DNA of 64,000 nt from an uncultured Clostridia bacterium (GTDB lineage: Bacteria; Bacillota; Clostridia; UBA1381). A program made the position numbers and the translations under genes. Shown here in pieces: positions 1-64,000 of this stretch. The notes under the pieces were generated by a model. It worked only from the letters and a program-made list of their open reading frames with translations, was not told the DNA's origin and searched no databases. The stretch lies in contig CANQQZ010000001.1 in NCBI GenBank assembly GCA_947626135.1, positions 1 through 64,000 of the forward strand, written 5' to 3'. Each line of letters starts with the position of its first letter. Within the stretch, counting starts at the first letter, position 1.

Positions 1-41
1 GAGTTTTATTTCCAAGACTTATAGCTTGAAGCTTTACCGAC

Positions 42-65
42 CCCCCGGACTATCCGGGGGTTTTC
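42..65 (+). terminator. Intrinsic terminator of an upstream gene outside the window
   Basis: An 8-bp GC-rich stem (CCCCCGGA / TCCGGGGG) with a 3-nt loop is followed by TTTTC. It points rightward, so it must end a plus-strand transcript that enters from the left edge. No coding end is visible in the first 41 bases. Confidence 0.7.
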
Positions 66-70
66 GTTAG

Positions 71-107
71 ACAAAAAGAAGCGTATCATATAAATGATAC
101 GCTTCTT
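71..107 (-). terminator. Intrinsic terminator of the groES-groL operon
   Basis: A 14-bp perfect stem (AAGAAGCGTATCAT with its complement, loop of 4) is followed on the minus strand by a T-rich tract. It lies just past the groL stop codon. The GCGTATC stem core recurs in two other terminators of the window. Confidence 0.8.
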
Positions 108-151
108 CAAACGCTGTTTTGTCAGCCTGTGTCACCCTTAGCTGTATTTTA

Positions 152-2077
<1,926 letters not shown>

Positions 2078-2148
2078 TTATATTACCTCCTCTTTATTAG
2101 TCGCATCATAAACATTGTTTTGATAGCGCTTCTGTTCGTTCGGTTTTG

Positions 2149-2175
2149 TTAGCACTCAATTGCCTCGAGTGCTAA
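2149..2175 (-). promoter_or_regulatory. CIRCE operator (HrcA binding site)
   Basis: Exact consensus inverted repeat TTAGCACTC-N9-GAGTGCTAA, located just downstream of the groESL promoter. HrcA is the known repressor of this element in Firmicutes. Confidence 0.98.
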
Positions 2176-2183
2176 CAAGGTAT

Positions 2184-2212
2184 AATATAAACTTTTTTTT
2201 TGCTTATATCAA
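2184..2212 (-). promoter_or_regulatory. Sigma-A-type promoter of groESL
   Basis: Read on the minus strand: -35 TTGATA (2212-2207), 17-base A-rich spacer, -10 TATATT (2189-2184). Transcription would start next to the CIRCE element, the usual arrangement for HrcA repression. Confidence 0.8.
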
Positions 2213-2339
2213 AACCGATTATGATATGATTTTACATGTTTTTCTTCCGATTCCTTTATTTTTCTTCTGTTTACGTCATTTAACTTTAATTTGGCGTTAA
2301 TTGCACTTTTAACAAAATGTTCATATTTGAACGCAGCTT

Positions 2340-2726
2340 TTAAGAAGCAAAGTTTTCAAACATCGCCATAGCTGCGTTTTTGTCGCTGAATACCATTCCT
2401 TTTTTCAGCTCGTCTATATCATCCTTCGGATATACGGCTTCACTTATTTTATGCTCCGTAATTTTGACCTTCGTATCGTTTTTCATCTCGTATACGGCGA
2501 GGATACCGTTATTTAAAACAACCGCGTATTCCGTTTCCTCCGTCTGAGCGCCGGCGGACGCGTTTATTGCGGCGGTAGGCTCGGCGGATGAGTATTCCTC
2601 GAGCAGACCGCGTGATATTTTTCGTCCGCTTGAGAGCCCGACGGCGCAGCCCGCGGCGAAAAACAGCGCTGCGGTCAGTATATATGCGAAAATCAGGACG
2701 TATCTCATATTTTTTATATTATTCAT
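2340..2726 (-). CDS. BofC C-terminal-domain-like sporulation protein, membrane-anchored
   Basis: The 128-residue protein has one hydrophobic segment at about residues 8-30 (YVLIFAYILTAALFFAAG), a Ser/Thr/Ala linker, and a C-terminal domain starting YAVVLNNGILAVYE near residue 67. The pattern YxxxxxNGxLAVYE, then a DIDELKKG motif and a short helix, is that of the BofC C-terminal domain found in clostridial proteins. In Bacillus, BofC is a forespore-made protein of the intermembrane space that restrains SpoIVB signalling to pro-sigma-K processing. An excellent GGAGGT site precedes the ATG. A near-consensus sigma-F/sigma-G promoter lies just upstream, which supports a forespore role. The family match is by pattern only. 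Confidence 0.65.
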   Translation of the reverse strand: MNNIKNMRYVLIFAYILTAALFFAAGCAVGLSSGRKISRGLLEEYSSAEPTAAINASAGAQTEETEYAVVLNNGILAVYEMKNDTKVKITEHKISEAVYPKDDIDELKKGMVFSDKNAAMAMFENFAS

Positions 2727-2759
2727 TATTTTACCTCCTATGTCGTTTTTTTCTTTTTT

Positions 2760-2789
2760 GATTATTTCCGGAAAGGATGGAATTTATAC
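2760..2789 (-). promoter_or_regulatory. Predicted sigma-F/sigma-G forespore promoter of the BofC-like gene
   Basis: Read on the minus strand: GTATA (2789-2785), exactly 15 bases, then GGAAATAATC (2769-2760). The forespore sigma-F consensus is GYATA-N15-GGNNANANTR; all positions fit except the last, which is C instead of a purine. No sigma-A hexamer pair is visible here. Confidence 0.6.
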
Positions 2790-2832
2790 TTAAACACACA
2801 AAACCGCCCGGGAGCAGGCTGAAATTTAACTA

Positions 2833-2861
2833 TTGCAAAATCCGTGTATTTATTGTATAAT
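2833..2861 (+). promoter_or_regulatory. Sigma-A-type promoter of the class A PBP gene
   Basis: -35 TTGCAA (2833-2838), 17-base spacer, perfect -10 TATAAT (2856-2861), 55 bases before the start codon. Confidence 0.8.
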
Positions 2862-2916
2862 TACAGTAACAATGTATTGAGCTATTCAGCCTGAATGCGA
2901 GGAGGTGCTGTGAAAT

Positions 2917-5640
2917 ATGTCGGATAAAAAGAATAACGGCGGCTACGACGGCGAATTTGACTGGGACGCGTATGATATGATGACGTCGGGACAGTCGCCG
3001 TACAGCGGTGCGAACGGGTCCTCATCATCGGGGCGTTTTGCCGGTTCGGACGGCGAGGAGGAGCCGTTGTCCCGCCGAAACAGACAGCGCGGAACGGAGC
3101 GGCAGGGAAACAGATCCGGCTCGTCGGGCGGAACGCGGCGCACGAGCAGCCGCCCGGGAACAGAGGTGAGCGCGCAGCGGAAAAAGCCCGCGAAGAAGCG
3201 CCGCAAAAAAAAGCAGCTTACCGAAAAACAGAGAAAATTCAGACGCAGGCTCCGCACGTTTATCCTTGTCGCGGCGGCTGTGCTTATAGTAGTCGTTTCA
3301 AGCGTGTGCGTGGGTATGTACGCGGCTGTATCGCGCGAGATAAAGGATATGAATATACAAAATCTCGCTCTCGATTCAACGTCGTTCATTTATTACACGG
3401 ATGTCTACGGAACGGAGCAGGAGCTGGAGCAGATACAATCCGCGGAAAACAGGATATGGCTTAATTCCGATCAAATCCCGCAGGTTATGAAGGATGCTAT
3501 GGTTTCCATCGAGGATGAGCGCTTTTATAAGCATCATGGCGTGGATTTAAAGCGCACGGCGGGGGCTACGGCGGGATATATTCTGTCCAAGCTCGGCATA
3601 GGCAGCGCGAGCTACGGAGGTTCAACCATAACGCAGCAGGTAATAAAGAATATCACAAATGAAACAGAGGCCACGCCTACTCGAAAAATCAAGGAAATGA
3701 TGCGCGCTGTGGCGCTGGAGCAAGAGCTGTCAAAGGACGAAATACTGACGCTTTATCTTAATATTGTATGTTTTGCCAACGGCTGCAACGGCGTAGAGGC
3801 GGCGTCGAACGTTTATTTCGCCAAGCACGCATCCGAGCTGACGCTGCCGGAGGCGGCGTCGATAGCGGGCATCACTCAGTTCCCCTCGCAGTTCGACCCG
3901 TATACGCATCCCGATAAAAATATCGAAAAGCGCAATACGGTGCTCGCCAAGATGAACGAGCTGGGCTATATTGACGACGCGGAATACGCTGAGGCGTCGG
4001 CAAGCGATTTGATAGTCAACAACAGCTATATAGAAAACGGTATGCATATTTCCTCGTACTTCGTGGACCAGGTGATAACCGACGTTATTTCGGATTTGCA
4101 GAGACGCCGCGGCTACAGCGCGGAATTTGCCGAGCAGCAGGTATATAACGGCGGATTAAAGATTTATTCCACGGTTGATGTCAACATTCAGCAAACGGTG
4201 GAAAGCGTGTACTATAATGCCGAAGGGTTCCCGTATACGGGTATGGATGCCCAGTCGGCGATGGTGATAATAGACCCGTACACGGGTCAGGTAAAGGGTC
4301 TTATCGGCGGGCTCGGTCCCAAAACGGACGTGCGCGGGTTTAACCGTGCAACGCAGGCGAGGCGGCAGCCGGGTTCGTCAATAAAGCCGCTTTCGGTTTA
4401 CGGTCCGGCGGTGGATTTGGGAAAAATCACCGAGGTGACGAATGTGACCGATGAGGAGATAACGATAGGCAGCGACAACTGGAAGCCCAAAAACTCGTAT
4501 AACGATTTTTACGGGGACATGACGGTCCGCGAGGCGATCGGACGCTCGGCGAACATTCCGGCTGTCAAGGTGCTTGATATGGTCGGATTGTCCACCTCAT
4601 ACGGATATTTGCAGAATAAATTTCATATCGAAGACCTTTCCGAGGATGACAAAAACTATTCGTCGTTATCGCTGGGCGGTCTTACGAACGGCGTTTCTCC
4701 GGAGGAAATGGCCGCGGCATACTGCGTGTTTGTAAACGGCGGCAAATATATAAAGCCGTATACGTACACGCGCGTGGTCGACTCGACAGGGCAGGTGATT
4801 CTCGAAAACACAGCCGAGTCAACCCAGTCAATAAGCGCGGCTGCGGCATATATCATGTCGGATTTGCTCAGCGCTGTCGTGAACGACAGCTACGGAACCG
4901 GTAAATCGGCAAAGCTGGACAGCGGTATGCCTACCTACGGAAAAACCGGTACCACGGACGACGATGTGGATAAGTGGTTCGTAGGATTTACACCGTATTA
5001 TGTCGGCGCGGTTTGGTACGGCTTCGATAATCCGTCGTCGCTTTCGGCGGCAGGCGTATCGGGAAATCCGTGTGTGGAGGCGTGGAATCTGATAATGGAC
5101 CGCGTTCACAGCGGATTGGCGATAAAAGAACTGGAGCGTCCGACAAACATAGTTGAGGCAACGGTATGCACACGTTCGGGTATGCTTGCGTCAAGCAGCT
5201 GTCCCGCGGCGGATTCATATTTCGTTGACGGAACCCAGCCAAAGTCCTTGTGCAACGGCACACATTCATCGGGAACGGCGTATGGCTCATCCTCCGATGA
5301 TGATGACGATGACAGCGAAAGCTCTCCGGTTCCGCAGACTGTTACGCCGCCGTCCTCCACGGTGAATTCGGCTCCCTCCGACACAAGCGGCTCGTCCGAC
5401 ACAAGCTCCGGAACAAGCTCGGGCACAGCGTCCGGCTCGGGCGAGGACACGGGCTCGGGCGGCGACACAGGCTCGGGCGGCGACACAGGCTCGGGCGGCG
5501 GCGCGGGCTCGGACGATGAAACAGACTCGGGCGGCGAAACGGGTTCGGACGAGGATACGGACTCGGGCGGCGACACGGACTCGGGCGAGGACACGGGCTC
5601 GGGCGATGCGTCCGGCGCTGACGCGGGAGCCGCGGAATAG
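2917..5640 (+). CDS. Class A penicillin-binding protein (PBP1A family), bifunctional transglycosylase/transpeptidase
   Basis: Polymerises lipid II and cross-links peptidoglycan at the outer face of the membrane. The 907 residues comprise a basic, Ser/Gly-rich cytoplasmic N-terminus (1-112), one membrane helix (about 114-137), a GT51 domain with catalytic Glu in SIEDERFYKHHG (about residue 199) and GGSTITQQ, then the transpeptidase domain with SSIK (about 487), the SAN triad and KTGTT (about 675). After about residue 790 the chain is an extracellular low-complexity tail of Ser, Gly, Asp, Glu and Thr with repeated SGGDTG-like units. GGAGGTG precedes the ATG. The gene is monocistronic between a sigma-A promoter and a terminator. 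The nearest named homologue would be ponA. Confidence 0.96.
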   Translation: MSDKKNNGGYDGEFDWDAYDMMTSGQSPYSGANGSSSSGRFAGSDGEEEPLSRRNRQRGTERQGNRSGSSGGTRRTSSRPGTEVSAQRKKPAKKRRKKKQLTEKQRKFRRRLRTFILVAAAVLIVVVSSVCVGMYAAVSREIKDMNIQNLALDSTSFIYYTDVYGTEQELEQIQSAENRIWLNSDQIPQVMKDAMVSIEDERFYKHHGVDLKRTAGATAGYILSKLGIGSASYGGSTITQQVIKNITNETEATPTRKIKEMMRAVALEQELSKDEILTLYLNIVCFANGCNGVEAASNVYFAKHASELTLPEAASIAGITQFPSQFDPYTHPDKNIEKRNTVLAKMNELGYIDDAEYAEASASDLIVNNSYIENGMHISSYFVDQVITDVISDLQRRRGYSAEFAEQQVYNGGLKIYSTVDVNIQQTVESVYYNAEGFPYTGMDAQSAMVIIDPYTGQVKGLIGGLGPKTDVRGFNRATQARRQPGSSIKPLSVYGPAVDLGKITEVTNVTDEEITIGSDNWKPKNSYNDFYGDMTVREAIGRSANIPAVKVLDMVGLSTSYGYLQNKFHIEDLSEDDKNYSSLSLGGLTNGVSPEEMAAAYCVFVNGGKYIKPYTYTRVVDSTGQVILENTAESTQSISAAAAYIMSDLLSAVVNDSYGTGKSAKLDSGMPTYGKTGTTDDDVDKWFVGFTPYYVGAVWYGFDNPSSLSAAGVSGNPCVEAWNLIMDRVHSGLAIKELERPTNIVEATVCTRSGMLASSSCPAADSYFVDGTQPKSLCNGTHSSGTAYGSSSDDDDDDSESSPVPQTVTPPSSTVNSAPSDTSGSSDTSSGTSSGTASGSGEDTGSGGDTGSGGDTGSGGGAGSDDETDSGGETGSDEDTDSGGDTDSGEDTGSGDASGADAGAAE

Positions 5641-5690
5641 CCGGCGGACGGGATTGATTTGACAGGATAAAAATTTTACTGAAGCACATA

Positions 5691-5722
5691 AGAGCGTATC
5701 TGTAAAACGATGCGCTCTTTTT
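5691..5722 (+). terminator. Intrinsic terminator after the PBP gene
   Basis: 10-bp stem AGAGCGTATC / GATGCGCTCT with one G-T pair and an 8-nt loop, followed by five T. About 50 bases past the stop codon. Confidence 0.8.
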
Positions 5723-5838
5723 GACGTATACCGGCGCGGTTTTGCGGCGGAACAATCATTGTCCGTGCCCGGGGAAGGAGCGGTCCGAACAAAGTCGTTA
5801 CGAGGATGTTAAAATATTAACAATTTTTCGTTATCATA

Positions 5839-5867
5839 TTGCAAAATATGCATATTTATGGTATAAT
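5839..5867 (+). promoter_or_regulatory. Sigma-A-type promoter of the MATE exporter gene
   Basis: -35 TTGCAA (5839-5844), 17-base spacer, -10 TATAAT (5862-5867). The -10 hexamer is the left edge of the repeated leader element. Together with the terminator before it and the leader after it, this accounts for the gene-free stretch 5641-6004. Confidence 0.8.
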
Positions 5868-5959
5868 AACCTCACGAAACAATACGAAATCAAAGATTTC
5901 TGTGTTTCGGAGAACATTGTATCATAACGCTGCGGCGACGATGCCGCCTTGCAGTTATG
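5862..5959 (+). promoter_or_regulatory. Repeated two-hairpin 5' leader element, copy A (MATE gene)
   Basis: A 98-base block that recurs at 32574-32671 with 11 differences. The first 58 bases differ at a single position. Hairpin 1: CGAAACA (5875-5881) pairs with TGTTTCG (5903-5909), and inside it GAAATC (5886-5891) pairs with GATTTC (5895-5900) around an AAA loop. Hairpin 2: ATAA (5924-5927), CTGC and GGC (5930-5936) pair with GCC (5943-5945), GCAG (5951-5954) and TTAT (5955-5958) around a 6-nt loop. The block starts at the -10 hexamer, so almost all of it is transcribed, and it ends 45 bases before the start codon. I do not recognise a known riboswitch class. A DNA-operator role for the hairpin-1 dyad is an alternative. 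Confidence 0.65.
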
Positions 5960-6004
5960 GTATAATATATGCGTCAATAAAATTGCTGGTATGGGGAGAG
6001 AATT

Positions 6005-7375
6005 ATGGCGAAGCGCAGAGACGCGGATCTGGTCCGCGGAAATTTATGGAGCGGCATATTGATGTTTGCGCTGCCTCTGGCGGCGAGCAGCATATTGCAG
6101 CAGCTCTTTAACAGTGCGGATGTGGCGGTCGTCGGACAGTTTGCCGGAAGCCGGGCTTTGGCGGCGGTAGGCTCGAACGCGGCTGTCATAAATCTGCTGG
6201 TAAATATCTTTATGGGATTGTCCATAGGCGCGAATGTGGTAATCGCGCGGTACGTGGGCGAAGGAAACAAGAGCAAAGTCGAAAGAGCGGTCCACACTGC
6301 GGTGGCTGTATCGCTTATAAGCGGCGTGATCGTCACGGTTTTGGGAATCGTCGTATCCCGTCCCATTTTGGAGATGATATCAACGCCGGATGATATAATC
6401 GACCTGGCGTCGGTATATCTGAAAATATATTTTTTGGGTATGCCGTTCATGATGCTCTATAATTTCGGAGCGGCTATACTGCGCAGCGTAGGCGACACGC
6501 GCAGACCGTTTATATGTCTGCTCGTATCCGGGATTATAAACGTCGTATTAAACCTGTTTTTTGTTATAGTGTGCAGGCTGAGCGTCGCGGGCGTGGCGAT
6601 AGCGACGGTAACGTCAAATATAGTCAGCTCGGGGCTTGTGCTCTGGTTCCTGATGCGCGAACGCAGCGATATACGGGTGGATTTGAAAAAGCTCAGGATA
6701 GATAAGCGGATTTTAAAGGAAATAGCCCGTATAGGCTTGCCCGCGGGAGTGCAGGGCGTGGTGTTTTCGTTTTCCAATATCTGCGTGCAGTCGGCTGTGA
6801 ACAGTCTCGGCTCCGATGTTGTTGCGGGAAGCGCCGCAGCGCTTAATTTCGAGTATTTTGTATATTTTATGCTGAACGCGTTTTCGCAGGCGTGTGTTAC
6901 CTTCACAAGCCAGAACTACGGCGCGGGGGAGTACGCGCGCTGCCGTAAAATCGCGAGGCTGTGTACACTTATGGGTTTTCTCGCAAGCGGGGCTATGTGC
7001 GCGGCGTTCCTGATTTTGGGCAGGCACGCGCTCCGGCTCTATACAAACGAGGAAGCGGTTATGGCGACGGGAATAGTCAGAATGAGGTATTGCCTGCTGT
7101 TCCAGTTCACGTCCGTGCTTATGGATACGCTGTCGGGAAGCATGCGCGGTCTGGGATACTCGCTTACGCCGGCAATTATATCGCTTGCCGGCTCGTGCGG
7201 CTTGCGGCTTGTGTGGGTATATTTGATATTCCCATTGAATCCGACGTTCGATATGCTTCTGACGGTTTATCCGGCAACGTGGGCGGTGACGTCGGCGGCT
7301 ATGTTTGCGGCGTATATGTTCGTCTCGCGGCATATGCTCAAACGACGCGGGATGTACGCGGAGACGGCGGTGTAA
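6005..7375 (+). CDS. MATE-family multidrug/cation efflux transporter
   Basis: Integral membrane antiporter of the multidrug and toxic compound extrusion family, which exports cationic or aromatic compounds using Na+ or H+ gradients. The 456-residue product fits the family, with 12 hydrophobic segments in two halves. The start RGNLWSGILMFALPLAASSI and the segment LFNSADVAVVGQFAG are typical of the clostridial NorM/DinF-like branch. GGGGAGAG lies 4 bases before the ATG. The gene is monocistronic, transcribed through the repeated leader element that is shared with the azoreductase-like gene at 32.7 kb. That links this exporter to a redox detoxification enzyme. The substrate cannot be read from the sequence. 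Confidence 0.95.
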   Translation: MAKRRDADLVRGNLWSGILMFALPLAASSILQQLFNSADVAVVGQFAGSRALAAVGSNAAVINLLVNIFMGLSIGANVVIARYVGEGNKSKVERAVHTAVAVSLISGVIVTVLGIVVSRPILEMISTPDDIIDLASVYLKIYFLGMPFMMLYNFGAAILRSVGDTRRPFICLLVSGIINVVLNLFFVIVCRLSVAGVAIATVTSNIVSSGLVLWFLMRERSDIRVDLKKLRIDKRILKEIARIGLPAGVQGVVFSFSNICVQSAVNSLGSDVVAGSAAALNFEYFVYFMLNAFSQACVTFTSQNYGAGEYARCRKIARLCTLMGFLASGAMCAAFLILGRHALRLYTNEEAVMATGIVRMRYCLLFQFTSVLMDTLSGSMRGLGYSLTPAIISLAGSCGLRLVWVYLIFPLNPTFDMLLTVYPATWAVTSAAMFAAYMFVSRHMLKRRGMYAETAV

Positions 7376-7413
7376 CAGGCAGTTTTTACCATATATACCA
7401 ATGATAAAATATG

Positions 7414-7442
7414 TTGACCCGAGTGGTATTATATGTTACAAT
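7414..7442 (+). promoter_or_regulatory. Sigma-A-type promoter of the large surface-protein gene
   Basis: -35 TTGACC (7414-7419), 17-base spacer, -10 TACAAT (7437-7442). Predicted start near 7449, only about nine bases before the small upstream open frame. Confidence 0.7.
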
Positions 7443-7457
7443 TATAGGGGGATAGTA

Positions 7458-7499
7458 ATGCAGCAAAGTGAGACGGAAAATAAGGAGAGATTATTATGA
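7458..7499 (+). CDS. Possible 13-residue upstream open frame coupled to the surface-protein gene
   Basis: An ATG follows a G-rich stretch (GGGGGATAGTA). It encodes MQQSETENKERLL and stops at a TGA that overlaps the ATG of the 1,773-residue gene (ATGA, 7496-7499). Overlap of this kind is typical of translational coupling. The peptide is not recognised, and the frame is short enough to be chance. Confidence 0.3.
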   Translation: MQQSETENKERLL

Positions 7500-10400
7500 A
7501 AAAGAAAAAAATTTTGGCGCTCATCATGGCGGCTGCCATGATCATGCCGCTGCTGCCGGCGGGCATGATTGCCGCGAGCGCAGACACCGTACTTGAAGGC
7601 GCGTTTGTGCGCGATATTGCGGAGCTTCCGCAGGATGATTCAATCCAGACGGCGCCGGGAAAAAACCAGGTGATGTATGTTAAATTTGACAGCGCGCCGG
7701 CGCCGACGGATCACCTTTGGTTTGAGGTGACGTCGCCGCTCGGTTACGTTTACGGCATACAGGCGACGGGAGACGGAACGCATACGGCGTTCGCGTGGAG
7801 TTATCTTGACACGGAAACGGTCAGGTCATGGCCCACGTGCTATGATATGCCGGTTCCGATAGGCGCTCCGGCGGGAAATTACAAGGTGAGAGTGTTCAGG
7901 AGCGACGAGCCTATAGAAGAAAGTCCGCTCGACGGCGAGCAGTCCATCAGCACGGATAAGGCGGACAAAATAAGCGAGGTTTCCACGACAAAGGATACTC
8001 CGCTTGTAATAAACGCGGCGAGAAAGGGCGATATTCGTTTGATTGCCGCGAGGTTCAGGTCTCATCCGGAGTCGTTCAGTATATTTGACGATTCGGTAAA
8101 GGGAAAGAGAAATGTGCTGTGGACGGAGTTTTCAAACAGAGTAGACCATTCTGACGCGTTTGATGCAACAAAGAGAATATATACGATAGACGGCACAACG
8201 TATCAGATTGAAATCGCGCGTCCCGCGCACGGTCCGGTACCCAGCCACGCGCCCGCAATTACCGTTCCGGGCAACGGCATAGTCGGTCAGATAAAAGGGG
8301 ATTTTACGAATAACCCGGATGACGAAAACGATGTGCATTGCTACCACGGCTGGCAGATAGGCGTGGATGGCGATGACGAGCTGTTCCATGCGGACGCCGA
8401 ACCGGGCTATCAGGTCGGTACATATATCGCGAAGCTGTGGCAGCTCGATCCGACGGAGCAGGAAACGCTCGCCGCGGCTTCCTCCGTCATGAAGTGCGAG
8501 GATAAAATGCTCATTTCGGAGCACGCAATAGACATAGTCGAGGTCAAATATCAGCTCAGCGCAGCAGATATCGCGAAGGGCTATAAGCTCACATGCCCGA
8601 TGGAGGCAAACTCGCAGACGTCAATAACGGAGCTTGCAAGAGTGGGCGACGTTGTGGGCGCTATAACCCCGAAAATAGACAACAGCAGCGCTGATGACGA
8701 CCCGAAAAAGGTGGTCGCGGGCTGGAAGCTTGTAAAAACCGAAGGGGGAGAGCTCAGCGCGAATACAATAGGCGACTATCTTCCCGCCGATACGCAGGAT
8801 GAGACGCGGGACGGAAAGATAACGCTCGAGGCGGTGCTTTCCGAGCCGAAGTCATATGATTACCAATTCACAAAGGATATAGCGGACGGAGAATCGGTAA
8901 TGCAGATTGTGCCGCCGGGAGAAACGCCGGAGCCGTCCTCATTTAACAGGATTGCCGATGAAAACGGCGGAGAGAAAACAATCGAATATGATCCTTCGGC
9001 GACGATGGAGCCGCTTACGCTGCGCGTTGTAAACACGGGCAATCAGCGCGAGGCTATTCAGATATCGTCGGAGAAGGGATATTTCAATATTAAAATGAAG
9101 AGCGTAAATAACGACGAGGAAGCGAAAAAGCTTTATTCGCAGGGCGGTCTCGAATCGGACTCGACATTGTTTTATATTCCGTCCAAGGCAGATAAGGCTG
9201 CTCATCCGTCATGGGAAAACTACGCGATTGTAACTATTACGCCGAAGCAGGGTCTCGGAGTGGGTGAGTACAGCGATACGATACAGTCGCGTGTAGACAA
9301 CACCTCCGTCCGCTTGTGGAATACATCCTCCATCACCCTTAAGATTTCGCCGAAGAAGGTTGAGATCGCGCCGCGTGACACAACGAAGTCTTACGGAAAA
9401 AATCTCAGCATTACCCAGAATGTTGTCTGCGATGTGTATGATACCTCCGGCAAGCTGCTCGAATCCGACAAAACGGCAGCGCAGCTCGGAATAACGCTCC
9501 AGAGCGACGGTATGGGAAGCGATGCGGAGGTTAAACCGGACGGCGAAAAATATCCGTTCAAGCTTGCCGAGGCGGCAAGCAATTCGAACTATTCCGTCAG
9601 TCTTAAACCCGGTACAAATACGGGTATAACAGTTATAAAGGCGATGCCGGTAAAGGATAGCGTCAAGGCGACGCCAATCAAGGATGGAGATCTGATTACT
9701 CAATCAGTTTTGTCCGGCGTGTACAGGAACCCGAATACGACCGGAAAGGTCAACGGTCACTGGGAGTGGTCCGACAGCACGGAACAGATACAAACGGGAG
9801 GAAATACGACTATCACAAGAAATTGTCAGTTTACGCCCGACGATTTAAACAACTATGAAAAGCCGCCGGAGACGAACGCGTCCATTGTTGTTTCCGCTAA
9901 AACGCCGACCAATCTGGAAGCATCGAAGGTTTCGTGGACATATAACGGAAAGCCGCGCATCGCGGAATTCAGATGGGCAAGAGGCAGTACACCTGTGGTA
10001 GGCACCAACGTAAAGGTAGTGTATAAAAAGATAGAGGAGGGACAGGAGGAATTCGCCCCCGATGAAAACTTCACCGAAGAGGGAGGATACAAAGAGGATC
10101 CTCCGGTGGACGCGGGCAAGTATAAGGTGCATGCCACCTGCAATGACACCAATATGTTTGCCGGAGACGTTGAAAACTTTATTATGACGATAAATCCGTA
10201 TACGCTTACCTTAGACCTCAAAGGCAGCGTGGTGGAAAAGATGTACGACGGCAAGACGACCGCCGAGATCGACCCCGCAAAGGTCAAATTCAAAGACAAG
10301 CAGAATGCGGATGATGATGTACGTGTTAAGAAGGAAGCATTTACGGCGAATTTCGTGTCGGCGGACGTCGATATGTTCTATCCGAAAAATGTAACGGTTG

Positions 10401-12817
10401 TAGTTAACGGTATCGATGCTCTTGAGGGCGATGACGCACAAAATTATAAGCTTAAGGATACAGCTACATATTACCCGACGGGTTATCTCTCTATCCAGCG
10501 TCCTATCAGGCTTGCGTTAAAGAAAACGATTACAAAATCCTACGGCGATGACTACAAATTCACGTCGGACGATTATAAAGCCGCGGACGAACAGCCTACG
10601 CCCGGCGGACTGGCGGAGAACGATTCCGTAGACAGCCTGCGCGCGGTCGTAACAGCCATGAACGGCGATATTGACGGAGCATCGGCGGAGGCTCCGGTAG
10701 GAGAATATACAGTTAGGGCTTCAAACCTGGGAACAGGAGTATACAATTATACTATAATAGACGAGGCGCTCGGCAAACTCATAGTGGAAAAGGCAACCCC
10801 GAGGATCGTGGGCGATGTAACAGCCGAAAACGGTCTTGCCGGGAATTCGCTTTCGAGCGTGAAGCTTGACGGAAGGTTCATAAACCCGAATAACGCGTCA
10901 ATGAACGTGGAGGGCGATCTTGAATGGAATCAGCCGGATGCGCTGATCGAAGAGGGAAGACAGAGCTACAAATGGAAATTTACGCCGCAGGATTCGGATA
11001 ATTATAATCCGATGGAGGGTTATGCGTATGTCCAGGCGGGCGATAAGCCTCCCGCATCGATAACGCTTATAATGGAGGAGGAAGTGGTTTACGACGGAAA
11101 TCCGCATCCCGCTCGGATAGAGACGAACAACAGCGCGGCACAGACGACTGTACAATACCGCAAGACGGATGTGGAGCTTCATGACGCGTCAGACGCTGAC
11201 GTGAGCGAATGGACGCAGATGCCGCCGGTCGACGCGGGCACATATGAGGTGCGCGGCAGAGTCGAGGCGTTCGGTAATTACGCGTCGAACACCGAAATAA
11301 AATCCATGACGATCCTTGAAGCAGAGCCGGACGGCGATGTGACAGCCGGTTCCGTTGACAGGGGCGCGCCTTTGAGCGATTCGCAGCTTGAATATAATTT
11401 TAAGGGAGTGGACGGCAATCCGCTCGAGGGATTGGTCAAGTGGAATTCGCAGGGAGTAAACTCGCCGAGCGAGGTCATAGTTGAGCCCGATACGCCTTAC
11501 GAATGGGTATTCGATCCCGCGGACGAGAATTACAGGAGCGTAACCGGAACAGCAACGGTAGCCTTTAAAACCAATACACGCGCGGCGGACGCAGATATTT
11601 ACAACATGCCCGACGGATTTGACAGTATCGGCGATTACGCTTGCGTGGAGGTTGACGATGAACATCTGAAGGCGGGGGACACGGTTCAATTTTACAGCGA
11701 CGAGGCGATGACCGAACCCGCAAGCGCCGAGTTTGACATAAAGGACGGAATGAGCGGACGGACGGTTATCGATATTAACGACGAGGCGCTCGGCACTAAC
11801 GCCGGCACACTGTATTTGAATATCAAGGGCTCCGAAGCCGTTACACCCGTAGAATATAAAGCGCAGATAGGCTTCGTGGTCGATCCTACGCTGATTTATG
11901 TGGATCCGGACACGAGCGGAGAGACGTGCAGAATAAAAAGCTCGGATGATAGCTATTCCGTTTTAAGCTCGGAATGGGTGCCGGATAACGATGGTATAGT
12001 GTCTGTGGCTCTTTCGCAGGATATGAAGTCGGCGGTTGTGACGGGCAGCGGCGAGGGCAGCGTGAGGCTTACGGTAACGGTCGAGTTTGCGCATCCCGAT
12101 CCGGACGTGACGGATAAGACTGTAAAGGTTACAAATTTCGCGTCGGTGACTGTGACGAGCGAGCAGAAGCCGGATTATAAATACAGAACGGATGATGCAA
12201 CCGATATTACCGATACCGGCGCGGTGCTCAACGGCTATATCGATATAACCGCTTACGGAGATAAAATTACTCCGCGCGGCGTGGGATTGTTCCTCCTCTG
12301 GGAGAAGAACAGCCCCAACGGCGAAGACGGAGCGGAAAGAATCGGTGTGAAGGATGAAATTGTGCTTACACAGAGCGGCTCCTACAGCATAAGTGTAGGC
12401 GGATTAAAACCGGATACCGAGTATGTGTATCGTGCCGTGGGCACGGCGGGCGAGAACCTTACGCCGGGAGAGCCGTCCGAATTCAGAACGAAGCAGTCCG
12501 GCGAAGAGCCGAAGGGTATTACGGTAACCGATTTTACCGTTGACGCCTCCGGAGCGGCGAAAGCGGACATAAGCAATAACGGCGATGCGGGCGTGACGGC
12601 TGCTCTTATAAGCGCGGCATACGACAGTAACGGCGCTGTTGTTTCGGTTAAATTCGTATCGGAGAAGGCGCAAAGCGGCGCCGAGATAAGCCTCAGCACG
12701 GACAGCCTCGATAATCCGACGGATAATATACGCGCGTATCTGTGGGATATGGACGGATACAAACCGCTGGTGAATGAACCGGCTGTTCCGCAGCCGTCCG
12801 GCGCTCCGGCGGATTAA
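7496..12817 (+). CDS. Very large secreted multidomain surface protein with MBG/YDG-type repeats
   Basis: The 1,773-residue protein starts with a clear signal peptide (KKKK, hydrophobic core, cleavage near ASA-DT at about residue 30). The middle is a string of beta-rich modules of the bacterial MBG/YDG type, shown by TYNGKPR (about 815), KMYDGKT (about 910), KSYGDDYKF (about 1015) and VVYDGNPHPAR (about 1197), each followed by PPVDAG.Y or FTP.D..NY signatures. A fibronectin-III-like module with GLKPDTEYVYRAVG lies around residues 1560-1670. There is no LPXTG motif, SLH domain or C-terminal membrane helix, so attachment is unexplained. GGAGAG precedes the ATG. It is monocistronic between its own promoter and a perfect-palindrome terminator. 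Adhesive or structural roles are inferred only. Confidence 0.85.
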   Translation: MKKKKILALIMAAAMIMPLLPAGMIAASADTVLEGAFVRDIAELPQDDSIQTAPGKNQVMYVKFDSAPAPTDHLWFEVTSPLGYVYGIQATGDGTHTAFAWSYLDTETVRSWPTCYDMPVPIGAPAGNYKVRVFRSDEPIEESPLDGEQSISTDKADKISEVSTTKDTPLVINAARKGDIRLIAARFRSHPESFSIFDDSVKGKRNVLWTEFSNRVDHSDAFDATKRIYTIDGTTYQIEIARPAHGPVPSHAPAITVPGNGIVGQIKGDFTNNPDDENDVHCYHGWQIGVDGDDELFHADAEPGYQVGTYIAKLWQLDPTEQETLAAASSVMKCEDKMLISEHAIDIVEVKYQLSAADIAKGYKLTCPMEANSQTSITELARVGDVVGAITPKIDNSSADDDPKKVVAGWKLVKTEGGELSANTIGDYLPADTQDETRDGKITLEAVLSEPKSYDYQFTKDIADGESVMQIVPPGETPEPSSFNRIADENGGEKTIEYDPSATMEPLTLRVVNTGNQREAIQISSEKGYFNIKMKSVNNDEEAKKLYSQGGLESDSTLFYIPSKADKAAHPSWENYAIVTITPKQGLGVGEYSDTIQSRVDNTSVRLWNTSSITLKISPKKVEIAPRDTTKSYGKNLSITQNVVCDVYDTSGKLLESDKTAAQLGITLQSDGMGSDAEVKPDGEKYPFKLAEAASNSNYSVSLKPGTNTGITVIKAMPVKDSVKATPIKDGDLITQSVLSGVYRNPNTTGKVNGHWEWSDSTEQIQTGGNTTITRNCQFTPDDLNNYEKPPETNASIVVSAKTPTNLEASKVSWTYNGKPRIAEFRWARGSTPVVGTNVKVVYKKIEEGQEEFAPDENFTEEGGYKEDPPVDAGKYKVHATCNDTNMFAGDVENFIMTINPYTLTLDLKGSVVEKMYDGKTTAEIDPAKVKFKDKQNADDDVRVKKEAFTANFVSADVDMFYPKNVTVVVNGIDALEGDDAQNYKLKDTATYYPTGYLSIQRPIRLALKKTITKSYGDDYKFTSDDYKAADEQPTPGGLAENDSVDSLRAVVTAMNGDIDGASAEAPVGEYTVRASNLGTGVYNYTIIDEALGKLIVEKATPRIVGDVTAENGLAGNSLSSVKLDGRFINPNNASMNVEGDLEWNQPDALIEEGRQSYKWKFTPQDSDNYNPMEGYAYVQAGDKPPASITLIMEEEVVYDGNPHPARIETNNSAAQTTVQYRKTDVELHDASDADVSEWTQMPPVDAGTYEVRGRVEAFGNYASNTEIKSMTILEAEPDGDVTAGSVDRGAPLSDSQLEYNFKGVDGNPLEGLVKWNSQGVNSPSEVIVEPDTPYEWVFDPADENYRSVTGTATVAFKTNTRAADADIYNMPDGFDSIGDYACVEVDDEHLKAGDTVQFYSDEAMTEPASAEFDIKDGMSGRTVIDINDEALGTNAGTLYLNIKGSEAVTPVEYKAQIGFVVDPTLIYVDPDTSGETCRIKSSDDSYSVLSSEWVPDNDGIVSVALSQDMKSAVVTGSGEGSVRLTVTVEFAHPDPDVTDKTVKVTNFASVTVTSEQKPDYKYRTDDATDITDTGAVLNGYIDITAYGDKITPRGVGLFLLWEKNSPNGEDGAERIGVKDEIVLTQSGSYSISVGGLKPDTEYVYRAVGTAGENLTPGEPSEFRTKQSGEEPKGITVTDFTVDASGAAKADISNNGDAGVTAALISAAYDSNGAVVSVKFVSEKAQSGAEISLSTDSLDNPTDNIRAYLWDMDGYKPLVNEPAVPQPSGAPAD

Positions 12818-12847
12818 CGCAATTTAAAGAAATAAACGGATACGTCG

Positions 12848-12877
12848 AAAAGGAGCTTATTAATAAGCTCCTTTTTG
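12848..12877 (+). terminator. Intrinsic terminator after the large surface-protein gene
   Basis: A 28-base perfect palindrome (arm AAAAGGAGCTTATT) that runs directly into a T-tract. Confidence 0.8.
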
Positions 12878-13001
12878 ACGCTCTTCCGCGCGGAAGCAGA
12901 TCAATAACGGTAACTGTTTACAATAAACAACGGTAAATTTAATGTATTCTTTATGAACATTGACCAAAATTTCAAAAGATTGTAAATATTAAAAAAAATA
13001 A

Positions 13002-13030
13002 TTGAAAATTTGATAAATTGGTGATATAAT
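13002..13030 (+). promoter_or_regulatory. Sigma-A-type promoter of tig (and probably clpP-clpX)
   Basis: -35 TTGAAA (13002-13007), 17-base spacer, -10 TATAAT (13025-13030). The rest of the gap 12878-13000 is A+T-rich with small palindromes and no gene. Confidence 0.8.
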
Positions 13031-13100
13031 TTAGCAGATATAATGTTGCCGGTGCACGAAGGGAAAGAATAGACCGGCTGTTCAAGGAGGATACATCACT

Positions 13101-14387
13101 ATGGCAGTGAAAACAGAAGAAGTTGAAAAGAATTTATCGAAAATAACCTTTGAGGTTAGCGCGGAGGATTTTGCGCAGGCTGTTAACCGTGCGTACAAAA
13201 AGAACGTGTCGAAGTTTAACATTCCCGGATTCAGAAAAGGAAAGGCACCAAAAGCGATTATTGAAAAATATTACACCGAAGCCGTATTTTATGACGATGC
13301 GGTAAACGATGTTTTGCCGGCGGCATACGAGGCGGCTTTGAAGGAATCGGGGCTTGAATCCGTGGCAAGACCGGAGATCGACGTTGAGGAAATAAAGAAG
13401 GGCGAGCCGGTGGTATTTACGGCGCTCATCACGACAAAGCCCGAGGTAACGCTCGGCGAATATAAGGGTATAGAGATTGACAAAGTTGACTATACTGTAT
13501 CAGAGGAAGATATTGACAAGGACATCCGCGCGACACAGATGAAGAACGCGAGAATGGTTGAGGTCGATGACCGCGCGGTGGAGAACGGAGATATCGTAAC
13601 GCTCGACTTCGAGGGCAGCGTGGACGGCGTTCCCTTTGACGGAGGAAAGGGCGAGGGATATGAGCTTGAGATAGGCTCCAACACGTTTATTCCGGGCTTT
13701 GAGGAGCAGCTTATCGGTGCGCAGATCGACAAGCCTCTTGACGTTAAGGTCACGTTCCCGGAGGATTATCACGCGGAAAATCTTGCCGGCAAGGAGGCGG
13801 TTTTCGCATGCGTCGTTCATGAGATAAAGGTTCGCGAGCTTCCGGAGCTTGACGATGATTTCGCGGGAGAGGTAAGCGAGTTTGACACTATGGACGAGTT
13901 CCGCGCCGACGTAAAAAAACGCCTTACGGAGCAGGCTCAAAGCCGCGCCAAAACGGAAACGGAAAATGCCGTTATAGAAAAGGTTACAATGAACGCGGAG
14001 GTCGATATCCCCGACGCGATGATTGAAAGTCAGATAGACGCGATGATGAATGAATTTGCGCAGCGGCTCCAGTATCAGGGTATGACTATGGACAGCTACC
14101 TTCAGTATACCGGTCAGACGACCGATGTCATGCGCGGAGAATTCAGGGAGCGCGCGGAAAAGCAGGTCCGCTCGTCGCTCGTGCTCGAGGCAATCGCGAA
14201 GAAGGAGGGCATTGAGGCTAATCCCGAGGAGGTCGAAATGCAGCTCGTGGATATGTCCAAAAAGTATAACATGGAGCTTGACAAGCTCAAGGAGCTTATA
14301 TCCGACGCCGAAAAGGAAAATATGCGCAGGGATATGGCTATTTCCAAGACAATCGATATGCTGGTCAACAACTCCGTAATGAAATAA
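13101..14387 (+). CDS. tig: Trigger factor, ribosome-associated chaperone and peptidyl-prolyl isomerase
   Basis: Binds near the ribosome exit tunnel and shields nascent chains. The 428 residues have the family layout: an N-terminal ribosome-binding domain with the signature GFRKGKAPKAIIEKYY near residue 45, a central FKBP-type isomerase domain (about 150-240, GDIVTLDFEGSVDGVPFDGG), and a helical C-terminal chaperone domain. AAGGAGG precedes the ATG. It is followed 61 bases later by clpP, the common tig-clpP-clpX order that joins folding and proteolysis in Firmicutes and Proteobacteria. Confidence 0.98.
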   Translation: MAVKTEEVEKNLSKITFEVSAEDFAQAVNRAYKKNVSKFNIPGFRKGKAPKAIIEKYYTEAVFYDDAVNDVLPAAYEAALKESGLESVARPEIDVEEIKKGEPVVFTALITTKPEVTLGEYKGIEIDKVDYTVSEEDIDKDIRATQMKNARMVEVDDRAVENGDIVTLDFEGSVDGVPFDGGKGEGYELEIGSNTFIPGFEEQLIGAQIDKPLDVKVTFPEDYHAENLAGKEAVFACVVHEIKVRELPELDDDFAGEVSEFDTMDEFRADVKKRLTEQAQSRAKTETENAVIEKVTMNAEVDIPDAMIESQIDAMMNEFAQRLQYQGMTMDSYLQYTGQTTDVMRGEFRERAEKQVRSSLVLEAIAKKEGIEANPEEVEMQLVDMSKKYNMELDKLKELISDAEKENMRRDMAISKTIDMLVNNSVMK

Positions 14388-14448
14388 TATTGTTTATTAA
14401 AATAAGGCGCTTTGATGAAAACGCCGAAATAAAAGGAGATAATTAAAT

Positions 14449-15039
14449 ATGGCACTTGTACCTATGGTCGTTGAACAGACAAACCACGGCGAACGTTCTT
14501 ACGATATTTACTCAAGACTGCTTGAGGACAGGATAATATTTCTTGCCGATCAGGTCAATGACGCGACGGCAAGCCTGGTAGTCGCCCAGATGCTTTTTCT
14601 TGAGGCTAAGGATCCGGACAAGGATATTCAGTTTTATATAGACAGTCCGGGAGGCTCCATTACAGCGGGCATGGCGATATACGATACTATGCAGTATATA
14701 AAGTGCGACGTATCGACAATATGCATCGGCATGGCGGCGAGCATGGGAGCGTTCCTTCTCGCGGCGGGAGCAAAGGGAAAGCGTTTTGCCCTTCCCAACA
14801 GCGAGGTCATGATCCATCAGCCGCTTATAAGCGGAGGCCTGAGCGGTCAGGCGACGGACGTTAAAATTTACGCCGATCACCTTATTGAAACAAAGAAAAA
14901 AATGAATGAAATTCTTGCCGAGCGCACGGGTCAGACATATGAGAAGGTATGCGAGGACACGGAGCGGGATAACTTCATGACAGCGGGCGAGGCTAAGGAA
15001 TACGGTCTTATAGACGATGTTATTGTTTCGAGAAAATAA
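14449..15039 (+). CDS. clpP: ATP-dependent Clp protease proteolytic subunit
   Basis: Serine peptidase that forms the double-heptamer degradation chamber used by ClpX. The 196-residue length is standard. The nucleophile is Ser98 in [14 protein letters not shown], followed by the catalytic His in MIHQPL about 25 residues later and the catalytic Asp in the ATD segment. AAAAGGAG precedes the ATG. No CtsR-like operator was seen in the short gap before it, so it is probably read from the tig promoter. Confidence 0.99.
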
Positions 15040-15114
15040 AAGGGTTAAAGGGATTAAAAAGGTTAGCGTGAAGTCCGGCGGCTTTTTGTCCTTGATAGAA
15101 GGGATGATAAAATA

Positions 15115-16392
15115 ATGAGCGAAAAAAGAATGCCTGTCAGGTGCTCGTTCTGCGGCAAAACCGAAAATGAGGTGGAAAAGCTGCTGTCGGGACCGGAGGC
15201 GTATATATGCAACCGCTGCGTCGGAATATGCAATACCATTCTCGAAGCGGAGGCGGAGCGCGACGGTATGAATACCGGCTCCGAGCTGCCTAAGCCGAGG
15301 GAGATAAAGGAGTTCCTTGACCAGTATGTTGTCGGTCAGGAGAAGGCGAAGCGGATCTTATCCGTGGCGGTTTATAATCACTATAAGCGCATTGAACACG
15401 GCGGCGAAGCGGATGATGTGGAGCTGCAAAAGAGCAATATCCTTATGGTGGGTCCGACCGGCTCGGGAAAAACCTTTCTCGTTCAGAACCTTGCGCGGAT
15501 TTTGAATGTGCCGTTCGCCATAGCGGACGCGACTTCGCTTACCGAAGCGGGATACGTCGGCGAGGATGTGGAAAATATCCTTCTTAAGCTTATCCAGGCT
15601 GCCGATTACGAAATCGAAGCGGCGGAGAGAGGCATAATATATATCGACGAAATTGACAAAATCGCGAGAAAATCGGAAAATCCGTCAATAACGCGCGATG
15701 TTTCGGGAGAGGGAGTGCAGCAGGCGCTTCTGAAGGTGCTTGAGGGCACGGTAGCGTCGGTACCGCCGCAGGGCGGACGAAAGCATCCGCATCAGGAGCT
15801 TATTCAAATCGACACTACGAACATTCTCTTTATCTGCGGAGGCGCATTTGCCGGCATAGAGAAGATTATAGGCGACAGAGTGGGCAAAAAAGCGATGGGC
15901 TTCGGCGCCGAGATATCGTCAAAGCGCGATTTGGAAACAAACGAGCTTTTAGATAAGCTTATACCGCAGGATTTGCTCAAATTCGGATTGATACCGGAGT
16001 TCGTGGGACGTCTGCCGGTATATGCGAAGCTTGATCTGCTCGATCGAAGTGCGCTGATTACAATTTTAACAGAGCCGAAAAACGCGCTTATCAAGCAGTA
16101 TAAGGCAATGTTCGGATTTGACAACGTGGAGCTTGAATTTGAACGCGGCGCCGTAGAGGCAATGGCGGACAAGGCTCTTGAGCGGAACACGGGAGCGCGC
16201 GGTCTGCGTTCGATAGTGGAGGAAACGCTTTCGGATATAATGTATGAAACTCCGTCAAATGAAAATATTAAAAGGGTTGTTATCACAAGGGCGTGCATAA
16301 CCGACGGCGCGGAGCCGATAATCGAATACCGGGATTCCGCTTCCGCCGAAAATGCCGGCGAAATGGTTCTCTCCAACGGCACGGAGGGTTAA
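15115..16392 (+). CDS. clpX: ATP-dependent Clp protease ATP-binding subunit ClpX
   Basis: AAA+ unfoldase that recognises substrates and feeds ClpP. The 425 residues start with a four-cysteine zinc-binding domain (CSFCGK ... CNRCVGIC, residues about 9-43). The AAA+ core has Walker A GPTGSGKT (about residue 115), Walker [10 protein letters not shown] (about 178), the sensor region and the IGF-like loop, here MGFGAE, that contacts ClpP. It is the last gene of tig-clpP-clpX and is followed by a strong hairpin terminator. Confidence 0.99.
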
Positions 16393-16398
16393 AGTAAT

Positions 16399-16435
16399 AA
16401 AAATACTATCATTCGGCGGTAATGGTAGTATTTTT
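16399..16435 (+). terminator. Intrinsic terminator after clpX
   Basis: 13-bp stem AAAAATACTATCA / TGGTAGTATTTTT with one wobble pair, ending in a T-run, 6 bases past the stop codon. Confidence 0.8.
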
Positions 16436-16468
16436 CAATATAAAAAAATAATAAAGGATGTGTAGAAG

Positions 16469-17767
16469 GTGTTTGTTTCGGAAAATTTATCGGTAAATGA
16501 AAAAAATCATCTTATGATTGGGGCAAACGACACGGTGGAGCTGGCTGAGAAATACGGCACTCCGCTGTATGTGCTGGATGAAGATTTGATACGCAAAAAC
16601 TGTCGTTTGTATAAGGACGCGATGGACAAGTATTATGACGGCAACGGTCTGATTTTGTTCGCGAACAAGGCTTTTTGCTCAAAATATATCTGCCGTCTCG
16701 TGAACGAAGAGGGACTCGGAATCGACGTCGTTTCCGGAGGCGAGCTTTACACGGCGATAAAGGCAGATTTTCCTATGGATAAAGTCTATTTCCACGGCAA
16801 TAATAAGACCGTGGATGAGCTCAGGCTCGCCGTTTCGAGCGGAGTGGGACACGTAATTGTGGATAACATTTACGAGCTTCGCAGTCTTAACGAAATCGCG
16901 AAGGACGCCGGAATTGTTCAGAACATCATGTTCAGGATAAAGCCCGGTGTGGATGCTCACACACACAGCTTTATCCAAACGGGACAGATTGATTCCAAAT
17001 TCGGCGTTGCGCTTGAAAACGGCGAGGCGTATGAAATAATCGAAGCGGCAGGCAGGATGACGAACGTAAAGGTGGACGGTGTGCATTGTCATATAGGTTC
17101 GCAGATTTTCGACATCGCTCCGTTTGAAAAAGCCGCTGAGATAATGGTCAATTTCATGGGGGATATAAAGGATAACCTCGGAATTGAAATTGACAAGCTC
17201 AATCTCGGAGGCGGTTACGGCATAATGTACACAGAAAAAGACGACCCTGTGCCGTATGACGAGTATATAAAAAAGGTTTCCGTGGTTGTCAAGAGTACGG
17301 CTCAAAAGCGCGGAATAAAAATTCCGATGATTTTAATGGAGCCGGGTCGTTCGATAGTAGCTCCCGCCGGTATAACTCTCTATACCGTAGGCGGAGTGAA
17401 GGATATAAAGGGCATAAGGAAATATGTGTCCGTAGACGGCGGAATGGGCGATAATCCGAGGTATATCATGTATGAATCGGAATACAGCGCGGTTGTTGCA
17501 AACAGAGCCGACGCTCCGGGCACTGAAAAGGTTACCATCGCGGGAAAATGCTGCGAATCGGGAGATATATTGCTCAAGGACGCTCTTATGCCCGAGATAA
17601 AGGTAGGAGACACCTTAGCCGTGCTTGCTACCGGCGCTTATAATTATTCGATGGCGAGTAATTATAACAGAATACCCAGACCGGCGGTGGTCGCTGTTTC
17701 CGGCGGGAAATCAAAGGTTGCGGTAAAACGTGAAACGTATGAGGATTTAATCAGAAACGACGTTTGA
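16469..17767 (+). CDS. lysA: Diaminopimelate decarboxylase (PLP-dependent, fold type III)
   Basis: Converts meso-diaminopimelate to L-lysine, the last step of lysine synthesis, in the cytoplasm. The 432 residues have the PLP lysine in FANKAFCSKY (about residue 63), HCHIGSQIF (about 210), the glycine-rich GGGYGI phosphate loop (about 250), EPGRSIV (about 291) and the active-site CCESGDIL (about 353). The start is a GTG at 16469 preceded by AAAGGA 10 bases upstream; the next in-frame ATG would cut off the conserved N-terminal strand. It is monocistronic between two terminators. Confidence 0.97.
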   Translation: MFVSENLSVNEKNHLMIGANDTVELAEKYGTPLYVLDEDLIRKNCRLYKDAMDKYYDGNGLILFANKAFCSKYICRLVNEEGLGIDVVSGGELYTAIKADFPMDKVYFHGNNKTVDELRLAVSSGVGHVIVDNIYELRSLNEIAKDAGIVQNIMFRIKPGVDAHTHSFIQTGQIDSKFGVALENGEAYEIIEAAGRMTNVKVDGVHCHIGSQIFDIAPFEKAAEIMVNFMGDIKDNLGIEIDKLNLGGGYGIMYTEKDDPVPYDEYIKKVSVVVKSTAQKRGIKIPMILMEPGRSIVAPAGITLYTVGGVKDIKGIRKYVSVDGGMGDNPRYIMYESEYSAVVANRADAPGTEKVTIAGKCCESGDILLKDALMPEIKVGDTLAVLATGAYNYSMASNYNRIPRPAVVAVSGGKSKVAVKRETYEDLIRNDV

Positions 17768-17786
17768 TAGAGCAAAATTTATATAC

Positions 17787-17812
17787 GGGGCTGTCATATG
17801 GCAGCCCCTTTT
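17787..17812 (+). terminator. Intrinsic terminator after lysA
   Basis: 7-bp stem GGGGCTG / CAGCCCC followed by TTTT, 20 bases past the stop codon. Confidence 0.85.
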
Positions 17813-17846
17813 GATAAGCCGGCGGATCGCGCGGCTTAAAATATGC

Positions 17847-17875
17847 TTTACATAATACGCTGATTATGTTATACT
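17847..17875 (+). promoter_or_regulatory. Sigma-A-type promoter of the SLH glycosidase gene
   Basis: -35 TTTACA (17847-17852), 17-base spacer, -10 TATACT (17870-17875), 30 bases before the chosen ATG. Confidence 0.7.
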
Positions 17876-17905
17876 TATAACCGATTTATGTTTTGGAGGG
17901 AAGCA

Positions 17906-20212
17906 ATGAAGGTCAAGGTTTTCGCAGCCGCGGCGGCGGCATGTATGCTTTTACGGACGCCGGCGTTTGCGAGCGTGCTCGGCACGGAATCGGGCGGATG
18001 GGAAACGGACATGGGAGCCGCTACGGTATATCATCAGAATACTTTTGTATCGTCCGAGGTCGGCAGGCAAACGGAAAATTATATAGAATACAAGCCCAAT
18101 GCTGACGCGAAGCCGGTCGTGATAAACGGGTATTCCGTCTGGGGGACCCGCAGTCTCAGCTCAGCCGTATCGTATATGTATGATAACGGAAGCCGTCCCA
18201 TAGCCGGCGTGAACGCGGATTATTTTTCGTTTACCACGGGAATACCTATGGGCAACACGATTATAGACGGAGAAATCGTGTCAAGCGAAAATATGGGTCA
18301 GGACGGCGTGGCGTTCCGCTCCGACGGCTCGGCGTTTATAGATTGGGTGGATATACAAACAACGGTGTCTGACGGAACGTCATCGGTTGACGTGGATTGC
18401 ATAAACAAATGGTATCAAAACGGCTACGACCCGATTTTTATGCTGACGGATAAGTTCGCGTCATCCACGCATACGTCGTGCGAATGCCTGTTCGTAATCT
18501 GTACGCCTGTGTCGGGAAGGCTCGCGATAGGCAGCACCGCTGAATATGTGGTCAACGATTCGTTTGTTTACGAGGGCGACGTGGAAATACCGGAGGGGAA
18601 GGCGGTGCTTCTGATCGCCACGGGCGGAATACCGGAGCATTACGCTTTTTTAAATAATTTAAAGGCGGGGCAGACGATAACCGTGACAAACAGCAGCGCC
18701 GACGGCGATAATGCCAAATGGTCCGACGTAAAGCAGCTGGTAAGCTCGGTCGGCGGGCGTATCATAAAGAACGGCGAGCTCGGAAGCGTCACGGATAATC
18801 AAGCCGCGCCGCGAACGGCTGTCGGCGTAAGACCGGACGGCAGCTCAATATTTTACACGCTTGACGGACGGCAGAGCGGATACAGCTACGGTGCGCAGAT
18901 CGAAACGGTAGCGCGGCGTCTGATGGAGCTGGGATGCACGGACGCCGTAAATCTTGACGGAGGAGGCTCGACGAGCATAGGAGCGCTGTTTCCTGGTACC
19001 GACGAGTTTGTGGTTATGAATTCTCCCTCGGACGGATCGCTGAGAAATGTGGCGAATTTTCTGTTTATTCGTGACGACAGAACAAGAACCGATATCCCGG
19101 GTATTATAAACGCCGATGATGAAGCTTTCGGGGGCTTTCTGTCGGGAATGACTCATAAGGCTGAGATATTGTCGGTTTATGATACGGCAAATTACAAGAT
19201 GGAAAATCCAAAATTAACATATACGATAGAGAACGGTTCCGGCGCGCGGTGCTCCGTGGATGCGGACGGGGTAATACGCTTTGAAGGCGAGGGAACGGCG
19301 GTTCTCCGCGTGACAGGCGGCGAGGCGGGTATATCGCGTGAATATAAAGTATATGAAACGCCTGAGGAAATACGGGTTTATAACAGCGAGGACTGGAAGG
19401 AAATAGATGCGATATACACCGAGGCTAACGAGGAATTACAGCTTAATCTTGCGGCTGCCGCGTTTGTCGGCGGAGAAGAGCTCAACGCTTATGACGGACT
19501 GTTCAACTGGTCGATTGAGGGCGATATAGGCTCGGTCAACGACGAGGGCATATTCACTCTTGCGGACACGGCAAACAAAAGCGGTAAAATCCTCGTCCGC
19601 GCCGGGAATCTCGTTAAGGAAATTCCCGTTACGATAGCGGATTATCCGCGGATAAATCCGTTCGCGGATACAGCCGGTCACTGGGCTCAGAATACGATAA
19701 GCGCAATGGCGGAATACGGGATTTTAAAGGGCATGGAGGAAAACGGAGGCTTGTATTTCCATCCCGACGCGAATATGACACGGGCGCAGTTTGCATCCAT
19801 GATATGCAATTATATGGGGCTTGACACGGGAAAATATGCGAATATGAATATAGGATTCGCGGATTATAATGATATTCAGCTATGGGCTGTTCCCTGCGTA
19901 AAGGCGGCTTATACGGAGGGACTGATGACCGGACGGGGAGAAAGCGGCGGAAACCCGGTATTTGCCCCGGAGGACAGTATAACCCGCGCGGAGGCGATGA
20001 CTATTATTGCGCGCATGCTGAATATGAGCGGCGGCGAAGCCGTATCGTTTACCGACGAATCTGAAATTCCGGCATGGGCGGCGGACGGAATAAGCGCGCT
20101 TGTGTCGGGAAACATTGTAAACGGCTATGACGACGGCTCAATACGCCCGAATAACAACGTTACCAGAGCCGAGGCGGCGGCTATGATGCTCAACGTTAAG
20201 AATAATCAATAA
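17906..20212 (+). CDS. Secreted phosphodiester glycosidase (NAGPA domain) with SLH cell-wall anchor
   Basis: The ATG at 17906 is chosen because GGAGGG lies 5 bases before it and a clean signal peptide (MKVKVFAAAAAA..AFA) follows; an ATG six codons upstream lacks a site. The 768-residue product has an NAGPA/DUF2233 phosphodiester alpha-N-acetylglucosaminidase domain (about 95-395) with the NADYFSF segment (102) and the NLDGGGSTS signature (about 348). An Ig-like stretch follows. Three SLH repeats begin near residue 582 (FADTAGHWAQ, FADYNDIQLWA, FTDESEIPAWA), and the last ends YDDGSIRPNNNVTRAEAA. SLH domains bind pyruvylated secondary wall polysaccharide, and a CsaB pyruvyltransferase is encoded 3 kb downstream. 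The natural substrate, probably a GlcNAc-phosphate linkage in wall glycans, is inferred from the family. Confidence 0.92.
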   Translation: MKVKVFAAAAAACMLLRTPAFASVLGTESGGWETDMGAATVYHQNTFVSSEVGRQTENYIEYKPNADAKPVVINGYSVWGTRSLSSAVSYMYDNGSRPIAGVNADYFSFTTGIPMGNTIIDGEIVSSENMGQDGVAFRSDGSAFIDWVDIQTTVSDGTSSVDVDCINKWYQNGYDPIFMLTDKFASSTHTSCECLFVICTPVSGRLAIGSTAEYVVNDSFVYEGDVEIPEGKAVLLIATGGIPEHYAFLNNLKAGQTITVTNSSADGDNAKWSDVKQLVSSVGGRIIKNGELGSVTDNQAAPRTAVGVRPDGSSIFYTLDGRQSGYSYGAQIETVARRLMELGCTDAVNLDGGGSTSIGALFPGTDEFVVMNSPSDGSLRNVANFLFIRDDRTRTDIPGIINADDEAFGGFLSGMTHKAEILSVYDTANYKMENPKLTYTIENGSGARCSVDADGVIRFEGEGTAVLRVTGGEAGISREYKVYETPEEIRVYNSEDWKEIDAIYTEANEELQLNLAAAAFVGGEELNAYDGLFNWSIEGDIGSVNDEGIFTLADTANKSGKILVRAGNLVKEIPVTIADYPRINPFADTAGHWAQNTISAMAEYGILKGMEENGGLYFHPDANMTRAQFASMICNYMGLDTGKYANMNIGFADYNDIQLWAVPCVKAAYTEGLMTGRGESGGNPVFAPEDSITRAEAMTIIARMLNMSGGEAVSFTDESEIPAWAADGISALVSGNIVNGYDDGSIRPNNNVTRAEAAAMMLNVKNNQ

Positions 20213-20217
20213 AATAC

Positions 20218-20246
20218 TTGCAAAAAAGCCGTGATGATAGTATAAT
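20218..20246 (+). promoter_or_regulatory. Sigma-A-type promoter of tyrS
   Basis: -35 TTGCAA (20218-20223), 17-base spacer, -10 TATAAT (20241-20246). The leader is only about 30 bases, so there is no room for a T-box. Confidence 0.8.
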
Positions 20247-20281
20247 AATGGCAATATATACACAAAAAAGGGGAAAGAACA

Positions 20282-21496
20282 ATGGAAAATGTATTTGACG
20301 TCCTGAAGGAGCGCGGATTGATCGCGCAGACGACGCACGAGGATGAAATAAGGGAGTTGCTCGGCAGCGAAAGGGTAACGTTTTATATAGGCTTTGACCC
20401 GACGGCGGACAGCCTTCATGTGGGACATTTTTTGCAGATGGTTGTAATGAAGCATATGCAGGATCACGGGCATCGCCCGATTGCCCTTGTGGGCGGAGGC
20501 ACGGGTCATATAGGCGACCCGTCGGGAAGAACGGATATGCGGTCGATGATGACGACCGAAACGATAAACCATAACTGCGAGTGCTTTAAGCAGCAGCTTT
20601 CGCGCGTTATCGATTTTTCCGACGGCAAAGCGCTTATGGTAAACAACGCCGACTGGCTCTTAAATCTTAATTACGTGGATTTCCTGCGCGACATAGGCGC
20701 GTGCTTTTCCGTAAATCAGATGCTTACAGCCGAATGCTTCAGGCAGAGGCTTGAAAAGGGCTTGTCGTTTCTGGAATTTAACTACATGCTCATGCAGGGC
20801 TACGACTTTTTGATGCTCAACCGCAGATATGGCTGCAGGCTGGAGCTCGGCGGCGACGACCAATGGAGCAATATTTTAGCCGGTATGGATTTGTGCCGCA
20901 AAAAGGATCAGAAGCAGGTATACGGCATGACGTTCACGCTGCTCACAACGAGCGACGGCAAGAAAATGGGCAAAACACAGGCGGGCGCCATATGGCTCGA
21001 CCCGAAAAAGACAAGTCCGTATGATTTTTATCAGTATTGGGTAAACGTGCAGGATGCAGACGTTATAAAATGCCTGAAGCTGCTAACGTTTATCCCGATG
21101 GACAAAATCCGTGAAATGGAAAAATGGGAAGGCAGGGAGCTGAACGAGGCGAAGCGTATACTCGCTTACGAGGTAACGAAGATGGTGCATGGCGAAGCTG
21201 AGGCTGAAAAATGCAGAAAAGCGGCTGAGGCTGTATTTTCCGGCGGCGGCGTTTCCGACGACATGCCCACGACATCCATACCCGATGCCGTTGGTATGGG
21301 TATGCTTGACGCGCTTGTAAAAACAGGCCTGTTCTCGTCGAAGGGAGAGGCGAGAAGGCTTATTCAGCAGAACGGTCTGTCCGTAAACGATGTAAAATAT
21401 ACCGATCCCAACGGCTGCATAACCGCGGACATGGTAAGGGACGGGAGCATAATAATAAAAAAGGGCAAAAAGGTATTCCACAGAATCACAGTATAA
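20282..21496 (+). CDS. tyrS: Tyrosyl-tRNA synthetase
   Basis: Class I synthetase that charges tRNA-Tyr in the cytoplasm. The 404 residues contain the HIGH-type signature HVGH in [11 protein letters not shown] (about residue 46), the tyrosine pocket around GGDDQWSN (about 195), the KMSKS-type loop KKMGKT (about 229), and a C-terminal S4 RNA-binding domain (about 345-404). The KMGKT loop and length fit the TyrZ-like branch more than the long TyrS type, but this is not certain. GGGGAAAG precedes the ATG. It has its own promoter and terminator and no T-box leader. Confidence 0.97.
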
Positions 21497-21543
21497 AAAT
21501 AAGGCGGCATGCTTTTTTGGCATACAGCCCTGACAGGCGCAGG

Positions 21544-21582
21544 AAAACGGTATATCGCATAAACCGCGGTATGCCGTTTTCT
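21544..21582 (+). terminator. Probable terminator after tyrS
   Basis: 11-bp stem AAAACGGTATA / TATGCCGTTTT with one wobble, followed by a modest T-rich tract. Confidence 0.6.
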
Positions 21583-21656
21583 GTGTCTTATATCATGTCA
21601 GCTTATTAAAAGATATTTTGCGTTATATTACAAATTAAATACATCTTGTAAACAAC

Positions 21657-21685
21657 TTGCAATATCATACAAAATATAGTATAAT
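21657..21685 (+). promoter_or_regulatory. Sigma-A-type promoter of the envelope polysaccharide operon
   Basis: -35 TTGCAA (21657-21662), 17-base spacer, -10 TATAAT (21680-21685), 43 bases before the first start codon of the six-gene operon. Confidence 0.8.
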
Positions 21686-21728
21686 ACGATATATAATGGA
21701 TAGGTGTGTATAAAAAGCAGGTGAATTA

Positions 21729-23966
21729 ATGGTAAAACAAGGGCTGAAAATATTAATAGCAACCATGCAGCTGGGGATAGGCGGCGCGGAAACGCATATC
21801 GTCGAGCTGGCGAAGGAGCTTGACCGCAGAGGATATAGCGTTGTGGTCGCGTCAAACGGCGGCGATTACGTAAAGGAGCTCGAGGAAGCGGGAATTAAGC
21901 ATTACAAGGTACCGCTGCAAAACAAAAATCCGTTTAATATGGCAAAGGCGGCAAAGCTTCTGAAGCAGATTATTTTATCCGAAAAAATAGAAATAGTTCA
22001 TTCCCACGCGCGTATTCCTTCGTTTATTCTGGGCAGGCTCCATAAGCGGATGGGCTTTCCGTTCGTGACGACGGCGCATTGGGTATTCAACACCGGTTAC
22101 GGATTAAAATATATAACCGACTGGGGTGAAAAGACGGTTGCGGTGTCCGAGGACATAAAGAAATATCTTATGGACAATTATAAAATTCCGGAGGGCGATA
22201 TCCGCGTAACGATTAACGGAATAGATACAGATAAATTTTCGGCGGATACCGAGTGCGGCGATATAAAAGCCGAGCTGGGAATAAACGACGGCGACAGGGT
22301 CATAACGTATATGAGCCGTCTTGACGAATCGCGCTCGCTTGCGGCAAAGCAGCTGATAGAAGCTGCTCCGGAGCTGGCAAAGGAGATACGCGGACTAAAG
22401 ATTATCGTGGTCGGCGGCGGCGATGATTTCAAGCGCGTAAAAGAGCTCGCGCTCCGGGCGAACAGCAAAACAGGGCGCGAAACGGTTGTGCTTACGGGTC
22501 CGAGAACTGATGTGAACAAGCTTATAGCCGTGTGCGAGCTGTTTATAGGAGTAAGCCGTTCGGCTCTGGAGGCGATGTCCGCCGAAAAACCGGTCATTAT
22601 TGCCGGCAACGAGGGCTATATCGGATTATTTGACGAATCGAAGCTGAAAATCGGAATTGATACGAACTTTTGCTGCCGCGGCTGCGAAATGTCGTCGGCA
22701 GCTCTAATAAAGCGCGATGTGTTAAGCTATTTCGCTATGGATGCGGCGGGCAGAAGGCGCATAGGCAGCTACGGGCGGGATTTGATAAAGCGCGAGTACA
22801 GCGTCGGCAGAATGGCGGACGATACGCTTCAGGTTTACGAATGGGCGCTCGGAAAGAACGATGAAATATTGATTTCCGGATATTACGGCTTCCACAACAG
22901 CGGCGACGACGCTCTGTTAAGCGCGATTATACAGGATTTGAATAAATATAAGGGCAGTCCGAATATCGTTGTGCTTTCGGCAAATCCGAAGGAGACGCGG
23001 CGCGAATACGGGGTCAAATCCATTAATCGTTTTGACCTTTTCAGTATACGCAGGCATATGAAAAAAGCGGACATGCTCATTTCCGGCGGAGGAACGCTTA
23101 TTCAGGACCGCACAAGCAATAAGTCCCTATGGTATTATCTTATGATAATAAGGTCCGCGCTCGGCAGAGACATGCGCGTTATGCTCTACGCGAACGGAAT
23201 AGGTCCGTTGTCCGGAGGATTTAACCGGAGGATAACGCGCAAAGTGCTGGACAAGGTGGATTTAATAACGCTGCGCGACGACGGTTCGGCGAGGTATTTA
23301 AAGGACCTGGGCGTCGATATGAGCCGCTCCGTCGTGACAGCCGACCCGGCGCTTAATCTGGCGGAGGCGGACAGCGGAAAGGGACGTGATATTCTTGCGG
23401 CTGCCGGCGTCCCCGAGGGAGTGAAGCTTATGGGGGTCTCGGTCCGCCGCTGGAACGGAGTCGGTCAGGATTTCGAGCGGGTTGTGGCTGAGGCGTGCGA
23501 TTGGGCGACGCAAAAATACGGATATTATCCGGTTCTGCTGCCTATGCAGATGAGCAAGGATCTGACCGTTTCGCAGAATATTATGCGGCGTATGAGCAGT
23601 AAGGCGTCTATAATAGATACTCATCAGAGGGTTGAGGACATGCTGTCCGTTGTCGGCTGTATGGACATATGCGTCGGCATGAGACTTCATACGCTTATAT
23701 ATTCGGTCATTAAGGCGGTGCCGCTTGTGGGACTGGTATATGACCCTAAAATAAGCAGCTTCATGGATTACACGCATCAGAGAATGTATACGGACGTATC
23801 CGAGCTCACGGCGGACAAGCTAAAGGAGCTCATTGCGAAGACGGTTGAGGAATATGAGCAGATACGCCGCGATATACGCGGCAATTACGAAAAGCTCCGC
23901 GCGAAATCGGAGATGAACGGTCAGCTGGCTATAGAGCTGTATGAAAAGGGAAGTGTTGAAATTTGA
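21729..23966 (+). CDS. GT4 glycosyltransferase fused to CsaB polysaccharide pyruvyltransferase
   Basis: The 745 residues hold two enzymes. Residues about 1-370 are a GT-B glycosyltransferase of family 4: LGIGGAETHIVELAKEL at the start, YMSRLDESRS near residue 200, and GVSRSALEAMSAEKPVI as the donor-site motif near 280. From about residue 375 the chain is a CsaB-type pyruvyltransferase: ISGYYGFHNSGDDALLSAI, LISGGGTLIQD, and a late GMRLHTLIY motif. CsaB transfers pyruvate from phosphoenolpyruvate onto secondary wall polysaccharide, making the ketal that SLH domains bind. The two are usually separate genes. It heads an operon whose next gene overlaps the stop by 4 bases. The SLH protein at 17.9 kb is a likely beneficiary. 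Confidence 0.92.
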   Translation: MVKQGLKILIATMQLGIGGAETHIVELAKELDRRGYSVVVASNGGDYVKELEEAGIKHYKVPLQNKNPFNMAKAAKLLKQIILSEKIEIVHSHARIPSFILGRLHKRMGFPFVTTAHWVFNTGYGLKYITDWGEKTVAVSEDIKKYLMDNYKIPEGDIRVTINGIDTDKFSADTECGDIKAELGINDGDRVITYMSRLDESRSLAAKQLIEAAPELAKEIRGLKIIVVGGGDDFKRVKELALRANSKTGRETVVLTGPRTDVNKLIAVCELFIGVSRSALEAMSAEKPVIIAGNEGYIGLFDESKLKIGIDTNFCCRGCEMSSAALIKRDVLSYFAMDAAGRRRIGSYGRDLIKREYSVGRMADDTLQVYEWALGKNDEILISGYYGFHNSGDDALLSAIIQDLNKYKGSPNIVVLSANPKETRREYGVKSINRFDLFSIRRHMKKADMLISGGGTLIQDRTSNKSLWYYLMIIRSALGRDMRVMLYANGIGPLSGGFNRRITRKVLDKVDLITLRDDGSARYLKDLGVDMSRSVVTADPALNLAEADSGKGRDILAAAGVPEGVKLMGVSVRRWNGVGQDFERVVAEACDWATQKYGYYPVLLPMQMSKDLTVSQNIMRRMSSKASIIDTHQRVEDMLSVVGCMDICVGMRLHTLIYSVIKAVPLVGLVYDPKISSFMDYTHQRMYTDVSELTADKLKELIAKTVEEYEQIRRDIRGNYEKLRAKSEMNGQLAIELYEKGSVEI

Positions 23967-25519
23967 GCAAAAAGGCGACAGGTCACAAAATGCTGTTCAC
24001 CGCCGGATTTATGGCTATGGCAACGCTTTTGTCAAAGGTGCTGGGTCTCGCGAGGGACTCGATGCTTACGGCGTATTTCGGCTCGGGTATGGTTTCGGAC
24101 GCGTTTTCAACCGCGTCCACGCTTCCGACAGTTTTGTTTGACGTCGTTATAGGCGGTGTTATATCCGCGTCGTTTATACCGGTGTTCAACGATATAATGT
24201 CGAAGCGGGGCAAGGAGGAGGCGCTTAGGTTTGTAAACAAATTCGTTACGCTTATATTGTGCGTATCGGCGGCTATCGCGGCGCTGGGAATAATATTCAG
24301 CCCTCAGCTTGTGACGCTGCAAACCAGCTATACCGGAGCGAAGCATACCCTTACGGCGCAGCTTACGGCGATAATGTTCCCCATGATAATTTTTACGGGA
24401 CTGGCGTTTTCGTTTGTCGGACTGCTGCAATCGTTCGGGGAATATAATATTCCGGCAATAATAAGCCTTGTGTCAAATCTGGCAATTATCCTTTACTACG
24501 CTCTGTTCGGCGAAAGATTTGGTATTTACGGACTTGCCGTAACAATGGTGATAGCATGGAGCCTGCAGTTTTTGATACAGATTCCGTGGATAAAAAAATT
24601 CGGAGTGAAATTCCGGTTCGACTTTCGGTTTAAGGACAGGGACATAGGGCAGATGCTCAGGCTTGCCGGACCGATGCTCGTGGCGACATGGGTGCAGCCG
24701 CTCTATAATCTTGTCAACCAGCGATTCGCGTCCAATATCGAATCGGCTGTGACGAGCATACAGCAGTCGAGCAGACTGTATACGATCGTTGTGGGCGTGT
24801 TCAGCTTCGTTGTGACAAACCTTATATTCCCCAAGCTCGCGCAGACCGTTGCGGGAGACGATATGGAAGGTGCGAAAAGGCTCACGGTTACGTCTATACG
24901 CATGATCGTGCTTATAATCGCGCCGCTTATGGTCGGATTTATAATTCTTTCTCAGCCTGTCGCGACCGTTATATACAACTGGGGCAGAATGGAGCCTGAA
25001 ACCGTTTCGGCAATAGGCGTGCTTTTAAAATTCTATTCGGTAGGAATGCTGGGACTGGGACTGAACGAGATACTGTCAAAGGCGTTTTTCTCGCTTCATG
25101 ACAGTAAAACGCCGATGAGGAATTCAATAATCAGCATGATTGTAAATGTCGCGCTCGCGTATGTGCTCTATAATGTGATGTCCACTAACGGGCTCGCGCT
25201 CGCGGCGGCGTGCGGCTCCATAGTAAACGCGGCGCTGAACTGGCTGTGTATGACGCGCAGATATAAAGGTATGATTAAAAAGTCGGATATTTTTGATATG
25301 CTTAAGATGCTTGCGGCGGCGGCAATTATGGGCGCCGCGGTGTACGCGCTGTACGCGTTTGCTTCGGACGCGGCGGCGGGCATTATAGCGAATGTGATAA
25401 TACGTAATATTGCCGTTTGCGCGGTATGCGCCTTTGCGGGCGCTGCCGTATACGCGGCGGCAGTGTATATTCTCGGTATAAACGAGGTGCGGATGATAAT
25501 AAAAAAACCAAAGGAGTGA
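23963..25519 (+). CDS. murJ: MurJ/MviN-type lipid-linked oligosaccharide flippase
   Basis: Polytopic MOP-superfamily transporter of 518 residues with about 14 membrane segments. The N-terminus MATLLSKVLGLARDSMLTAYFG and the segment FNDIMSKRGKEEALRFVNK are typical of MurJ/MviN, which flips lipid II or related undecaprenyl-linked intermediates outward. The start is a TTG overlapping the previous stop (TTGA), with GGGAAG upstream. Its place between the CsaB fusion and an O-antigen-ligase-like gene suggests it may serve the wall polysaccharide as well as, or instead of, peptidoglycan. The sequence does not decide which. Confidence 0.92.
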   Translation: MSKKATGHKMLFTAGFMAMATLLSKVLGLARDSMLTAYFGSGMVSDAFSTASTLPTVLFDVVIGGVISASFIPVFNDIMSKRGKEEALRFVNKFVTLILCVSAAIAALGIIFSPQLVTLQTSYTGAKHTLTAQLTAIMFPMIIFTGLAFSFVGLLQSFGEYNIPAIISLVSNLAIILYYALFGERFGIYGLAVTMVIAWSLQFLIQIPWIKKFGVKFRFDFRFKDRDIGQMLRLAGPMLVATWVQPLYNLVNQRFASNIESAVTSIQQSSRLYTIVVGVFSFVVTNLIFPKLAQTVAGDDMEGAKRLTVTSIRMIVLIIAPLMVGFIILSQPVATVIYNWGRMEPETVSAIGVLLKFYSVGMLGLGLNEILSKAFFSLHDSKTPMRNSIISMIVNVALAYVLYNVMSTNGLALAAACGSIVNAALNWLCMTRRYKGMIKKSDIFDMLKMLAAAAIMGAAVYALYAFASDAAAGIIANVIIRNIAVCAVCAFAGAAVYAAAVYILGINEVRMIIKKPKE

Positions 25520-25523
25520 TAGT

Positions 25524-27404
25524 GTGAACAGTGTTATTATAAGCTCTTTGCGCGCGTTCGGCGCGCGGATAGCGGAATGGTTCAGATCCTCGGCAATAGG
25601 GCGGGCGTTCTTTTACGTTTGCGCCGCGGTGTCAGGGTCATGGCAAAACAGCTCTATTATGACGTTTCTGCGGCGGGACGAGCGCGTCTACGCGGATAAA
25701 AGCGCAGCGGTAAGGGCAATGAAATGTCCGTTTACGTTTTTGGATTTCGTGAAGCGAAAAATCGGCGCTTTTATAGAGGAGAATATCAAAACGAGCCTCT
25801 TATGCCGCTGGGCAAGGATATATATTAATAATTTTATAGCTGTAAACACGCGGTTTTTCGGAATAATGCTCGTGTGCGCGGGATTAACGTATGCGGCGCT
25901 GAAGCTTGCGGGAGGACACGGAATCGTTCTTTCGGGTGTTATCGCCGCAGCCGCCGGGGTATTGCTGATGCTGGTAAACTTTAACATTATGAGGTTCCTG
26001 AACAACAGCGTCGCCGTGGATTTTATAAAAAGCTGCGCCGGATATAAAGGGCTTGACCTTGAGGCATACGCCGAAAATGAAACGAGCGGAGTTACGAGGC
26101 TTATTCTGGCAGCTGTGATCGGAGCCGTGACCGGAGCGGGACTGGGAGCGGCGGGAATAATCGCGGCTTTTGTGCCGTTCGCGCTGTTTGGGCTTACGCT
26201 TGTGATGTACGCGCCCGTCACAGGAGTGTTCGCCGCGCTTTTTGCCGCGCCGTTTTTGCCGACTATGGCTTTGGCGGGATTATGTCTGTGGACATTGCTT
26301 TCGCTTGTGATAAAATCTGTAACCAAAGAAAATTTCAGGTGGAAATTCGATATGGTCGGAGCGGGAATACTGCTGCTTTTGGCGGTGCTGTTCGTATCGT
26401 CCGCGCTGTCGTTCAGCGCGGCGGGCAGTCTGAAAATATGGGCGCTGTATTTCGTTTTTCTGACATTTTATTTTGTGATAATAAACTCCGTTGAAAATAA
26501 AGATCAGCTTGAGGGTCTGCTGAAGCTGTTCGTAATATCCGGCGCTCTTGTGGCGCTGTATGGAGTGGCGCAGTATCTGTTCGGATGGACGACCGCAAAC
26601 GCGTGGATAGATGAGGAAATGTTCGAGGATTCCACCATGCGCGTATATTCGACGCTCGGAAATCCGAATGTGCTGGGCGAATATCTGCTGCTGGTGCTTC
26701 CGGTTGCGGCGGGATGGTTTTTGAAGTTCAAAGCCGGGGAATGGGCAAAATGGGCATATCTGGCAATGCTTGCGGTGCTCGCGCTTTGTCTTGTCCTCAC
26801 GCAGTCACGCGGATGCTGGATAGGTTTTATGCTGTCGGTGTTTGTGTTCGTGACATTTTACAACGGAAAGCTTTGGGGTCTGATACCGATCGCTCTATGC
26901 ATAATTCCGTTTATTATCCCTCAGACGATGGCGGAGCGTTTTATGAGCATAGGCAATATGGAGGATTCATCCACTTCGTACCGTGTGTTTATATGGCTGG
27001 GAACGCTGGGAATGCTTAAGCATTACTGGCTCGGCGGCATAGGAATGGGCGAGGCGGCGTTTAACGAGGTATATCCGTTCTTTTCATATAACGCAATACA
27101 AGCCCCGCATTCGCATAATTTGTTTTTGCAGCTGACGGTCGAGGCGGGGATCCCGGCGCTTATTGTGTTTTTGGCGACGATGGTCATATTTATAAAAAAG
27201 CTGTCGCTTGTATATAATCCGCGCGAAAGACAAAGCGCCGAAACGCTTATGCCTCTCGCGATAGGCTCCGGAATAATAGGCTTCCTGGTGCAGAGCATGT
27301 TTGACTATACATTCTACAACTATAGGGTCATGGCAGTATTTTTCATGATAATAGCGGCGGGAATGTGCTTTAGTCATCTGAAAAAGGAGGCGGCTGACAT
27401 TTGA
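25524..27404 (+). CDS. O-antigen ligase / Wzy-type polymerase family membrane protein
   Basis: The 626-residue integral membrane protein has about 12 hydrophobic helices and a basic cytoplasmic N-terminus. The C-terminal half shows the Wzy_C/WaaL pattern: LVLTQSRGCWIGF (about residue 425) and HSHNLFLQLTVEAGIPAL (about 530), where the conserved His and Glu act in polymerase/ligase relatives. Such proteins polymerise or attach undecaprenyl-linked glycans at the outer membrane face. The start is GTG, 4 bases after the murJ stop, with AAAGGAG inside the murJ end. It is followed by a glycosyltransferase overlapping its stop. The precise role, polymerase or ligase, is open. Confidence 0.85.
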   Translation: MNSVIISSLRAFGARIAEWFRSSAIGRAFFYVCAAVSGSWQNSSIMTFLRRDERVYADKSAAVRAMKCPFTFLDFVKRKIGAFIEENIKTSLLCRWARIYINNFIAVNTRFFGIMLVCAGLTYAALKLAGGHGIVLSGVIAAAAGVLLMLVNFNIMRFLNNSVAVDFIKSCAGYKGLDLEAYAENETSGVTRLILAAVIGAVTGAGLGAAGIIAAFVPFALFGLTLVMYAPVTGVFAALFAAPFLPTMALAGLCLWTLLSLVIKSVTKENFRWKFDMVGAGILLLLAVLFVSSALSFSAAGSLKIWALYFVFLTFYFVIINSVENKDQLEGLLKLFVISGALVALYGVAQYLFGWTTANAWIDEEMFEDSTMRVYSTLGNPNVLGEYLLLVLPVAAGWFLKFKAGEWAKWAYLAMLAVLALCLVLTQSRGCWIGFMLSVFVFVTFYNGKLWGLIPIALCIIPFIIPQTMAERFMSIGNMEDSSTSYRVFIWLGTLGMLKHYWLGGIGMGEAAFNEVYPFFSYNAIQAPHSHNLFLQLTVEAGIPALIVFLATMVIFIKKLSLVYNPRERQSAETLMPLAIGSGIIGFLVQSMFDYTFYNYRVMAVFFMIIAAGMCFSHLKKEAADI

Positions 27405-28510
27405 TAAAGGTAATAGAGGTATCCTCCGATACAAATATCGGCGGAGCGGGGAAATGTCTGCTGACACTTCTTGAAAATTTCGATTATTCAAAATTTGAGG
27501 TCAAGGTCGTACTGCCGGAAAACAGTCTGCTTAAAGAGCATATTGAACGGCTCGGGATACCTGTTATAGAGGTCGGCGGCATAGCCGACAAATCGCTCGG
27601 CTTTAAGGCGATATCCGCGCTTAAGCATGTGTTCGGAGCGGAAAAGCCCGATATTGTCCATACGCACGCGAGCATGTCGGCGAAAATCGCCGCGCGCATT
27701 TCCGGCGCGAAGGTGATATACACGCGCCACAGCGTTTTTCCGCAGTCCCCTGGGATTACAAGAGGATTGGGGAAGGCAGTCAACGGAGCGGTCAATAATT
27801 TTTTTGCCGACGGGGTGATCGCCGTTGCGGAGGCTGCAAAGGATAACCTCACGGAAACGGGTATTGACGAACGCAAGGTACGCGTGATTTTAAACGGCGT
27901 CGATCCGCTCAGAAAAAAAACGCCGGAGGAGAAGAAAGAGCTTAAAAGGCGGTTTGGCGTTACGGATGAAAAGGTCGTATCTATAATCGCCAGGCTGGAG
28001 GATATAAAGGGTCATATGTATTTTATAGACGCCGCGGATATCCTCTTAAAAAGAGGGGCTAAGGTAAAGTTTTTCATAGCCGGAACGGGCTCATATAAGG
28101 AAAGGCTTAAAGCGCAGATAAATGAGCTCGGGCGGGAAAACGATATTGTGCTTACCGGATTTATAAAGGATGTGGACAGTCTCATGGCTGTTACGGATAT
28201 ACAGGTAAACGCGTCATACGGCACGGAGGCTACGAGCCTTGCGCTGCTTGAGGGCATGAGCCTGGGGATCCCGGCGGTGGTATCCGATTTCGGCGGGAAT
28301 CCCGGCGTCATAGCCGATGGGGAAAACGGATTCGTGGTGCCGAGGAAAAACGCTGAAGCCATTGCGGATAAGGTCGGATTGCTTATTGATGACGCGGAGC
28401 TATATGACAGGCTTTCGCGTGGCTCAGAACGGATTTTCGGCGAAAAGTTCACATCGCGGATAATGACTGAAAATACAGAGAAAATGTATGAGGACATTTT
28501 AAGAAAATAA
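27401..28510 (+). CDS. GT4-family glycosyltransferase
   Basis: The 369-residue GT-B enzyme starts with SSDTNIGGAGKCLLTLLENF, the N-terminal GGAxK/R loop of family 4. It continues with VHTHASMSAKIAARISGAKV near residue 90 and the C-terminal donor motif ASYGTEATSLALLEGMSLGI (about 268-287), with the E-x7-E pair seen in retaining GT4 enzymes. Start is TTG overlapping the preceding stop. Sugar donor and acceptor cannot be told. It acts in the cytoplasm on the lipid-linked polysaccharide assembled by this operon. Confidence 0.92.
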   Translation: MIKVIEVSSDTNIGGAGKCLLTLLENFDYSKFEVKVVLPENSLLKEHIERLGIPVIEVGGIADKSLGFKAISALKHVFGAEKPDIVHTHASMSAKIAARISGAKVIYTRHSVFPQSPGITRGLGKAVNGAVNNFFADGVIAVAEAAKDNLTETGIDERKVRVILNGVDPLRKKTPEEKKELKRRFGVTDEKVVSIIARLEDIKGHMYFIDAADILLKRGAKVKFFIAGTGSYKERLKAQINELGRENDIVLTGFIKDVDSLMAVTDIQVNASYGTEATSLALLEGMSLGIPAVVSDFGGNPGVIADGENGFVVPRKNAEAIADKVGLLIDDAELYDRLSRGSERIFGEKFTSRIMTENTEKMYEDILRK

Positions 28511-28523
28511 GGAGGAATTATAC

Positions 28524-28991
28524 ATGGAAAAGCAAAAAACCAAATTCACGGTTATTGACGCTGTGATAATATTAGTCGTATTGCTGGCGCTGATAATCGG
28601 CGGAAAGCTCCTGCTGCCGCGGTTTATGACGCCGTCGGATACGCAGACCGTATCATGCAGGGTTTTGCTCGCGGATAAGGAAAAGGCGCTTGCCGATTCA
28701 ATGAAGGTCGGGGACAGAGTTACAATGAGCCTTACCGAAAAGGATGGCGGCGTTATAACGGGAATTGACGTAACGCCGGCGAAAAAGGCGGTGTTTGACA
28801 GTATAAGCGGCATGTATGTCACACAGGAAATTCCAAATAAATGCGATATATATGTTACGCTCGACGTCGACGCGCAGGTGTCGGACGTGGCGGTAAAAGA
28901 CGGAAGCGTGATTTTGCAGGTCGGCGCCGAAACGCCCATACGCGGCAAGGGCTACGCGTCTATGGGCTACACGATAGCGGTTGATGACTGA
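28524..28991 (+). CDS. DUF4330-like membrane-anchored protein (first of a pair)
   Basis: 155 residues: a short cytoplasmic start, one membrane helix (about residues 10-32, VIDAVIILVVLLALIIGGKLL), then an extracytoplasmic beta-rich domain ending SMGYTIAVDD. The layout matches DUF4330 proteins, whose function is unknown. GGAGGAATTATAC precedes the ATG. It follows the GT4 gene by 13 bases and precedes a second member of the same fold, so the two may work as a pair in envelope polysaccharide export or anchoring. That role is inferred from context only. Confidence 0.65.
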   Translation: MEKQKTKFTVIDAVIILVVLLALIIGGKLLLPRFMTPSDTQTVSCRVLLADKEKALADSMKVGDRVTMSLTEKDGGVITGIDVTPAKKAVFDSISGMYVTQEIPNKCDIYVTLDVDAQVSDVAVKDGSVILQVGAETPIRGKGYASMGYTIAVDD

Positions 28992-29008
28992 GAAAGGGGG
29001 AAACGGCG

Positions 29009-29503
29009 ATGATTTTGGATAAGAACGGAAAAATATTCGGAAAGGTAAGCATAGTGGATATAGCGGTGCTGCTTGTGGTTGCTTTGGTGGCGGTCGGAAT
29101 ATTCGCCAGATACGGAAGCCATATCACGACTGCGGTGCAGTCGCAGGAGGATTTTAGGTATGTTTTGAAAATCGAGGGCGTGCGTCAGTATACGGTTGAC
29201 GCGCTTAATAAAAAGGGCGCAGTCACGGACAAAAAGAGTCTTAAAAACCTCGGTGAGATAACAGACGTGAGAACGGAGGGCGCGACACGCGAGTCGGTGA
29301 CGGCGGACGGAAGGGTAACGTATGCGCCCATGCCGGATTATTATACCTGCTATGTTACGATTGACGCCCACGGTAAGGAATCTGAGGAAAATTATGTGCT
29401 TGACGACGCTACGGAGCTGTCTGTGGGGCGCATAGTGGATTTGTATTCGAAATATGTTAAAACATCCGGTATGATTTTAAGCGTCGATGTAATAGACGGC
29501 TGA
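29009..29503 (+). CDS. DUF4330-family membrane-anchored protein (second of a pair)
   Basis: 164 residues with the typical DUF4330 start ILDKNGKIFGKVSIVDIAVLL, a membrane helix at about residues 15-35 and an outside domain with VLKIEGVRQYTVDAL and a C-terminal ILSVDVIDG strand. GGGGG lies a few bases before the ATG. It is the last gene of the polysaccharide operon, just before an A/T-flanked hairpin terminator. Function is unknown; in other clostridia the family also occurs near glycosyltransferase genes, as far as I recall. Confidence 0.75.
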   Translation: MILDKNGKIFGKVSIVDIAVLLVVALVAVGIFARYGSHITTAVQSQEDFRYVLKIEGVRQYTVDALNKKGAVTDKKSLKNLGEITDVRTEGATRESVTADGRVTYAPMPDYYTCYVTIDAHGKESEENYVLDDATELSVGRIVDLYSKYVKTSGMILSVDVIDG

Positions 29504-29509
29504 CAGGTA

Positions 29510-29551
29510 AAAAAAAGTGCGGGTCGCGGAATGTGTACACGCTCTTTTTTT
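29510..29551 (+). terminator. Probable terminator of the envelope polysaccharide operon
   Basis: A 12-position stem (A-tract plus GTGCG against CGCTC plus T-tract) with one mismatch encloses an 18-nt loop and ends in seven T. Confidence 0.55.
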
Positions 29552-29608
29552 GTGCGCGCGAATATAATATAGCACAGAATAATATTATTTATTGAGAGGA
29601 TTGATGGT

Positions 29609-29839
29609 ATGAATGATAAGCTCAAAAAGCTTCTGGGAAGTCTTGACCAAAACCAGATAGCGGAGATAAACCGTTTTTTAAACTCATCGGACGGACAGAA
29701 ATTTAAAAATAATATCAGCGAAAAAGACAAGGCGAATATTTTAAGCCGTATTGACAGCATGAATCCGGAGAAGCTTAAGCGCGCGTTTTCCGGAATTTCC
29801 AAAGGCGACCTCGCAAAACTGCTGAATCAAAGGAAGTGA
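29609..29839 (+). CDS. Small helical protein of unknown function
   Basis: 76 residues, highly charged, predicted all-helical, no signal peptide. It contains two similar halves: one built around LGSLDQNQIAEINRFLNS and another around NPEKLKRAFSGISKGDLAKL. GAGAGGA lies upstream of the ATG. It is the first of three closely spaced unknown genes (4 and 15 bases between them). I do not recognise the family beyond a general likeness to small clostridial proteins. Confidence 0.7.
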   Translation: MNDKLKKLLGSLDQNQIAEINRFLNSSDGQKFKNNISEKDKANILSRIDSMNPEKLKRAFSGISKGDLAKLLNQRK

Positions 29840-29843
29840 TAAA

Positions 29844-30185
29844 ATGGCGGATCCTATGGACACGTTAAAAAGTATCCTGGGCGATAATGCTGAGGACACG
29901 ATACGGAGCGTGATGGGCTCGCTGTCCGGCGGCGAGGAGGACCGGTCGGGGGACGCGGCGCGGACAGAGCAAAACAGCGCTCAAAACAATATTGACCCGG
30001 AGAATCTGGCATATCTCATGCAGATGAAGGAGCTTATGACAAAGTTCGCGGACAGCCGGAACGATTCGCGCTCAAATTTGCTTATGTCGCTCAGACCGTA
30101 TATGCGCGATACGCGCAAACGCTCGATTGATTCGGCTGTGCGGCTGCTGAATATTTCAAAGCTTGCGGGTTTGTTGAGAATGTAG
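29844..30185 (+). CDS. Small unknown protein with conserved helical C-terminus
   Basis: 113 residues. The N-terminus (DTLKSILGDNAEDTIRSVM) and the C-terminus (LMSLRPYMRDTRKRSIDSAV then LLNISKLAGLLRM) are amphipathic helices joined by a polar linker. The pattern LRPYMRDxRKxxID resembles a widespread but uncharacterised clostridial family. No membrane helix. It begins 4 bases after the preceding gene, so it is probably co-translated with it. Confidence 0.7.
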   Translation: MADPMDTLKSILGDNAEDTIRSVMGSLSGGEEDRSGDAARTEQNSAQNNIDPENLAYLMQMKELMTKFADSRNDSRSNLLMSLRPYMRDTRKRSIDSAVRLLNISKLAGLLRM

Positions 30186-30200
30186 GCGGGAGGTGGATAG

Positions 30201-30605
30201 ATGTATCGCAGCTACAGCGTAAATAATATGCCGCAGCCGATACGGCATTACGGAGAGCCAAGACCGGGCGGAGCAGCGCCGGACGAGCGCGAATGTCCGC
30301 CCGCGGCGGAAAACGGCGGCAAAGGAGCCGCGGCGGAAAATGTACATAAAAGCAATGAGGCGGACGCATGTAAGCGGGAGGGCTGCTCCGAACAAAGCCG
30401 TATGCTTCAGTGCCAATGCGCGCAGTGTCCGCTGCGGCAGCAGGGGACTTCTGGCGGGACGAAGGGAGGGATCCTCGCGAATCTTAAAAGCGATGACGTG
30501 ATCCTTCTTGCCGTGGCGTTGGTGCTGCTTATGGACGGGTGCGAGGATAAGCTGCTTATAGCGGCGATAGGACTTGTATTCTTTTCCGACTATCTCGGAT
30601 TGTAG
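30201..30605 (+). CDS. Small Cys-containing protein with hydrophobic C-terminus, unknown function
   Basis: 134 residues. The first 85 are polar with a cysteine cluster (CKREGCSEQSRMLQCQCAQC). The last 40 are LKSDDVILLAVALVLLMDG then CEDKLLIAAIGLVFFSDYLG, a hydrophobic two-helix tail of a kind I associate with small clostridial proteins near sporulation or division genes. GGGAGGTGG precedes the ATG. Its stop overlaps the end of the convergent LTA-synthase-like gene by 16 bases. Function unknown. Confidence 0.65.
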   Translation: MYRSYSVNNMPQPIRHYGEPRPGGAAPDERECPPAAENGGKGAAAENVHKSNEADACKREGCSEQSRMLQCQCAQCPLRQQGTSGGTKGGILANLKSDDVILLAVALVLLMDGCEDKLLIAAIGLVFFSDYLGL

Positions 30606-32449
30606 CCGCGCAGTGCCCAGTATGACAGGTAGTCAAGATACGTTAAAAGCTTTTCATCGTCCGCCTTGAGGGACGTTGAATAATTGCCGCCGACGATATA
30701 GAACGAACCGGAGATCCCGGATATTCGTCTGCCTATTTCGCCGATCGCCTTAAAATACGGCGGAGCGTCCATACCGATATATTCAAGCAGCGCCGAGGCT
30801 AAGAAGCATGATGAAATATGTCCGATATTTCCGCGCGCCGAATCGCTTTTCATATTGCGCAGCGCGGCGTTGCCGTGTATAATAAACGGCGTCGAATAGC
30901 GGTTTTCAACGGCTTCGGCGCTCGCGGAGCTCACGTCGAGCCCCAAATGCGAAAGCGCGGCGCCCTGCGAGTCAAAATACGGCAGATGGTCGCCGAAGAA
31001 TACAACAGCGGTGGGCTCGGATACGGTTTCGGCATAATCGCACACGCGGCCGAGGAGCGTGTCGGCATCGTAAAGTCCGTTGGCGTAATTGCAGAGGAGG
31101 TTGTACTCTTCGTCACTCATGCCGTCCGTGCGTTCCGGTCTTTTTACAGCCGGCTCCTCCGTGCTGTAGGGACCGTGATTCTGTATGGTGACGGTAAAGC
31201 TGAAATAGCCGTTATCCGCGCCGGATTTAATATAGTCATCGTACTCGGAGATTATTCTGTCGGCGGTGACCTTATCGGAAATATAATAATTTACCAGATC
31301 ATCGCGTGAATATTCGTAGGAATCCTGAAAATACGCATTCTGAAAGCCGAGCCTCGGATAGACCGCCGCGCGGTTGTAAAACCACGCCTTGCCGGGATGG
31401 AACGCCTCGGTCGTATAGCCGAGGTCGCCGAACATGCGCGCCAGACTGTACGCGTTCCGGGTAACGTGGGTTTTGTATACAACAGGCATGGCGCTGTCCA
31501 GACGCGAAATATTTATCCCCGTAAGGAATTCAAATTCGGTTGAAGCTGTGGAGCCGGCATAGCCGGGTACGAGAATGTATCCGGACAAGCTGTCAGCCCG
31601 GAGGCGGTCAAGGTTTGGAGTGGGGGACATGCCGCCGTTAAAACGCACTCCTTTGCACGCCTCCATATCAAAAAACGATTCGCTCATAACAGCTATCACA
31701 TTGACCTTTTTTTCGGGCGCTGAAATATCGTCCGGTTCGCTCGCGCCGATGTACGGAACGCTTCCGATGTCATAACCGTTCGGCTCGGCGTAGTCGTAAG
31801 ACGAGGTATGCGATAAAAACGCAAAAATAAAACCCTTGTGATCGGCTGCGGCAACGTCGCTGAATTGATTCGCGAATGACGGCATGGCTTCATATACGGC
31901 TTGATTGCCGAAAAGAACAAAAAATCCGCATAAGCCAGCGGCGGCGGCAGCCGCGGCAAGAATAAGGCGTTGTTTACGCGGCGTCCTTTTGGTTTTAATA
32001 TATTTAAAAACCGCGAAAAAAGCCGCCGCGGCAATTACCGCCGATATTATAATGGCGGCGGGAAAGGGCAGCGTATAGCCGGTCACGATATCGGCTGCCT
32101 CGGAAACGAGCGAAAAATCATGTACCGACAGCGTTTCGGCACGGAAATACACTTTAAAATAATTTACCGTCAGCAAAGCAAACAAAGGAACAGCCGCCGT
32201 CAGATAACCCGCCCAGACGCGGTTGGTAAAGCCGTAGACGATAAGCATAACGCATATCAGCGGCAGCGCGTTCATCAGCGGCAGAAGGGGTACGGTAAGA
32301 AACGATAATATTCCCGTCGGTTCCGCTGTGAAGCAGCACGCGTATTGCAGCGCCGACAGAAGCAGCGACAGCAGTATTACCGCCGTTATTGACTGCATGA
32401 TTCCGCATTCTCGCGGAAATCTGGTTTTTATGTAGGTAAGTCTTTTCAT
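30590..32449 (-). CDS. LTA-synthase-like membrane sulfatase/phosphotransferase
   Basis: 619 residues: about five N-terminal membrane helices (1-190), a linker, and an extracellular alkaline-phosphatase/sulfatase domain. Metal-binding and catalytic signatures are NVIAVMSESFFD (about residue 250), the threonine-nucleophile segment GSTASTEFEFLTG (about 300), TIQNHGPY (about 410) and VVFFGDHLPYF (about 495). In the family this enzyme moves glycerol-phosphate from phosphatidylglycerol to teichoic acid, or phosphoethanolamine/phosphoglycerol to other glycans. No teichoic acid genes lie beside it. It is monocistronic and convergent with the three small genes. Confidence 0.9.
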   Translation of the reverse strand: MKRLTYIKTRFPRECGIMQSITAVILLSLLLSALQYACCFTAEPTGILSFLTVPLLPLMNALPLICVMLIVYGFTNRVWAGYLTAAVPLFALLTVNYFKVYFRAETLSVHDFSLVSEAADIVTGYTLPFPAAIIISAVIAAAAFFAVFKYIKTKRTPRKQRLILAAAAAAAGLCGFFVLFGNQAVYEAMPSFANQFSDVAAADHKGFIFAFLSHTSSYDYAEPNGYDIGSVPYIGASEPDDISAPEKKVNVIAVMSESFFDMEACKGVRFNGGMSPTPNLDRLRADSLSGYILVPGYAGSTASTEFEFLTGINISRLDSAMPVVYKTHVTRNAYSLARMFGDLGYTTEAFHPGKAWFYNRAAVYPRLGFQNAYFQDSYEYSRDDLVNYYISDKVTADRIISEYDDYIKSGADNGYFSFTVTIQNHGPYSTEEPAVKRPERTDGMSDEEYNLLCNYANGLYDADTLLGRVCDYAETVSEPTAVVFFGDHLPYFDSQGAALSHLGLDVSSASAEAVENRYSTPFIIHGNAALRNMKSDSARGNIGHISSCFLASALLEYIGMDAPPYFKAIGEIGRRISGISGSFYIVGGNYSTSLKADDEKLLTYLDYLSYWALRGYNPR

Positions 32450-32550
32450 TTTTCACACTCCGGACGTATTATACATCAAATGACCGCGTTTGGCAATAAC
32501 CATGTTAAAAATATCCACGTCCGCGCGGCGCAGCTGTGCGAAAAAATAAT

Positions 32551-32579
32551 TTGAAATGCGGGAGGGTTTGTGTTATAAT
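32551..32579 (+). promoter_or_regulatory. Sigma-A-type promoter of the azoreductase-like gene
   Basis: -35 TTGAAA (32551-32556), 17-base spacer, -10 TATAAT (32574-32579). The spacer is unlike that of the MATE promoter, but the -10 sits at the same place relative to the repeated leader. Confidence 0.8.
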
Positions 32580-32671
32580 AACCTCACGAAACAAGACGAA
32601 ATCAAAGATTTCTGTGTTTCGGAGAACATTGAAGCACAACGCTGCGGCGATAGTGCCGTTATGCGGTTATG
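32574..32671 (+). promoter_or_regulatory. Repeated two-hairpin 5' leader element, copy B (azoreductase-like gene)
   Basis: Matches copy A (5862-5959) at 87 of 98 positions without gaps. Hairpin 1 arms are CGAAACA (32587-32593) / TGTTTCG (32615-32621) and GAAATC (32598-32603) / GATTTC (32607-32612). In hairpin 2 the inner stem is kept while loop bases change, and one U-A pair of copy A becomes U-G. One outer pair of hairpin 2 is lost. Homology stops on both sides of the block. It ends 32 bases before the start codon at 32704. Confidence 0.65.
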
Positions 32672-32703
32672 TTGGAATTATTCCTGTTGGAGGGGGCTTA
32701 ATA

Positions 32704-33261
32704 ATGGAAAAAATCTTATTTGTAAATGCGTGCGCGCGCAGGGGATCGCGAACAAACCGGCTGGCGCGGCGGCTGCTGGAAAAACTTGACGGAGATATCA
32801 GGGAAATATGTCCGGAGACGAGCGGACTCAAGCCAATGTGCGGGGAATCGCTCTCCCTCCGCGATGAGCTGACGGCGGCGGGAAAAATTTCAGCGCCGGA
32901 GCTTAGCGCCGCGCGCGAATTTGCCGAAGCGGATATAATTGTGATTGCCGCGCCGTACTGGGATTTGATGTTCCCAGCGTTTTTGAAGATTTATCTTGAA
33001 AATGTAACGGTTTGCGGCGTGACGTTCCGTTATACCGACGAAGGTATAGCCGAGGGCTTGTGCCGCGCCCGCAGACTGTATTACGTTACCACCTCCGGAG
33101 GACCGATTAGGCGTAATCTCGGCTTTGAATATGTGGACGCGCTGTCAAAGGAATTTTACGGCATAGACGATACGCGGTTTATTTCCGCGGAGGGGCTTGA
33201 TATCATCGGCGCGGACACGGAAGGCATACTTGAAGCTGCGGCGCGCGGAATCAAACCGTAA
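32704..33261 (+). CDS. Flavodoxin-fold NAD(P)H:quinone / azo-reductase
   Basis: The ATG at 32704 is chosen because GGAGGGGG precedes it and homology starts at MEKILFVNACAR; an upstream reading frame runs into the leader element and is not coding. The 185-residue product has the flavodoxin_2 layout: P-loop-like NACARRGSRTNRLA for FMN phosphate, then IIVIAAPYWDLMFPAFLK (about residues 80-97), GVTFRYTDEGI and TSGGP, the FMN-binding set of AzoR-type enzymes. Such enzymes reduce quinones and azo compounds in two-electron steps and protect against electrophiles. The shared leader with the MATE exporter suggests joint control. Substrate unknown. Confidence 0.88.
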   Translation: MEKILFVNACARRGSRTNRLARRLLEKLDGDIREICPETSGLKPMCGESLSLRDELTAAGKISAPELSAAREFAEADIIVIAAPYWDLMFPAFLKIYLENVTVCGVTFRYTDEGIAEGLCRARRLYYVTTSGGPIRRNLGFEYVDALSKEFYGIDDTRFISAEGLDIIGADTEGILEAAARGIKP

Positions 33262-33374
33262 ATCATCGCGGACGGGTAAAGCTTACGCACCGCGGGCGCG
33301 GCGGTTGAAATCAATTCGGCCGGGAGGCAGCCTATGAGTGAGCTGCTTGGAATTATAATGTTAAAACGCGTGAA

Positions 33375-34217
33375 TCAAGCGCGCGATAAATCATTTACGA
33401 TACAGGAGCCGCCATGCTCGTCGAGTATGATTTCTCCTATGCCGTCCGCGGTAATGCTTCCGGAAAGAGGGTTCTTTACGCTCAGGATTTGACCTGATAC
33501 CTTTGCGCACACGTCGCTTTTTTCAAAAGCCAGATCGCAGTCTGTCATTTCGCAGTCCTCCAAAATGAGCCCCTTCGCGTAGCATAAGGGCTGGGTACCG
33601 GTTATTTTGCAGCGTATCAAATGCAGATTTTCGGAATACCACGCAAGGTATTCGCCGTTTATTACGCTGTCCGATACGGTCACGTTCCTGCTGTGCCAGA
33701 ATGCATCCTTTGTGTTAAGTTCGGAATTTTTTATGGTCATGTTTTCCACATACTGGAAGGAATATTTTCCCGTCATGCGCAGACCGTTTATTTCAACGTT
33801 CGAGCATTGCAAAAACGGGTATTGCGAAACGAGAGAGCAGTCGGTGATTTTCATATCGCGGCAGAACCATCCGAACTCGGGCGAATTTATTTCGCAGCCG
33901 CAAAGCTCAATATTCCTGCTTTCGCGCAGCGCCTTAATACCGTTCAGCTGCGAGCACTCAATTTTAATATCCGTATCGTACCACAGCGCGGCACGGCATG
34001 TATCGGTCATGGTGCATCCGGTAATGACAGCTCTGTCGGTATGCCATAACGGATAACGAAGAAAAAAATCACAGTTTTCTATTTCAAGGTCGGAGGTTTC
34101 CTTGAGCGCCGATTCCCCGTCAGCCTTTCCGGCGAATACGCAGCCGCGCAGTTTTGCGTTTTTTATGCCGTAAAAGGCGCGTTCCTCGTCGTGTGTTTCG
34201 TTTGTGTAAATACGCAT
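33375..34217 (-). CDS. DUF3737 family protein, predicted beta-helix
   Basis: The ATG at 34217 is chosen over an in-frame TTG 18 bases upstream, because GAGGGGAG lies 8 bases before it. The 280 residues have repeated short strands (FAGKADGESALKET, LRYPLWHTDRAV, FWHSRNVTVSDSVI, AWYSENL) typical of a right-handed beta-helix, and the order of motifs fits DUF3737. There is no signal peptide, so it is cytoplasmic. Function of the family is unknown. It is monocistronic and convergent with the azoreductase-like gene. Confidence 0.88.
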   Translation of the reverse strand: MRIYTNETHDEERAFYGIKNAKLRGCVFAGKADGESALKETSDLEIENCDFFLRYPLWHTDRAVITGCTMTDTCRAALWYDTDIKIECSQLNGIKALRESRNIELCGCEINSPEFGWFCRDMKITDCSLVSQYPFLQCSNVEINGLRMTGKYSFQYVENMTIKNSELNTKDAFWHSRNVTVSDSVINGEYLAWYSENLHLIRCKITGTQPLCYAKGLILEDCEMTDCDLAFEKSDVCAKVSGQILSVKNPLSGSITADGIGEIILDEHGGSCIVNDLSRA

Positions 34218-34268
34218 ATTTTCCGCTCCCCTCAATCGCCCGCAGCAGACTGCGGACCGTGTGATAAT

Positions 34269-34297
34269 ATTTTACAACAAAAATCCTGAAATTGCAA
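34269..34297 (-). promoter_or_regulatory. Sigma-A-type promoter of the DUF3737 gene
   Basis: Read on the minus strand: -35 TTGCAA (34297-34292), 17-base spacer, -10 TAAAAT (34274-34269). Confidence 0.65.
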
Positions 34298-34411
34298 ATG
34301 TTTCTGCCCTGCTGCGGGATATATTTTTCGGCGCTCGGCTGCGATTATGTTAAAATATCCGTGCTTTTGATAAAAGCGGCGGGTTTTGAGGCTGAAAAAG
34401 GCTGCCGGCAC

Positions 34412-34440
34412 TTGACATCGGCGCGTCAGCGTGTTAAACT
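34412..34440 (+). promoter_or_regulatory. Sigma-A-type promoter of the condensation/carrier/ligase cluster
   Basis: Perfect -35 TTGACA (34412-34417), 17-base spacer, -10 TAAACT (34435-34440), 47 bases before the first start codon. Confidence 0.7.
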
Positions 34441-34487
34441 GTAATCAGGAATAATTTGACAAAATATAAAGAACGGGGGAGACGCAA

Positions 34488-35897
34488 ATGGAAAAAATTA
34501 TAGGCGGTATAAAACGCGACTGCTATCCGATAACAGAAGCTGAAATGCTGCATTTGTACACAATGACATTCAGCCCGACGGCGGAGATTGTTAATCTGGG
34601 AACCGGCAGATATCTGCAAATGCCGATTAACAATTCAGTGCTGCGCGAGGCTCTCAACAGAGCCGTCTCAAGATGCGAGTCTATGCGTCTGCGGCTGTGG
34701 AAGGAACCGGAAACGGGTCAGATTTGGCAATATGTTATGCCGCATGAGCATCAGTATTTTGAATACTATGATTTTTCCGAGCTGAGCGAGGAAAAGGCTC
34801 ATAAGATCCTTGACGGATGGACCGCGCAGCCGTTTGACACCTTCGGCGGGGCTCTGTCGCGGATCGCTCTCGTTTCAATGCCGGACGGATATAACGGCTA
34901 TTACATGAATGTGCATCATGCCACTATGGACGCGGCGTCGATAATAACGTTTAACCGCGATGTTATGGATATATACTGCCATCTTATGTATGATTTGCCG
35001 TATCCGAAGCCGATGACGTCATATATCGAGTCGGTAAAGAAGGATATGGAGTATATGGCGGGATGCAAAAAGAAGGACGCGGACGAAAAATACTGGCTCG
35101 AGCAGTTCGCGCGGGACGAGCCGATATATACGGATTTTACCGGTCCGGGTCGTCTTCAGACGCAGAGAAGGGAAAACAACAATCCAAATCAGCGTGCCGC
35201 GGCTCTTATTTCCCGCGACGCGTCGGGAAATACCGTCACGTATGACCTGGACGTCGAATCCACGGCGAAGCTTGTGCAGTTCTGCGAGGATCACGGATAT
35301 CCCGTAAGCGTTCTTTTGCTTCACGGTTTAAGAACGGTTCTGTCAAAATTCAATAACGGGGAAAAGGATGTATGCATAAAGGATTTTGTCGCGAGGCGCT
35401 CCACCATCCTGGCAAAGAAATGCGGGGGAGTAAGAATGCATTGTATGACGCTGCGCACGATAGTCGAGCCGGAGAATACAGTTCTTGAATCTCTCGACAT
35501 AATTGACAAGGCGCAGAACGAGCTGTTTAAGCATTCGGAATACGGTCCCATGACATTCTACAGGATACAGCGCGAAACCTACGGATATCAGCCTCGCGGA
35601 GGGTATGAAAGCATAGGATTCACGTACCAGCCCGCGACGCTCAAGAGCATTGTGCCGTATCTGAAGGGAATACCGTATAAGAATTACTGGTATTCGAGCG
35701 GAAAGCAGCCGCAGGCGTTTTATCTTACAGCCATGCACCGTCCCAATGACGGCGGACTGACGTTCCATTTCGGCTATCAGTCCGACATTGCCACGCCGCA
35801 TGAAATAGAATTTTTGTATTATTATCTTGGGCGCGTGATTTTCAGGAGTATTGAAAACCCGAACGCAACGGTTGCGGAAATTATGGATATGGTATAA
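34488..35897 (+). CDS. Stand-alone NRPS-type condensation-domain acyltransferase
   Basis: 469 residues with the fold of nonribosomal peptide synthetase condensation domains: N-terminal YPITEAEMLHLYTM, the active-site motif HHATMDA (about 142-148, HHxxxDA for the usual HHxxxDG), and late segments RRSTILAKKCGG and FHFGYQ that match the latch region. It would join an acyl group held on a carrier protein to an amine or other nucleophile. GGGGGAGACGC lies before the ATG. A discrete acyl carrier protein and AMP ligase follow, so the three genes form a minimal C / T / A system. The Gly-to-Ala change in the motif is tolerated in some condensation domains. Confidence 0.85.
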   Translation: MEKIIGGIKRDCYPITEAEMLHLYTMTFSPTAEIVNLGTGRYLQMPINNSVLREALNRAVSRCESMRLRLWKEPETGQIWQYVMPHEHQYFEYYDFSELSEEKAHKILDGWTAQPFDTFGGALSRIALVSMPDGYNGYYMNVHHATMDAASIITFNRDVMDIYCHLMYDLPYPKPMTSYIESVKKDMEYMAGCKKKDADEKYWLEQFARDEPIYTDFTGPGRLQTQRRENNNPNQRAAALISRDASGNTVTYDLDVESTAKLVQFCEDHGYPVSVLLLHGLRTVLSKFNNGEKDVCIKDFVARRSTILAKKCGGVRMHCMTLRTIVEPENTVLESLDIIDKAQNELFKHSEYGPMTFYRIQRETYGYQPRGGYESIGFTYQPATLKSIVPYLKGIPYKNYWYSSGKQPQAFYLTAMHRPNDGGLTFHFGYQSDIATPHEIEFLYYYLGRVIFRSIENPNATVAEIMDMV

Positions 35898-35958
35898 CGT
35901 GAGCCGGTTCGCGGACGGAGATTAATATACGGAAATTAATATTAAGGAGGAATTGACC

Positions 35959-36183
35959 ATGCTTGAACAATTGAAGGGACTTATCTTAAACTATGTGGAG
36001 ATTGACGAGAGCGACGTAACGGAGAGTGCTCGTTTTTCGGAGGATTTGGGTTTTAATTCGTATGATTTTATGTGTATGCTCGGGGAAGCGGAGGACGAGT
36101 TTGACATAGAGATAGACGAGGCTGAAGCGGGCAAATGCAAAACCGTGGGAGAGCTGATTTCATATATGGAGGAGCAGAAATGA
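35959..36183 (+). CDS. Discrete acyl carrier protein
   Basis: 74 residues, acidic and helical. The phosphopantetheine site is Ser34 in EDLGFNSYDFMCM, where the usual LGxDS is LGFNS. Helix II and III follow as expected. The ATG at 35959 is chosen because GGAGG lies 8 bases upstream; a TTG two codons earlier overlaps that spacing. Its stop overlaps the next start (ATGA), so ligase and carrier are translationally coupled. It is a dedicated carrier and not the main fatty acid ACP, which normally lies with fab genes. Confidence 0.93.
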   Translation: MLEQLKGLILNYVEIDESDVTESARFSEDLGFNSYDFMCMLGEAEDEFDIEIDEAEAGKCKTVGELISYMEEQK

Positions 36184-37712
36184 CGGAGCCCTTTAAAAGA
36201 GAAAACATAAAAACGCTTAAGGATCTTCTGTATACGGCGGCGGATCGTTTCGGGGAGGAGCCGTTTTTCAGGATCCTTGTCAAGAAAGAATTTGACGACA
36301 GGAGCTTCAGTAAATTTAAGCGCGATGCCGACGCGCTCGGCGCGTGGATGTCGGAGCATTTTGAAAAACCGGTCCAGGCGGCTGTGTTCGGTCTTACCAG
36401 CTATGAGTTTCTGGTATGCTGGTTCGGCGCTGTTATAAGCGGAAACGCTGCGGTCCCGCTCAATGCCGGAAACGACGTCGAGGCGCTTGCGGACGAAATA
36501 AACCGCTCGGATTCGGAGGTCGTATTTCTTGACAAGCGGCGCGAGGAGTGTGTCGGGGAGCTGAAAAAGCTTTGTCCTCAGGTGAAATGCTTCGTTCATA
36601 TGCATTCGCATTATGCCGGAACGATATGTCTGTTTGATATATTGTCCGAATATGAGGGAAAAGCGCCCGGCTGCGATATCGACCCGAAATCTATGGCGGC
36701 TATAATCTTCACATCGGGGACAACCGGTCAAAGCAAGGGAGTAATGCTGAGCCATGCCAATCTTGTCGATAACGCCACATGTGAGCCGGATTTGGGCTAT
36801 CGCGGGAAAAGGCGTTTGACTCTACTGCCGATACATCATGTATTTTGCTTCACCTGCGATATCTTAGCCGCGCTTTGGTACGGAAGATGCGTATGCGTTA
36901 ATGATTCGCTTATGCACATACCGAAAAATATGAAGGCGTATCAGCCGCATGAGACCACATTCGTGCCGATGATCGCAGCGTCAATATTAGCCGCAATGCG
37001 GCGCGGTGCGGAAAGCAATCCGGACAAGGCTGCCGTAGGCAGAGAGATGTTCGGCGGCAGTTTTGAGATGCTTTACGCGGGCGGCGCGTATTTAAGTCCG
37101 GATATTATCGACGGATATAAGGAATTTGGTATTGAGATCGCTCAGGGCTACGGTATGACGGAATGCTCGCCGAGAATAAGCACGGGCGTTAAAAATTGTC
37201 CGTATCCCGAATCTGTCGGACGTATAGTTCCCGGATGCGAGGTTAAAATCGTGGACGGGGAAATATGGGTCAAAAGTCCGTCGGTTATGATGGGCTATTA
37301 TAAGAATCCCGAGGAAACAGCGAAAACGCTTACAGACGACGGATGGCTTATGACCGGAGATCTCGGTTATGTAAAGGATAATTACGTGTTCATCGTCGGC
37401 AGGAAAAAGAACCTGATAATACTTTCAAACGGCGAGAACGTGTCTCCGGAGGAGCTGGAAAATAAATTCGCGGCGTTTGAGCCGATCAGGGAAATCGTTG
37501 TTTATGATAAGGACGCCGTGCTGACGGCGCAGATATATCCTGATCCCGATTATGAGTCGGATGATATAAAAGCCGAAATTCAGAATGAGATTGACAGGGT
37601 AAACGACACCTTGCCGCCGGCAAAGCAGCTGCATAGAGTTGTTTTTCGCAGCAGCGAGTTTGAAAAAACGCCGTCGAAAAAGATTAAACGAAATATCATT
37701 GAAAAGCTGTGA
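36180..37712 (+). CDS. AMP-dependent acyl/aryl-acid ligase (adenylation enzyme)
   Basis: 510 residues of the ANL superfamily. The P-loop TSGTTGQSKGVMLSH is near residue 178, GYGMTECSPRIS near 325, TGDLGYV near 393, the hinge GRKKNLIILSNGENV near 407, and the C-terminal catalytic Lys in TPSKKIKRN near 502. It would activate a carboxylic acid as acyl-AMP and load the neighbouring carrier protein. The start overlaps the carrier-protein stop (ATGA); an upstream in-frame ATG inside the carrier gene is not used. It lacks fused carrier or condensation domains and is followed by a strong terminator. The acid, fatty or amino, cannot be read reliably here. Confidence 0.93.
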   Translation: MTEPFKRENIKTLKDLLYTAADRFGEEPFFRILVKKEFDDRSFSKFKRDADALGAWMSEHFEKPVQAAVFGLTSYEFLVCWFGAVISGNAAVPLNAGNDVEALADEINRSDSEVVFLDKRREECVGELKKLCPQVKCFVHMHSHYAGTICLFDILSEYEGKAPGCDIDPKSMAAIIFTSGTTGQSKGVMLSHANLVDNATCEPDLGYRGKRRLTLLPIHHVFCFTCDILAALWYGRCVCVNDSLMHIPKNMKAYQPHETTFVPMIAASILAAMRRGAESNPDKAAVGREMFGGSFEMLYAGGAYLSPDIIDGYKEFGIEIAQGYGMTECSPRISTGVKNCPYPESVGRIVPGCEVKIVDGEIWVKSPSVMMGYYKNPEETAKTLTDDGWLMTGDLGYVKDNYVFIVGRKKNLIILSNGENVSPEELENKFAAFEPIREIVVYDKDAVLTAQIYPDPDYESDDIKAEIQNEIDRVNDTLPPAKQLHRVVFRSSEFEKTPSKKIKRNIIEKL

Positions 37713-37781
37713 CGGGACACGAACGGCTGCGTAAAGCCTTTGGGCGGCGCAGACGTTTTATATCGGACAGCGTGGATTTAT

Positions 37782-37811
37782 AAAAGAGCGTATCGGCGAT
37801 ACGCTCTTTTT
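37782..37811 (+). terminator. Intrinsic terminator of the C / ACP / ligase cluster
   Basis: 13-bp perfect stem AAAAGAGCGTATC / GATACGCTCTTTT with a 3-nt loop, ending in T. The stem core is the same as at 71-107 and 5691-5722. Confidence 0.9.
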
Positions 37812-37873
37812 AGCATTTAACATGAGCGCGTCGTATTTTATGCAAAATATAACAATCCGGAGTCAAAAAAAGC

Positions 37874-37902
37874 TGGAAATTCGGCATAGAGTGTGATACA
37901 AT
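37874..37902 (+). promoter_or_regulatory. Probable promoter of the rhamnogalacturonan lyase gene
   Basis: -35 TGGAAA (37874-37879), 17-base spacer, -10 TACAAT (37897-37902). The weak -35 suggests help from an activator. Confidence 0.5.
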
Positions 37903-37937
37903 AAAATTATCATAAACGCAGAGAAAGGAGAACTGTT

Positions 37938-40900
37938 ATGAAATTTAAAAAGACAGTGAGCGTCGCTTTGACGGCTACGATGCTTACGGGAGCGTTCGCC
38001 GTTCCGGCAATGGCGGAGGAATCACCGATGAGCCTGTACCCCGGCTACGGGGATATATCGGTAATCGCCGACCCGACGGGCACGGACAAGGGGAACGTAT
38101 TTTTCCTGAACGGCTTTGAAACGGCGCGCGGCAGCGACGTTGAAAAGGGAACAAATCCGTATATCGAGATCCCGTCGTCGTATTTGTATGAGCAGAAAAG
38201 CGGCAGATATGAGATGAAAAAGGATTGGTCGGTATCGTTCGACTGGTACGGAATGTCGCAGGGGTTCCGCTACGCGTTCTACACCGGCACGACCGATATA
38301 CAGAGCCACGAGATTACCGGAATCTATTTCTTCCCCGACAGCGGCTCGACGATCGTAGCCGAGGGGCTTGTTAAGGATGACAAGAAATTCCGCATAGAGG
38401 GCGAATATGTGTCGATCAAAAAGGAGTGGCACAATTTCAGGCTCGAATGGAAGGACGATATTCTGACCGTTTATAAGGACGGCGAGGAGCTGATGAAGTC
38501 GAAGAAGGGCGACGGCTTTAAATATTCCGACGAGAAGGAGCCGGTTACGCGCATAGGCTATACGCCCTATGCCACGGACCCCGGCGCGTATGCGTATGTT
38601 GACAATATCGTGGTCAGCGCCGGCGGCGAGGAATTATTAAACGATACCGCCGATAACAGCTACGGTGAGATAGGCGATGCTCCGCCCGAGCCGGAGGCGA
38701 TTACGGTTTACAATGACGTTTCCGACGGCAGCGAAACGCAGAAGCTCATCGACAACCGTCCGGATATTCAGCGCAGAATGGAAAATCTCGATCGCGGTCT
38801 TGTCGCGGCGAACGCGGGCGCGTATGGGTTTATTTCATGGCGCTGGCTCGGCACGGAGGGCGCGGACACGAGGTACAACCTCTATAAGAACGGCGAAAAG
38901 CTGAACGCCGAGCCGATGAACAAGACTAATTACGTTGATTACACCGCGAAGGCGGGCGATAAGTACGCCGTGGCGGCTGTCATAAACGGAGAAGAAGGCG
39001 AAAAGTCGAAGGAAGCGGAGCTTCTGGGCGGCGATTACATAGGCATTAAGCTCGATCCCCCGAAGGGCGGTACGGTAGAGCTTAGATACGAGGAGCCGTA
39101 CAGAACCGAGGAATACAGCTATATCGCGAACGACGCGTCTGTCGCGGATCTCGACGGCGACGGAGAGCTTGAGGTAATCTTAAAATGGGATCCGACCAAT
39201 TCCCGCGACAGCTCGCATCTTGGCGCGACGGGCAGTACGCTCTTTGATGCGTACAAGCTTGACGGTACGAGATTATGGCGCATCGATCTGGGCATAAACG
39301 CGCGCAGCGGCGCGCATGACACGCAGTTCCTCTGCGCGGACTTCAATAACGACGGCAAAGCCGAGGTCGCTATGCGTACAGCCGACGGCACCGTTGCCGG
39401 AGACGGCACTGTTATCGGAGACGGCACAAAGGATTGGCGCGACAATAACGGCAAGAACCTTTCGGGTCCGTTATATCTGACCGTATTCGACGGAGAGACC
39501 GGCGAGGTTATTGACACGACGGATTACTATCCGCAGACGACGGGCGAGCGCGACGGCGTTAAATGGGACGTCAATTCCTGGGGCGACGACTGGGGCAACA
39601 GGTCGGAGCGCTACAATGCGTGTGTGTTCTATGAGGACGGCAATGTGCCGTCAATGATGTTCGCGCGCGGATATTACGATAAAACGGTGCTCGCGGCGTT
39701 CAGTATGAAGGATAATAAGATCGTAAACGACTGGATTTTCGATACGGACTTTATGGACAAGGAGGAAGCCGCGCCGTACAAGGGCAAGGGCAACCATTCG
39801 GTATGCGTTGCGGACGTGGACTATGACGGCAAGGACGAGATAATCTACGGCTCGACAACATATGACGATAACGGTGAGCCGCTCTACACGAACGCGCTTT
39901 TGCATCATGGCGACGCGCAGCATATGGGAGACCTTGTGCCCGACAGACCCGGACTTGAGATTTTCTCGGTTCACGAGGGCGGAACATACGGTCATCAGAT
40001 GAAGGACGCGAGAACGGGCGAGATTTTATGGTCGTCGCCGAAAACGTCTCTCGACGTAGGCAGAGGCGGCAGCGATGATATCGACCCGACGCATAAAGGC
40101 GCTGAAAGCTGGTCGTCAATCGGTATGCTCATCGACGATAAGGGTGATATGATTACCGATAACTACAGCATACCCGCGAATTTCCTCGTTTGGTGGGACG
40201 GCGATTTGGGCAGAGAGGTTCTCGACGGCGTGAATATCTCGAAGTACAACCCGTACACGTACAAGGTCGAAAACATATTCACGGCGGCTGAGTGTCATTC
40301 GAACAATTCCGCGAAATCAACGCCGTCGCTCGCGGCTGATATTTTAGGCGACTGGCGCGAGGAGGTAATTTACCCGACGCTCGATAATACGGAGCTTCGC
40401 ATTTACACGACGACTATCCCGACGGGCTACAAACTGCCCGCGCTCATGACGGACGATCAGTACCGTGACGCTGTTGCGGTGCAGAACGTGGGCTATAACC
40501 AGCCGACGCATGTGGATTATTTGCTCGGCTACGACACGACGGTTATACCGGTGCCGCAGATCTACACGGTCGATAATGACGGAAACGAGGTAAGAAATCC
40601 CGATTTGGCGAAAAAGCAGTGGAATTTAGCGGATTTGTACGAGGGCGATACGACCGTTCTCGCAATTGATGAGCCGAAGGCGCTGATCAATAACGCGCCG
40701 TATTACATCGACGGCGGCAATAATTCTCTTGCGCCGTATATCGCGAATGACCGCACAATGGTACCGATCAGGTTCATTTCCGAGGCGTTCGGCGCGTATG
40801 TAACATGGGACGGCGATACGCAGACCGTGACGGTGCAGAGTCCGGACGCTGAGGTTAAGATGAATATCGGAAAGACCGATTATACCGTAAACGGTGCGGC

Positions 40901-41528
40901 AAAGACTATGGAGGCAGCGCCGGAGATAACCGGCGACAGGACGTTTATCCCGCTGCGCGCTGTATCGGAGGCGCTCAATAAAAAGGTTGAGTGGTACGGC
41001 GATGAGCGCGTGATAACGGTTAGCGATATCGCGGTGACGGTTGACAGCGCGTCGGCGCTTAGTACGCTTAAAACAGCGCCGGCATTGCAGCCCAAGGGCG
41101 ATAAGACGTATACGAACGGCGAAAAAATGGCGATCACGCAGGCTAATGTGACCGAGGTATACACGAGTGAGGGCGACGGCAAGCTGGCATGCGATCTCGA
41201 CTACGGTACGGCGTGGCATTCGGATGGCAAGGGCATCATCATGATGGCGACCGACCGCAATCCGATAAGCGCGGTAATCGTGAAATTCGCGGACGGAAAG
41301 AAGCATCCGTTCAGGGTATCGCACCGCAGCGGAATACGTGACGAGGATAAGGACGATCTCGCAAACCGCGACGGCTGGGAGGTCGTAACCGATTCGGTGA
41401 GCGACGGCTCGGGCGACGCGCAGACGTTTATCTTCGCGGTGCCCAAGTACACCAATTGCATAAAGCTTGAGCTTTTGGACGACGAGCCGTGCGATATTGT
41501 TGAAATGAGCGCGCTGGGAGTTCAGTAA
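37938..41528 (+). CDS. Secreted rhamnogalacturonan lyase (PL11) with stalk and discoidin-like domains
   Basis: 1,196 residues: signal peptide (1-27, AFAVPAMAEE), an N-terminal concanavalin-like/LamG-type module (about 30-240), and the PL11 catalytic beta-propeller (about 270-890). The propeller has RRMENLDRGLVAA, FISWRWLGTEG and repeated DLDGDGELE, DFNNDGKAE and DVDYDGKDE calcium-binding blades. A copper-amine-oxidase-like stalk domain follows (about 915-1030, ANDRTMVPIRFISEAFGA, FIPLRAVSEALNKK), then an F5/8-type carbohydrate-binding module. PL11 enzymes cleave the rhamnose-galacturonate backbone of pectin by beta-elimination. GAAAGGAG precedes the ATG. No LPXTG or SLH is present; the stalk domain may hold it at the surface. 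Confidence 0.93.
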   Translation: MKFKKTVSVALTATMLTGAFAVPAMAEESPMSLYPGYGDISVIADPTGTDKGNVFFLNGFETARGSDVEKGTNPYIEIPSSYLYEQKSGRYEMKKDWSVSFDWYGMSQGFRYAFYTGTTDIQSHEITGIYFFPDSGSTIVAEGLVKDDKKFRIEGEYVSIKKEWHNFRLEWKDDILTVYKDGEELMKSKKGDGFKYSDEKEPVTRIGYTPYATDPGAYAYVDNIVVSAGGEELLNDTADNSYGEIGDAPPEPEAITVYNDVSDGSETQKLIDNRPDIQRRMENLDRGLVAANAGAYGFISWRWLGTEGADTRYNLYKNGEKLNAEPMNKTNYVDYTAKAGDKYAVAAVINGEEGEKSKEAELLGGDYIGIKLDPPKGGTVELRYEEPYRTEEYSYIANDASVADLDGDGELEVILKWDPTNSRDSSHLGATGSTLFDAYKLDGTRLWRIDLGINARSGAHDTQFLCADFNNDGKAEVAMRTADGTVAGDGTVIGDGTKDWRDNNGKNLSGPLYLTVFDGETGEVIDTTDYYPQTTGERDGVKWDVNSWGDDWGNRSERYNACVFYEDGNVPSMMFARGYYDKTVLAAFSMKDNKIVNDWIFDTDFMDKEEAAPYKGKGNHSVCVADVDYDGKDEIIYGSTTYDDNGEPLYTNALLHHGDAQHMGDLVPDRPGLEIFSVHEGGTYGHQMKDARTGEILWSSPKTSLDVGRGGSDDIDPTHKGAESWSSIGMLIDDKGDMITDNYSIPANFLVWWDGDLGREVLDGVNISKYNPYTYKVENIFTAAECHSNNSAKSTPSLAADILGDWREEVIYPTLDNTELRIYTTTIPTGYKLPALMTDDQYRDAVAVQNVGYNQPTHVDYLLGYDTTVIPVPQIYTVDNDGNEVRNPDLAKKQWNLADLYEGDTTVLAIDEPKALINNAPYYIDGGNNSLAPYIANDRTMVPIRFISEAFGAYVTWDGDTQTVTVQSPDAEVKMNIGKTDYTVNGAAKTMEAAPEITGDRTFIPLRAVSEALNKKVEWYGDERVITVSDIAVTVDSASALSTLKTAPALQPKGDKTYTNGEKMAITQANVTEVYTSEGDGKLACDLDYGTAWHSDGKGIIMMATDRNPISAVIVKFADGKKHPFRVSHRSGIRDEDKDDLANRDGWEVVTDSVSDGSGDAQTFIFAVPKYTNCIKLELLDDEPCDIVEMSALGVQ

Positions 41529-41555
41529 CGCGGGAAGCATATATAAAAATATCCC

Positions 41556-41584
41556 GTCCGGTGCCGCAAAAAACGGCGCCGGAC
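41556..41584 (+). terminator. Strong hairpin after the lyase gene, without a T-tract
   Basis: 11-bp GC-rich stem GTCCGGTGCCG / CGGCGCCGGAC with one wobble and a 7-nt A-rich loop. No T-run follows, so it may be an mRNA 3'-end stabiliser, attenuator or bound hairpin instead of a simple terminator. Confidence 0.5.
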
Positions 41585-41631
41585 GAAGGATTATCCAAAA
41601 CGGCGGACTTCGGACAGCGGAGGATAATTTA

Positions 41632-41670
41632 ATGATAAAGATCAGACGGCAGAATGAGATAGAAAAATAG
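41632..41670 (+). CDS. Possible 12-residue leader peptide upstream of the hydrolase gene
   Basis: GGAGG (41619-41623) lies 8 bases before an ATG that encodes MIKIRRQNEIEK and stops 13 bases before the hydrolase ATG. The ribosome-binding site is as good as those of the real genes here. It has no run of identical codons that would mark a classical attenuation peptide. Confidence 0.35.
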   Translation: MIKIRRQNEIEK

Positions 41671-41683
41671 GGGAGGACGGAAA

Positions 41684-42679
41684 ATGAATAAGGAAATAAG
41701 GCTTACAAACGAATGGGATAAAACCTTTCCGAAAAGCGAAAAGGTCGATCATGAAAAGGTGACATTTCATAACCGTTACGGTATCGGGCTCGCGGCTGAT
41801 ATGTACGTGCCGAAGGGCGCGGACGGGAAGCTCGCGGCGATTGCCGTATGCGGACCGTTCGGAGCTGTTAAGGAGCAGGCGTCCGGACTGTACGCGCAGA
41901 CGATGGCTGAGCGGGGATTTTTAACCATAGCGTTTGATCCGTCGTTTACCGGAGAAAGCGGCGGAGAACCCAGATTTATGGCGTCGCCGGATATAAATAC
42001 GGAGGATTTTCAGGCGGCTGTGGATTTTCTGTCGGTACGGAAGGACGTTGATCCGGAAAAGATAGGTATAATAGGCATTTGCGGCTGGGGCGGAATGGCA
42101 GTCAACGCCGCCGCTCTCGATACGCGTATAAAAGCAACTGTTGCCTCTACTATGTATGATATGACAAGGGTCAACGCCAAGGGTTATTTTGACGCGGATG
42201 ACAATGAGGAAAAGCGCTATGAAATGAAAAAGGCGCTTAACGCGCAGCGTACAGCCGACTATATAAGCGGCGGCTATGCGCTCGGCGGCGGGGTAGTCGA
42301 TCCTTTGCCGGATGATGCTCCGTTTTTTGTGAAGGATTATTATGATTACTATAAAACACCGCGCGGCTATCACGCGCGTTCTCTGAACTCAAACGGCGGC
42401 TGGAACGTAATAGGCTGTATGTCGTTTATCAATCAGCCTATCCTTCAATACAGCAATGAAATCAGGAGCGCCGTCCTTATTATGCACGGCGAAAAAGCGC
42501 ATTCCTGCTATTTCAGCCGTGATGCCTACGCGGACATGATAAAAGACAATAAATATGCGGATAATAAGGAGCTGCTCATTATTCCGGGTGCGGTTCATAC
42601 GGATTTGTATGACGGCGGGGGCAGCGGAGCCATTCCGTTTGACAAGCTGGAGAGTTTTTTTAAGGATAATCTGAAATAA
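41684..42679 (+). CDS. Alpha/beta-hydrolase of the YcjY/dienelactone-hydrolase-like group, altered nucleophile elbow
   Basis: 331 residues, cytoplasmic, no signal peptide. The fold is shown by AVCGPFGAVKEQASGLYAQ near the oxyanion region and the elbow IIGICGWGGMAVNAA (about residues 126-140). In relatives the nucleophile lies in a Gly-x-Ser/Cys-x-Gly turn or a CASGG turn; here the matching position reads CGWGG, with Trp in place of Ser and a Cys two residues earlier. A C-terminal His in IPGAVHTDLYDG would complete a triad. I recall the GICGWGG variant in other Firmicutes hydrolases, but its catalytic residue is not established to my knowledge. GGGGAGG lies before the ATG. Confidence 0.8.
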   Translation: MNKEIRLTNEWDKTFPKSEKVDHEKVTFHNRYGIGLAADMYVPKGADGKLAAIAVCGPFGAVKEQASGLYAQTMAERGFLTIAFDPSFTGESGGEPRFMASPDINTEDFQAAVDFLSVRKDVDPEKIGIIGICGWGGMAVNAAALDTRIKATVASTMYDMTRVNAKGYFDADDNEEKRYEMKKALNAQRTADYISGGYALGGGVVDPLPDDAPFFVKDYYDYYKTPRGYHARSLNSNGGWNVIGCMSFINQPILQYSNEIRSAVLIMHGEKAHSCYFSRDAYADMIKDNKYADNKELLIIPGAVHTDLYDGGGSGAIPFDKLESFFKDNLK

Positions 42680-42768
42680 GCGGTCGATTGCCGTCCGCGG
42701 GAAAAGGAGACGGTATACATCTCACGGCGATGCGGTGAAAATTTTCCGCGGAAAACCGCTAAAATGTA

Positions 42769-42798
42769 TTGACCCAAATATGTATTTAATGGTATTAT
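42769..42798 (+). promoter_or_regulatory. Sigma-A-type promoter of the isomerase-like gene
   Basis: -35 TTGACC (42769-42774), 18-base spacer, -10 TATTAT (42793-42798). The -35 is identical to that of the large surface-protein gene. Confidence 0.55.
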
Positions 42799-42865
42799 AT
42801 ATAATACATTATATTATTTGCATTGCCGAGCGTAAATCGGCGATGCGGCGAAAGGAGTATAAATT

Positions 42866-44284
42866 ATGTTAGTTGAAACAAAAGCGAAAATAGGCGTATT
42901 TTCAATCGCGCTGGGCGCGTATCTGCCGCAGTTTCCGTCGCTTGTGCCGGAGTTCGAGGCGCAGTATGACGCGTTCAAGAAAACTCTTCCCGACACGGTG
43001 GAGATAATTGACGGCGGCATGGTAACGACTAAGGAGCTGTCGCAGGCGGCGGGGGATAAGTTCCGCGCGGCTGACGTTGACCTTGTTATAGTTCAGCTTC
43101 TTACATACGCTACATCATATAACATGCTTCCGGCGGTGCGCGATCTTGATGTGCCGGTAGTGCTTGTAAACATCCAGAAGAAGAAGGCTCCCGACTACGC
43201 GAATACCGACACCGCTACGTGGCTGGGCGAATTGTACGCCTGCGGCGCCGTGGGCGAAATGGTAGCGGATCTTGAGCGTGCGGGCAAGCGCCACGCGGTA
43301 ATCACCGGCGTTGTTGAGGGCGGAGATCCGTATGTTCAGGCTGAGATCGAGGACTGGTGCCGCGCCGCGCAGGTGCGCCGCCGTTTCCGCGACACGAACC
43401 TCGCGCAGATCGGACGTCCGTATCCGGGCATGATGGATCTGTATATCGACGAAACGAATCTGTATCACAGAATGTACCTCTATACCAAGCAGTTCGACTG
43501 GGAAAAGATGTGGGCAATAGCCGACGATATCACCGACGAGGACGCTATCCGCGCGAAGGCGCAGGATATACTCGATACCTTTGATATCGAGGGCGGCGGC
43601 ACTATCGAAAAGGTTTGGGATATGGCGAAATACGTTGTCGCGTTCGAGCAGTGGGTCAGGGACGAGAAAATCGCGTTTATCGCTTCGCATTATGACGGCT
43701 TCGCGCAGGGTAAGGCGGGCGTGCTCGACAGTATGCTTATCCCCGCGTTCTCGATGCTCATAAAGCAGGGCGTAGCGTGCGCCGTTGAGGGCGACATAAA
43801 GGTTTCTATGGCGATGAGTATTCTGAAAACCATTTCGGGTATGGGACAGCTTTCCGAGATGTACTCTATCGACTTTAACGAGGATATCTGCATTATCGGT
43901 CACAGCGGCTCGGGCGACGCGGACATTTCCGCGAAGAAGCCGACGATGAAGATAGTTCCGGTATTCCACGGCAAGACAGGCGGCGGCTATCTGACGCAGT
44001 TCTATCCGCATCTGGGTCCCGTTACATATCTGGGCATTACGCAGGATAAGGACGGAAACTTCAAGTTCGTCGTAGCCGAGGGCATTAACGAGGAAGGTCC
44101 TATCTTCACATTCGGCGATACGAATATGCGCACACGCTTCACGTGCGGCGCGAGAGAGTTCTGCAACAAGTGGAGCGAGGCGGGTCCCACGCACCATATG
44201 GCGGCGGCAAGCGGCAGACATATCGACACGATTCTGAAGGTCGCGAAGATATTCAACGTGCCTGTTGATATTGTTACAAGATAA
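42866..44284 (+). CDS. L-arabinose/L-fucose isomerase-family protein
   Basis: 472 residues with the three-domain layout of the AraA/FucI fold. Candidate metal and catalytic residues are Glu in ACAVEGDIKVSMAM (about 307), the segment NEDICIIGHSGSGD (about 334) with its His, and the late THHMAAASGRH (about 448), which resembles the HH of AraA. Such enzymes interconvert aldoses and ketoses with Mn2+. The neighbouring rhamnogalacturonan lyase points to use of pectin-derived sugars such as L-arabinose. It differs from classical araA and has no kinase or epimerase beside it, so the sugar is uncertain. AAAGGAG precedes the ATG. Confidence 0.85.
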   Translation: MLVETKAKIGVFSIALGAYLPQFPSLVPEFEAQYDAFKKTLPDTVEIIDGGMVTTKELSQAAGDKFRAADVDLVIVQLLTYATSYNMLPAVRDLDVPVVLVNIQKKKAPDYANTDTATWLGELYACGAVGEMVADLERAGKRHAVITGVVEGGDPYVQAEIEDWCRAAQVRRRFRDTNLAQIGRPYPGMMDLYIDETNLYHRMYLYTKQFDWEKMWAIADDITDEDAIRAKAQDILDTFDIEGGGTIEKVWDMAKYVVAFEQWVRDEKIAFIASHYDGFAQGKAGVLDSMLIPAFSMLIKQGVACAVEGDIKVSMAMSILKTISGMGQLSEMYSIDFNEDICIIGHSGSGDADISAKKPTMKIVPVFHGKTGGGYLTQFYPHLGPVTYLGITQDKDGNFKFVVAEGINEEGPIFTFGDTNMRTRFTCGAREFCNKWSEAGPTHHMAAASGRHIDTILKVAKIFNVPVDIVTR

Positions 44285-44333
44285 AATATATAAATACCGG
44301 GACATGCTTTGCAGTCTCCGATATACAGAATTA

Positions 44334-44371
44334 AAAATGCGTCTGCCGCGTTAAAATGGCAGACGCATTTT
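44334..44371. terminator. Bidirectional terminator between isomerase-like and binding-protein genes
   Basis: 14-bp perfect stem AAAATGCGTCTGCC / GGCAGACGCATTTT with a 10-nt loop. A-rich on the left and T-rich on the right, so it could end transcripts from both converging genes. Confidence 0.8.
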
Positions 44372-44572
44372 AAGGTCTATGCTATATTCTGATTCACGGC
44401 TTTATACGATAATTTTTTAAAGCCGATGAACCGCGTGTCGGTTTATCAGTGCCGGACAGCGCGGCTATACCGTTGGACAGGACAGGAACGATAATTTTAT
44501 TCGTGTCGGCATTTATGCCGTTCGCCTTAGCCGTGCGCCGATTGCATCATAATTACATTATTGAATATCGAA
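44372..44572. other. Gene-free stretch between convergent genes
   Basis: No open frame with a ribosome-binding site, no RNA gene and no promoter pair is seen between the terminator and the stop of the minus-strand lipoprotein gene. Only weak short dyads are present. Confidence 0.5.
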
Positions 44573-45571
44573 TTATTCCTCTGTTACAAGCTCCTCGTAA
44601 TCCTCCGGTACGGTGATACCCATAGCGTCGGTGCGGGACTTTACGTATTTCTTGACAAGCCCGTCGGCGTACTTGATCTCCATTGTTGACGGGTCGGCGC
44701 CGTTTACAAGAATGTCATACGCCATCTCACCCGCAGCCTGACCGATGCTGTAGTAGGAAATTGACAGCGTAGCTATGCCGCAGTTTCCGCAGTTCCCTTC
44801 CTCGCCCACGATAATCGGGATATTGGCGGGTGTGGCTATATTCACGATAACATCCGCGTTTGCCGCCGCCGTATTATCGGTCGGGATATAGAGCGCATCA
44901 CACTCCGAGCATGCTGTAGCCGTTACAGCTGCCACGTCGTTAGAGTCGGCGAAGGAGTAATCGGCAGTCTCATAGCCGAGATTCGCGAGCTCTGTTGATA
45001 TAATGTTGATCTGATACTTTGAGTTCGACTCGTCCGAGCAGTAAACAAGACCTATCTTTTTCGCGTCGGGAAGAAGCTCCTTAAACATTGCCGCCTGCTC
45101 GTTTAACGGAGCAAGGTCGGAGGTACCGGTGATGTTTCTGCCGGTCGTGCCGGTCCAGTCGGCGATATCGAGAGCCGTCGCGTAGTCGGTGATCGACGTT
45201 GCCACGATCGGTATATCGGATGTGGCTGCCGCAGCCGCCTGAAGAGCCGCCGTGGCGTTCGCGAAAATCAAATCCTTACCGGACGATACGAACTGCTTTG
45301 CTATTGTGGAGCAGGTGTTGGAGTCTCCCGAAGCATTCTGAAGGTCAAAATCAACGCGATCCTCACCGAGAAGCTCGGTAAGCTTGTCCCGGAAGCCCTT
45401 CGTAGCCTCGTCGAGCGCCGGATGCTGCATAAGCTGGCACAAGCCTATTTTGTAAACCTTGTCCGCTCCGTTCCCGGTGACGCCGGTTTCCGTTGAATCC
45501 GCGCAGCCCGAAAGAGATGCTGCCGCTAATGCTGTGGCAAGGAGCGTAGCAAATGCTTTTTTAAATTTCAT
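44573..45571 (-). CDS. Orphan ABC-transporter substrate-binding lipoprotein (TrpX/DUF534 type)
   Basis: 332 residues with a lipoprotein signal (LSGC lipobox at about residues 19-22) and a periplasmic-binding-protein fold: KIGLCQLMQHPALDEATKGF at the start, ANATAALQAAAAATSDIPIV, and GLVYCSDESNSKYQI near residue 175. This matches the TrpX-like group, whose members bind amino acids or small aromatics. The permease and ATPase that normally follow are absent; the gene stands alone. A perfect-consensus promoter and an AAAGGGG site suggest strong expression. It is divergent from the phosphatase gene, with a cre-like site in between. Confidence 0.93.
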   Translation of the reverse strand: MKFKKAFATLLATALAAASLSGCADSTETGVTGNGADKVYKIGLCQLMQHPALDEATKGFRDKLTELLGEDRVDFDLQNASGDSNTCSTIAKQFVSSGKDLIFANATAALQAAAAATSDIPIVATSITDYATALDIADWTGTTGRNITGTSDLAPLNEQAAMFKELLPDAKKIGLVYCSDESNSKYQINIISTELANLGYETADYSFADSNDVAAVTATACSECDALYIPTDNTAAANADVIVNIATPANIPIIVGEEGNCGNCGIATLSISYYSIGQAAGEMAYDILVNGADPSTMEIKYADGLVKKYVKSRTDAMGITVPEDYEELVTEE

Positions 45572-45633
45572 AATAACAACCCCTTTTTATTGCTTTTTCC
45601 AGATACGGCATATGTCTGATATATTATGGAATA

Positions 45634-45662
45634 ATTATACATTAACCGCGTAAACCTGTCAA
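45634..45662 (-). promoter_or_regulatory. Perfect sigma-A promoter of the binding-protein gene
   Basis: Read on the minus strand: -35 TTGACA (45662-45657), 17-base spacer, -10 TATAAT (45639-45634). Both hexamers are exact consensus. Confidence 0.9.
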
Positions 45663-45707
45663 GTGTTAATCTTGCAAACAGGTTCACGGTATTTATATTT
45701 ACGCATA

Positions 45708-45722
45708 TGCAAGCGCTTTACA
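45708..45722. promoter_or_regulatory. Candidate cre/LacI-type operator
   Basis: TGCAAGCGCTTTACA resembles the CcpA cre consensus TGWAANCGNTNWCA, with the core AAGCGCTT intact and one extra base near the end. It overlaps the -35 of the phosphatase promoter and lies 46 bases upstream of the binding-protein -35. Confidence 0.4.
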
Positions 45723-45745
45723 AAGGCGGGGTTTTGTGCTATAAT
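45717..45745 (+). promoter_or_regulatory. Sigma-A-type promoter of the phosphatase gene
   Basis: -35 TTTACA (45717-45722), 17-base spacer, -10 TATAAT (45740-45745). Confidence 0.7.
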
Positions 45746-45823
45746 AAGGGAGCGCGCGAGGCTGTATCGGCGGGGGATACGGCGCGGCAAAGCGCCGCGT
45801 TTTAATTACGGGAGATGTGCAAT

Positions 45824-46270
45824 ATGAAAAAAATACTGTTTGTATGCCTGGGCAACATATGCCGCTCACCAATGGCGGAGTTCGTTATGAGAGATATGGT
45901 TGAAAAAGCGGGCGCGGGCGGAGGGTTCTTGATTGCGTCCGCCGCGACAAGCGCGGAGGAAACAGGCAATCCCGTCCATCATGGAACGAGAAAAAAGCTT
46001 GCCGAGCACGGGATTTCAACCTCCGGAAAATATGCCGTGCAGCTTAAAAGGGATGATTACGGCAAATACGACTTAATAATCGGCATGGATGACTACAACA
46101 TCCGCAGTATGCTGCGGCTATTCGGCGGCGACCCTTCGGGGAAGGTGAAAAAGCTGCTGGATTTCGCCGGAGGGGGAAATATAGCCGACCCGTGGTATAC
46201 GGGTAATTTTGACGAAACATATGACGACGTCGTGCGGGGCTGTTCCGCGCTTCTGGACAGCCTTACATAA
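45824..46270 (+). CDS. Low-molecular-weight protein-tyrosine phosphatase
   Basis: The ATG at 45824 fits the GGGAG site (9-base gap); an ATG nine bases earlier lies only one base from it. The 148-residue enzyme has the P-loop CLGNICRSP (Cys-x5-Arg, about residues 8-16) and the general-acid segment DPWYTG (about 121). It removes phosphate from tyrosine, in some bacteria from arginine, on proteins such as BY-kinases. No kinase gene is beside it. Its end overlaps the convergent spoVAC by 8 bases. Confidence 0.95.
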   Translation: MKKILFVCLGNICRSPMAEFVMRDMVEKAGAGGGFLIASAATSAEETGNPVHHGTRKKLAEHGISTSGKYAVQLKRDDYGKYDLIIGMDDYNIRSMLRLFGGDPSGKVKKLLDFAGGGNIADPWYTGNFDETYDDVVRGCSALLDSLT

Positions 46271-46715
46271 GGGAGGGGACGAAGACATATATAAGTCCCG
46301 CGATCATTGACGCGAATATTCCGAACAGAATGACGGGTCCGGCAATCGAGAAAATTTTCGCGCCGACGCCGAGCACATAGCCCTCGGGCTTTGACTCAAT
46401 CGCGGGCGAGACAACGGAGTTGGCAAACCCCGTAATCGGTACGATAGTGCCGGCTCCGGCAATCTTTGCGAGCTTAGGGTAAAGATTGAGCCCGGTGAAG
46501 AGAGCGCCTAAAAATACCATTGTTATAGCTGTCGCGGAGGACGCCGATTCCATGTCAAGCCCCATCATCGAATAGCCCTTTAAAAACGCTTCCCCGACGC
46601 AGCATATAAGTCCCCCGATCACAAACGCTTTTACACAATCGGCGAGAACGGGCGATTTCGGCGATTTGCGCTTTACATATTCGTTATATTCTTCGGCAGT
46701 CATTTTTGTTTTCAT
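46263..46715 (-). CDS. spoVAC: Stage V sporulation protein AC
   Basis: 150-residue membrane protein with about four helices. Matches SpoVAC in length and in NEYVKRKSPKSPVLADCVKAF, GGLICCVGEAF and the end region FASMIAGLIYVFV. SpoVAC is part of the spore inner-membrane channel for dipicolinic acid uptake and release. In Bacillus it sits in an operon with spoVAD and spoVAE; here neither is adjacent. GAGGT precedes the ATG. A sigma-G/F-like promoter lies just upstream on the minus strand. Confidence 0.93.
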   Translation of the reverse strand: MKTKMTAEEYNEYVKRKSPKSPVLADCVKAFVIGGLICCVGEAFLKGYSMMGLDMESASSATAITMVFLGALFTGLNLYPKLAKIAGAGTIVPITGFANSVVSPAIESKPEGYVLGVGAKIFSIAGPVILFGIFASMIAGLIYVFVPSLM

Positions 46716-46745
46716 TTTAATACCTCGGTTCGTTTATTTTTTTAT

Positions 46746-46775
46746 TAATCTTTGCGTAAACGAATTAATATATTC
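46746..46775 (-). promoter_or_regulatory. Possible forespore (sigma-G/F) promoter of spoVAC
   Basis: Read on the minus strand: GAATA (46775-46771), 15 bases, GCAAAGATTA (46755-46746). This fits GHATR-N15 with a -10 close to GGNNANANTR, except C for the second G. In Bacillus, spoVA is sigma-G dependent. Confidence 0.4.
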
Positions 46776-46915
46776 ACAAATTTATCAATAAGCCGTTTTT
46801 TTTAAATAAAAGCTTAAACGTCACTGCAAAATTTAACGGTTAAAAGACGGCTGGCGAGCCTTTATTTTGGTTAAATTGCACAAAAAATAAAATTATATAT
46901 TAATAAATATTTATC

Positions 46916-46944
46916 TTGAAAAAAAATTATGTATATGGTATAAT
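46916..46944 (+). promoter_or_regulatory. Upstream sigma-A promoter of carD (P1)
   Basis: -35 TTGAAA (46916-46921), 17-base spacer, perfect -10 TATAAT (46939-46944). Confidence 0.65.
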
Positions 46945-46951
46945 CAAACAT

Positions 46952-46980
46952 TTGACAAATCAAGAAAAGTATGTTATAAT
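46952..46980 (+). promoter_or_regulatory. Downstream sigma-A promoter of carD (P2)
   Basis: Exact consensus TTGACA (46952-46957), 17-base spacer, TATAAT (46975-46980), 55 bases before the start codon. The gene-free stretch 46716-47035 otherwise holds only the spoVAC promoter region and A+T-rich sequence. Confidence 0.9.
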
Positions 46981-47035
46981 ATTAACAGAGAGTAATGAAG
47001 TAAAGGAGAGAAAGATAGCGGGGAGGTCATCACCA

Positions 47036-47521
47036 ATGTATGAGGTTGGAGCCAAGGTAGTACATCCCATGCACGGTGCCGCGACTGTAGAGGAAATTAA
47101 GGAAATCGAAATCATAGGTAAAAAGCGTAAATATTACTCTCTTCGGTTTACGCTCGGTAATATGACGACGAATGTACCTGTGGAAAACAGCGACGGCATT
47201 GGGATTCGAGGCATCATTGACAAAAACACGGCGCGCTCGGCTCTTGAGTATTTCAGAGACGCGAAGATTACGGATGACGCAAACTGGAACAAACGGCAGC
47301 GCGATAACATGGATAAGATTAAGTCAGGTGATATTTTTAAGGTTATCGAGGTTCTGAAGGATCTGATGTATCGTGACAGAGTTAAAGGCTTATCCACCAG
47401 CGAACGAAAGGTATTGGGAAACGCGAAGCAGATTGTAGTGAGCGAATTGGTATTGTCGAAGATTGCGGAGCAAAGTGATATTGAAAACATCATGGATGAC
47501 ACTATTGGCGCAATAGTCTGA
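47036..47521 (+). CDS. CarD/CdnL-family RNA polymerase-binding transcription regulator
   Basis: The ATG at 47036 is chosen because GGGGAGG lies 9-10 bases before it and the CarD fold begins at MYEVGAKVVHPMHGAATV; an open frame reaching further left runs through the promoters. The 161 residues have the N-terminal Tudor-like RNAP-interaction domain (1-60) and a helical C-terminal DNA-contact domain with a basic, Trp-containing segment (DDANWNKRQR). CarD stabilises promoter open complexes, often of rRNA genes. It precedes ispD-ispF, an order common in Firmicutes. Confidence 0.95.
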   Translation: MYEVGAKVVHPMHGAATVEEIKEIEIIGKKRKYYSLRFTLGNMTTNVPVENSDGIGIRGIIDKNTARSALEYFRDAKITDDANWNKRQRDNMDKIKSGDIFKVIEVLKDLMYRDRVKGLSTSERKVLGNAKQIVVSELVLSKIAEQSDIENIMDDTIGAIV

Positions 47522-47548
47522 GAAGGACTTGGGAAACAATTAAGATGG

Positions 47549-47579
47549 GTTCAGCACACCGATGAAGGGTGTGCTGAAC
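47549..47579 (+). terminator. 12-bp hairpin between carD and ispD
   Basis: Perfect stem GTTCAGCACACC / GGTGTGCTGAAC with a 7-nt loop. Only TTATGTTT follows, so termination may be partial, lowering ispD relative to carD. Confidence 0.55.
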
Positions 47580-47603
47580 TTATGTTTCGGAAGGAGCGGA
47601 AGA

Positions 47604-48296
47604 ATGACTAAGGTAAGCGCGCTGATTGCCGCCGGAGGCAAGGGTACGCGTATGGGAGCGGGAGAAAACAAGGTATTTATGAAGATAGCCGGAAGGGAAA
47701 TTATATTGCGCACCGTTGAAGCGCTTTATAATAATCCCGGCATTGATGAGATAGTTGTGGTTGCCGGAGAGGGCGAATATATGCGCGTTGCGGAAATGAT
47801 GGCGGGCGCCGGGTTCAGTGATAAAATACGGGCTGTAACTACCGGAGGCGCGACGCGGCGCGAAAGCGTGCGCAACGGCATAGGCTTTACAACTGGCGAT
47901 ATAATCCTTATCCACGACGGCGCGCGCTGCCTTATATCGCAGGAGGAGATAGACGCGGCTGTTAAAGCCGCGAAGGAGTACGGCGCGGCGGCGGTCGGAG
48001 TGCCGTGCAAGGATACGCTGAAAAGCGCGGACGGCGACGGGTTTATAACCGGAACGATTGACCGCGAAAAAACGTACCTTATCCGGACTCCGCAGGCGTT
48101 TCGGCGCGATATAATAAAAAGGGCGCACGAATACGCGGATAAAATGAATATCGACGCGACCGACGACTGCGCGCTTGTAGAAATGACGGGCGGAAAAATA
48201 AAAATTGTCAGAGGCAGCTACGATAATATAAAAATTACAACGCCCGAGGATATCGGGATTGCCGAAAAAATACTTGAAAAGAGGAAGAAAAAATGA
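47604..48296 (+). CDS. ispD: 2-C-methyl-D-erythritol 4-phosphate cytidylyltransferase
   Basis: Third step of the MEP isoprenoid pathway: joins MEP and CTP to CDP-methylerythritol. The ATG at 47604 follows AGGAG; an earlier in-frame ATG lies inside the hairpin and is rejected. The 230 residues have the nucleotide-binding start [13 protein letters not shown] with the catalytic Arg and Lys set, [20 protein letters not shown] (about 105) and RTPQAFRRD (about 160). The stop overlaps the ispF start (ATGA). Confidence 0.98.
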
Positions 48297-48760
48297 GGAT
48301 AGGACAAGGCTACGACGCGCACAGGCTCGCCGAGGGAAGGAGACTTGTATTGTGCGGCGTGGAAATTCCGTATGAGAAGGGCTTGCTCGGGCATTCCGAC
48401 GCGGATGCGGCGCTTCACGCGCTGTCGGACGCTTTATTGGGAGCCGCCGCTCTGGGAGATATAGGGCAGCACTTCCCGGATACCGATGAAAGGTATGCCG
48501 GCGCTGACAGCCGCGTACTTTTGCGCGAGGTCGTAAAAATGATTGCGGACGCGGGATATGAAATTGAGAACGCTGATATTACGATCATCGCGCAGCGACC
48601 GAAGCTGGCGGGATATATCGGACAGATGAGGCAAAACGCGGCGTCCGATTTAAAAATTGATATTTCACGCGTAAGCGTGAAAGCCACCACTACCGAGAAA
48701 ATGGGCTTCGAGGGCAGAGGAGAGGGCATTTCCGCGCTGGCGGTCGTGCTGCTGAAGTGA
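48293..48760 (+). CDS. ispF: 2-C-methyl-D-erythritol 2,4-cyclodiphosphate synthase
   Basis: Cyclises CDP-methylerythritol phosphate to MEcPP, releasing CMP, as a zinc-dependent trimer. The 155 residues have the zinc ligands Asp8 and His10 in GYDAHRL and His42 in [12 protein letters not shown], then [11 protein letters not shown] and the late [14 protein letters not shown] substrate-binding segment. It is translationally coupled to ispD, and the following HAD-GtrA gene starts 9 bases later, linking isoprenoid supply with a membrane-lipid-sugar protein. Confidence 0.98.
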
Positions 48761-48769
48761 GGGAGGATA

Positions 48770-49726
48770 ATGAACGTATACGATTTTGACGGCACAATAT
48801 ATTCGGGTGATTCCACGGCGGATTTTTATATACACTGCCTGAAAAGATATCCGGCGGCGTTAAAGAGCGTTCCGGGCATGATTTTCGCGTTTGTGCTATA
48901 TCTTCTGAATCTTTATTCGACAACGCGTTTTAAGGAGAGGATGTATAAATTCCTTCATTACGTACCTGACGTCGATAAGGAGATAAATGAATTTTGGAAT
49001 ATAAATCAATCTAAAATAAAAGCGTATTATTCGGATACGCATCGTGACAGCGACGTGGTTATATCCGCGTCTCCGGAATTTTTGCTTGCGCCGATTTGCG
49101 AAAGGCTCGGAATAAAAACGCTTATAGCATCGCGCGTAGACAAAAAAACGGGTAAATATGAGGGCGAGAACTGCCGCGATAAAGAGAAGGTAAGACGTTT
49201 TTACGAATGGAAAGCCGACGCGGAAATAGACACTTTTTATTCCGATTCTCTTGCGGATACGCCGCTTGCGGAGCTTGCGGAGCGCGCGTATATCGTAAAC
49301 GGCGGCAGGCTGATACCGTGGGATGATTATAAGCCTCCCAAATACAAGATGTTTTTATCGCGCGAATTTATGACGTTCCTTATTGTGGGCGTTATAAACA
49401 CTTTTGCGGGCAGCGTTTTTTCAATGTTTTACCGAAGCTTTATAACGAATGATGTGATTGCGTTCCTGCCGGGGTTTGTATCCGCCAATATATTGTCATA
49501 TTTTCTGAACAGTGCATGCACATTCCGTGACTATAATTTCGGCGTGGTGAAATATCTGAAATTCCTGATTTCCTGTATGCCGAATCTGATCGTGCAGATA
49601 ATCATGGTGGCGCTGCTGAGCGGGATATTCCATCTGCCGAGCCTTATTGTCTATCTTGCGGCGGCGGTTATAGGCGTACCGGCAACATTCGTGTGCGTGA
49701 AGCTGTTCGCGTTTGCAAAAAAATAA
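48770..49726 (+). CDS. HAD-IB phosphatase fused to GtrA-like membrane domain
   Basis: 318 residues. The N-terminal 190 are a HAD subfamily IB hydrolase: nucleophile motif DFDGTIYSGDST (residues 5-16), the Ser of motif II in VVISASPEF (about 97), and motif IV in FYSDSLADTPLAE. The C-terminal part from about 193 has four membrane helices of the GtrA type (FLIVGVINTFAGSVF, YFLNSACTFRDY), which in other proteins help flip polyprenyl-phosphate-linked sugars. A cytoplasmic phosphatase tethered to a GtrA domain suggests action on a polyprenyl or sugar phosphate. GGGAGGA precedes the ATG. It closely follows ispD-ispF. Substrate inferred only. Confidence 0.9.
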   Translation: MNVYDFDGTIYSGDSTADFYIHCLKRYPAALKSVPGMIFAFVLYLLNLYSTTRFKERMYKFLHYVPDVDKEINEFWNINQSKIKAYYSDTHRDSDVVISASPEFLLAPICERLGIKTLIASRVDKKTGKYEGENCRDKEKVRRFYEWKADAEIDTFYSDSLADTPLAELAERAYIVNGGRLIPWDDYKPPKYKMFLSREFMTFLIVGVINTFAGSVFSMFYRSFITNDVIAFLPGFVSANILSYFLNSACTFRDYNFGVVKYLKFLISCMPNLIVQIIMVALLSGIFHLPSLIVYLAAAVIGVPATFVCVKLFAFAKK

Positions 49727-49793
49727 TATTGAAAATGCCAAATGTCGGCATGTAAAAAAGCGGTATTTTACCGAAAATATAGGAGGATGAAGC

Positions 49794-51116
49794 ATGAAAA
49801 AAATCATATCGGCTGCGGCGGCGGGGATAGTGTTTGCCGCGTTTGCGGCGGGCGCATCGGCGATGACGCCTGCCATACCGGAGTATGACAATTATATTTT
49901 TATCGCCAATGACGGACTTTTCCGCATTGATAACGATAAGGGAGAGGCGCGGCGTATGCTGGACGTAACGCCGAGAAATATGTATATAGTCGACGATTAT
50001 ATGTACATGGTAGCCGAACGCGAGACCGTCGGCGAGGACGGCGAGCCGAAGTGGATTGATACGCTGTGCCGGTTCAATATGGACGGCACCGGCGCGCTTG
50101 TGCTGTCAGAGGATTTTGACGTTGACGAATTCAAAATGAACGGAAATGATTATTATTACACGTTTTACGATGATATCGGCAAAACAGGCTATATTTCGCG
50201 AAGCGGCTCCGACAGTAAAATACCCGTAAGAGGCGAGGTAATGGACATAGATTGGGAACGAAACAAAGCGTTTTCGTACATAACCGAAACGCGGGACGGC
50301 AGTCCGCGCCGCGAGGTCATAATAACCGATCTCGGAAGCGGAGAGGAAACGACGGTTACGGAGGATTTTGACTATCCGGAGTATATCTATAACAACTGCG
50401 TGAACGGATACCTTTACAGCAAGACCTATTACGGCAATATCGCGAGGCTTTACCGGAGAAGTGCGGACGCTCCCGAGCGCGAGCTGATTCTTGAGGATTT
50501 CCTCGATTATTGGGTAAGCGATGACGGCAAAGACATATATTATAAGACTCAGACCGAAAACAGCGTTTCACTGTGGAAATACGATACAGAAACCAAGGAG
50601 AAGCGCGAGCTGCTGTCGGGGGCTGATTATCTGTACATGAGCGACGATCATGTTCACGCTTTCAGAAATAATAAAAATGAAAAATACAGTCTTGACGGCG
50701 AGCTTCTGGGCAGCGTGGAAATTCATATGGCTGAGGAGGATGTTCTGCGGCTGACCATAGACAGTGATATAATGCAGGTAAACGATATAAAACGCGATAT
50801 AGACACACCGCCGACAATTAAAAATGACCGTACCATGCTTCCGATACGCGCGGTTGTTGAGAGCATTGGCGGCTCGGTGGAATGGGATGCCGATACGAGA
50901 ACAGTCAAGGCGGCAGACGGCGACAATACGGTTGAAATAACGATAGATTCCGATACGGCGGTTGTGAACGGAGAGAAGGTTTTGCTCGATTCTCCGGCGT
51001 ACATTGAAAATGACCGTACAATGCTGCCGCTGCGGTTTGTGGCGGAAAATCTCGGCTGCGCCGTGACATGGGACGAAGCGTCACAGACGGTAACAATCGT
51101 TTCCGAAATCGAATAA
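49794..51116 (+). CDS. Secreted stalk-domain protein with DUF5050-like propeller region
   Basis: 440 residues: signal peptide (1-22, AAGASAM), a beta-rich domain of short YIF/YYY strands (about 30-310, e.g. YIFIANDGLFRIDNDKG) resembling DUF5050-type propellers, then a stalk domain of the copper-amine-oxidase N-terminal type (about 325-440) with IKNDRTMLPIRAVVESIGG and IENDRTMLPLRFVAENLGC. The stalk module closely resembles that of the rhamnogalacturonan lyase at 37.9 kb. It is exported; the target is unknown. AGGAGG precedes the ATG and a strong terminator follows. Confidence 0.85.
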   Translation: MKKIISAAAAGIVFAAFAAGASAMTPAIPEYDNYIFIANDGLFRIDNDKGEARRMLDVTPRNMYIVDDYMYMVAERETVGEDGEPKWIDTLCRFNMDGTGALVLSEDFDVDEFKMNGNDYYYTFYDDIGKTGYISRSGSDSKIPVRGEVMDIDWERNKAFSYITETRDGSPRREVIITDLGSGEETTVTEDFDYPEYIYNNCVNGYLYSKTYYGNIARLYRRSADAPERELILEDFLDYWVSDDGKDIYYKTQTENSVSLWKYDTETKEKRELLSGADYLYMSDDHVHAFRNNKNEKYSLDGELLGSVEIHMAEEDVLRLTIDSDIMQVNDIKRDIDTPPTIKNDRTMLPIRAVVESIGGSVEWDADTRTVKAADGDNTVEITIDSDTAVVNGEKVLLDSPAYIENDRTMLPLRFVAENLGCAVTWDEASQTVTIVSEIE

Positions 51117-51144
51117 AATAAGTTATTGAAACAAAAAATAAATC

Positions 51145-51181
51145 AAAGACGTAAGGAGCGGAACGCTCCTTACGTCTTTTT
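51145..51181. terminator. Strong terminator between the stalk protein and aroA
   Basis: 16-bp perfect stem AAAGACGTAAGGAGCG with a GAA loop, ending in T on the plus strand. It has A-richness on the left, so it could also serve the convergent aroA. Confidence 0.9.
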
Positions 51182-51257
51182 GTCTGAAAACGCTTCGCCG
51201 GCTTAAAATCATTAACCGCGCAATTATTGCGGAGCGCAGGGCCGGTTGCCGATAAAA

Positions 51258-52523
51258 TCAACCGTTCAGGCTCCGCAAATCCCCGAAAAACCCGGGATAA
51301 GACACATTGACGCATTCCGCGTCGTCAAGGGTAAATACGCCATCCGCCGCCTGCGCCAGCACACACAGGCTCATAGCCATACGATGGTCGCCGTATGTTT
51401 TGAAATCGGCGGAATGAATGCAGCTCCCGCCTCGTATGATCATGCCGTCGTCCGTTTCGGTTATATCAATGCCGCATTTTGTGAACTCGTCCGTAACGGC
51501 GCGTATGCGGTTCGTTTCTTTGACCTTCAGCTCCCGCGCGTCGCGGATAACGGTCGTTCCGTCCGCGAACGCAGCCATTACGGCGATAATCGGGATCTCA
51601 TCTATAAGACGCGGAATAATGTCGCCGCCGATTGTTACGCCGTGAAGCTGCGACGTTCTGACGGTTATATCAGCCGCCTTTTCGCCGGTAACAACGCGCT
51701 CGTTTGAGAGCGTGATATCCGCGCCCATGCTTCGCATAACGTCGATTATTCCGGTACGCGTAGGATTAACGCCCACGTTTTTTATTGTAATCTCCGAATC
51801 CTTCATAACAGCTCCAAGCGCCATGAAAAACGCCGCTGAGGAAATATCGCCGGGCACAGTCACATTCTGCGCCGTGATGCGCGATGTCGGGCGCACGGTT
51901 ATTTTAAGAGCGTCAACGTCTATATCCGCGCCCATTGCTTTGAGCATCAGCTCCGTATGGTCGCGCGATTTTTCCGTTTCATAAATTATCGTTTCGCCGT
52001 CCGCGTACATTGCGGCGAGGATAAGCGCTGTTTTTACCTGCGCCGACGCGACCTCCATATGATATTCAATGCCGTGGAGCTGCGTTCCGTGTATGGTAAG
52101 CGGACAGTAGTCGCCGTCTATTTTTGCTCCCATGAGCCGCAGAGGATTGCACACGCGCCTCATTGGACGCTTTGCGATAGAGGCGTCGCCGTTTACGGAG
52201 CAATCGAAGGACTGCGCGGCAAGCAGTCCGCATAAAAGACGCGTGGTTGTGCCGCTGTTACCTGTGTAAAGAGTCCCGGACGGCGCCGACAGACCGCGCA
52301 TACCCGCGCCGTGAACGGTTACGCTGCTGTCGTTAACGTCTATTTTTACTCCCATTTTCCGGAAGCAGTCTATTGTGGACATACAGTCCGCTCCGTTCAG
52401 AAAGCCGGTTATTTTCGATACTCCATCCGCGATCGCCCCGAACATTACTGCGCGGTGCGATATGGATTTGTCGCCGGGCACCGTTACGGTCCCACGAGCC
52501 GCGGTAATTTTTTCTATATTCAT
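51258..52523 (-). CDS. aroA: 3-phosphoshikimate 1-carboxyvinyltransferase (EPSP synthase)
   Basis: Sixth step of the shikimate pathway: shikimate-3-phosphate plus PEP to EPSP. The 421 residues have the start VPGDKSISHRAVMFGAIADG with the substrate-binding Lys/Ser/Arg, NSGTTTRLLCGLLA (about residue 88), and the late ELKVKETNRIRAV (about 340) with catalytic Lys. GGAGGGA precedes the ATG. It stands alone, away from other aro genes, with its own promoter divergent from spoVB. Confidence 0.98.
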   Translation of the reverse strand: MNIEKITAARGTVTVPGDKSISHRAVMFGAIADGVSKITGFLNGADCMSTIDCFRKMGVKIDVNDSSVTVHGAGMRGLSAPSGTLYTGNSGTTTRLLCGLLAAQSFDCSVNGDASIAKRPMRRVCNPLRLMGAKIDGDYCPLTIHGTQLHGIEYHMEVASAQVKTALILAAMYADGETIIYETEKSRDHTELMLKAMGADIDVDALKITVRPTSRITAQNVTVPGDISSAAFFMALGAVMKDSEITIKNVGVNPTRTGIIDVMRSMGADITLSNERVVTGEKAADITVRTSQLHGVTIGGDIIPRLIDEIPIIAVMAAFADGTTVIRDARELKVKETNRIRAVTDEFTKCGIDITETDDGMIIRGGSCIHSADFKTYGDHRMAMSLCVLAQAADGVFTLDDAECVNVSYPGFFGDLRSLNG

Positions 52524-52558
52524 TATATCCCTCCGATAAAATCCTTCGTAATAAATGC

Positions 52559-52587
52559 ATTATAGCACAAATATGATTTAAAGACAA
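52559..52587 (-). promoter_or_regulatory. Sigma-A-type promoter of aroA
   Basis: Read on the minus strand: -35 TTGTCT (52587-52582), 17-base spacer, perfect -10 TATAAT (52564-52559). Confidence 0.75.
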
Positions 52588-52696
52588 GATAATTAGCAAA
52601 TTTTAGTTTACCGGCGTTTTCGCGCGGCGGTCGGTTTGACGCCTGCAATTAAAACCGCCCGGAAAAACCGAAGCTTATAAGGAGGGACGTGCGGCT

Positions 52697-54223
52697 ATGG
52701 CGAAGCAAAGCTTTATCACCGGCGCGGCTATATTGATGACGGCGAACGCGATTTCAAAAATCCTTGGAGCGGTGTTTAAAATCCCGCTTACATATATTCT
52801 TGCCGAGGAGGGAATGGCGATTTACAATACGGCATTCCAGGTTTACATAATGTTTTTGTCATTTATAATATCCGGTTTTCCGTTTGCTGTATCAAGGACC
52901 GTAGCTCGGACCGAGGCGCTGTCTCTGCACGCGCGGACGCGCAAAACAGTGAAAATATCGGCGATTTGTCTGTCCGCGGCGGGTTTTTTGGGCAGCGCCG
53001 CGCTGTATTTTTCCGCGCCGTATCTGGCGGAGGCGATGCGTGAGCCGGACGCGTGCTTTGCGATACGTATCATATCCCCGTCCGTATTTTTCGTTGCGCT
53101 GGGGACGGCATACAAAAGCTATTTTCAGGGCGTATCAAATATGATCCCGGTCGCGCTTTCTCAGGTGGCTGAGGCGTTTATAAAGCTTGCGGCGGGCTTT
53201 GCGTTTGCGCTGTACTGCGTACAATTCGGCGTTCCCGAAACCGCCGCGGGCGCGGTGGGCGGCGTTACGATAGGCGAGCTACTGGCAACGGTTATACTTA
53301 TAGCGGGATATTTTCTGTCGTGCAGAGGAAAAATTAAAGAGGATACGGACTGCGGAGGCATTGTGAAGGAGCTGTTTGCCGCCGCGCTTCCGCTGCTTGC
53401 GGTGTCTGTCGCGGGGAACGCGCTAAGCATGGCGGAAACGGCGGTGACGCGCGTGAGCTTGCTGAAATCGGGGCTGTCGGAGGAGGAGGCGCGGTTCCTT
53501 TACGGAGCGTACACCGGTTACGCGCAGACGGTATTTCATCTGCCGTCAGGCATTTTGGCGACAATAGGCGTGAGTATTCTGCCGCTGATCGCTGGCGCCG
53601 CGGTCAGAGGAGATATGTTAAGGGCGCGCCGCGTTACCATTGCGGCGCTCAGGCTTACTCTGCTGCTGTCGCTTCCGTGCGCGGTGGTAATGTATATGAT
53701 GCCGGAGGAGCTTCTTAACGCGCTGTTCCATAACGCGGCGTCAGCTGATATGTTAAGGCTTATGGCACCGTGTATAATACCGCTGTGCCTGGTTATGCTG
53801 ATGACGTCCGTTATGCAGTCAGCAGGAAAGATAGGCGCGCCGTTCGCGGTTATGATTGTCTGTTCGCTCGCGCGTCTCGTGCTGTGCGGGAGCCTTGCGT
53901 CAATGCCGGAGTTTAACATATACGGTGCTGTAATAGCGTTCGGTGCGGGCGAGTTTGCGGCTATGTTTGCGGATTATGCGGTTTTGAAACGGTATATGGG
54001 AATCAGACTGAAATTTGCCGATATTTTCATTAAACCGGCGTTTTCGGCAGCGGTTATGTCGGCTGTGATATATTTGTCGAGGACGGCGGTTGAAGCGAGG
54101 ATGGGAGAGGGGATAGTATCCTTTTGTATCGTGGCGGGCGCGGCGTGCCTTGCATATTTTGCCGCGCTTTCGCTTTCGGGAGGAGCCGATGTGAAGGAAA
54201 TGCGGAAATTGTTAAAAATGTAG
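52697..54223 (+). CDS. spoVB: SpoVB-type MOP-superfamily flippase
   Basis: 508-residue membrane protein with about 14 helices of the polysaccharide-transport branch. Begins FITGAAILMTANAISKILGA and has YIMFLSFIISGFPFAVSRTV, both typical of SpoVB/YabM. In Bacillus it is needed for spore cortex, probably flipping lipid-linked cortex precursor. GGAGGGACG lies before the ATG. It heads the conserved spoVB-mazG-(hup)-rqcP-yabP-yabQ-divIC-yabR order, which supports the name over other MOP flippases. Confidence 0.92.
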   Translation: MAKQSFITGAAILMTANAISKILGAVFKIPLTYILAEEGMAIYNTAFQVYIMFLSFIISGFPFAVSRTVARTEALSLHARTRKTVKISAICLSAAGFLGSAALYFSAPYLAEAMREPDACFAIRIISPSVFFVALGTAYKSYFQGVSNMIPVALSQVAEAFIKLAAGFAFALYCVQFGVPETAAGAVGGVTIGELLATVILIAGYFLSCRGKIKEDTDCGGIVKELFAAALPLLAVSVAGNALSMAETAVTRVSLLKSGLSEEEARFLYGAYTGYAQTVFHLPSGILATIGVSILPLIAGAAVRGDMLRARRVTIAALRLTLLLSLPCAVVMYMMPEELLNALFHNAASADMLRLMAPCIIPLCLVMLMTSVMQSAGKIGAPFAVMIVCSLARLVLCGSLASMPEFNIYGAVIAFGAGEFAAMFADYAVLKRYMGIRLKFADIFIKPAFSAAVMSAVIYLSRTAVEARMGEGIVSFCIVAGAACLAYFAALSLSGGADVKEMRKLLKM

Positions 54224-54298
54224 GCTTGTAAAGTAAAGAAAATAGTGGTAAAATGTAATATATAATGAAAATCAGGTTATAATAGGAAGGTGCCGGAT

Positions 54299-55081
54299 AT
54301 GGAAAAGAAGCAATATACAACGGAGGATTTGCTGGCGATAGTGCGCAGACTCAGAGAGCCGGACGGCTGTCCGTGGGATAAAGTCCAGACGCACCAGAGC
54401 ATAAAGCATAATATGATCGAGGAATGCTACGAAGCGATAGACGCTCTCGATTCGGGCGACGACAGGGCGTTTGCCAATGAGCTGGGCGACGTGCTTTTAC
54501 AGGTGGCGTTTCATTCGGTTATGGCGCAGGAGCGCGGAGCGTTCGGCTACGGCGATGTGGTCAATGAGATATGCAATAAGCTTATAAGCCGCCATACGCA
54601 TGTGTTCGGTCCGGACAGCGCGGGAACGGCAGAGGAGGCTTTTGCGACATGGGAAGCGAATAAAAAGAAGGAGAAGGGGCTCGAGAGCTATTCCTCAATG
54701 CTCAGGGATGTTCCGGGCTATCTGCCGGCTCTTATGCGGGCGGAAAAGGTGCAGAAAAAAGCGGCGGGTGCGGGCTTTGACTGGGACAAGCCGGAGCCGG
54801 TGCTCGATAAGCTGAGGGAGGAAACGGATGAGCTGAAAGAGGCGATGGAACAAGGAAATCCTGAGAAAATAGAGGAGGAATACGGCGATTTGCTGTTTGC
54901 TGCCGTAAATCTCGGGCGCAAGCTATCGCTTGTCCCGGAGATTTCCATGACAAAGGCGACGGATAAATTTATCGCAAGATTTGAAAAAATGGAAAGTATA
55001 TCCAAAGAACGCGGCTTGGATATGGCAAAAATGACCGTGGATGAGCTCGATGAGCTGTGGAATATAGTAAAAATAGTATGA
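54299..55081 (+). CDS. mazG: Nucleoside triphosphate pyrophosphohydrolase MazG
   Basis: Hydrolyses (deoxy)nucleoside triphosphates to monophosphates, a housecleaning role. The 260 residues have two MazG domains. The first has the metal-binding set EECYEAIDAL and NELGDVLLQVAFHS (about residues 38-75), with REPDGCPWDKVQTHQS before it. The second repeats ELKEAMEQG and EYGDLLFAAVNLGRK (about 195-225). The ATG at 54299 is favoured over a GTG three codons upstream that lies inside the AGGAAGG site. The N-terminal methylase domain of Bacillus YabN is absent. Confidence 0.96.
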   Translation: MEKKQYTTEDLLAIVRRLREPDGCPWDKVQTHQSIKHNMIEECYEAIDALDSGDDRAFANELGDVLLQVAFHSVMAQERGAFGYGDVVNEICNKLISRHTHVFGPDSAGTAEEAFATWEANKKKEKGLESYSSMLRDVPGYLPALMRAEKVQKKAAGAGFDWDKPEPVLDKLREETDELKEAMEQGNPEKIEEEYGDLLFAAVNLGRKLSLVPEISMTKATDKFIARFEKMESISKERGLDMAKMTVDELDELWNIVKIV

Positions 55082-55128
55082 AAAAACTTAAAAATGAGAA
55101 AATATAGCGTTAAATGACGTAAAAAGTA

Positions 55129-55157
55129 TTGACATACAGTGGATTTTGTATTAAAAT
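55129..55157 (+). promoter_or_regulatory. Sigma-A promoter of the HU gene
   Basis: Exact -35 TTGACA (55129-55134), 17-base spacer, -10 TAAAAT (55152-55157). Confidence 0.85.
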
Positions 55158-55213
55158 ATGGTACTGTAAGAAATCTTAAGAAGAGATTTAATTTATTTTA
55201 GGAGGATTAAACA

Positions 55214-55489
55214 ATGAACAAATCAGAGTTAATTGCGGCTGTAGCCAAAGAGGCTGATTTAACAAAGAAGGATGCCGAGGCGGCTGTAAACGCTGTTGTG
55301 GGCACTGTAACGGACGCTTTGAAGAAGGGTGACAAGGTTCAGCTCGTAGGCTTCGGTACTTTTGAGACCAGAGAGAGAGCGGCAAGAACCGGTAAGAACC
55401 CCAGAACGGGCGAGGCAATTAAAATCGCAGCGTCTAAGGTTCCGGCATTCAAGGCAGGAAAGGCTTTAAAGGATACAATAAATAAATAA
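55214..55489 (+). CDS. hup: DNA-binding protein HU
   Basis: 91-residue histone-like dimer that bends DNA without strict sequence need. It has the start [20 protein letters not shown], the beta-arm signature [20 protein letters not shown] and the end [21 protein letters not shown] precedes the ATG. It has its own strong promoter and terminator, inserted between mazG and rqcP as in many clostridia. Confidence 0.99.
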
Positions 55490-55507
55490 TTTCTGCGAAA
55501 TTTACAG

Positions 55508-55532
55508 GAGGCTGTCGTGGACAGCCTCTTTT
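55508..55532 (+). terminator. Intrinsic terminator after the HU gene
   Basis: 9-bp perfect stem GAGGCTGTC / GACAGCCTC with a 3-nt loop and TTTT. Confidence 0.85.
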
Positions 55533-55552
55533 ACATAGTAAGGAGAGAAGCC

Positions 55553-55795
55553 ATGAGGATAGATAAATATTTAAAGGTATCGCGTTTGATAAAGCGCCGC
55601 AGCGTTGCGAACGAGGCATGCAGACAGGGCAGAATAACGGTCAACGGAAAAATCGCGAAGGCGTCCGGCGATGTTAAGGCGGGAGATGTTCTGGAAATAC
55701 GCATGGGCGAGTGGATATTAAAGGTGCGTATCAGGGAAATCGCCGAGCATACAGCCAAAAATGACGCGTCCGCGCTTTACGAGGTCATAAACTGA
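55553..55795 (+). CDS. rqcP: S4-domain RNA-binding protein RqcP (YabO/Hsp15-like)
   Basis: 80 residues made almost wholly of an S4 fold: MRIDKYLKVSRLIKRRS, ACRQGRITVNGKIAKAS, GDVLEIRMGEW. RqcP works with RqcH in adding alanine tails to stalled nascent chains on the 50S subunit. The ATG at 55553 follows AGGAGAG; an upstream GTG frame overlaps the terminator and is rejected. Its place next to yabP-yabQ is the standard Firmicutes order. Confidence 0.95.
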   Translation: MRIDKYLKVSRLIKRRSVANEACRQGRITVNGKIAKASGDVKAGDVLEIRMGEWILKVRIREIAEHTAKNDASALYEVIN

Positions 55796-55831
55796 GGGAA
55801 AGAAGCATATCTATAGCCTGAGGTGATAGAT

Positions 55832-56125
55832 ATGGCAAGCGTTAAAAAGGCGGATTTCGCGCCGGCTGCGGGAGAAACGGGACACAGCGTAGAGCTTTAT
55901 GAGCGGTCAAAAATGATTTTGACCGGCGTAAATGACGTCAGCGAGTTTGCGGACGATATTGTGAAACTCCAGACGAGCATGGGAGCAATGACCGTAAGGG
56001 GAGCGGGGCTTACAATAAGCAGGCTCGATACAAACGACGGAAATGTGGAAATAAACGGAAGTATAAATTCCATACAATACCAGACAAAACAAAAACAGGG
56101 ATTTCTGGAAAGTCTTTTGAAATGA
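55832..56125 (+). CDS. yabP: Sporulation protein YabP
   Basis: 97 residues with the YabP/YqfC fold: LYERSKMILTGVNDVSEF, IVKLQTSMGAMTVRGAGL, a final helix KQGFLESLL. Involved in spore-coat/cortex formation under sigma-E in Bacillus. The ATG at 55832 follows GAGGTG; a GTG inside that site is unlikely to be used. Its stop overlaps the yabQ start (ATGA). Confidence 0.95.
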   Translation: MASVKKADFAPAAGETGHSVELYERSKMILTGVNDVSEFADDIVKLQTSMGAMTVRGAGLTISRLDTNDGNVEINGSINSIQYQTKQKQGFLESLLK

Positions 56126-56547
56126 CGCGCGAGGTATGGGCGCTTCTGGGGATGTGCGGCTGCGGAATAGTGTGCTCGGCGCTTTTTGACGCTTTCCGCA
56201 GCATTCACCGCGTCATGAGGCATGACGCCGCTGTTATTATATCCGATATCATATATTGGGCGCTTGTTTGCGCGGCTGTGATATACAGCCTGTGGCTTCT
56301 TAACGGAGGCGAGCTGCGCGGATATGAGTTTGTGGGTCTTTTCACGGGCGCTTTGCTGTATTTTCTTACGGTCAGCGCATACGTTTACAGCTTTTTTTTG
56401 ACAATATGCGGGTTTTGTGTTAAAATAATCGCGCGGATTTATAAAATTCTCTTGACACTGCGCGGTTTTTTGTATAAAATAACAATAGCGCCCATAAGAG
56501 GCGCGGTAAAACAATTCTCATGGAAACGGAAAAATAACGGAGGCTGA
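56122..56547 (+). CDS. yabQ: Spore cortex biosynthesis membrane protein YabQ
   Basis: 141 residues with about four membrane helices and a basic C-terminal tail. Matches YabQ in start (VWALLGMCGCGIVCSALFD), in length and in position. Required for cortex formation in Bacillus. Start overlaps yabP and the next gene follows after one base. Confidence 0.93.
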   Translation: MTREVWALLGMCGCGIVCSALFDAFRSIHRVMRHDAAVIISDIIYWALVCAAVIYSLWLLNGGELRGYEFVGLFTGALLYFLTVSAYVYSFFLTICGFCVKIIARIYKILLTLRGFLYKITIAPIRGAVKQFSWKRKNNGG

Positions 56548-56548
56548 A

Positions 56549-56863
56549 ATGGCGGAATGGGGAAACGCTGCCGCACGGTTTGCGGCGGAGCATAAGAAGG
56601 CTATTATTGCATGGTCTGTAATTATTGTCTGCGCGCTGATGATATTTAAGGGAATGATGCAGATCCCGCAGATAAAAGAGAACAGACTTGAAATCGCTTC
56701 GGTAAACGAGCAGATAGAATATGAGAAAACCCGTCAGAGAGAGACGGACGCTCTTATGACGCAGGTCGGCAGCGACGAATATATAGCCAGGGTCGCGGAG
56801 GAAAAGCTTGGGCTTGTAAAGAGTAATTCCAAAATTTTCATAGACGTTTCACAGGAGCAGTAA
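56549..56863 (+). CDS. divIC: DivIC/FtsB-family septum protein
   Basis: 104 residues: short cytoplasmic start, one membrane helix (about 17-36, KAIIAWSVIIVCALMIFKG), a coiled coil (about 45-80) and a C-terminal EEKLGLVKSNSKIF that matches the FtsB/DivIC end. Part of the FtsL-DivIB/FtsQ divisome complex. AACGGAGG lies before the ATG, overlapping the yabQ end. Confidence 0.93.
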   Translation: MAEWGNAAARFAAEHKKAIIAWSVIIVCALMIFKGMMQIPQIKENRLEIASVNEQIEYEKTRQRETDALMTQVGSDEYIARVAEEKLGLVKSNSKIFIDVSQEQ

Positions 56864-57328
56864 ATGAAAGAGGACTACGGAAAAATGGCAGCGGTCGGAG
56901 AAATTGCAGAAGGAACAGTAACGGGTGTGATGCCGTTCGGCGCGTTTGTGGATCTGGGCGGCGGAAAAACAGGACTTATACATATTTCGGAAATATCCGG
57001 AGAATATGTCGAGGATATAAACGAGCATATAAAAAAAGGCGATAAGGTAAAGGTAAGGGTTCTTAAAATCGACAGAGACGGAAAAATGAGCCTGTCGTTA
57101 AAGCGGGCGGCGGAGGAGCATTCAAAGCCGCGCGGAAGACAGGCGGAAAAACAAAACCGCCGCGCCCGTCCGGACGATTTTGACTGGAGCAGAAGGAACG
57201 ACGAGCAGATGTCGTTTGAAGACAAGCTGTCGCGCTTCAAGCAAATAAGCGACGAAAATATGCAGGCTATACGCCGAAGCGCGGAGAATAAGCGTTCGGG
57301 AGGCTACAGCCGCCGGGGACGTTATTAA
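56864..57328 (+). CDS. S1-domain RNA-binding protein (YabR-like)
   Basis: 154 residues: an S1 domain in the first 85 (VGEIAEGTVTGVMPFGAFVD, GLIHISEISGEYV, KVRVLKIDRDGKMSLS) and a basic disordered tail. YabR of Bacillus sits in the same place. The start directly abuts the divIC stop. Followed by a terminator, so it is the last gene of the cluster; spoIIE, next in Bacillus, is not here. Confidence 0.93.
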   Translation: MKEDYGKMAAVGEIAEGTVTGVMPFGAFVDLGGGKTGLIHISEISGEYVEDINEHIKKGDKVKVRVLKIDRDGKMSLSLKRAAEEHSKPRGRQAEKQNRRARPDDFDWSRRNDEQMSFEDKLSRFKQISDENMQAIRRSAENKRSGGYSRRGRY

Positions 57329-57341
57329 ATATACAAATTAC

Positions 57342-57364
57342 AGGGCGGATTTTCCGCTCTTTTT
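57342..57364 (+). terminator. Intrinsic terminator after the yabR-like gene
   Basis: 8-bp stem AGGGCGGA / TCCGCTCT with one wobble, 3-nt loop and TTTT, just before the next start. Confidence 0.75.
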
Positions 57365-57377
57365 AATGAGAGGCAAT

Positions 57378-59495
57378 ATGAGTGTACAGGACAAGCTTGA
57401 AGCTAAAAGGGAAAGACTGAAAAAGAGAATATTTCCGCTTCTGGGCGCGATAGCCGTGTTCGCGCTTTGTTTTGCCGCGCTTTTTGCGGGCGAGGACGTC
57501 GGATTGTCCGATAACGGAGATTTCAGGCGCGTGCTGCTGGTTAACAACCTCGAATATCGGGACAGCGAGAATGCGTCGTATCTGTTTAAAGAGGATTACC
57601 GTATGAAGATAGAGGGCGACAGCTTTTCTCAAAAAATAGAAAATCTATGGAAAACAAACAATGAAAAGGAGATTTATTCCTCGCCGCAGTTTCTTCTCAT
57701 AAAAATTTCCAAGACATTAAATTACATATCAAATATTATGACCGGAAGGAGCGAGACCGCGTATTCCGTGGTATGGCTGGCTTTTTTATATATACTTATG
57801 CTGTCGGTAGCCGCGTGGGGCATATTTACCTTTTTTGCCGACAGCGGGGTCAAAACGCGTATCGCGGTTTTCCTTATTTTTATTCTGATGTTTTGCGACG
57901 CGGGATATATCCTGTATTTTAATTCGTTTTACGGCGAGCCGCTCCAATATACGGCGCTTATGCTGCTGATCACGTCGGGAATGCTTATTTACCGCAGACC
58001 GAGTATTCCGAAGGTTATTTGCTTCTTTATCGCGCTGTATTTTTTCGCGGGCTCCAAGCTGGCTAACATTCCGTATTCCGTTATGGTTTGCGTTCTGTCG
58101 CTTACAATGCTTATACTGCGCCGCGACAGATTGTTTAAAATAGGCGTGGTAATTGCCTTTATTGTGGCTGTGTGCTCCATTGTGCGTCTTTATTCAACCA
58201 TACCGGACTGGATGAACCGCGACACGACGTATCAATCGGTATTTTACGGCATTGTCAAGGAGAGCGGCAGAGTTGAGAAGGACCTGAAATTTTTGGGGGT
58301 AGACCCAAAATACGCGCCGCTGGCAAATACCACGGCGTATATGGATAAGGACGAGTATCCGATAGATATAACAACGCCTCAATTTAAAAAGGATTTTTAC
58401 GACAAGGTGTCAAAAACGGACATAGTGATATTCTACGTGTTCCATCCTGTCAGATTGTTCAGAAATTTAAGCGCGGCGATCTCCAATTCGGCGTACATAC
58501 GACCGCCCAATTCCGGCAATTCCATGACTGTTCCTATGGAAATGACAAACCGCTGGAGCGCGTGGAGCAAACTCAGGACCGCGTTAAAATTTCCGTATGT
58601 GCCGATAGTCGTTTACGTCGGCTTTATACTGATAACCGCCTACACTGTTATTATTGATATATTTTATTACAAACGCCGGAAAAGCGAGCCGAGACGCAAT
58701 ATTTACATGATGGGCTGTTTTAACGTGCTGGTGCTGGGACTGTGGGTAAACCTTGTGATACCCGTTATCGGAAACGGACAGGCTGATATAGCGAAGCATA
58801 TGTTTTTGTTCACAAACTGCATAGATATTCTGATAGCGGTGTGCGTGCTGTCGCTTTTGAACGCGAAAAAAAGGAATATTCTGGTTACATTATGCGCTGC
58901 CGCGGCTGTAATTGCCGGCTGTAATTACGCGCCGTCAAAGCCGACCGTGACATTTGGTTCATATAAGGGCGAACCGATAGAATGGGAGGTTTACGAGAGC
59001 ATAAACGACGGCACGGAAATACTTGTAACAAAGGACGCTGTCGAACAGCGGCCGTTTGACAGCTCGGATAATTCATGGACGGAAAGCGATTTGAGGATAT
59101 GGATGAATACCGAATTCCTGAACGGCTTCACCGAGGACGAGCGAGCGCGGATAGTGACCACAACGAACGCGGTGATCCTGCCGTATGAGCGAAAGAGCGA
59201 CGCGGCGGCGGGCGATCATGTCCATTACTGGAACTTCACGCGGGAGAATGTGGACGATATGGCGAAAACCGCGTATCACTATTATGTGGAGGATTATGTG
59301 TATCTGCCTACGGTGGATATGCTTAAAAATATAAGCGGCGGCGGCTCGTACTGGGCGCTGTGTCCCTACGGGAACAATACGACTATGGAGAGGTTTGTGA
59401 ATAACGACGGATTTGTGCTTCACACAAGCGTCAATAATGATAAGGGCGTGCGCGCCGTGATACGGCGCACGACCGCGGATATTACGGGAGAATGA
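57378..59495 (+). CDS. Polytopic membrane protein fused to a DUF6273 domain
   Basis: 705 residues. The first ~500 have about ten membrane helices, begin with FPLLGAIAVFALCFAALFAG and LSDNGDFRRVLL, and recall large multi-pass proteins of glycan synthesis (WsfD-like), though I cannot place it firmly. At residues about 496-515 lies a hydrophobic stretch ending VIAGC that looks like a lipoprotein signal. From about 520 to the end is a DUF6273 domain (TFGSYKGEPIEWEV, SWTESDLRIWMNTEFL, YWALCPYG), usually secreted. The ATG at 57378 follows AGAGG; an ATG 12 bases upstream overlaps that site. The next gene overlaps the stop (ATGA). Confidence 0.75.
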   Translation: MSVQDKLEAKRERLKKRIFPLLGAIAVFALCFAALFAGEDVGLSDNGDFRRVLLVNNLEYRDSENASYLFKEDYRMKIEGDSFSQKIENLWKTNNEKEIYSSPQFLLIKISKTLNYISNIMTGRSETAYSVVWLAFLYILMLSVAAWGIFTFFADSGVKTRIAVFLIFILMFCDAGYILYFNSFYGEPLQYTALMLLITSGMLIYRRPSIPKVICFFIALYFFAGSKLANIPYSVMVCVLSLTMLILRRDRLFKIGVVIAFIVAVCSIVRLYSTIPDWMNRDTTYQSVFYGIVKESGRVEKDLKFLGVDPKYAPLANTTAYMDKDEYPIDITTPQFKKDFYDKVSKTDIVIFYVFHPVRLFRNLSAAISNSAYIRPPNSGNSMTVPMEMTNRWSAWSKLRTALKFPYVPIVVYVGFILITAYTVIIDIFYYKRRKSEPRRNIYMMGCFNVLVLGLWVNLVIPVIGNGQADIAKHMFLFTNCIDILIAVCVLSLLNAKKRNILVTLCAAAAVIAGCNYAPSKPTVTFGSYKGEPIEWEVYESINDGTEILVTKDAVEQRPFDSSDNSWTESDLRIWMNTEFLNGFTEDERARIVTTTNAVILPYERKSDAAAGDHVHYWNFTRENVDDMAKTAYHYYVEDYVYLPTVDMLKNISGGGSYWALCPYGNNTTMERFVNNDGFVLHTSVNNDKGVRAVIRRTTADITGE

Positions 59496-60511
59496 TCGTG
59501 GAAACTAAGCTTTTGACTATGGAAAATATCACGGACGCGGGAGAAATTATACGCCGCGGCGGACTTGTCGCGTTCCCGACGGAAACGGTATACGGGCTCG
59601 GCGCGTCGGCTTACGACGATGACGCCGCGCGTAAAATTTACGCGGCGAAGGGCAGACCGTCGGACAATCCGCTCATAGTGCATGTTGCGTCAAAGGAGGA
59701 AATAAGCGCGGCGGCGCGGGATATTTCACAGGACGCCAAACGGCTTATAGACGCGTTTATGCCCGGACCCCTGACGCTTATTCTGCATAAGAAAAGCGTT
59801 ATAAGCGACGGCGTTACAGCGGGGCTTGATACGGTCGCCGTGCGCTGCCCGTCGCACGGGACGGCTCGTGCGCTGATAAGAGCGGCGGGAGTGCCGATTG
59901 CTGCCCCGAGCGCGAATATTTCCGGCAAACCGAGTCCAACCACGGCGCGCGACGTTATGGAGGATATGAACGGGCGCATCGACGCGGTGATAGACGGCGG
60001 CTGCTGCGAGGTCGGGGTTGAATCGACGATCGTTGATACGACCCGCGGAGGCTGCGTTTTGCTGCGTCCCGGGGGAATTACCTTTGAAATGCTCAGAACG
60101 GTGGCGCCGGATATACGAAAAGATAAGAATATCCTGCTCCCGCTCGCCGCGGATGAAAAGCCGGTAAGTCCTGGAATGAAATACAGGCATTACGCGCCTG
60201 ACGCCGAAGTGACTGTAATAGAGGGCGGAAGGGAGGCTGTGCAGAGGAAAATAAAAGAGCTGATCTCGCGGAACCAAAACGGAAAATGCGGGGTCCTGCT
60301 TATGTATGACGCGGTATATGACGACGCTGTTATGATAAACGGCGGCAGCACAAACGCGGAATACGCGCGGAACTTATTTGCGGCTCTGCGCGAGTTTGAC
60401 CGGCTCGGCGTTCAGACCGTGTTCGCGGAGTTTGACGAAAATGACGGCTGTGGGCTTGCGGTCAGGAACAGACTGTACAAAGCCGCGGCGTATAAGGTCA
60501 TACGGGTTTAA
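59492..60511 (+). CDS. Threonylcarbamoyl-AMP synthase (Sua5/YwlC type)
   Basis: Makes threonylcarbamoyl-AMP from threonine, bicarbonate and ATP for the t6A37 tRNA modification. The 339 residues hold the YrdC catalytic domain (PTETVYGLGASAYDDDA, AKGRPSDNPLIVHV, PGPLTLIL, APSANISGKPSPT), a linker with SPGMKYRHYAP, and a C-terminal Sua5 Rossmann domain (about 230-339). Coupled by ATGA overlap to the DUF6273 fusion gene, which is probably a chance neighbour. Confidence 0.97.
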   Translation: MIVETKLLTMENITDAGEIIRRGGLVAFPTETVYGLGASAYDDDAARKIYAAKGRPSDNPLIVHVASKEEISAAARDISQDAKRLIDAFMPGPLTLILHKKSVISDGVTAGLDTVAVRCPSHGTARALIRAAGVPIAAPSANISGKPSPTTARDVMEDMNGRIDAVIDGGCCEVGVESTIVDTTRGGCVLLRPGGITFEMLRTVAPDIRKDKNILLPLAADEKPVSPGMKYRHYAPDAEVTVIEGGREAVQRKIKELISRNQNGKCGVLLMYDAVYDDAVMINGGSTNAEYARNLFAALREFDRLGVQTVFAEFDENDGCGLAVRNRLYKAAAYKVIRV

Positions 60512-60541
60512 CGGACAATGGGACAAAAAAGCTTTGCTGCC

Positions 60542-60570
60542 TTGACTAAACGATTGAAATGTGGTATACT
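60542..60570 (+). promoter_or_regulatory. Sigma-A-type promoter of the aminotransferase gene
   Basis: -35 TTGACT (60542-60547), 17-base spacer, -10 TATACT (60565-60570). Confidence 0.75.
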
Positions 60571-60595
60571 GATTGGAAATAAGGGGGAATAAGCA

Positions 60596-61885
60596 ATGTC
60601 ATACAAGGATTTATCAAAAGAGGAGCTTATACATAAAAAGGAAATACTGGAAAAGCAGTATGCCGAAAAGCAGGCGGAGGGCTTGAATCTCGACATGTCG
60701 CGCGGCAAGCCGGATACGGCGCAGCTTGATATATCGATGGGAATGATGGCTGCCCTTTACGGTCACGATCTTGTCAGCGAGCAGGGGGTGGATTGCCGCA
60801 ATTACGGTATACTGGACGGAATAATAGAGGCAAAGAGGCTGCTTAGCCAGATGATCGAATGTCCCATTGAAGATATTATAATTTACGGAAATTCAAGTCT
60901 TAACGTTATGTACGACACGGTTTCGCGTTCTATGACGCATGGCGTATGCGGCTCCGTACCGTGGATGAAGCTGGACGAGCCGGTAAAATTTCTGTGTCCT
61001 GTGCCGGGCTATGACCGTCATTTCGCGATTACGGAAAGCTTTGGCATAGAAATGATTAACATACCTATGGATGAAAACGGACCCGATATGGATATGGTGG
61101 AGAAATACGTGTCCTCCGACCCGATGGTGAAGGGTATCTGGTGCGTACCGAAATATTCGAATCCGGGCGGCGTTACGTATTCGGACGAGGTGGTCCGCCG
61201 CTTCGCGGCGTTGAAGCCCGCGGCGGAGGATTTCAGAATTTACTGGGATAACGCTTATTGTATACATCATTTATATGACGAGCCCGAGAAGCAGGATCAC
61301 ATTCTGGAGATCCTTGACGAATGCGCGAAGGCTGGAAATCCCGACATTGTGTTTAAATTCTGTTCAACGTCAAAGGTGACGTTCCCCGGCTCGGGAATTG
61401 CGGCGATAGCGTCATCGCCGAAGAATATCGCATTTATAAAGAAGCATTTGACAATACAGACTATCGGTCATGATAAGGTGAATCAGCTCCGCCACGTCAA
61501 ATTCTTCGGTGATTTCAACGGAATGCTGGAGCATATGAAGAAGCATGCGGCGATTATCCGTCCGAAGTTTGAAACGGTATTAAAAACTCTTGACGAGGAA
61601 ATAGCTCCGCTCGGTATCGCGAGATGGTCAAGACCGCTGGGAGGATATTTCATTTCGCTCGATACTATGGACGGCTGCGCAAAGCGCGTGGTCGAGCTGT
61701 GCGCGGACGCGGGCGTTAAAATGACGGGCGCGGGAGCGACGTATCCCTACGGCAGGGATCCTCATGACAGCAATATACGTATAGCGCCGACATATCCGAC
61801 AGCGGACGAGCTTGAAAAGGCGTGCGGAGTGCTGGTAATATGTATTAAGCTCGCGAGCGTGGAAAAGCTGCTCGAAAACGCTTAA
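60596..61885 (+). CDS. PLP-dependent aspartate-type aminotransferase (PF12897-like)
   Basis: 429 residues of fold type I. The start LEKQYAEKQAEGLNLDMSRG, the segment CVPKYSNPGGVTYS (about 183), the Asp-Tyr pair WDNAYCIHH (about 217) and the PLP Lys in STSKVTFPGSG (about 258) fit the less common aspartate aminotransferase group PF12897, not classical AspC. It would exchange amino groups between aspartate or a related amino acid and 2-oxoglutarate. GGGGG lies before the ATG. Monocistronic with its own promoter and terminator. Confidence 0.9.
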   Translation: MSYKDLSKEELIHKKEILEKQYAEKQAEGLNLDMSRGKPDTAQLDISMGMMAALYGHDLVSEQGVDCRNYGILDGIIEAKRLLSQMIECPIEDIIIYGNSSLNVMYDTVSRSMTHGVCGSVPWMKLDEPVKFLCPVPGYDRHFAITESFGIEMINIPMDENGPDMDMVEKYVSSDPMVKGIWCVPKYSNPGGVTYSDEVVRRFAALKPAAEDFRIYWDNAYCIHHLYDEPEKQDHILEILDECAKAGNPDIVFKFCSTSKVTFPGSGIAAIASSPKNIAFIKKHLTIQTIGHDKVNQLRHVKFFGDFNGMLEHMKKHAAIIRPKFETVLKTLDEEIAPLGIARWSRPLGGYFISLDTMDGCAKRVVELCADAGVKMTGAGATYPYGRDPHDSNIRIAPTYPTADELEKACGVLVICIKLASVEKLLENA

Positions 61886-61940
61886 GCGTAAAGCGTGGAG
61901 GAGTTGACAGGATTATAAAAAAATACGAAAACGGCATAAA

Positions 61941-61983
61941 AACGGCAGCCGCGGAATTTTCCGCAGTCCGCCGTTTTTTTTAT
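61941..61983 (+). terminator. Intrinsic terminator after the aminotransferase gene
   Basis: A two-part stem (AACGGC with GCCGTT outside, GCGGAA with TTCCGC inside) ends in a run of at least eight T. Confidence 0.85.
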
Positions 61984-61998
61984 TTCCCGGAAAATATC

Positions 61999-62026
61999 TT
62001 GTCGAAAAATTTTTTTCATTCGACAA
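61999..62026. promoter_or_regulatory. Pair of inverted Spo0A boxes upstream of spoIIGA
   Basis: TTGTCGAAA (61999-62007) and, in reverse orientation, TTGTCGAAT (62026-62018). Both contain the Spo0A core TGTCGAA. They lie 6-33 bases upstream of the -35 hexamer, as in the Spo0A-activated spoIIG promoter of Bacillus. Confidence 0.8.
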
Positions 62027-62032
62027 CCGAAT

Positions 62033-62065
62033 TTGACATATTTCGCGGGGGCGCGGGAGTATAAT
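62033..62065 (+). promoter_or_regulatory. spoIIG promoter with a 21-base spacer
   Basis: Exact -35 TTGACA (62033-62038) and exact -10 TATAAT (62060-62065), 21 bases apart, too far for sigma-A RNA polymerase without help. The Bacillus spoIIG promoter has a similar over-long spacing and depends on phosphorylated Spo0A. Confidence 0.8.
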
Positions 62066-62084
62066 AAATTCATGAGGTGAGGTT

Positions 62085-62891
62085 ATGAAAATTTACGTTG
62101 ACGTTTTGCTTTTCATAAACCTCGTGAGCTCATACGCGATGCTCAGCTTAACGGCATGGTTTTTGCGCTGCCGTCCGCGGCTCCCGCGGCTTTTGTCGGC
62201 TGCCGCGCTCGGGGCTGTTCTGGCGGCGGCGGGCTTTTGCTCGGGAAAATACGCAGCCGCGGCGAAGCTTTTATCGGCTGTGCTGGTGCCGGCGGCAGCG
62301 TTCGGACTGCGCGGTTCGATAAAGCCGATTTTGATTTTTTCGCTTCTGTCGGCGCTTGCGGCGGGATTGTTCGCGCTTCTGAGCGGCTCCTCGCAGACGA
62401 TAGTCATGCGGGGCGGAATAATGTACTTCGATTTAAGCGCGGGACACTTTTTGGCTGTATCAGCGGCGGTGTACGCGGTGATTTTGCTGTCATCGGGGCT
62501 AATGCGCCGCCGGGAGCGGGCGCGCAGACGGCGCGTCGAGGTCTCGCTGAACGGAAAAACGATTTGCCTGACCGCGCTTGCCGACAGCGGCAGCGTTTTG
62601 AAGGAGCCGCTGACGGGAAAGGACGTTATAATAGCCGAATGGGAAGCGGCGCGGACACTTTTCGGCTGCGCCGAATACGCGGAATGGGAGCGGGGAATCG
62701 AGGAATACAGGCTATGGCTTATTCCGTATCGTTCGCTGGGAAATCCGACAGGTGTGATTTACGCGTTTTTGGCGGATGAGGTTATCGTCAGCGATGAAAA
62801 GCGGCGTTTGGGACGGTTGTTTGTGGGAATAACAAATGAAAGGCTCTCGCGGAGCGGGGAATATAACGCGCTCATGGGAGCGTTAATATAG
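62085..62891 (+). CDS. spoIIGA: Sporulation sigma-E factor-processing peptidase SpoIIGA
   Basis: 268 residues: five membrane helices in the first ~145 ([20 protein letters not shown]), then a cytoplasmic aspartic-protease-like domain with the catalytic Asp in [14 protein letters not shown] (about residues 163-176). It cleaves the pro-sequence of sigma-E in the mother cell after a forespore signal. GAGGTGAGG precedes the ATG. sigE follows 16 bases after its stop. Confidence 0.96.
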
Positions 62892-62907
62892 GAAAGAGGG
62901 GAATATC

Positions 62908-63621
62908 ATGGAGGTTTTACGGAAATTAAGCAGAAGCTTCATATGCGTGGGCGGGGCGCTGCTCGCTCAAAACGAGGTTTTTTACATAGGCGGCAGCGAT
63001 ACTCTCCCCGCGCCGCTTACAAAGGAGGAGGAGGCTGATGCGATAAGGGCGCTCGCCGAGGGGGATTATTCGGTGAGGAAGCTTTTGATAGAGCATAACC
63101 TGAGGCTTGTAGTGTATATCGCTCGCAAGTTCGAAAACACGGGTATTTACGTGGAGGATTTGATCTCGATTGGGACCATAGGGCTTATAAAGGCGATAAA
63201 CACCTTCCGCCCGGATAAAAATATAAAGCTCGCGACATATGCGTCGCGCTGTATCGAAAATGAAATACTTATGTATCTGCGGAAAAATTCAAATATGCGT
63301 GCGGAGGTGTCAATCGACGAGCCGCTGAATGTAGATTGGGACGGCAACGAGCTGCTGCTTTCGGATATACTTGGCACGGATAACGATGTGATATGCCGGA
63401 ATATCGAGAATGAGGTGGATCGTTCGCTGCTCCGCGACGCGCTCACAAAGCTTAACGGACGCGAAAGGCGGATCATGGAGCTGCGGTTCGGTCTGCGCGG
63501 CGAAAAGGAAAAAACACAAAAGCAGGTCGCGGATATGATGGGCATCTCTCAGTCGTATATTTCGCGTCTTGAAAAAAGAATAATAAAGCGTCTTAAAAAG
63601 GAGATAGTAAAAATGATTTAG
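62908..63621 (+). CDS. sigE: RNA polymerase sporulation sigma factor SigE (pro-sigma-E)
   Basis: 237 residues. The first ~25-30 are a hydrophobic/basic pro-sequence ([16 protein letters not shown]) absent from housekeeping sigmas. Then come region 2 ([49 protein letters not shown]) and region 4 with an HTH ([20 protein letters not shown]). First mother-cell sigma factor. GAGGGG precedes the ATG. Cotranscribed with spoIIGA, its processing enzyme. Confidence 0.98.
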
Positions 63622-63686
63622 CCTACATAGTTTTAAATGCTGTTTTTTACATACCCCCGCCGGGGAAAACATAAGGAGGAAACAGC

Positions 63687-64000
63687 ATGACCAACAAGGT
63701 TGAAATATGCGGAGTAAACACATCAAAACTCCCGGTACTTTCCAGACAGGAAAAGGACGAATTGTTCAAAAAGATAAAGGCGGGCGACAAGGAAGCCCGC
63801 GAGAAGTTTATTCACGGAAATTTAAGGCTTGTTTTAAGCGTTATACAAAGATTTAACAACAGGGGCGAAAACGCGGACGATTTGTTTCAGGTGGGCTGTA
63901 TAGGTCTGATAAAGGCGATTGATAATTTTGACCTGTCGCAGAACGTTCAGTTCTCGACATACGCGGTACCTATGATCATAGGCGAAATACGCCGTTATCT
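63687..64000 (+). CDS. sigG: RNA polymerase sporulation sigma factor SigG (partial, runs off the window)
   Basis: Only the first 104 codons are present. The start MTNKVEICGVNTSKLPVLS is characteristic of SigG, then come region 1.2 and region 2 (NLRLVLSVIQRFNNRGENAD, LFQVGCIGLIKAIDNFDL, FSTYAVPMIIGEIRRYL). Late forespore sigma factor. AAGGAGG precedes the ATG. It follows sigE by 65 bases, the standard spoIIGA-sigE-sigG order. Confidence 0.98.
   Translation, partial: MTNKVEICGVNTSKLPVLSRQEKDELFKKIKAGDKEAREKFIHGNLRLVLSVIQRFNNRGENADDLFQVGCIGLIKAIDNFDLSQNVQFSTYAVPMIIGEIRRY

Follow-up and report, generated by a model that had tools for sequence, protein, structure and literature searches.

Short mobile elements derived from IS200/IS605 (PATE-like) lack terminal inverted repeats, carry subterminal hairpins, and insert in one orientation, 3′ of a short fixed target. 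A second point of reference is provided by the BOX elements of Streptococcus pneumoniae (boxA-boxBn-boxC), which are small modular interspersed repeats with variable tandem number and transcribed hairpins, have neighbor genes without a common function, and are probably non-autonomous mobile elements (PMC3049150). The BOX, RUP and SPRITE repeats of the pneumococcus are over-represented between convergent genes (PMC3049150).

Here, we analyze a repeat that occurs twice in a 64,000-nt stretch of DNA (hereafter the window) from an uncultured Clostridia bacterium, where a preliminary description had presented it as a two-hairpin block at the start of two gene leaders. We will show that the two copies belong to a large family with a fixed position relative to promoters, and we will argue that the block is quite probably a copy of a non-autonomous, gene-less mobile repeat that inserts right 3′ of the −10 box of existing σA-type promoters.

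The first copy lies at 5862–5959 and matches the second at 32574–32671 (the parts of both copies, and the gene behind each, are on the + strand), exactly as previously located. The blastn alignment of the two has 89 % identity over 98 nt, in agreement with the 87 of 98 identical positions counted earlier, and a repeat search of the window places them in a single direct-repeat family (86 % over 112 nt). Within the first 58 bases there is indeed one difference only, T/G at 5883. Each copy was also correctly said to start at a −10 box with a 17-base spacer: the promoters are TTGCAA-17-TATAAT (5839–5867) for copy 1 and TTGAAA-17-TATAAT (32551–32579) for copy 2, with a TG before both −10 boxes.

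In copy 1, the −35 box (TTGCAA, 5839–5844) is part of an unrelated flank, which is not conserved between element copies, 17 nt before the −10 of the element. The left boundary is the extended −10 TATGGTATAAT at 5857–5867, an instance of the TRTGnTATAAT that is conserved in 132 arrays (see below). It is followed by module A (5868–5922), consisting of AACCTCAC, a covarying hairpin with arms at 5875–5881/5903–5909 and 5886–5891/5895–5900, and GAGAACATTG (5910–5919), and then by module B (5923–5959), a second hairpin CATAAC...GTTATG. The homologous block had thus been delimited properly, but copy 1 runs one motif beyond 5959, up to a second TATAAT at 5961–5966, which forms its right boundary and is an apparent target duplication. 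The gene downstream, at 6005–7375, encodes a MATE family efflux transporter (TIGR00797, 1e-71). Copy 2 is preceded by the −35 box TTGAAA (32551–32556) and has its left boundary at the −10 TATAAT (32574–32579), module A at 32580–32634 with GAGAACATTG at 32622–32631, and a decayed module B at 32635–32671, after which there is a degenerate second −10 (TTGGAAT). Downstream of it, at 32704–33261, lies a gene for an FMN-dependent azoreductase-like flavoprotein, assigned from weak NCBIfam matches below the cut-off.

Both copies fold far better than shuffled sequence, with z values of −5.66 for copy 1 and −3.67 for copy 2. No terminator-like site was found in the leader of copy 1; a terminator or attenuator was dismissed at copy 2 as well, the one site near it being on the other strand and upstream of the element. 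The window contains also a ten-fold 18-nt tandem repeat at 5376–5641, at the 3′ end of the open reading frame 2917–5640, which encodes a 6-residue repeat.

The general layout of the element is an invariant AACCTCAC, a covarying stem, an invariant GAGAACATTG, and a second palindrome ending in nTATAAT. From the copies of the window's genome, module A can be written as TATAAT, AACCTCACG, the stem, GAGAACATTG, two variable bases and CAT, and module B as a palindrome, for example CATAACGCTGC...GCAGTTATG, ending in nTATAAT. After module A comes either module B or an alternative longer module C, and then the gene or another unit. Module C (ca 70 nt, CTTTGCGCGCCACTG...GCAGTCTGCAAATATATGATA), which in several genomes follows module A in place of module B, also ends in a TATG-n-TATAAT-like sequence; it was seen at the loci L170, L015, L019 and L022, and at others, such as L002:1640-1735. 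In the commonest short form the element measures ca 93 nt between the flanking −10 motifs, the overall range being 76–132 nt. Arrays open with module A and do without a dedicated end module, and the head-to-tail arrays of the window's genome have a period of 98–101 nt.

To examine the pairing of the stem, we used 38 diverse copies that have the same stem type. Of the cells for the 12 proposed pairs, 97.4 % hold a standard pair; changes occur on both sides in 9 of the 12 pairs, and there are 99 double-change cells compared to 30.8 in shuffles, with slid controls being only 30–44 % paired. At the ends of the second palindrome, too, the sequence changes while complementarity is kept. The two-hairpin fold proposed earlier for the 5′ leaders behind the promoters is in other words conserved, and its stem arms covary strongly. 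This covariation with retained complementarity argues that the hairpins are under selection, as RNA or as single-stranded DNA; covariation alone fits both. The motifs flanking the stem, AACCTCAC and GAGAACATTG, stay invariant in copies from many genera. It is important to point out that these two motifs, with at most two mismatches each, served to gather the copies; their invariance is therefore in part a product of the sampling, which does not hold for the stem covariation. AACCTC sits between the −10 and the expected transcription start, yet it is as invariant as the transcribed motif, and because it precedes that start, we take this invariance as a hint that it is recognized as DNA, not RNA. 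Terminal inverted repeats are not above the shuffled level (score of 4.29 compared to 4.56, in 66 TATAAT-bounded units).

The genome to which the window belongs (2.33 Mb in 50 contigs, 84 % complete) gives 40 blastn matches at E≤1, of which ca 35 are clearly significant, in ca 20 places. The match between the two copies of the window is hence real, but they are members of a large repeat family and not a pair. Many of the matches form tandem arrays, and several contigs end inside arrays, which fits a repeat that disrupts assembly. In GTDB genomes, the matches listed for the pattern ATAACCTCACG-N20-45-GAGAACATTG amount to more than 115 stretches, and these are Clostridia by record title, mostly Oscillospiraceae, Ruminococcaceae and relatives. 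The isolates among the matches listed include Faecalispora jeddahensis, Anaeromassilibacillus senegalensis, Clostridium minihomine and Clostridium sporosphaeroides. In the window's order, 14 of 95 genomes carry the element, with 1–21 copies each, and in a phylum-wide draw 2 of 398 do so, namely the window's own genome and one with 29 copies. The strict pattern is absent from three of the four genus mates, and a reversed-pattern control had no matches in the same genome samples. Further copies in related genomes thus exist, many gut Clostridia being carriers, with a patchy presence and 1–29 copies per carrier genome. A limited search of the open-access literature returned no earlier description of the repeat.

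Carriage by phages or plasmids was considered and discarded, on the grounds that the strict pattern has no copies in IMG/VR, that there are none in the PLSDB plasmids, and that the 17 IMG/VR matches to a looser pattern lack the stem and are due to chance. One 33-nt partial match is present in Streptococcus phage Javan191 (L307:1501-1560, and also L308), where GAAACAAAACGAAATCAAAGATTTCTGTGTTTC...GAGAACATT separates a packaging gene from the gene after it; this site resembles module A but does not start at a promoter, and it was seen only once. Two further repeats were encountered. One is a variant, AGAACC(A/T)TCACG - stem - CGGAGAACCTTG, in another family of the order (L034, L037, L038 and L040, in genomes G032, G025, G034 and G036), of which at least some copies are reversed and lie upstream of a separate TTGACA/TATAAT promoter; it is perhaps an older or differently targeted branch. 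The other is a different dispersed repeat with at least 15 copies in genome G016 (L039, L046, L049, L052, L055), having only the core GAAATCAAAGATTTCTGTG in common with the element.

We now consider the position on promoters, for which the upstream flanks of 132 non-redundant arrays were aligned at the left end of the element. Upstream of TRTGnTATAAT the flanks have nothing in common except a TTG peak at the −35 position, with a spacer of 17: a match to TTGACA in at least four of six positions is found in 41 % of the arrays at this spacer, compared to ca 5 % at other offsets. As for the TRTG extension, it corresponds to the −16 region of σA promoters in Gram-positive bacteria. The downstream gene is codirectional with the element in 95 of 113 cases (95:18), and the upstream gene is evenly divided (63:63), these counts being approximate as a simple ORF caller was used. 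On the right-hand side, 22 of the 37 last units with a clear palindrome have a TATAAT (at most one mismatch) right behind hairpin B, at the exact expected position, compared to 0–2 at other offsets. This right-hand TATAAT may have arisen by duplication of the target, or it may belong to the element itself, as its end.

Orthologous promoters without the element, which keep a single −10, were found for three of the genes. The best case is radA, for which the relative G004 (protein 89 % identical) has a −35, a 17-nt spacer and a −10 that align almost base for base, with the element missing right after TATAAT. The occupied radA locus is split over two contigs whose ends share 77 bases of repeat; that these contigs belong together is supported by the flank, which matches G004. 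In front of the azoreductase-like gene, G004 has TTGCAA-17-TACAGT, and then a leader that resumes where the element of the window ends; for the MATE gene, another relative, G007, has TGTGCTATAAT, and then a leader resembling the one past the second TATAAT of the element. In these latter two comparisons the leaders have diverged, and the second −10 of copy 2 is degenerate. Our interpretation of the empty promoters and the right-hand TATAAT is that the element inserted at the −10 and that both sides kept a −10. The rimM gene was also considered as an empty site and set aside, the G004 leader being too different for a safe alignment. That leader (L284) has TTGACG-17-TATAATATGGTATAATAAGG, with two −10 motifs 4 nt apart and without the element; the doubled −10 could be the footprint of a precise excision.

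The stems are genome-specific, with a similarity of 0.78 within genomes compared to 0.62 between them (none of 500 label shuffles reached the observed value), and the flanks of the same copies within genomes have a similarity of 0.44, i.e. they are unrelated. From this specificity we infer amplification within genomes; the stem pattern fits copying of this kind, and not a gene-by-gene inheritance of a regulator-binding leader. Furthermore, the same site has five units in one and two units in another of two relatives whose downstream DNA is ca 91 % identical. Many near-identical copies in unrelated flanks of one genome and empty orthologous sites, the two marks of a small mobile repeat, are accordingly both present. 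The preliminary description had linked a mobile repeat to copies at random positions; the genome-specific stems, the tandem arrays, the patchiness and the empty orthologous promoters do speak for a mobile repeat, but the copies are at promoters, not at random.

The reading as a mobile repeat that inserts 3′ of the −10 has direct support in the existence of the family, its modular anatomy, the covarying hairpins, the −10 position, the codirectionality, the empty orthologous sites, the genome-specific amplification and the variation in array length. An element ending in (R)TGnTATAAT would, after insertion, leave a −10 on both sides and keep the old promoter. The old −35 would then drive the upstream −10, the mRNA would begin with the element, and next to the native leader there would still be an extended −10. 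Insertion is probably tolerated because promoter function survives in this way, the old −35 keeping a −10 and the gene keeping an extended −10 nearby. Head-to-tail arrays would arise because each end of the element is a target again. Dispersal would take place by insertion, carried out by a trans-acting enzyme that recognizes the hairpins, AACCTCAC and GAGAACATTG as DNA, and the target would be the melted non-template strand of the promoter, the open complex exposing the non-template TATAAT.

No mobilizing enzyme was found, and four element-rich isolates have no Y1 transposase. In the 1.4 Mb of loci analyzed, neither an autonomous long version nor a full element with tnpA/tnpB and matching ends was found. 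Unpaired left or right conserved motifs in these loci were judged to be decayed or truncated copies and not the ends of a long element. Either some other enzyme acts on the element, or there is none and spread would be by short-homology template switching. More tentatively, the element could stand for a new class of mobile elements that integrate at the promoter open complex, an enzyme attaching a single strand with a hairpin end to the melted −10 region; we regard this as possible, though doubtful. If true, the element would spread from promoter to promoter while the promoters keep working, and unrelated genes would get a common folded 5′ leader. A 5′-terminal hairpin can stabilize mRNA, and for this reason the copies may have a general effect on expression or mRNA stability.

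The option without a dedicated enzyme is a sub-mechanism of the mobile-repeat reading, namely passive recombination by template switching during replication or repair, using the TRTGnTATAAT at both ends as short homology. This would explain why the element sits at the −10, why a −10 is found on both sides, why there are tandem arrays and why no enzyme turned up, and array length does differ between relatives. However, the invariant internal AACCTCAC and GAGAACATTG, combined with stems that turn over across genera, are left unexplained, an 11-nt homology is short for frequent exchange, and transfer would still be needed for the spread across distant families. We consider this option unlikely, although worth keeping in mind.

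Another scenario is that of a functional leader RNA of a dispersed regulon, in which a protein or ligand controls many mRNAs by binding to the 5′ hairpin and GAGAACATTG, or the hairpin stabilizes the transcripts, the copies having spread and been kept by selection for this role. It would agree with the strong covariation and the invariant flanking motifs, with the location nearly always in codirectional leaders at the expected transcription start, and with the terminator-free leader of copy 1; as a counterpoint to the mobile repeat, the strict conservation of AACCTCAC and GAGAACATTG could reflect a host function. The downstream genes, however, have no common function. In the window's genome they code for the MATE exporter, the azoreductase-like flavoprotein, RadA, RimM, a VanX-type dipeptidase, an XerC/D-like recombinase, RnfC, an adenylation-domain protein and a DNA polymerase IV relative, and in 66 downstream proteins from many genomes there are 75 Pfam families, none of them in more than three proteins. 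Orthologues and most genus mates do without the element, the stems are specific to the genome and not to the gene, and AACCTC is as invariant ahead of the expected transcription start as the transcribed motif is behind it. A leader RNA of this kind is thus improbable.

A third possibility is a REP/REPIN-type element moved by a RAYT (Y1 HUH) transposase of the same genome. Short imperfect hairpins, the intergenic location, the arrays and the absence of terminal inverted repeats follow the same logic as IS200/IS605 ends, and Y1 proteins, some of them divergent and RAYT-sized, are encoded in some element-bearing genomes. Nevertheless, there is no PF01797 match in the element-rich genome G007 or in the four element-rich isolates, and the flanks of the divergent Y1 genes (ca 165–180 aa), where a repeat is seen, have unrelated GTAGGG-type repeats, which makes this possibility a remote one. 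Such divergent Y1 proteins of ca 165–180 aa occur in the same order at L184, L202-L206 and other loci of this kind, and GTAGGGCAGGGGCTTGCTCCTGCC-type repeats flank some of them. A partial Y1-like match in the window's own genome (G000:C3) does not read as a transposase.

Finally, the riboswitch or operator for toxic aromatic or quinone-like compounds put forward in the preliminary description can hardly be correct: the two copies of the window do precede a MATE exporter and an azoreductase-like gene, and MatE is the commonest downstream family, though in 3 of 66 proteins only, but radA, rimM, rnfC and many other unrelated genes carry the element, the MATE and azoreductase orthologues of relatives lack it, and no gene family recurs more than three times in the 66 loci. 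That both copies of the window come before detoxification genes is coincidental, these being two of ca twenty places.

It remains to compare the element with the known systems. Like the leader RNAs and riboswitches of Rfam, it is structured, covarying and located in 5′ leaders. However, it lacks coherence in gene function and has genome-specific stems, and the earlier statement that no known riboswitch-type motif is recognizable holds: the Rfam search of the window, including both copies, gave no family at gathering score, and at a permissive E≤10 the element region matched only rli60 and RnaG, far below gathering. For annotators, the lesson is that a leader structure, even if conserved and covarying, may turn out to be a mobile repeat and not a riboswitch. 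With classical MITEs (RUP, ERIC, Correia elements) it shares the short, gene-less, multi-copy nature, the target motif on both sides and the ability to affect expression, but terminal inverted repeats were not detected, and the MITE-type target duplication, i.e. TATAAT on both sides in the 22 of 37 clear last units, has a right copy that may be the element's own end. The REP/BIME/REPIN repeats with RAYT are similar in their short hairpin units, arrays, intergenic location and single-stranded-DNA hairpin logic, and differ with respect to the −10 target and the second palindrome ending in TATAAT, and in that several element-rich genomes have no Y1/RAYT. The IS200/IS605-derived elements resemble it in the subterminal hairpins (which covary in the present element), the lack of terminal inverted repeats, the insertion in one orientation 3′ of a short fixed motif (here the TRTGnTATAAT at the left boundary) and the target motif at both ends, features that would work in the manner of single-strand transposition; here, in contrast, no associated TnpA/TnpB was found, and the target resembles TRTGnTATAAT with a −35 behind it. 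The features of BOX given at the outset (PMC3049150), i.e. modular build, variable tandem number, transcribed hairpins, neighbors without common function and probable non-autonomous mobility, recur in the element. The modularity (modules A, B or C) is an analogy of layout, the arrays of the element beginning with module A and having no separate end module, and whereas BOX is over-represented between convergent genes, the element lies upstream, codirectional and on the −10 box. Small interspersed repeats usually persist where they are least harmful. The present element behaves in the opposite way. In many genera of gut Clostridia it is placed on the −10 to the exact base, with a −10 on both sides, and it rewrites the mRNA 5′ ends of housekeeping and accessory genes alike.
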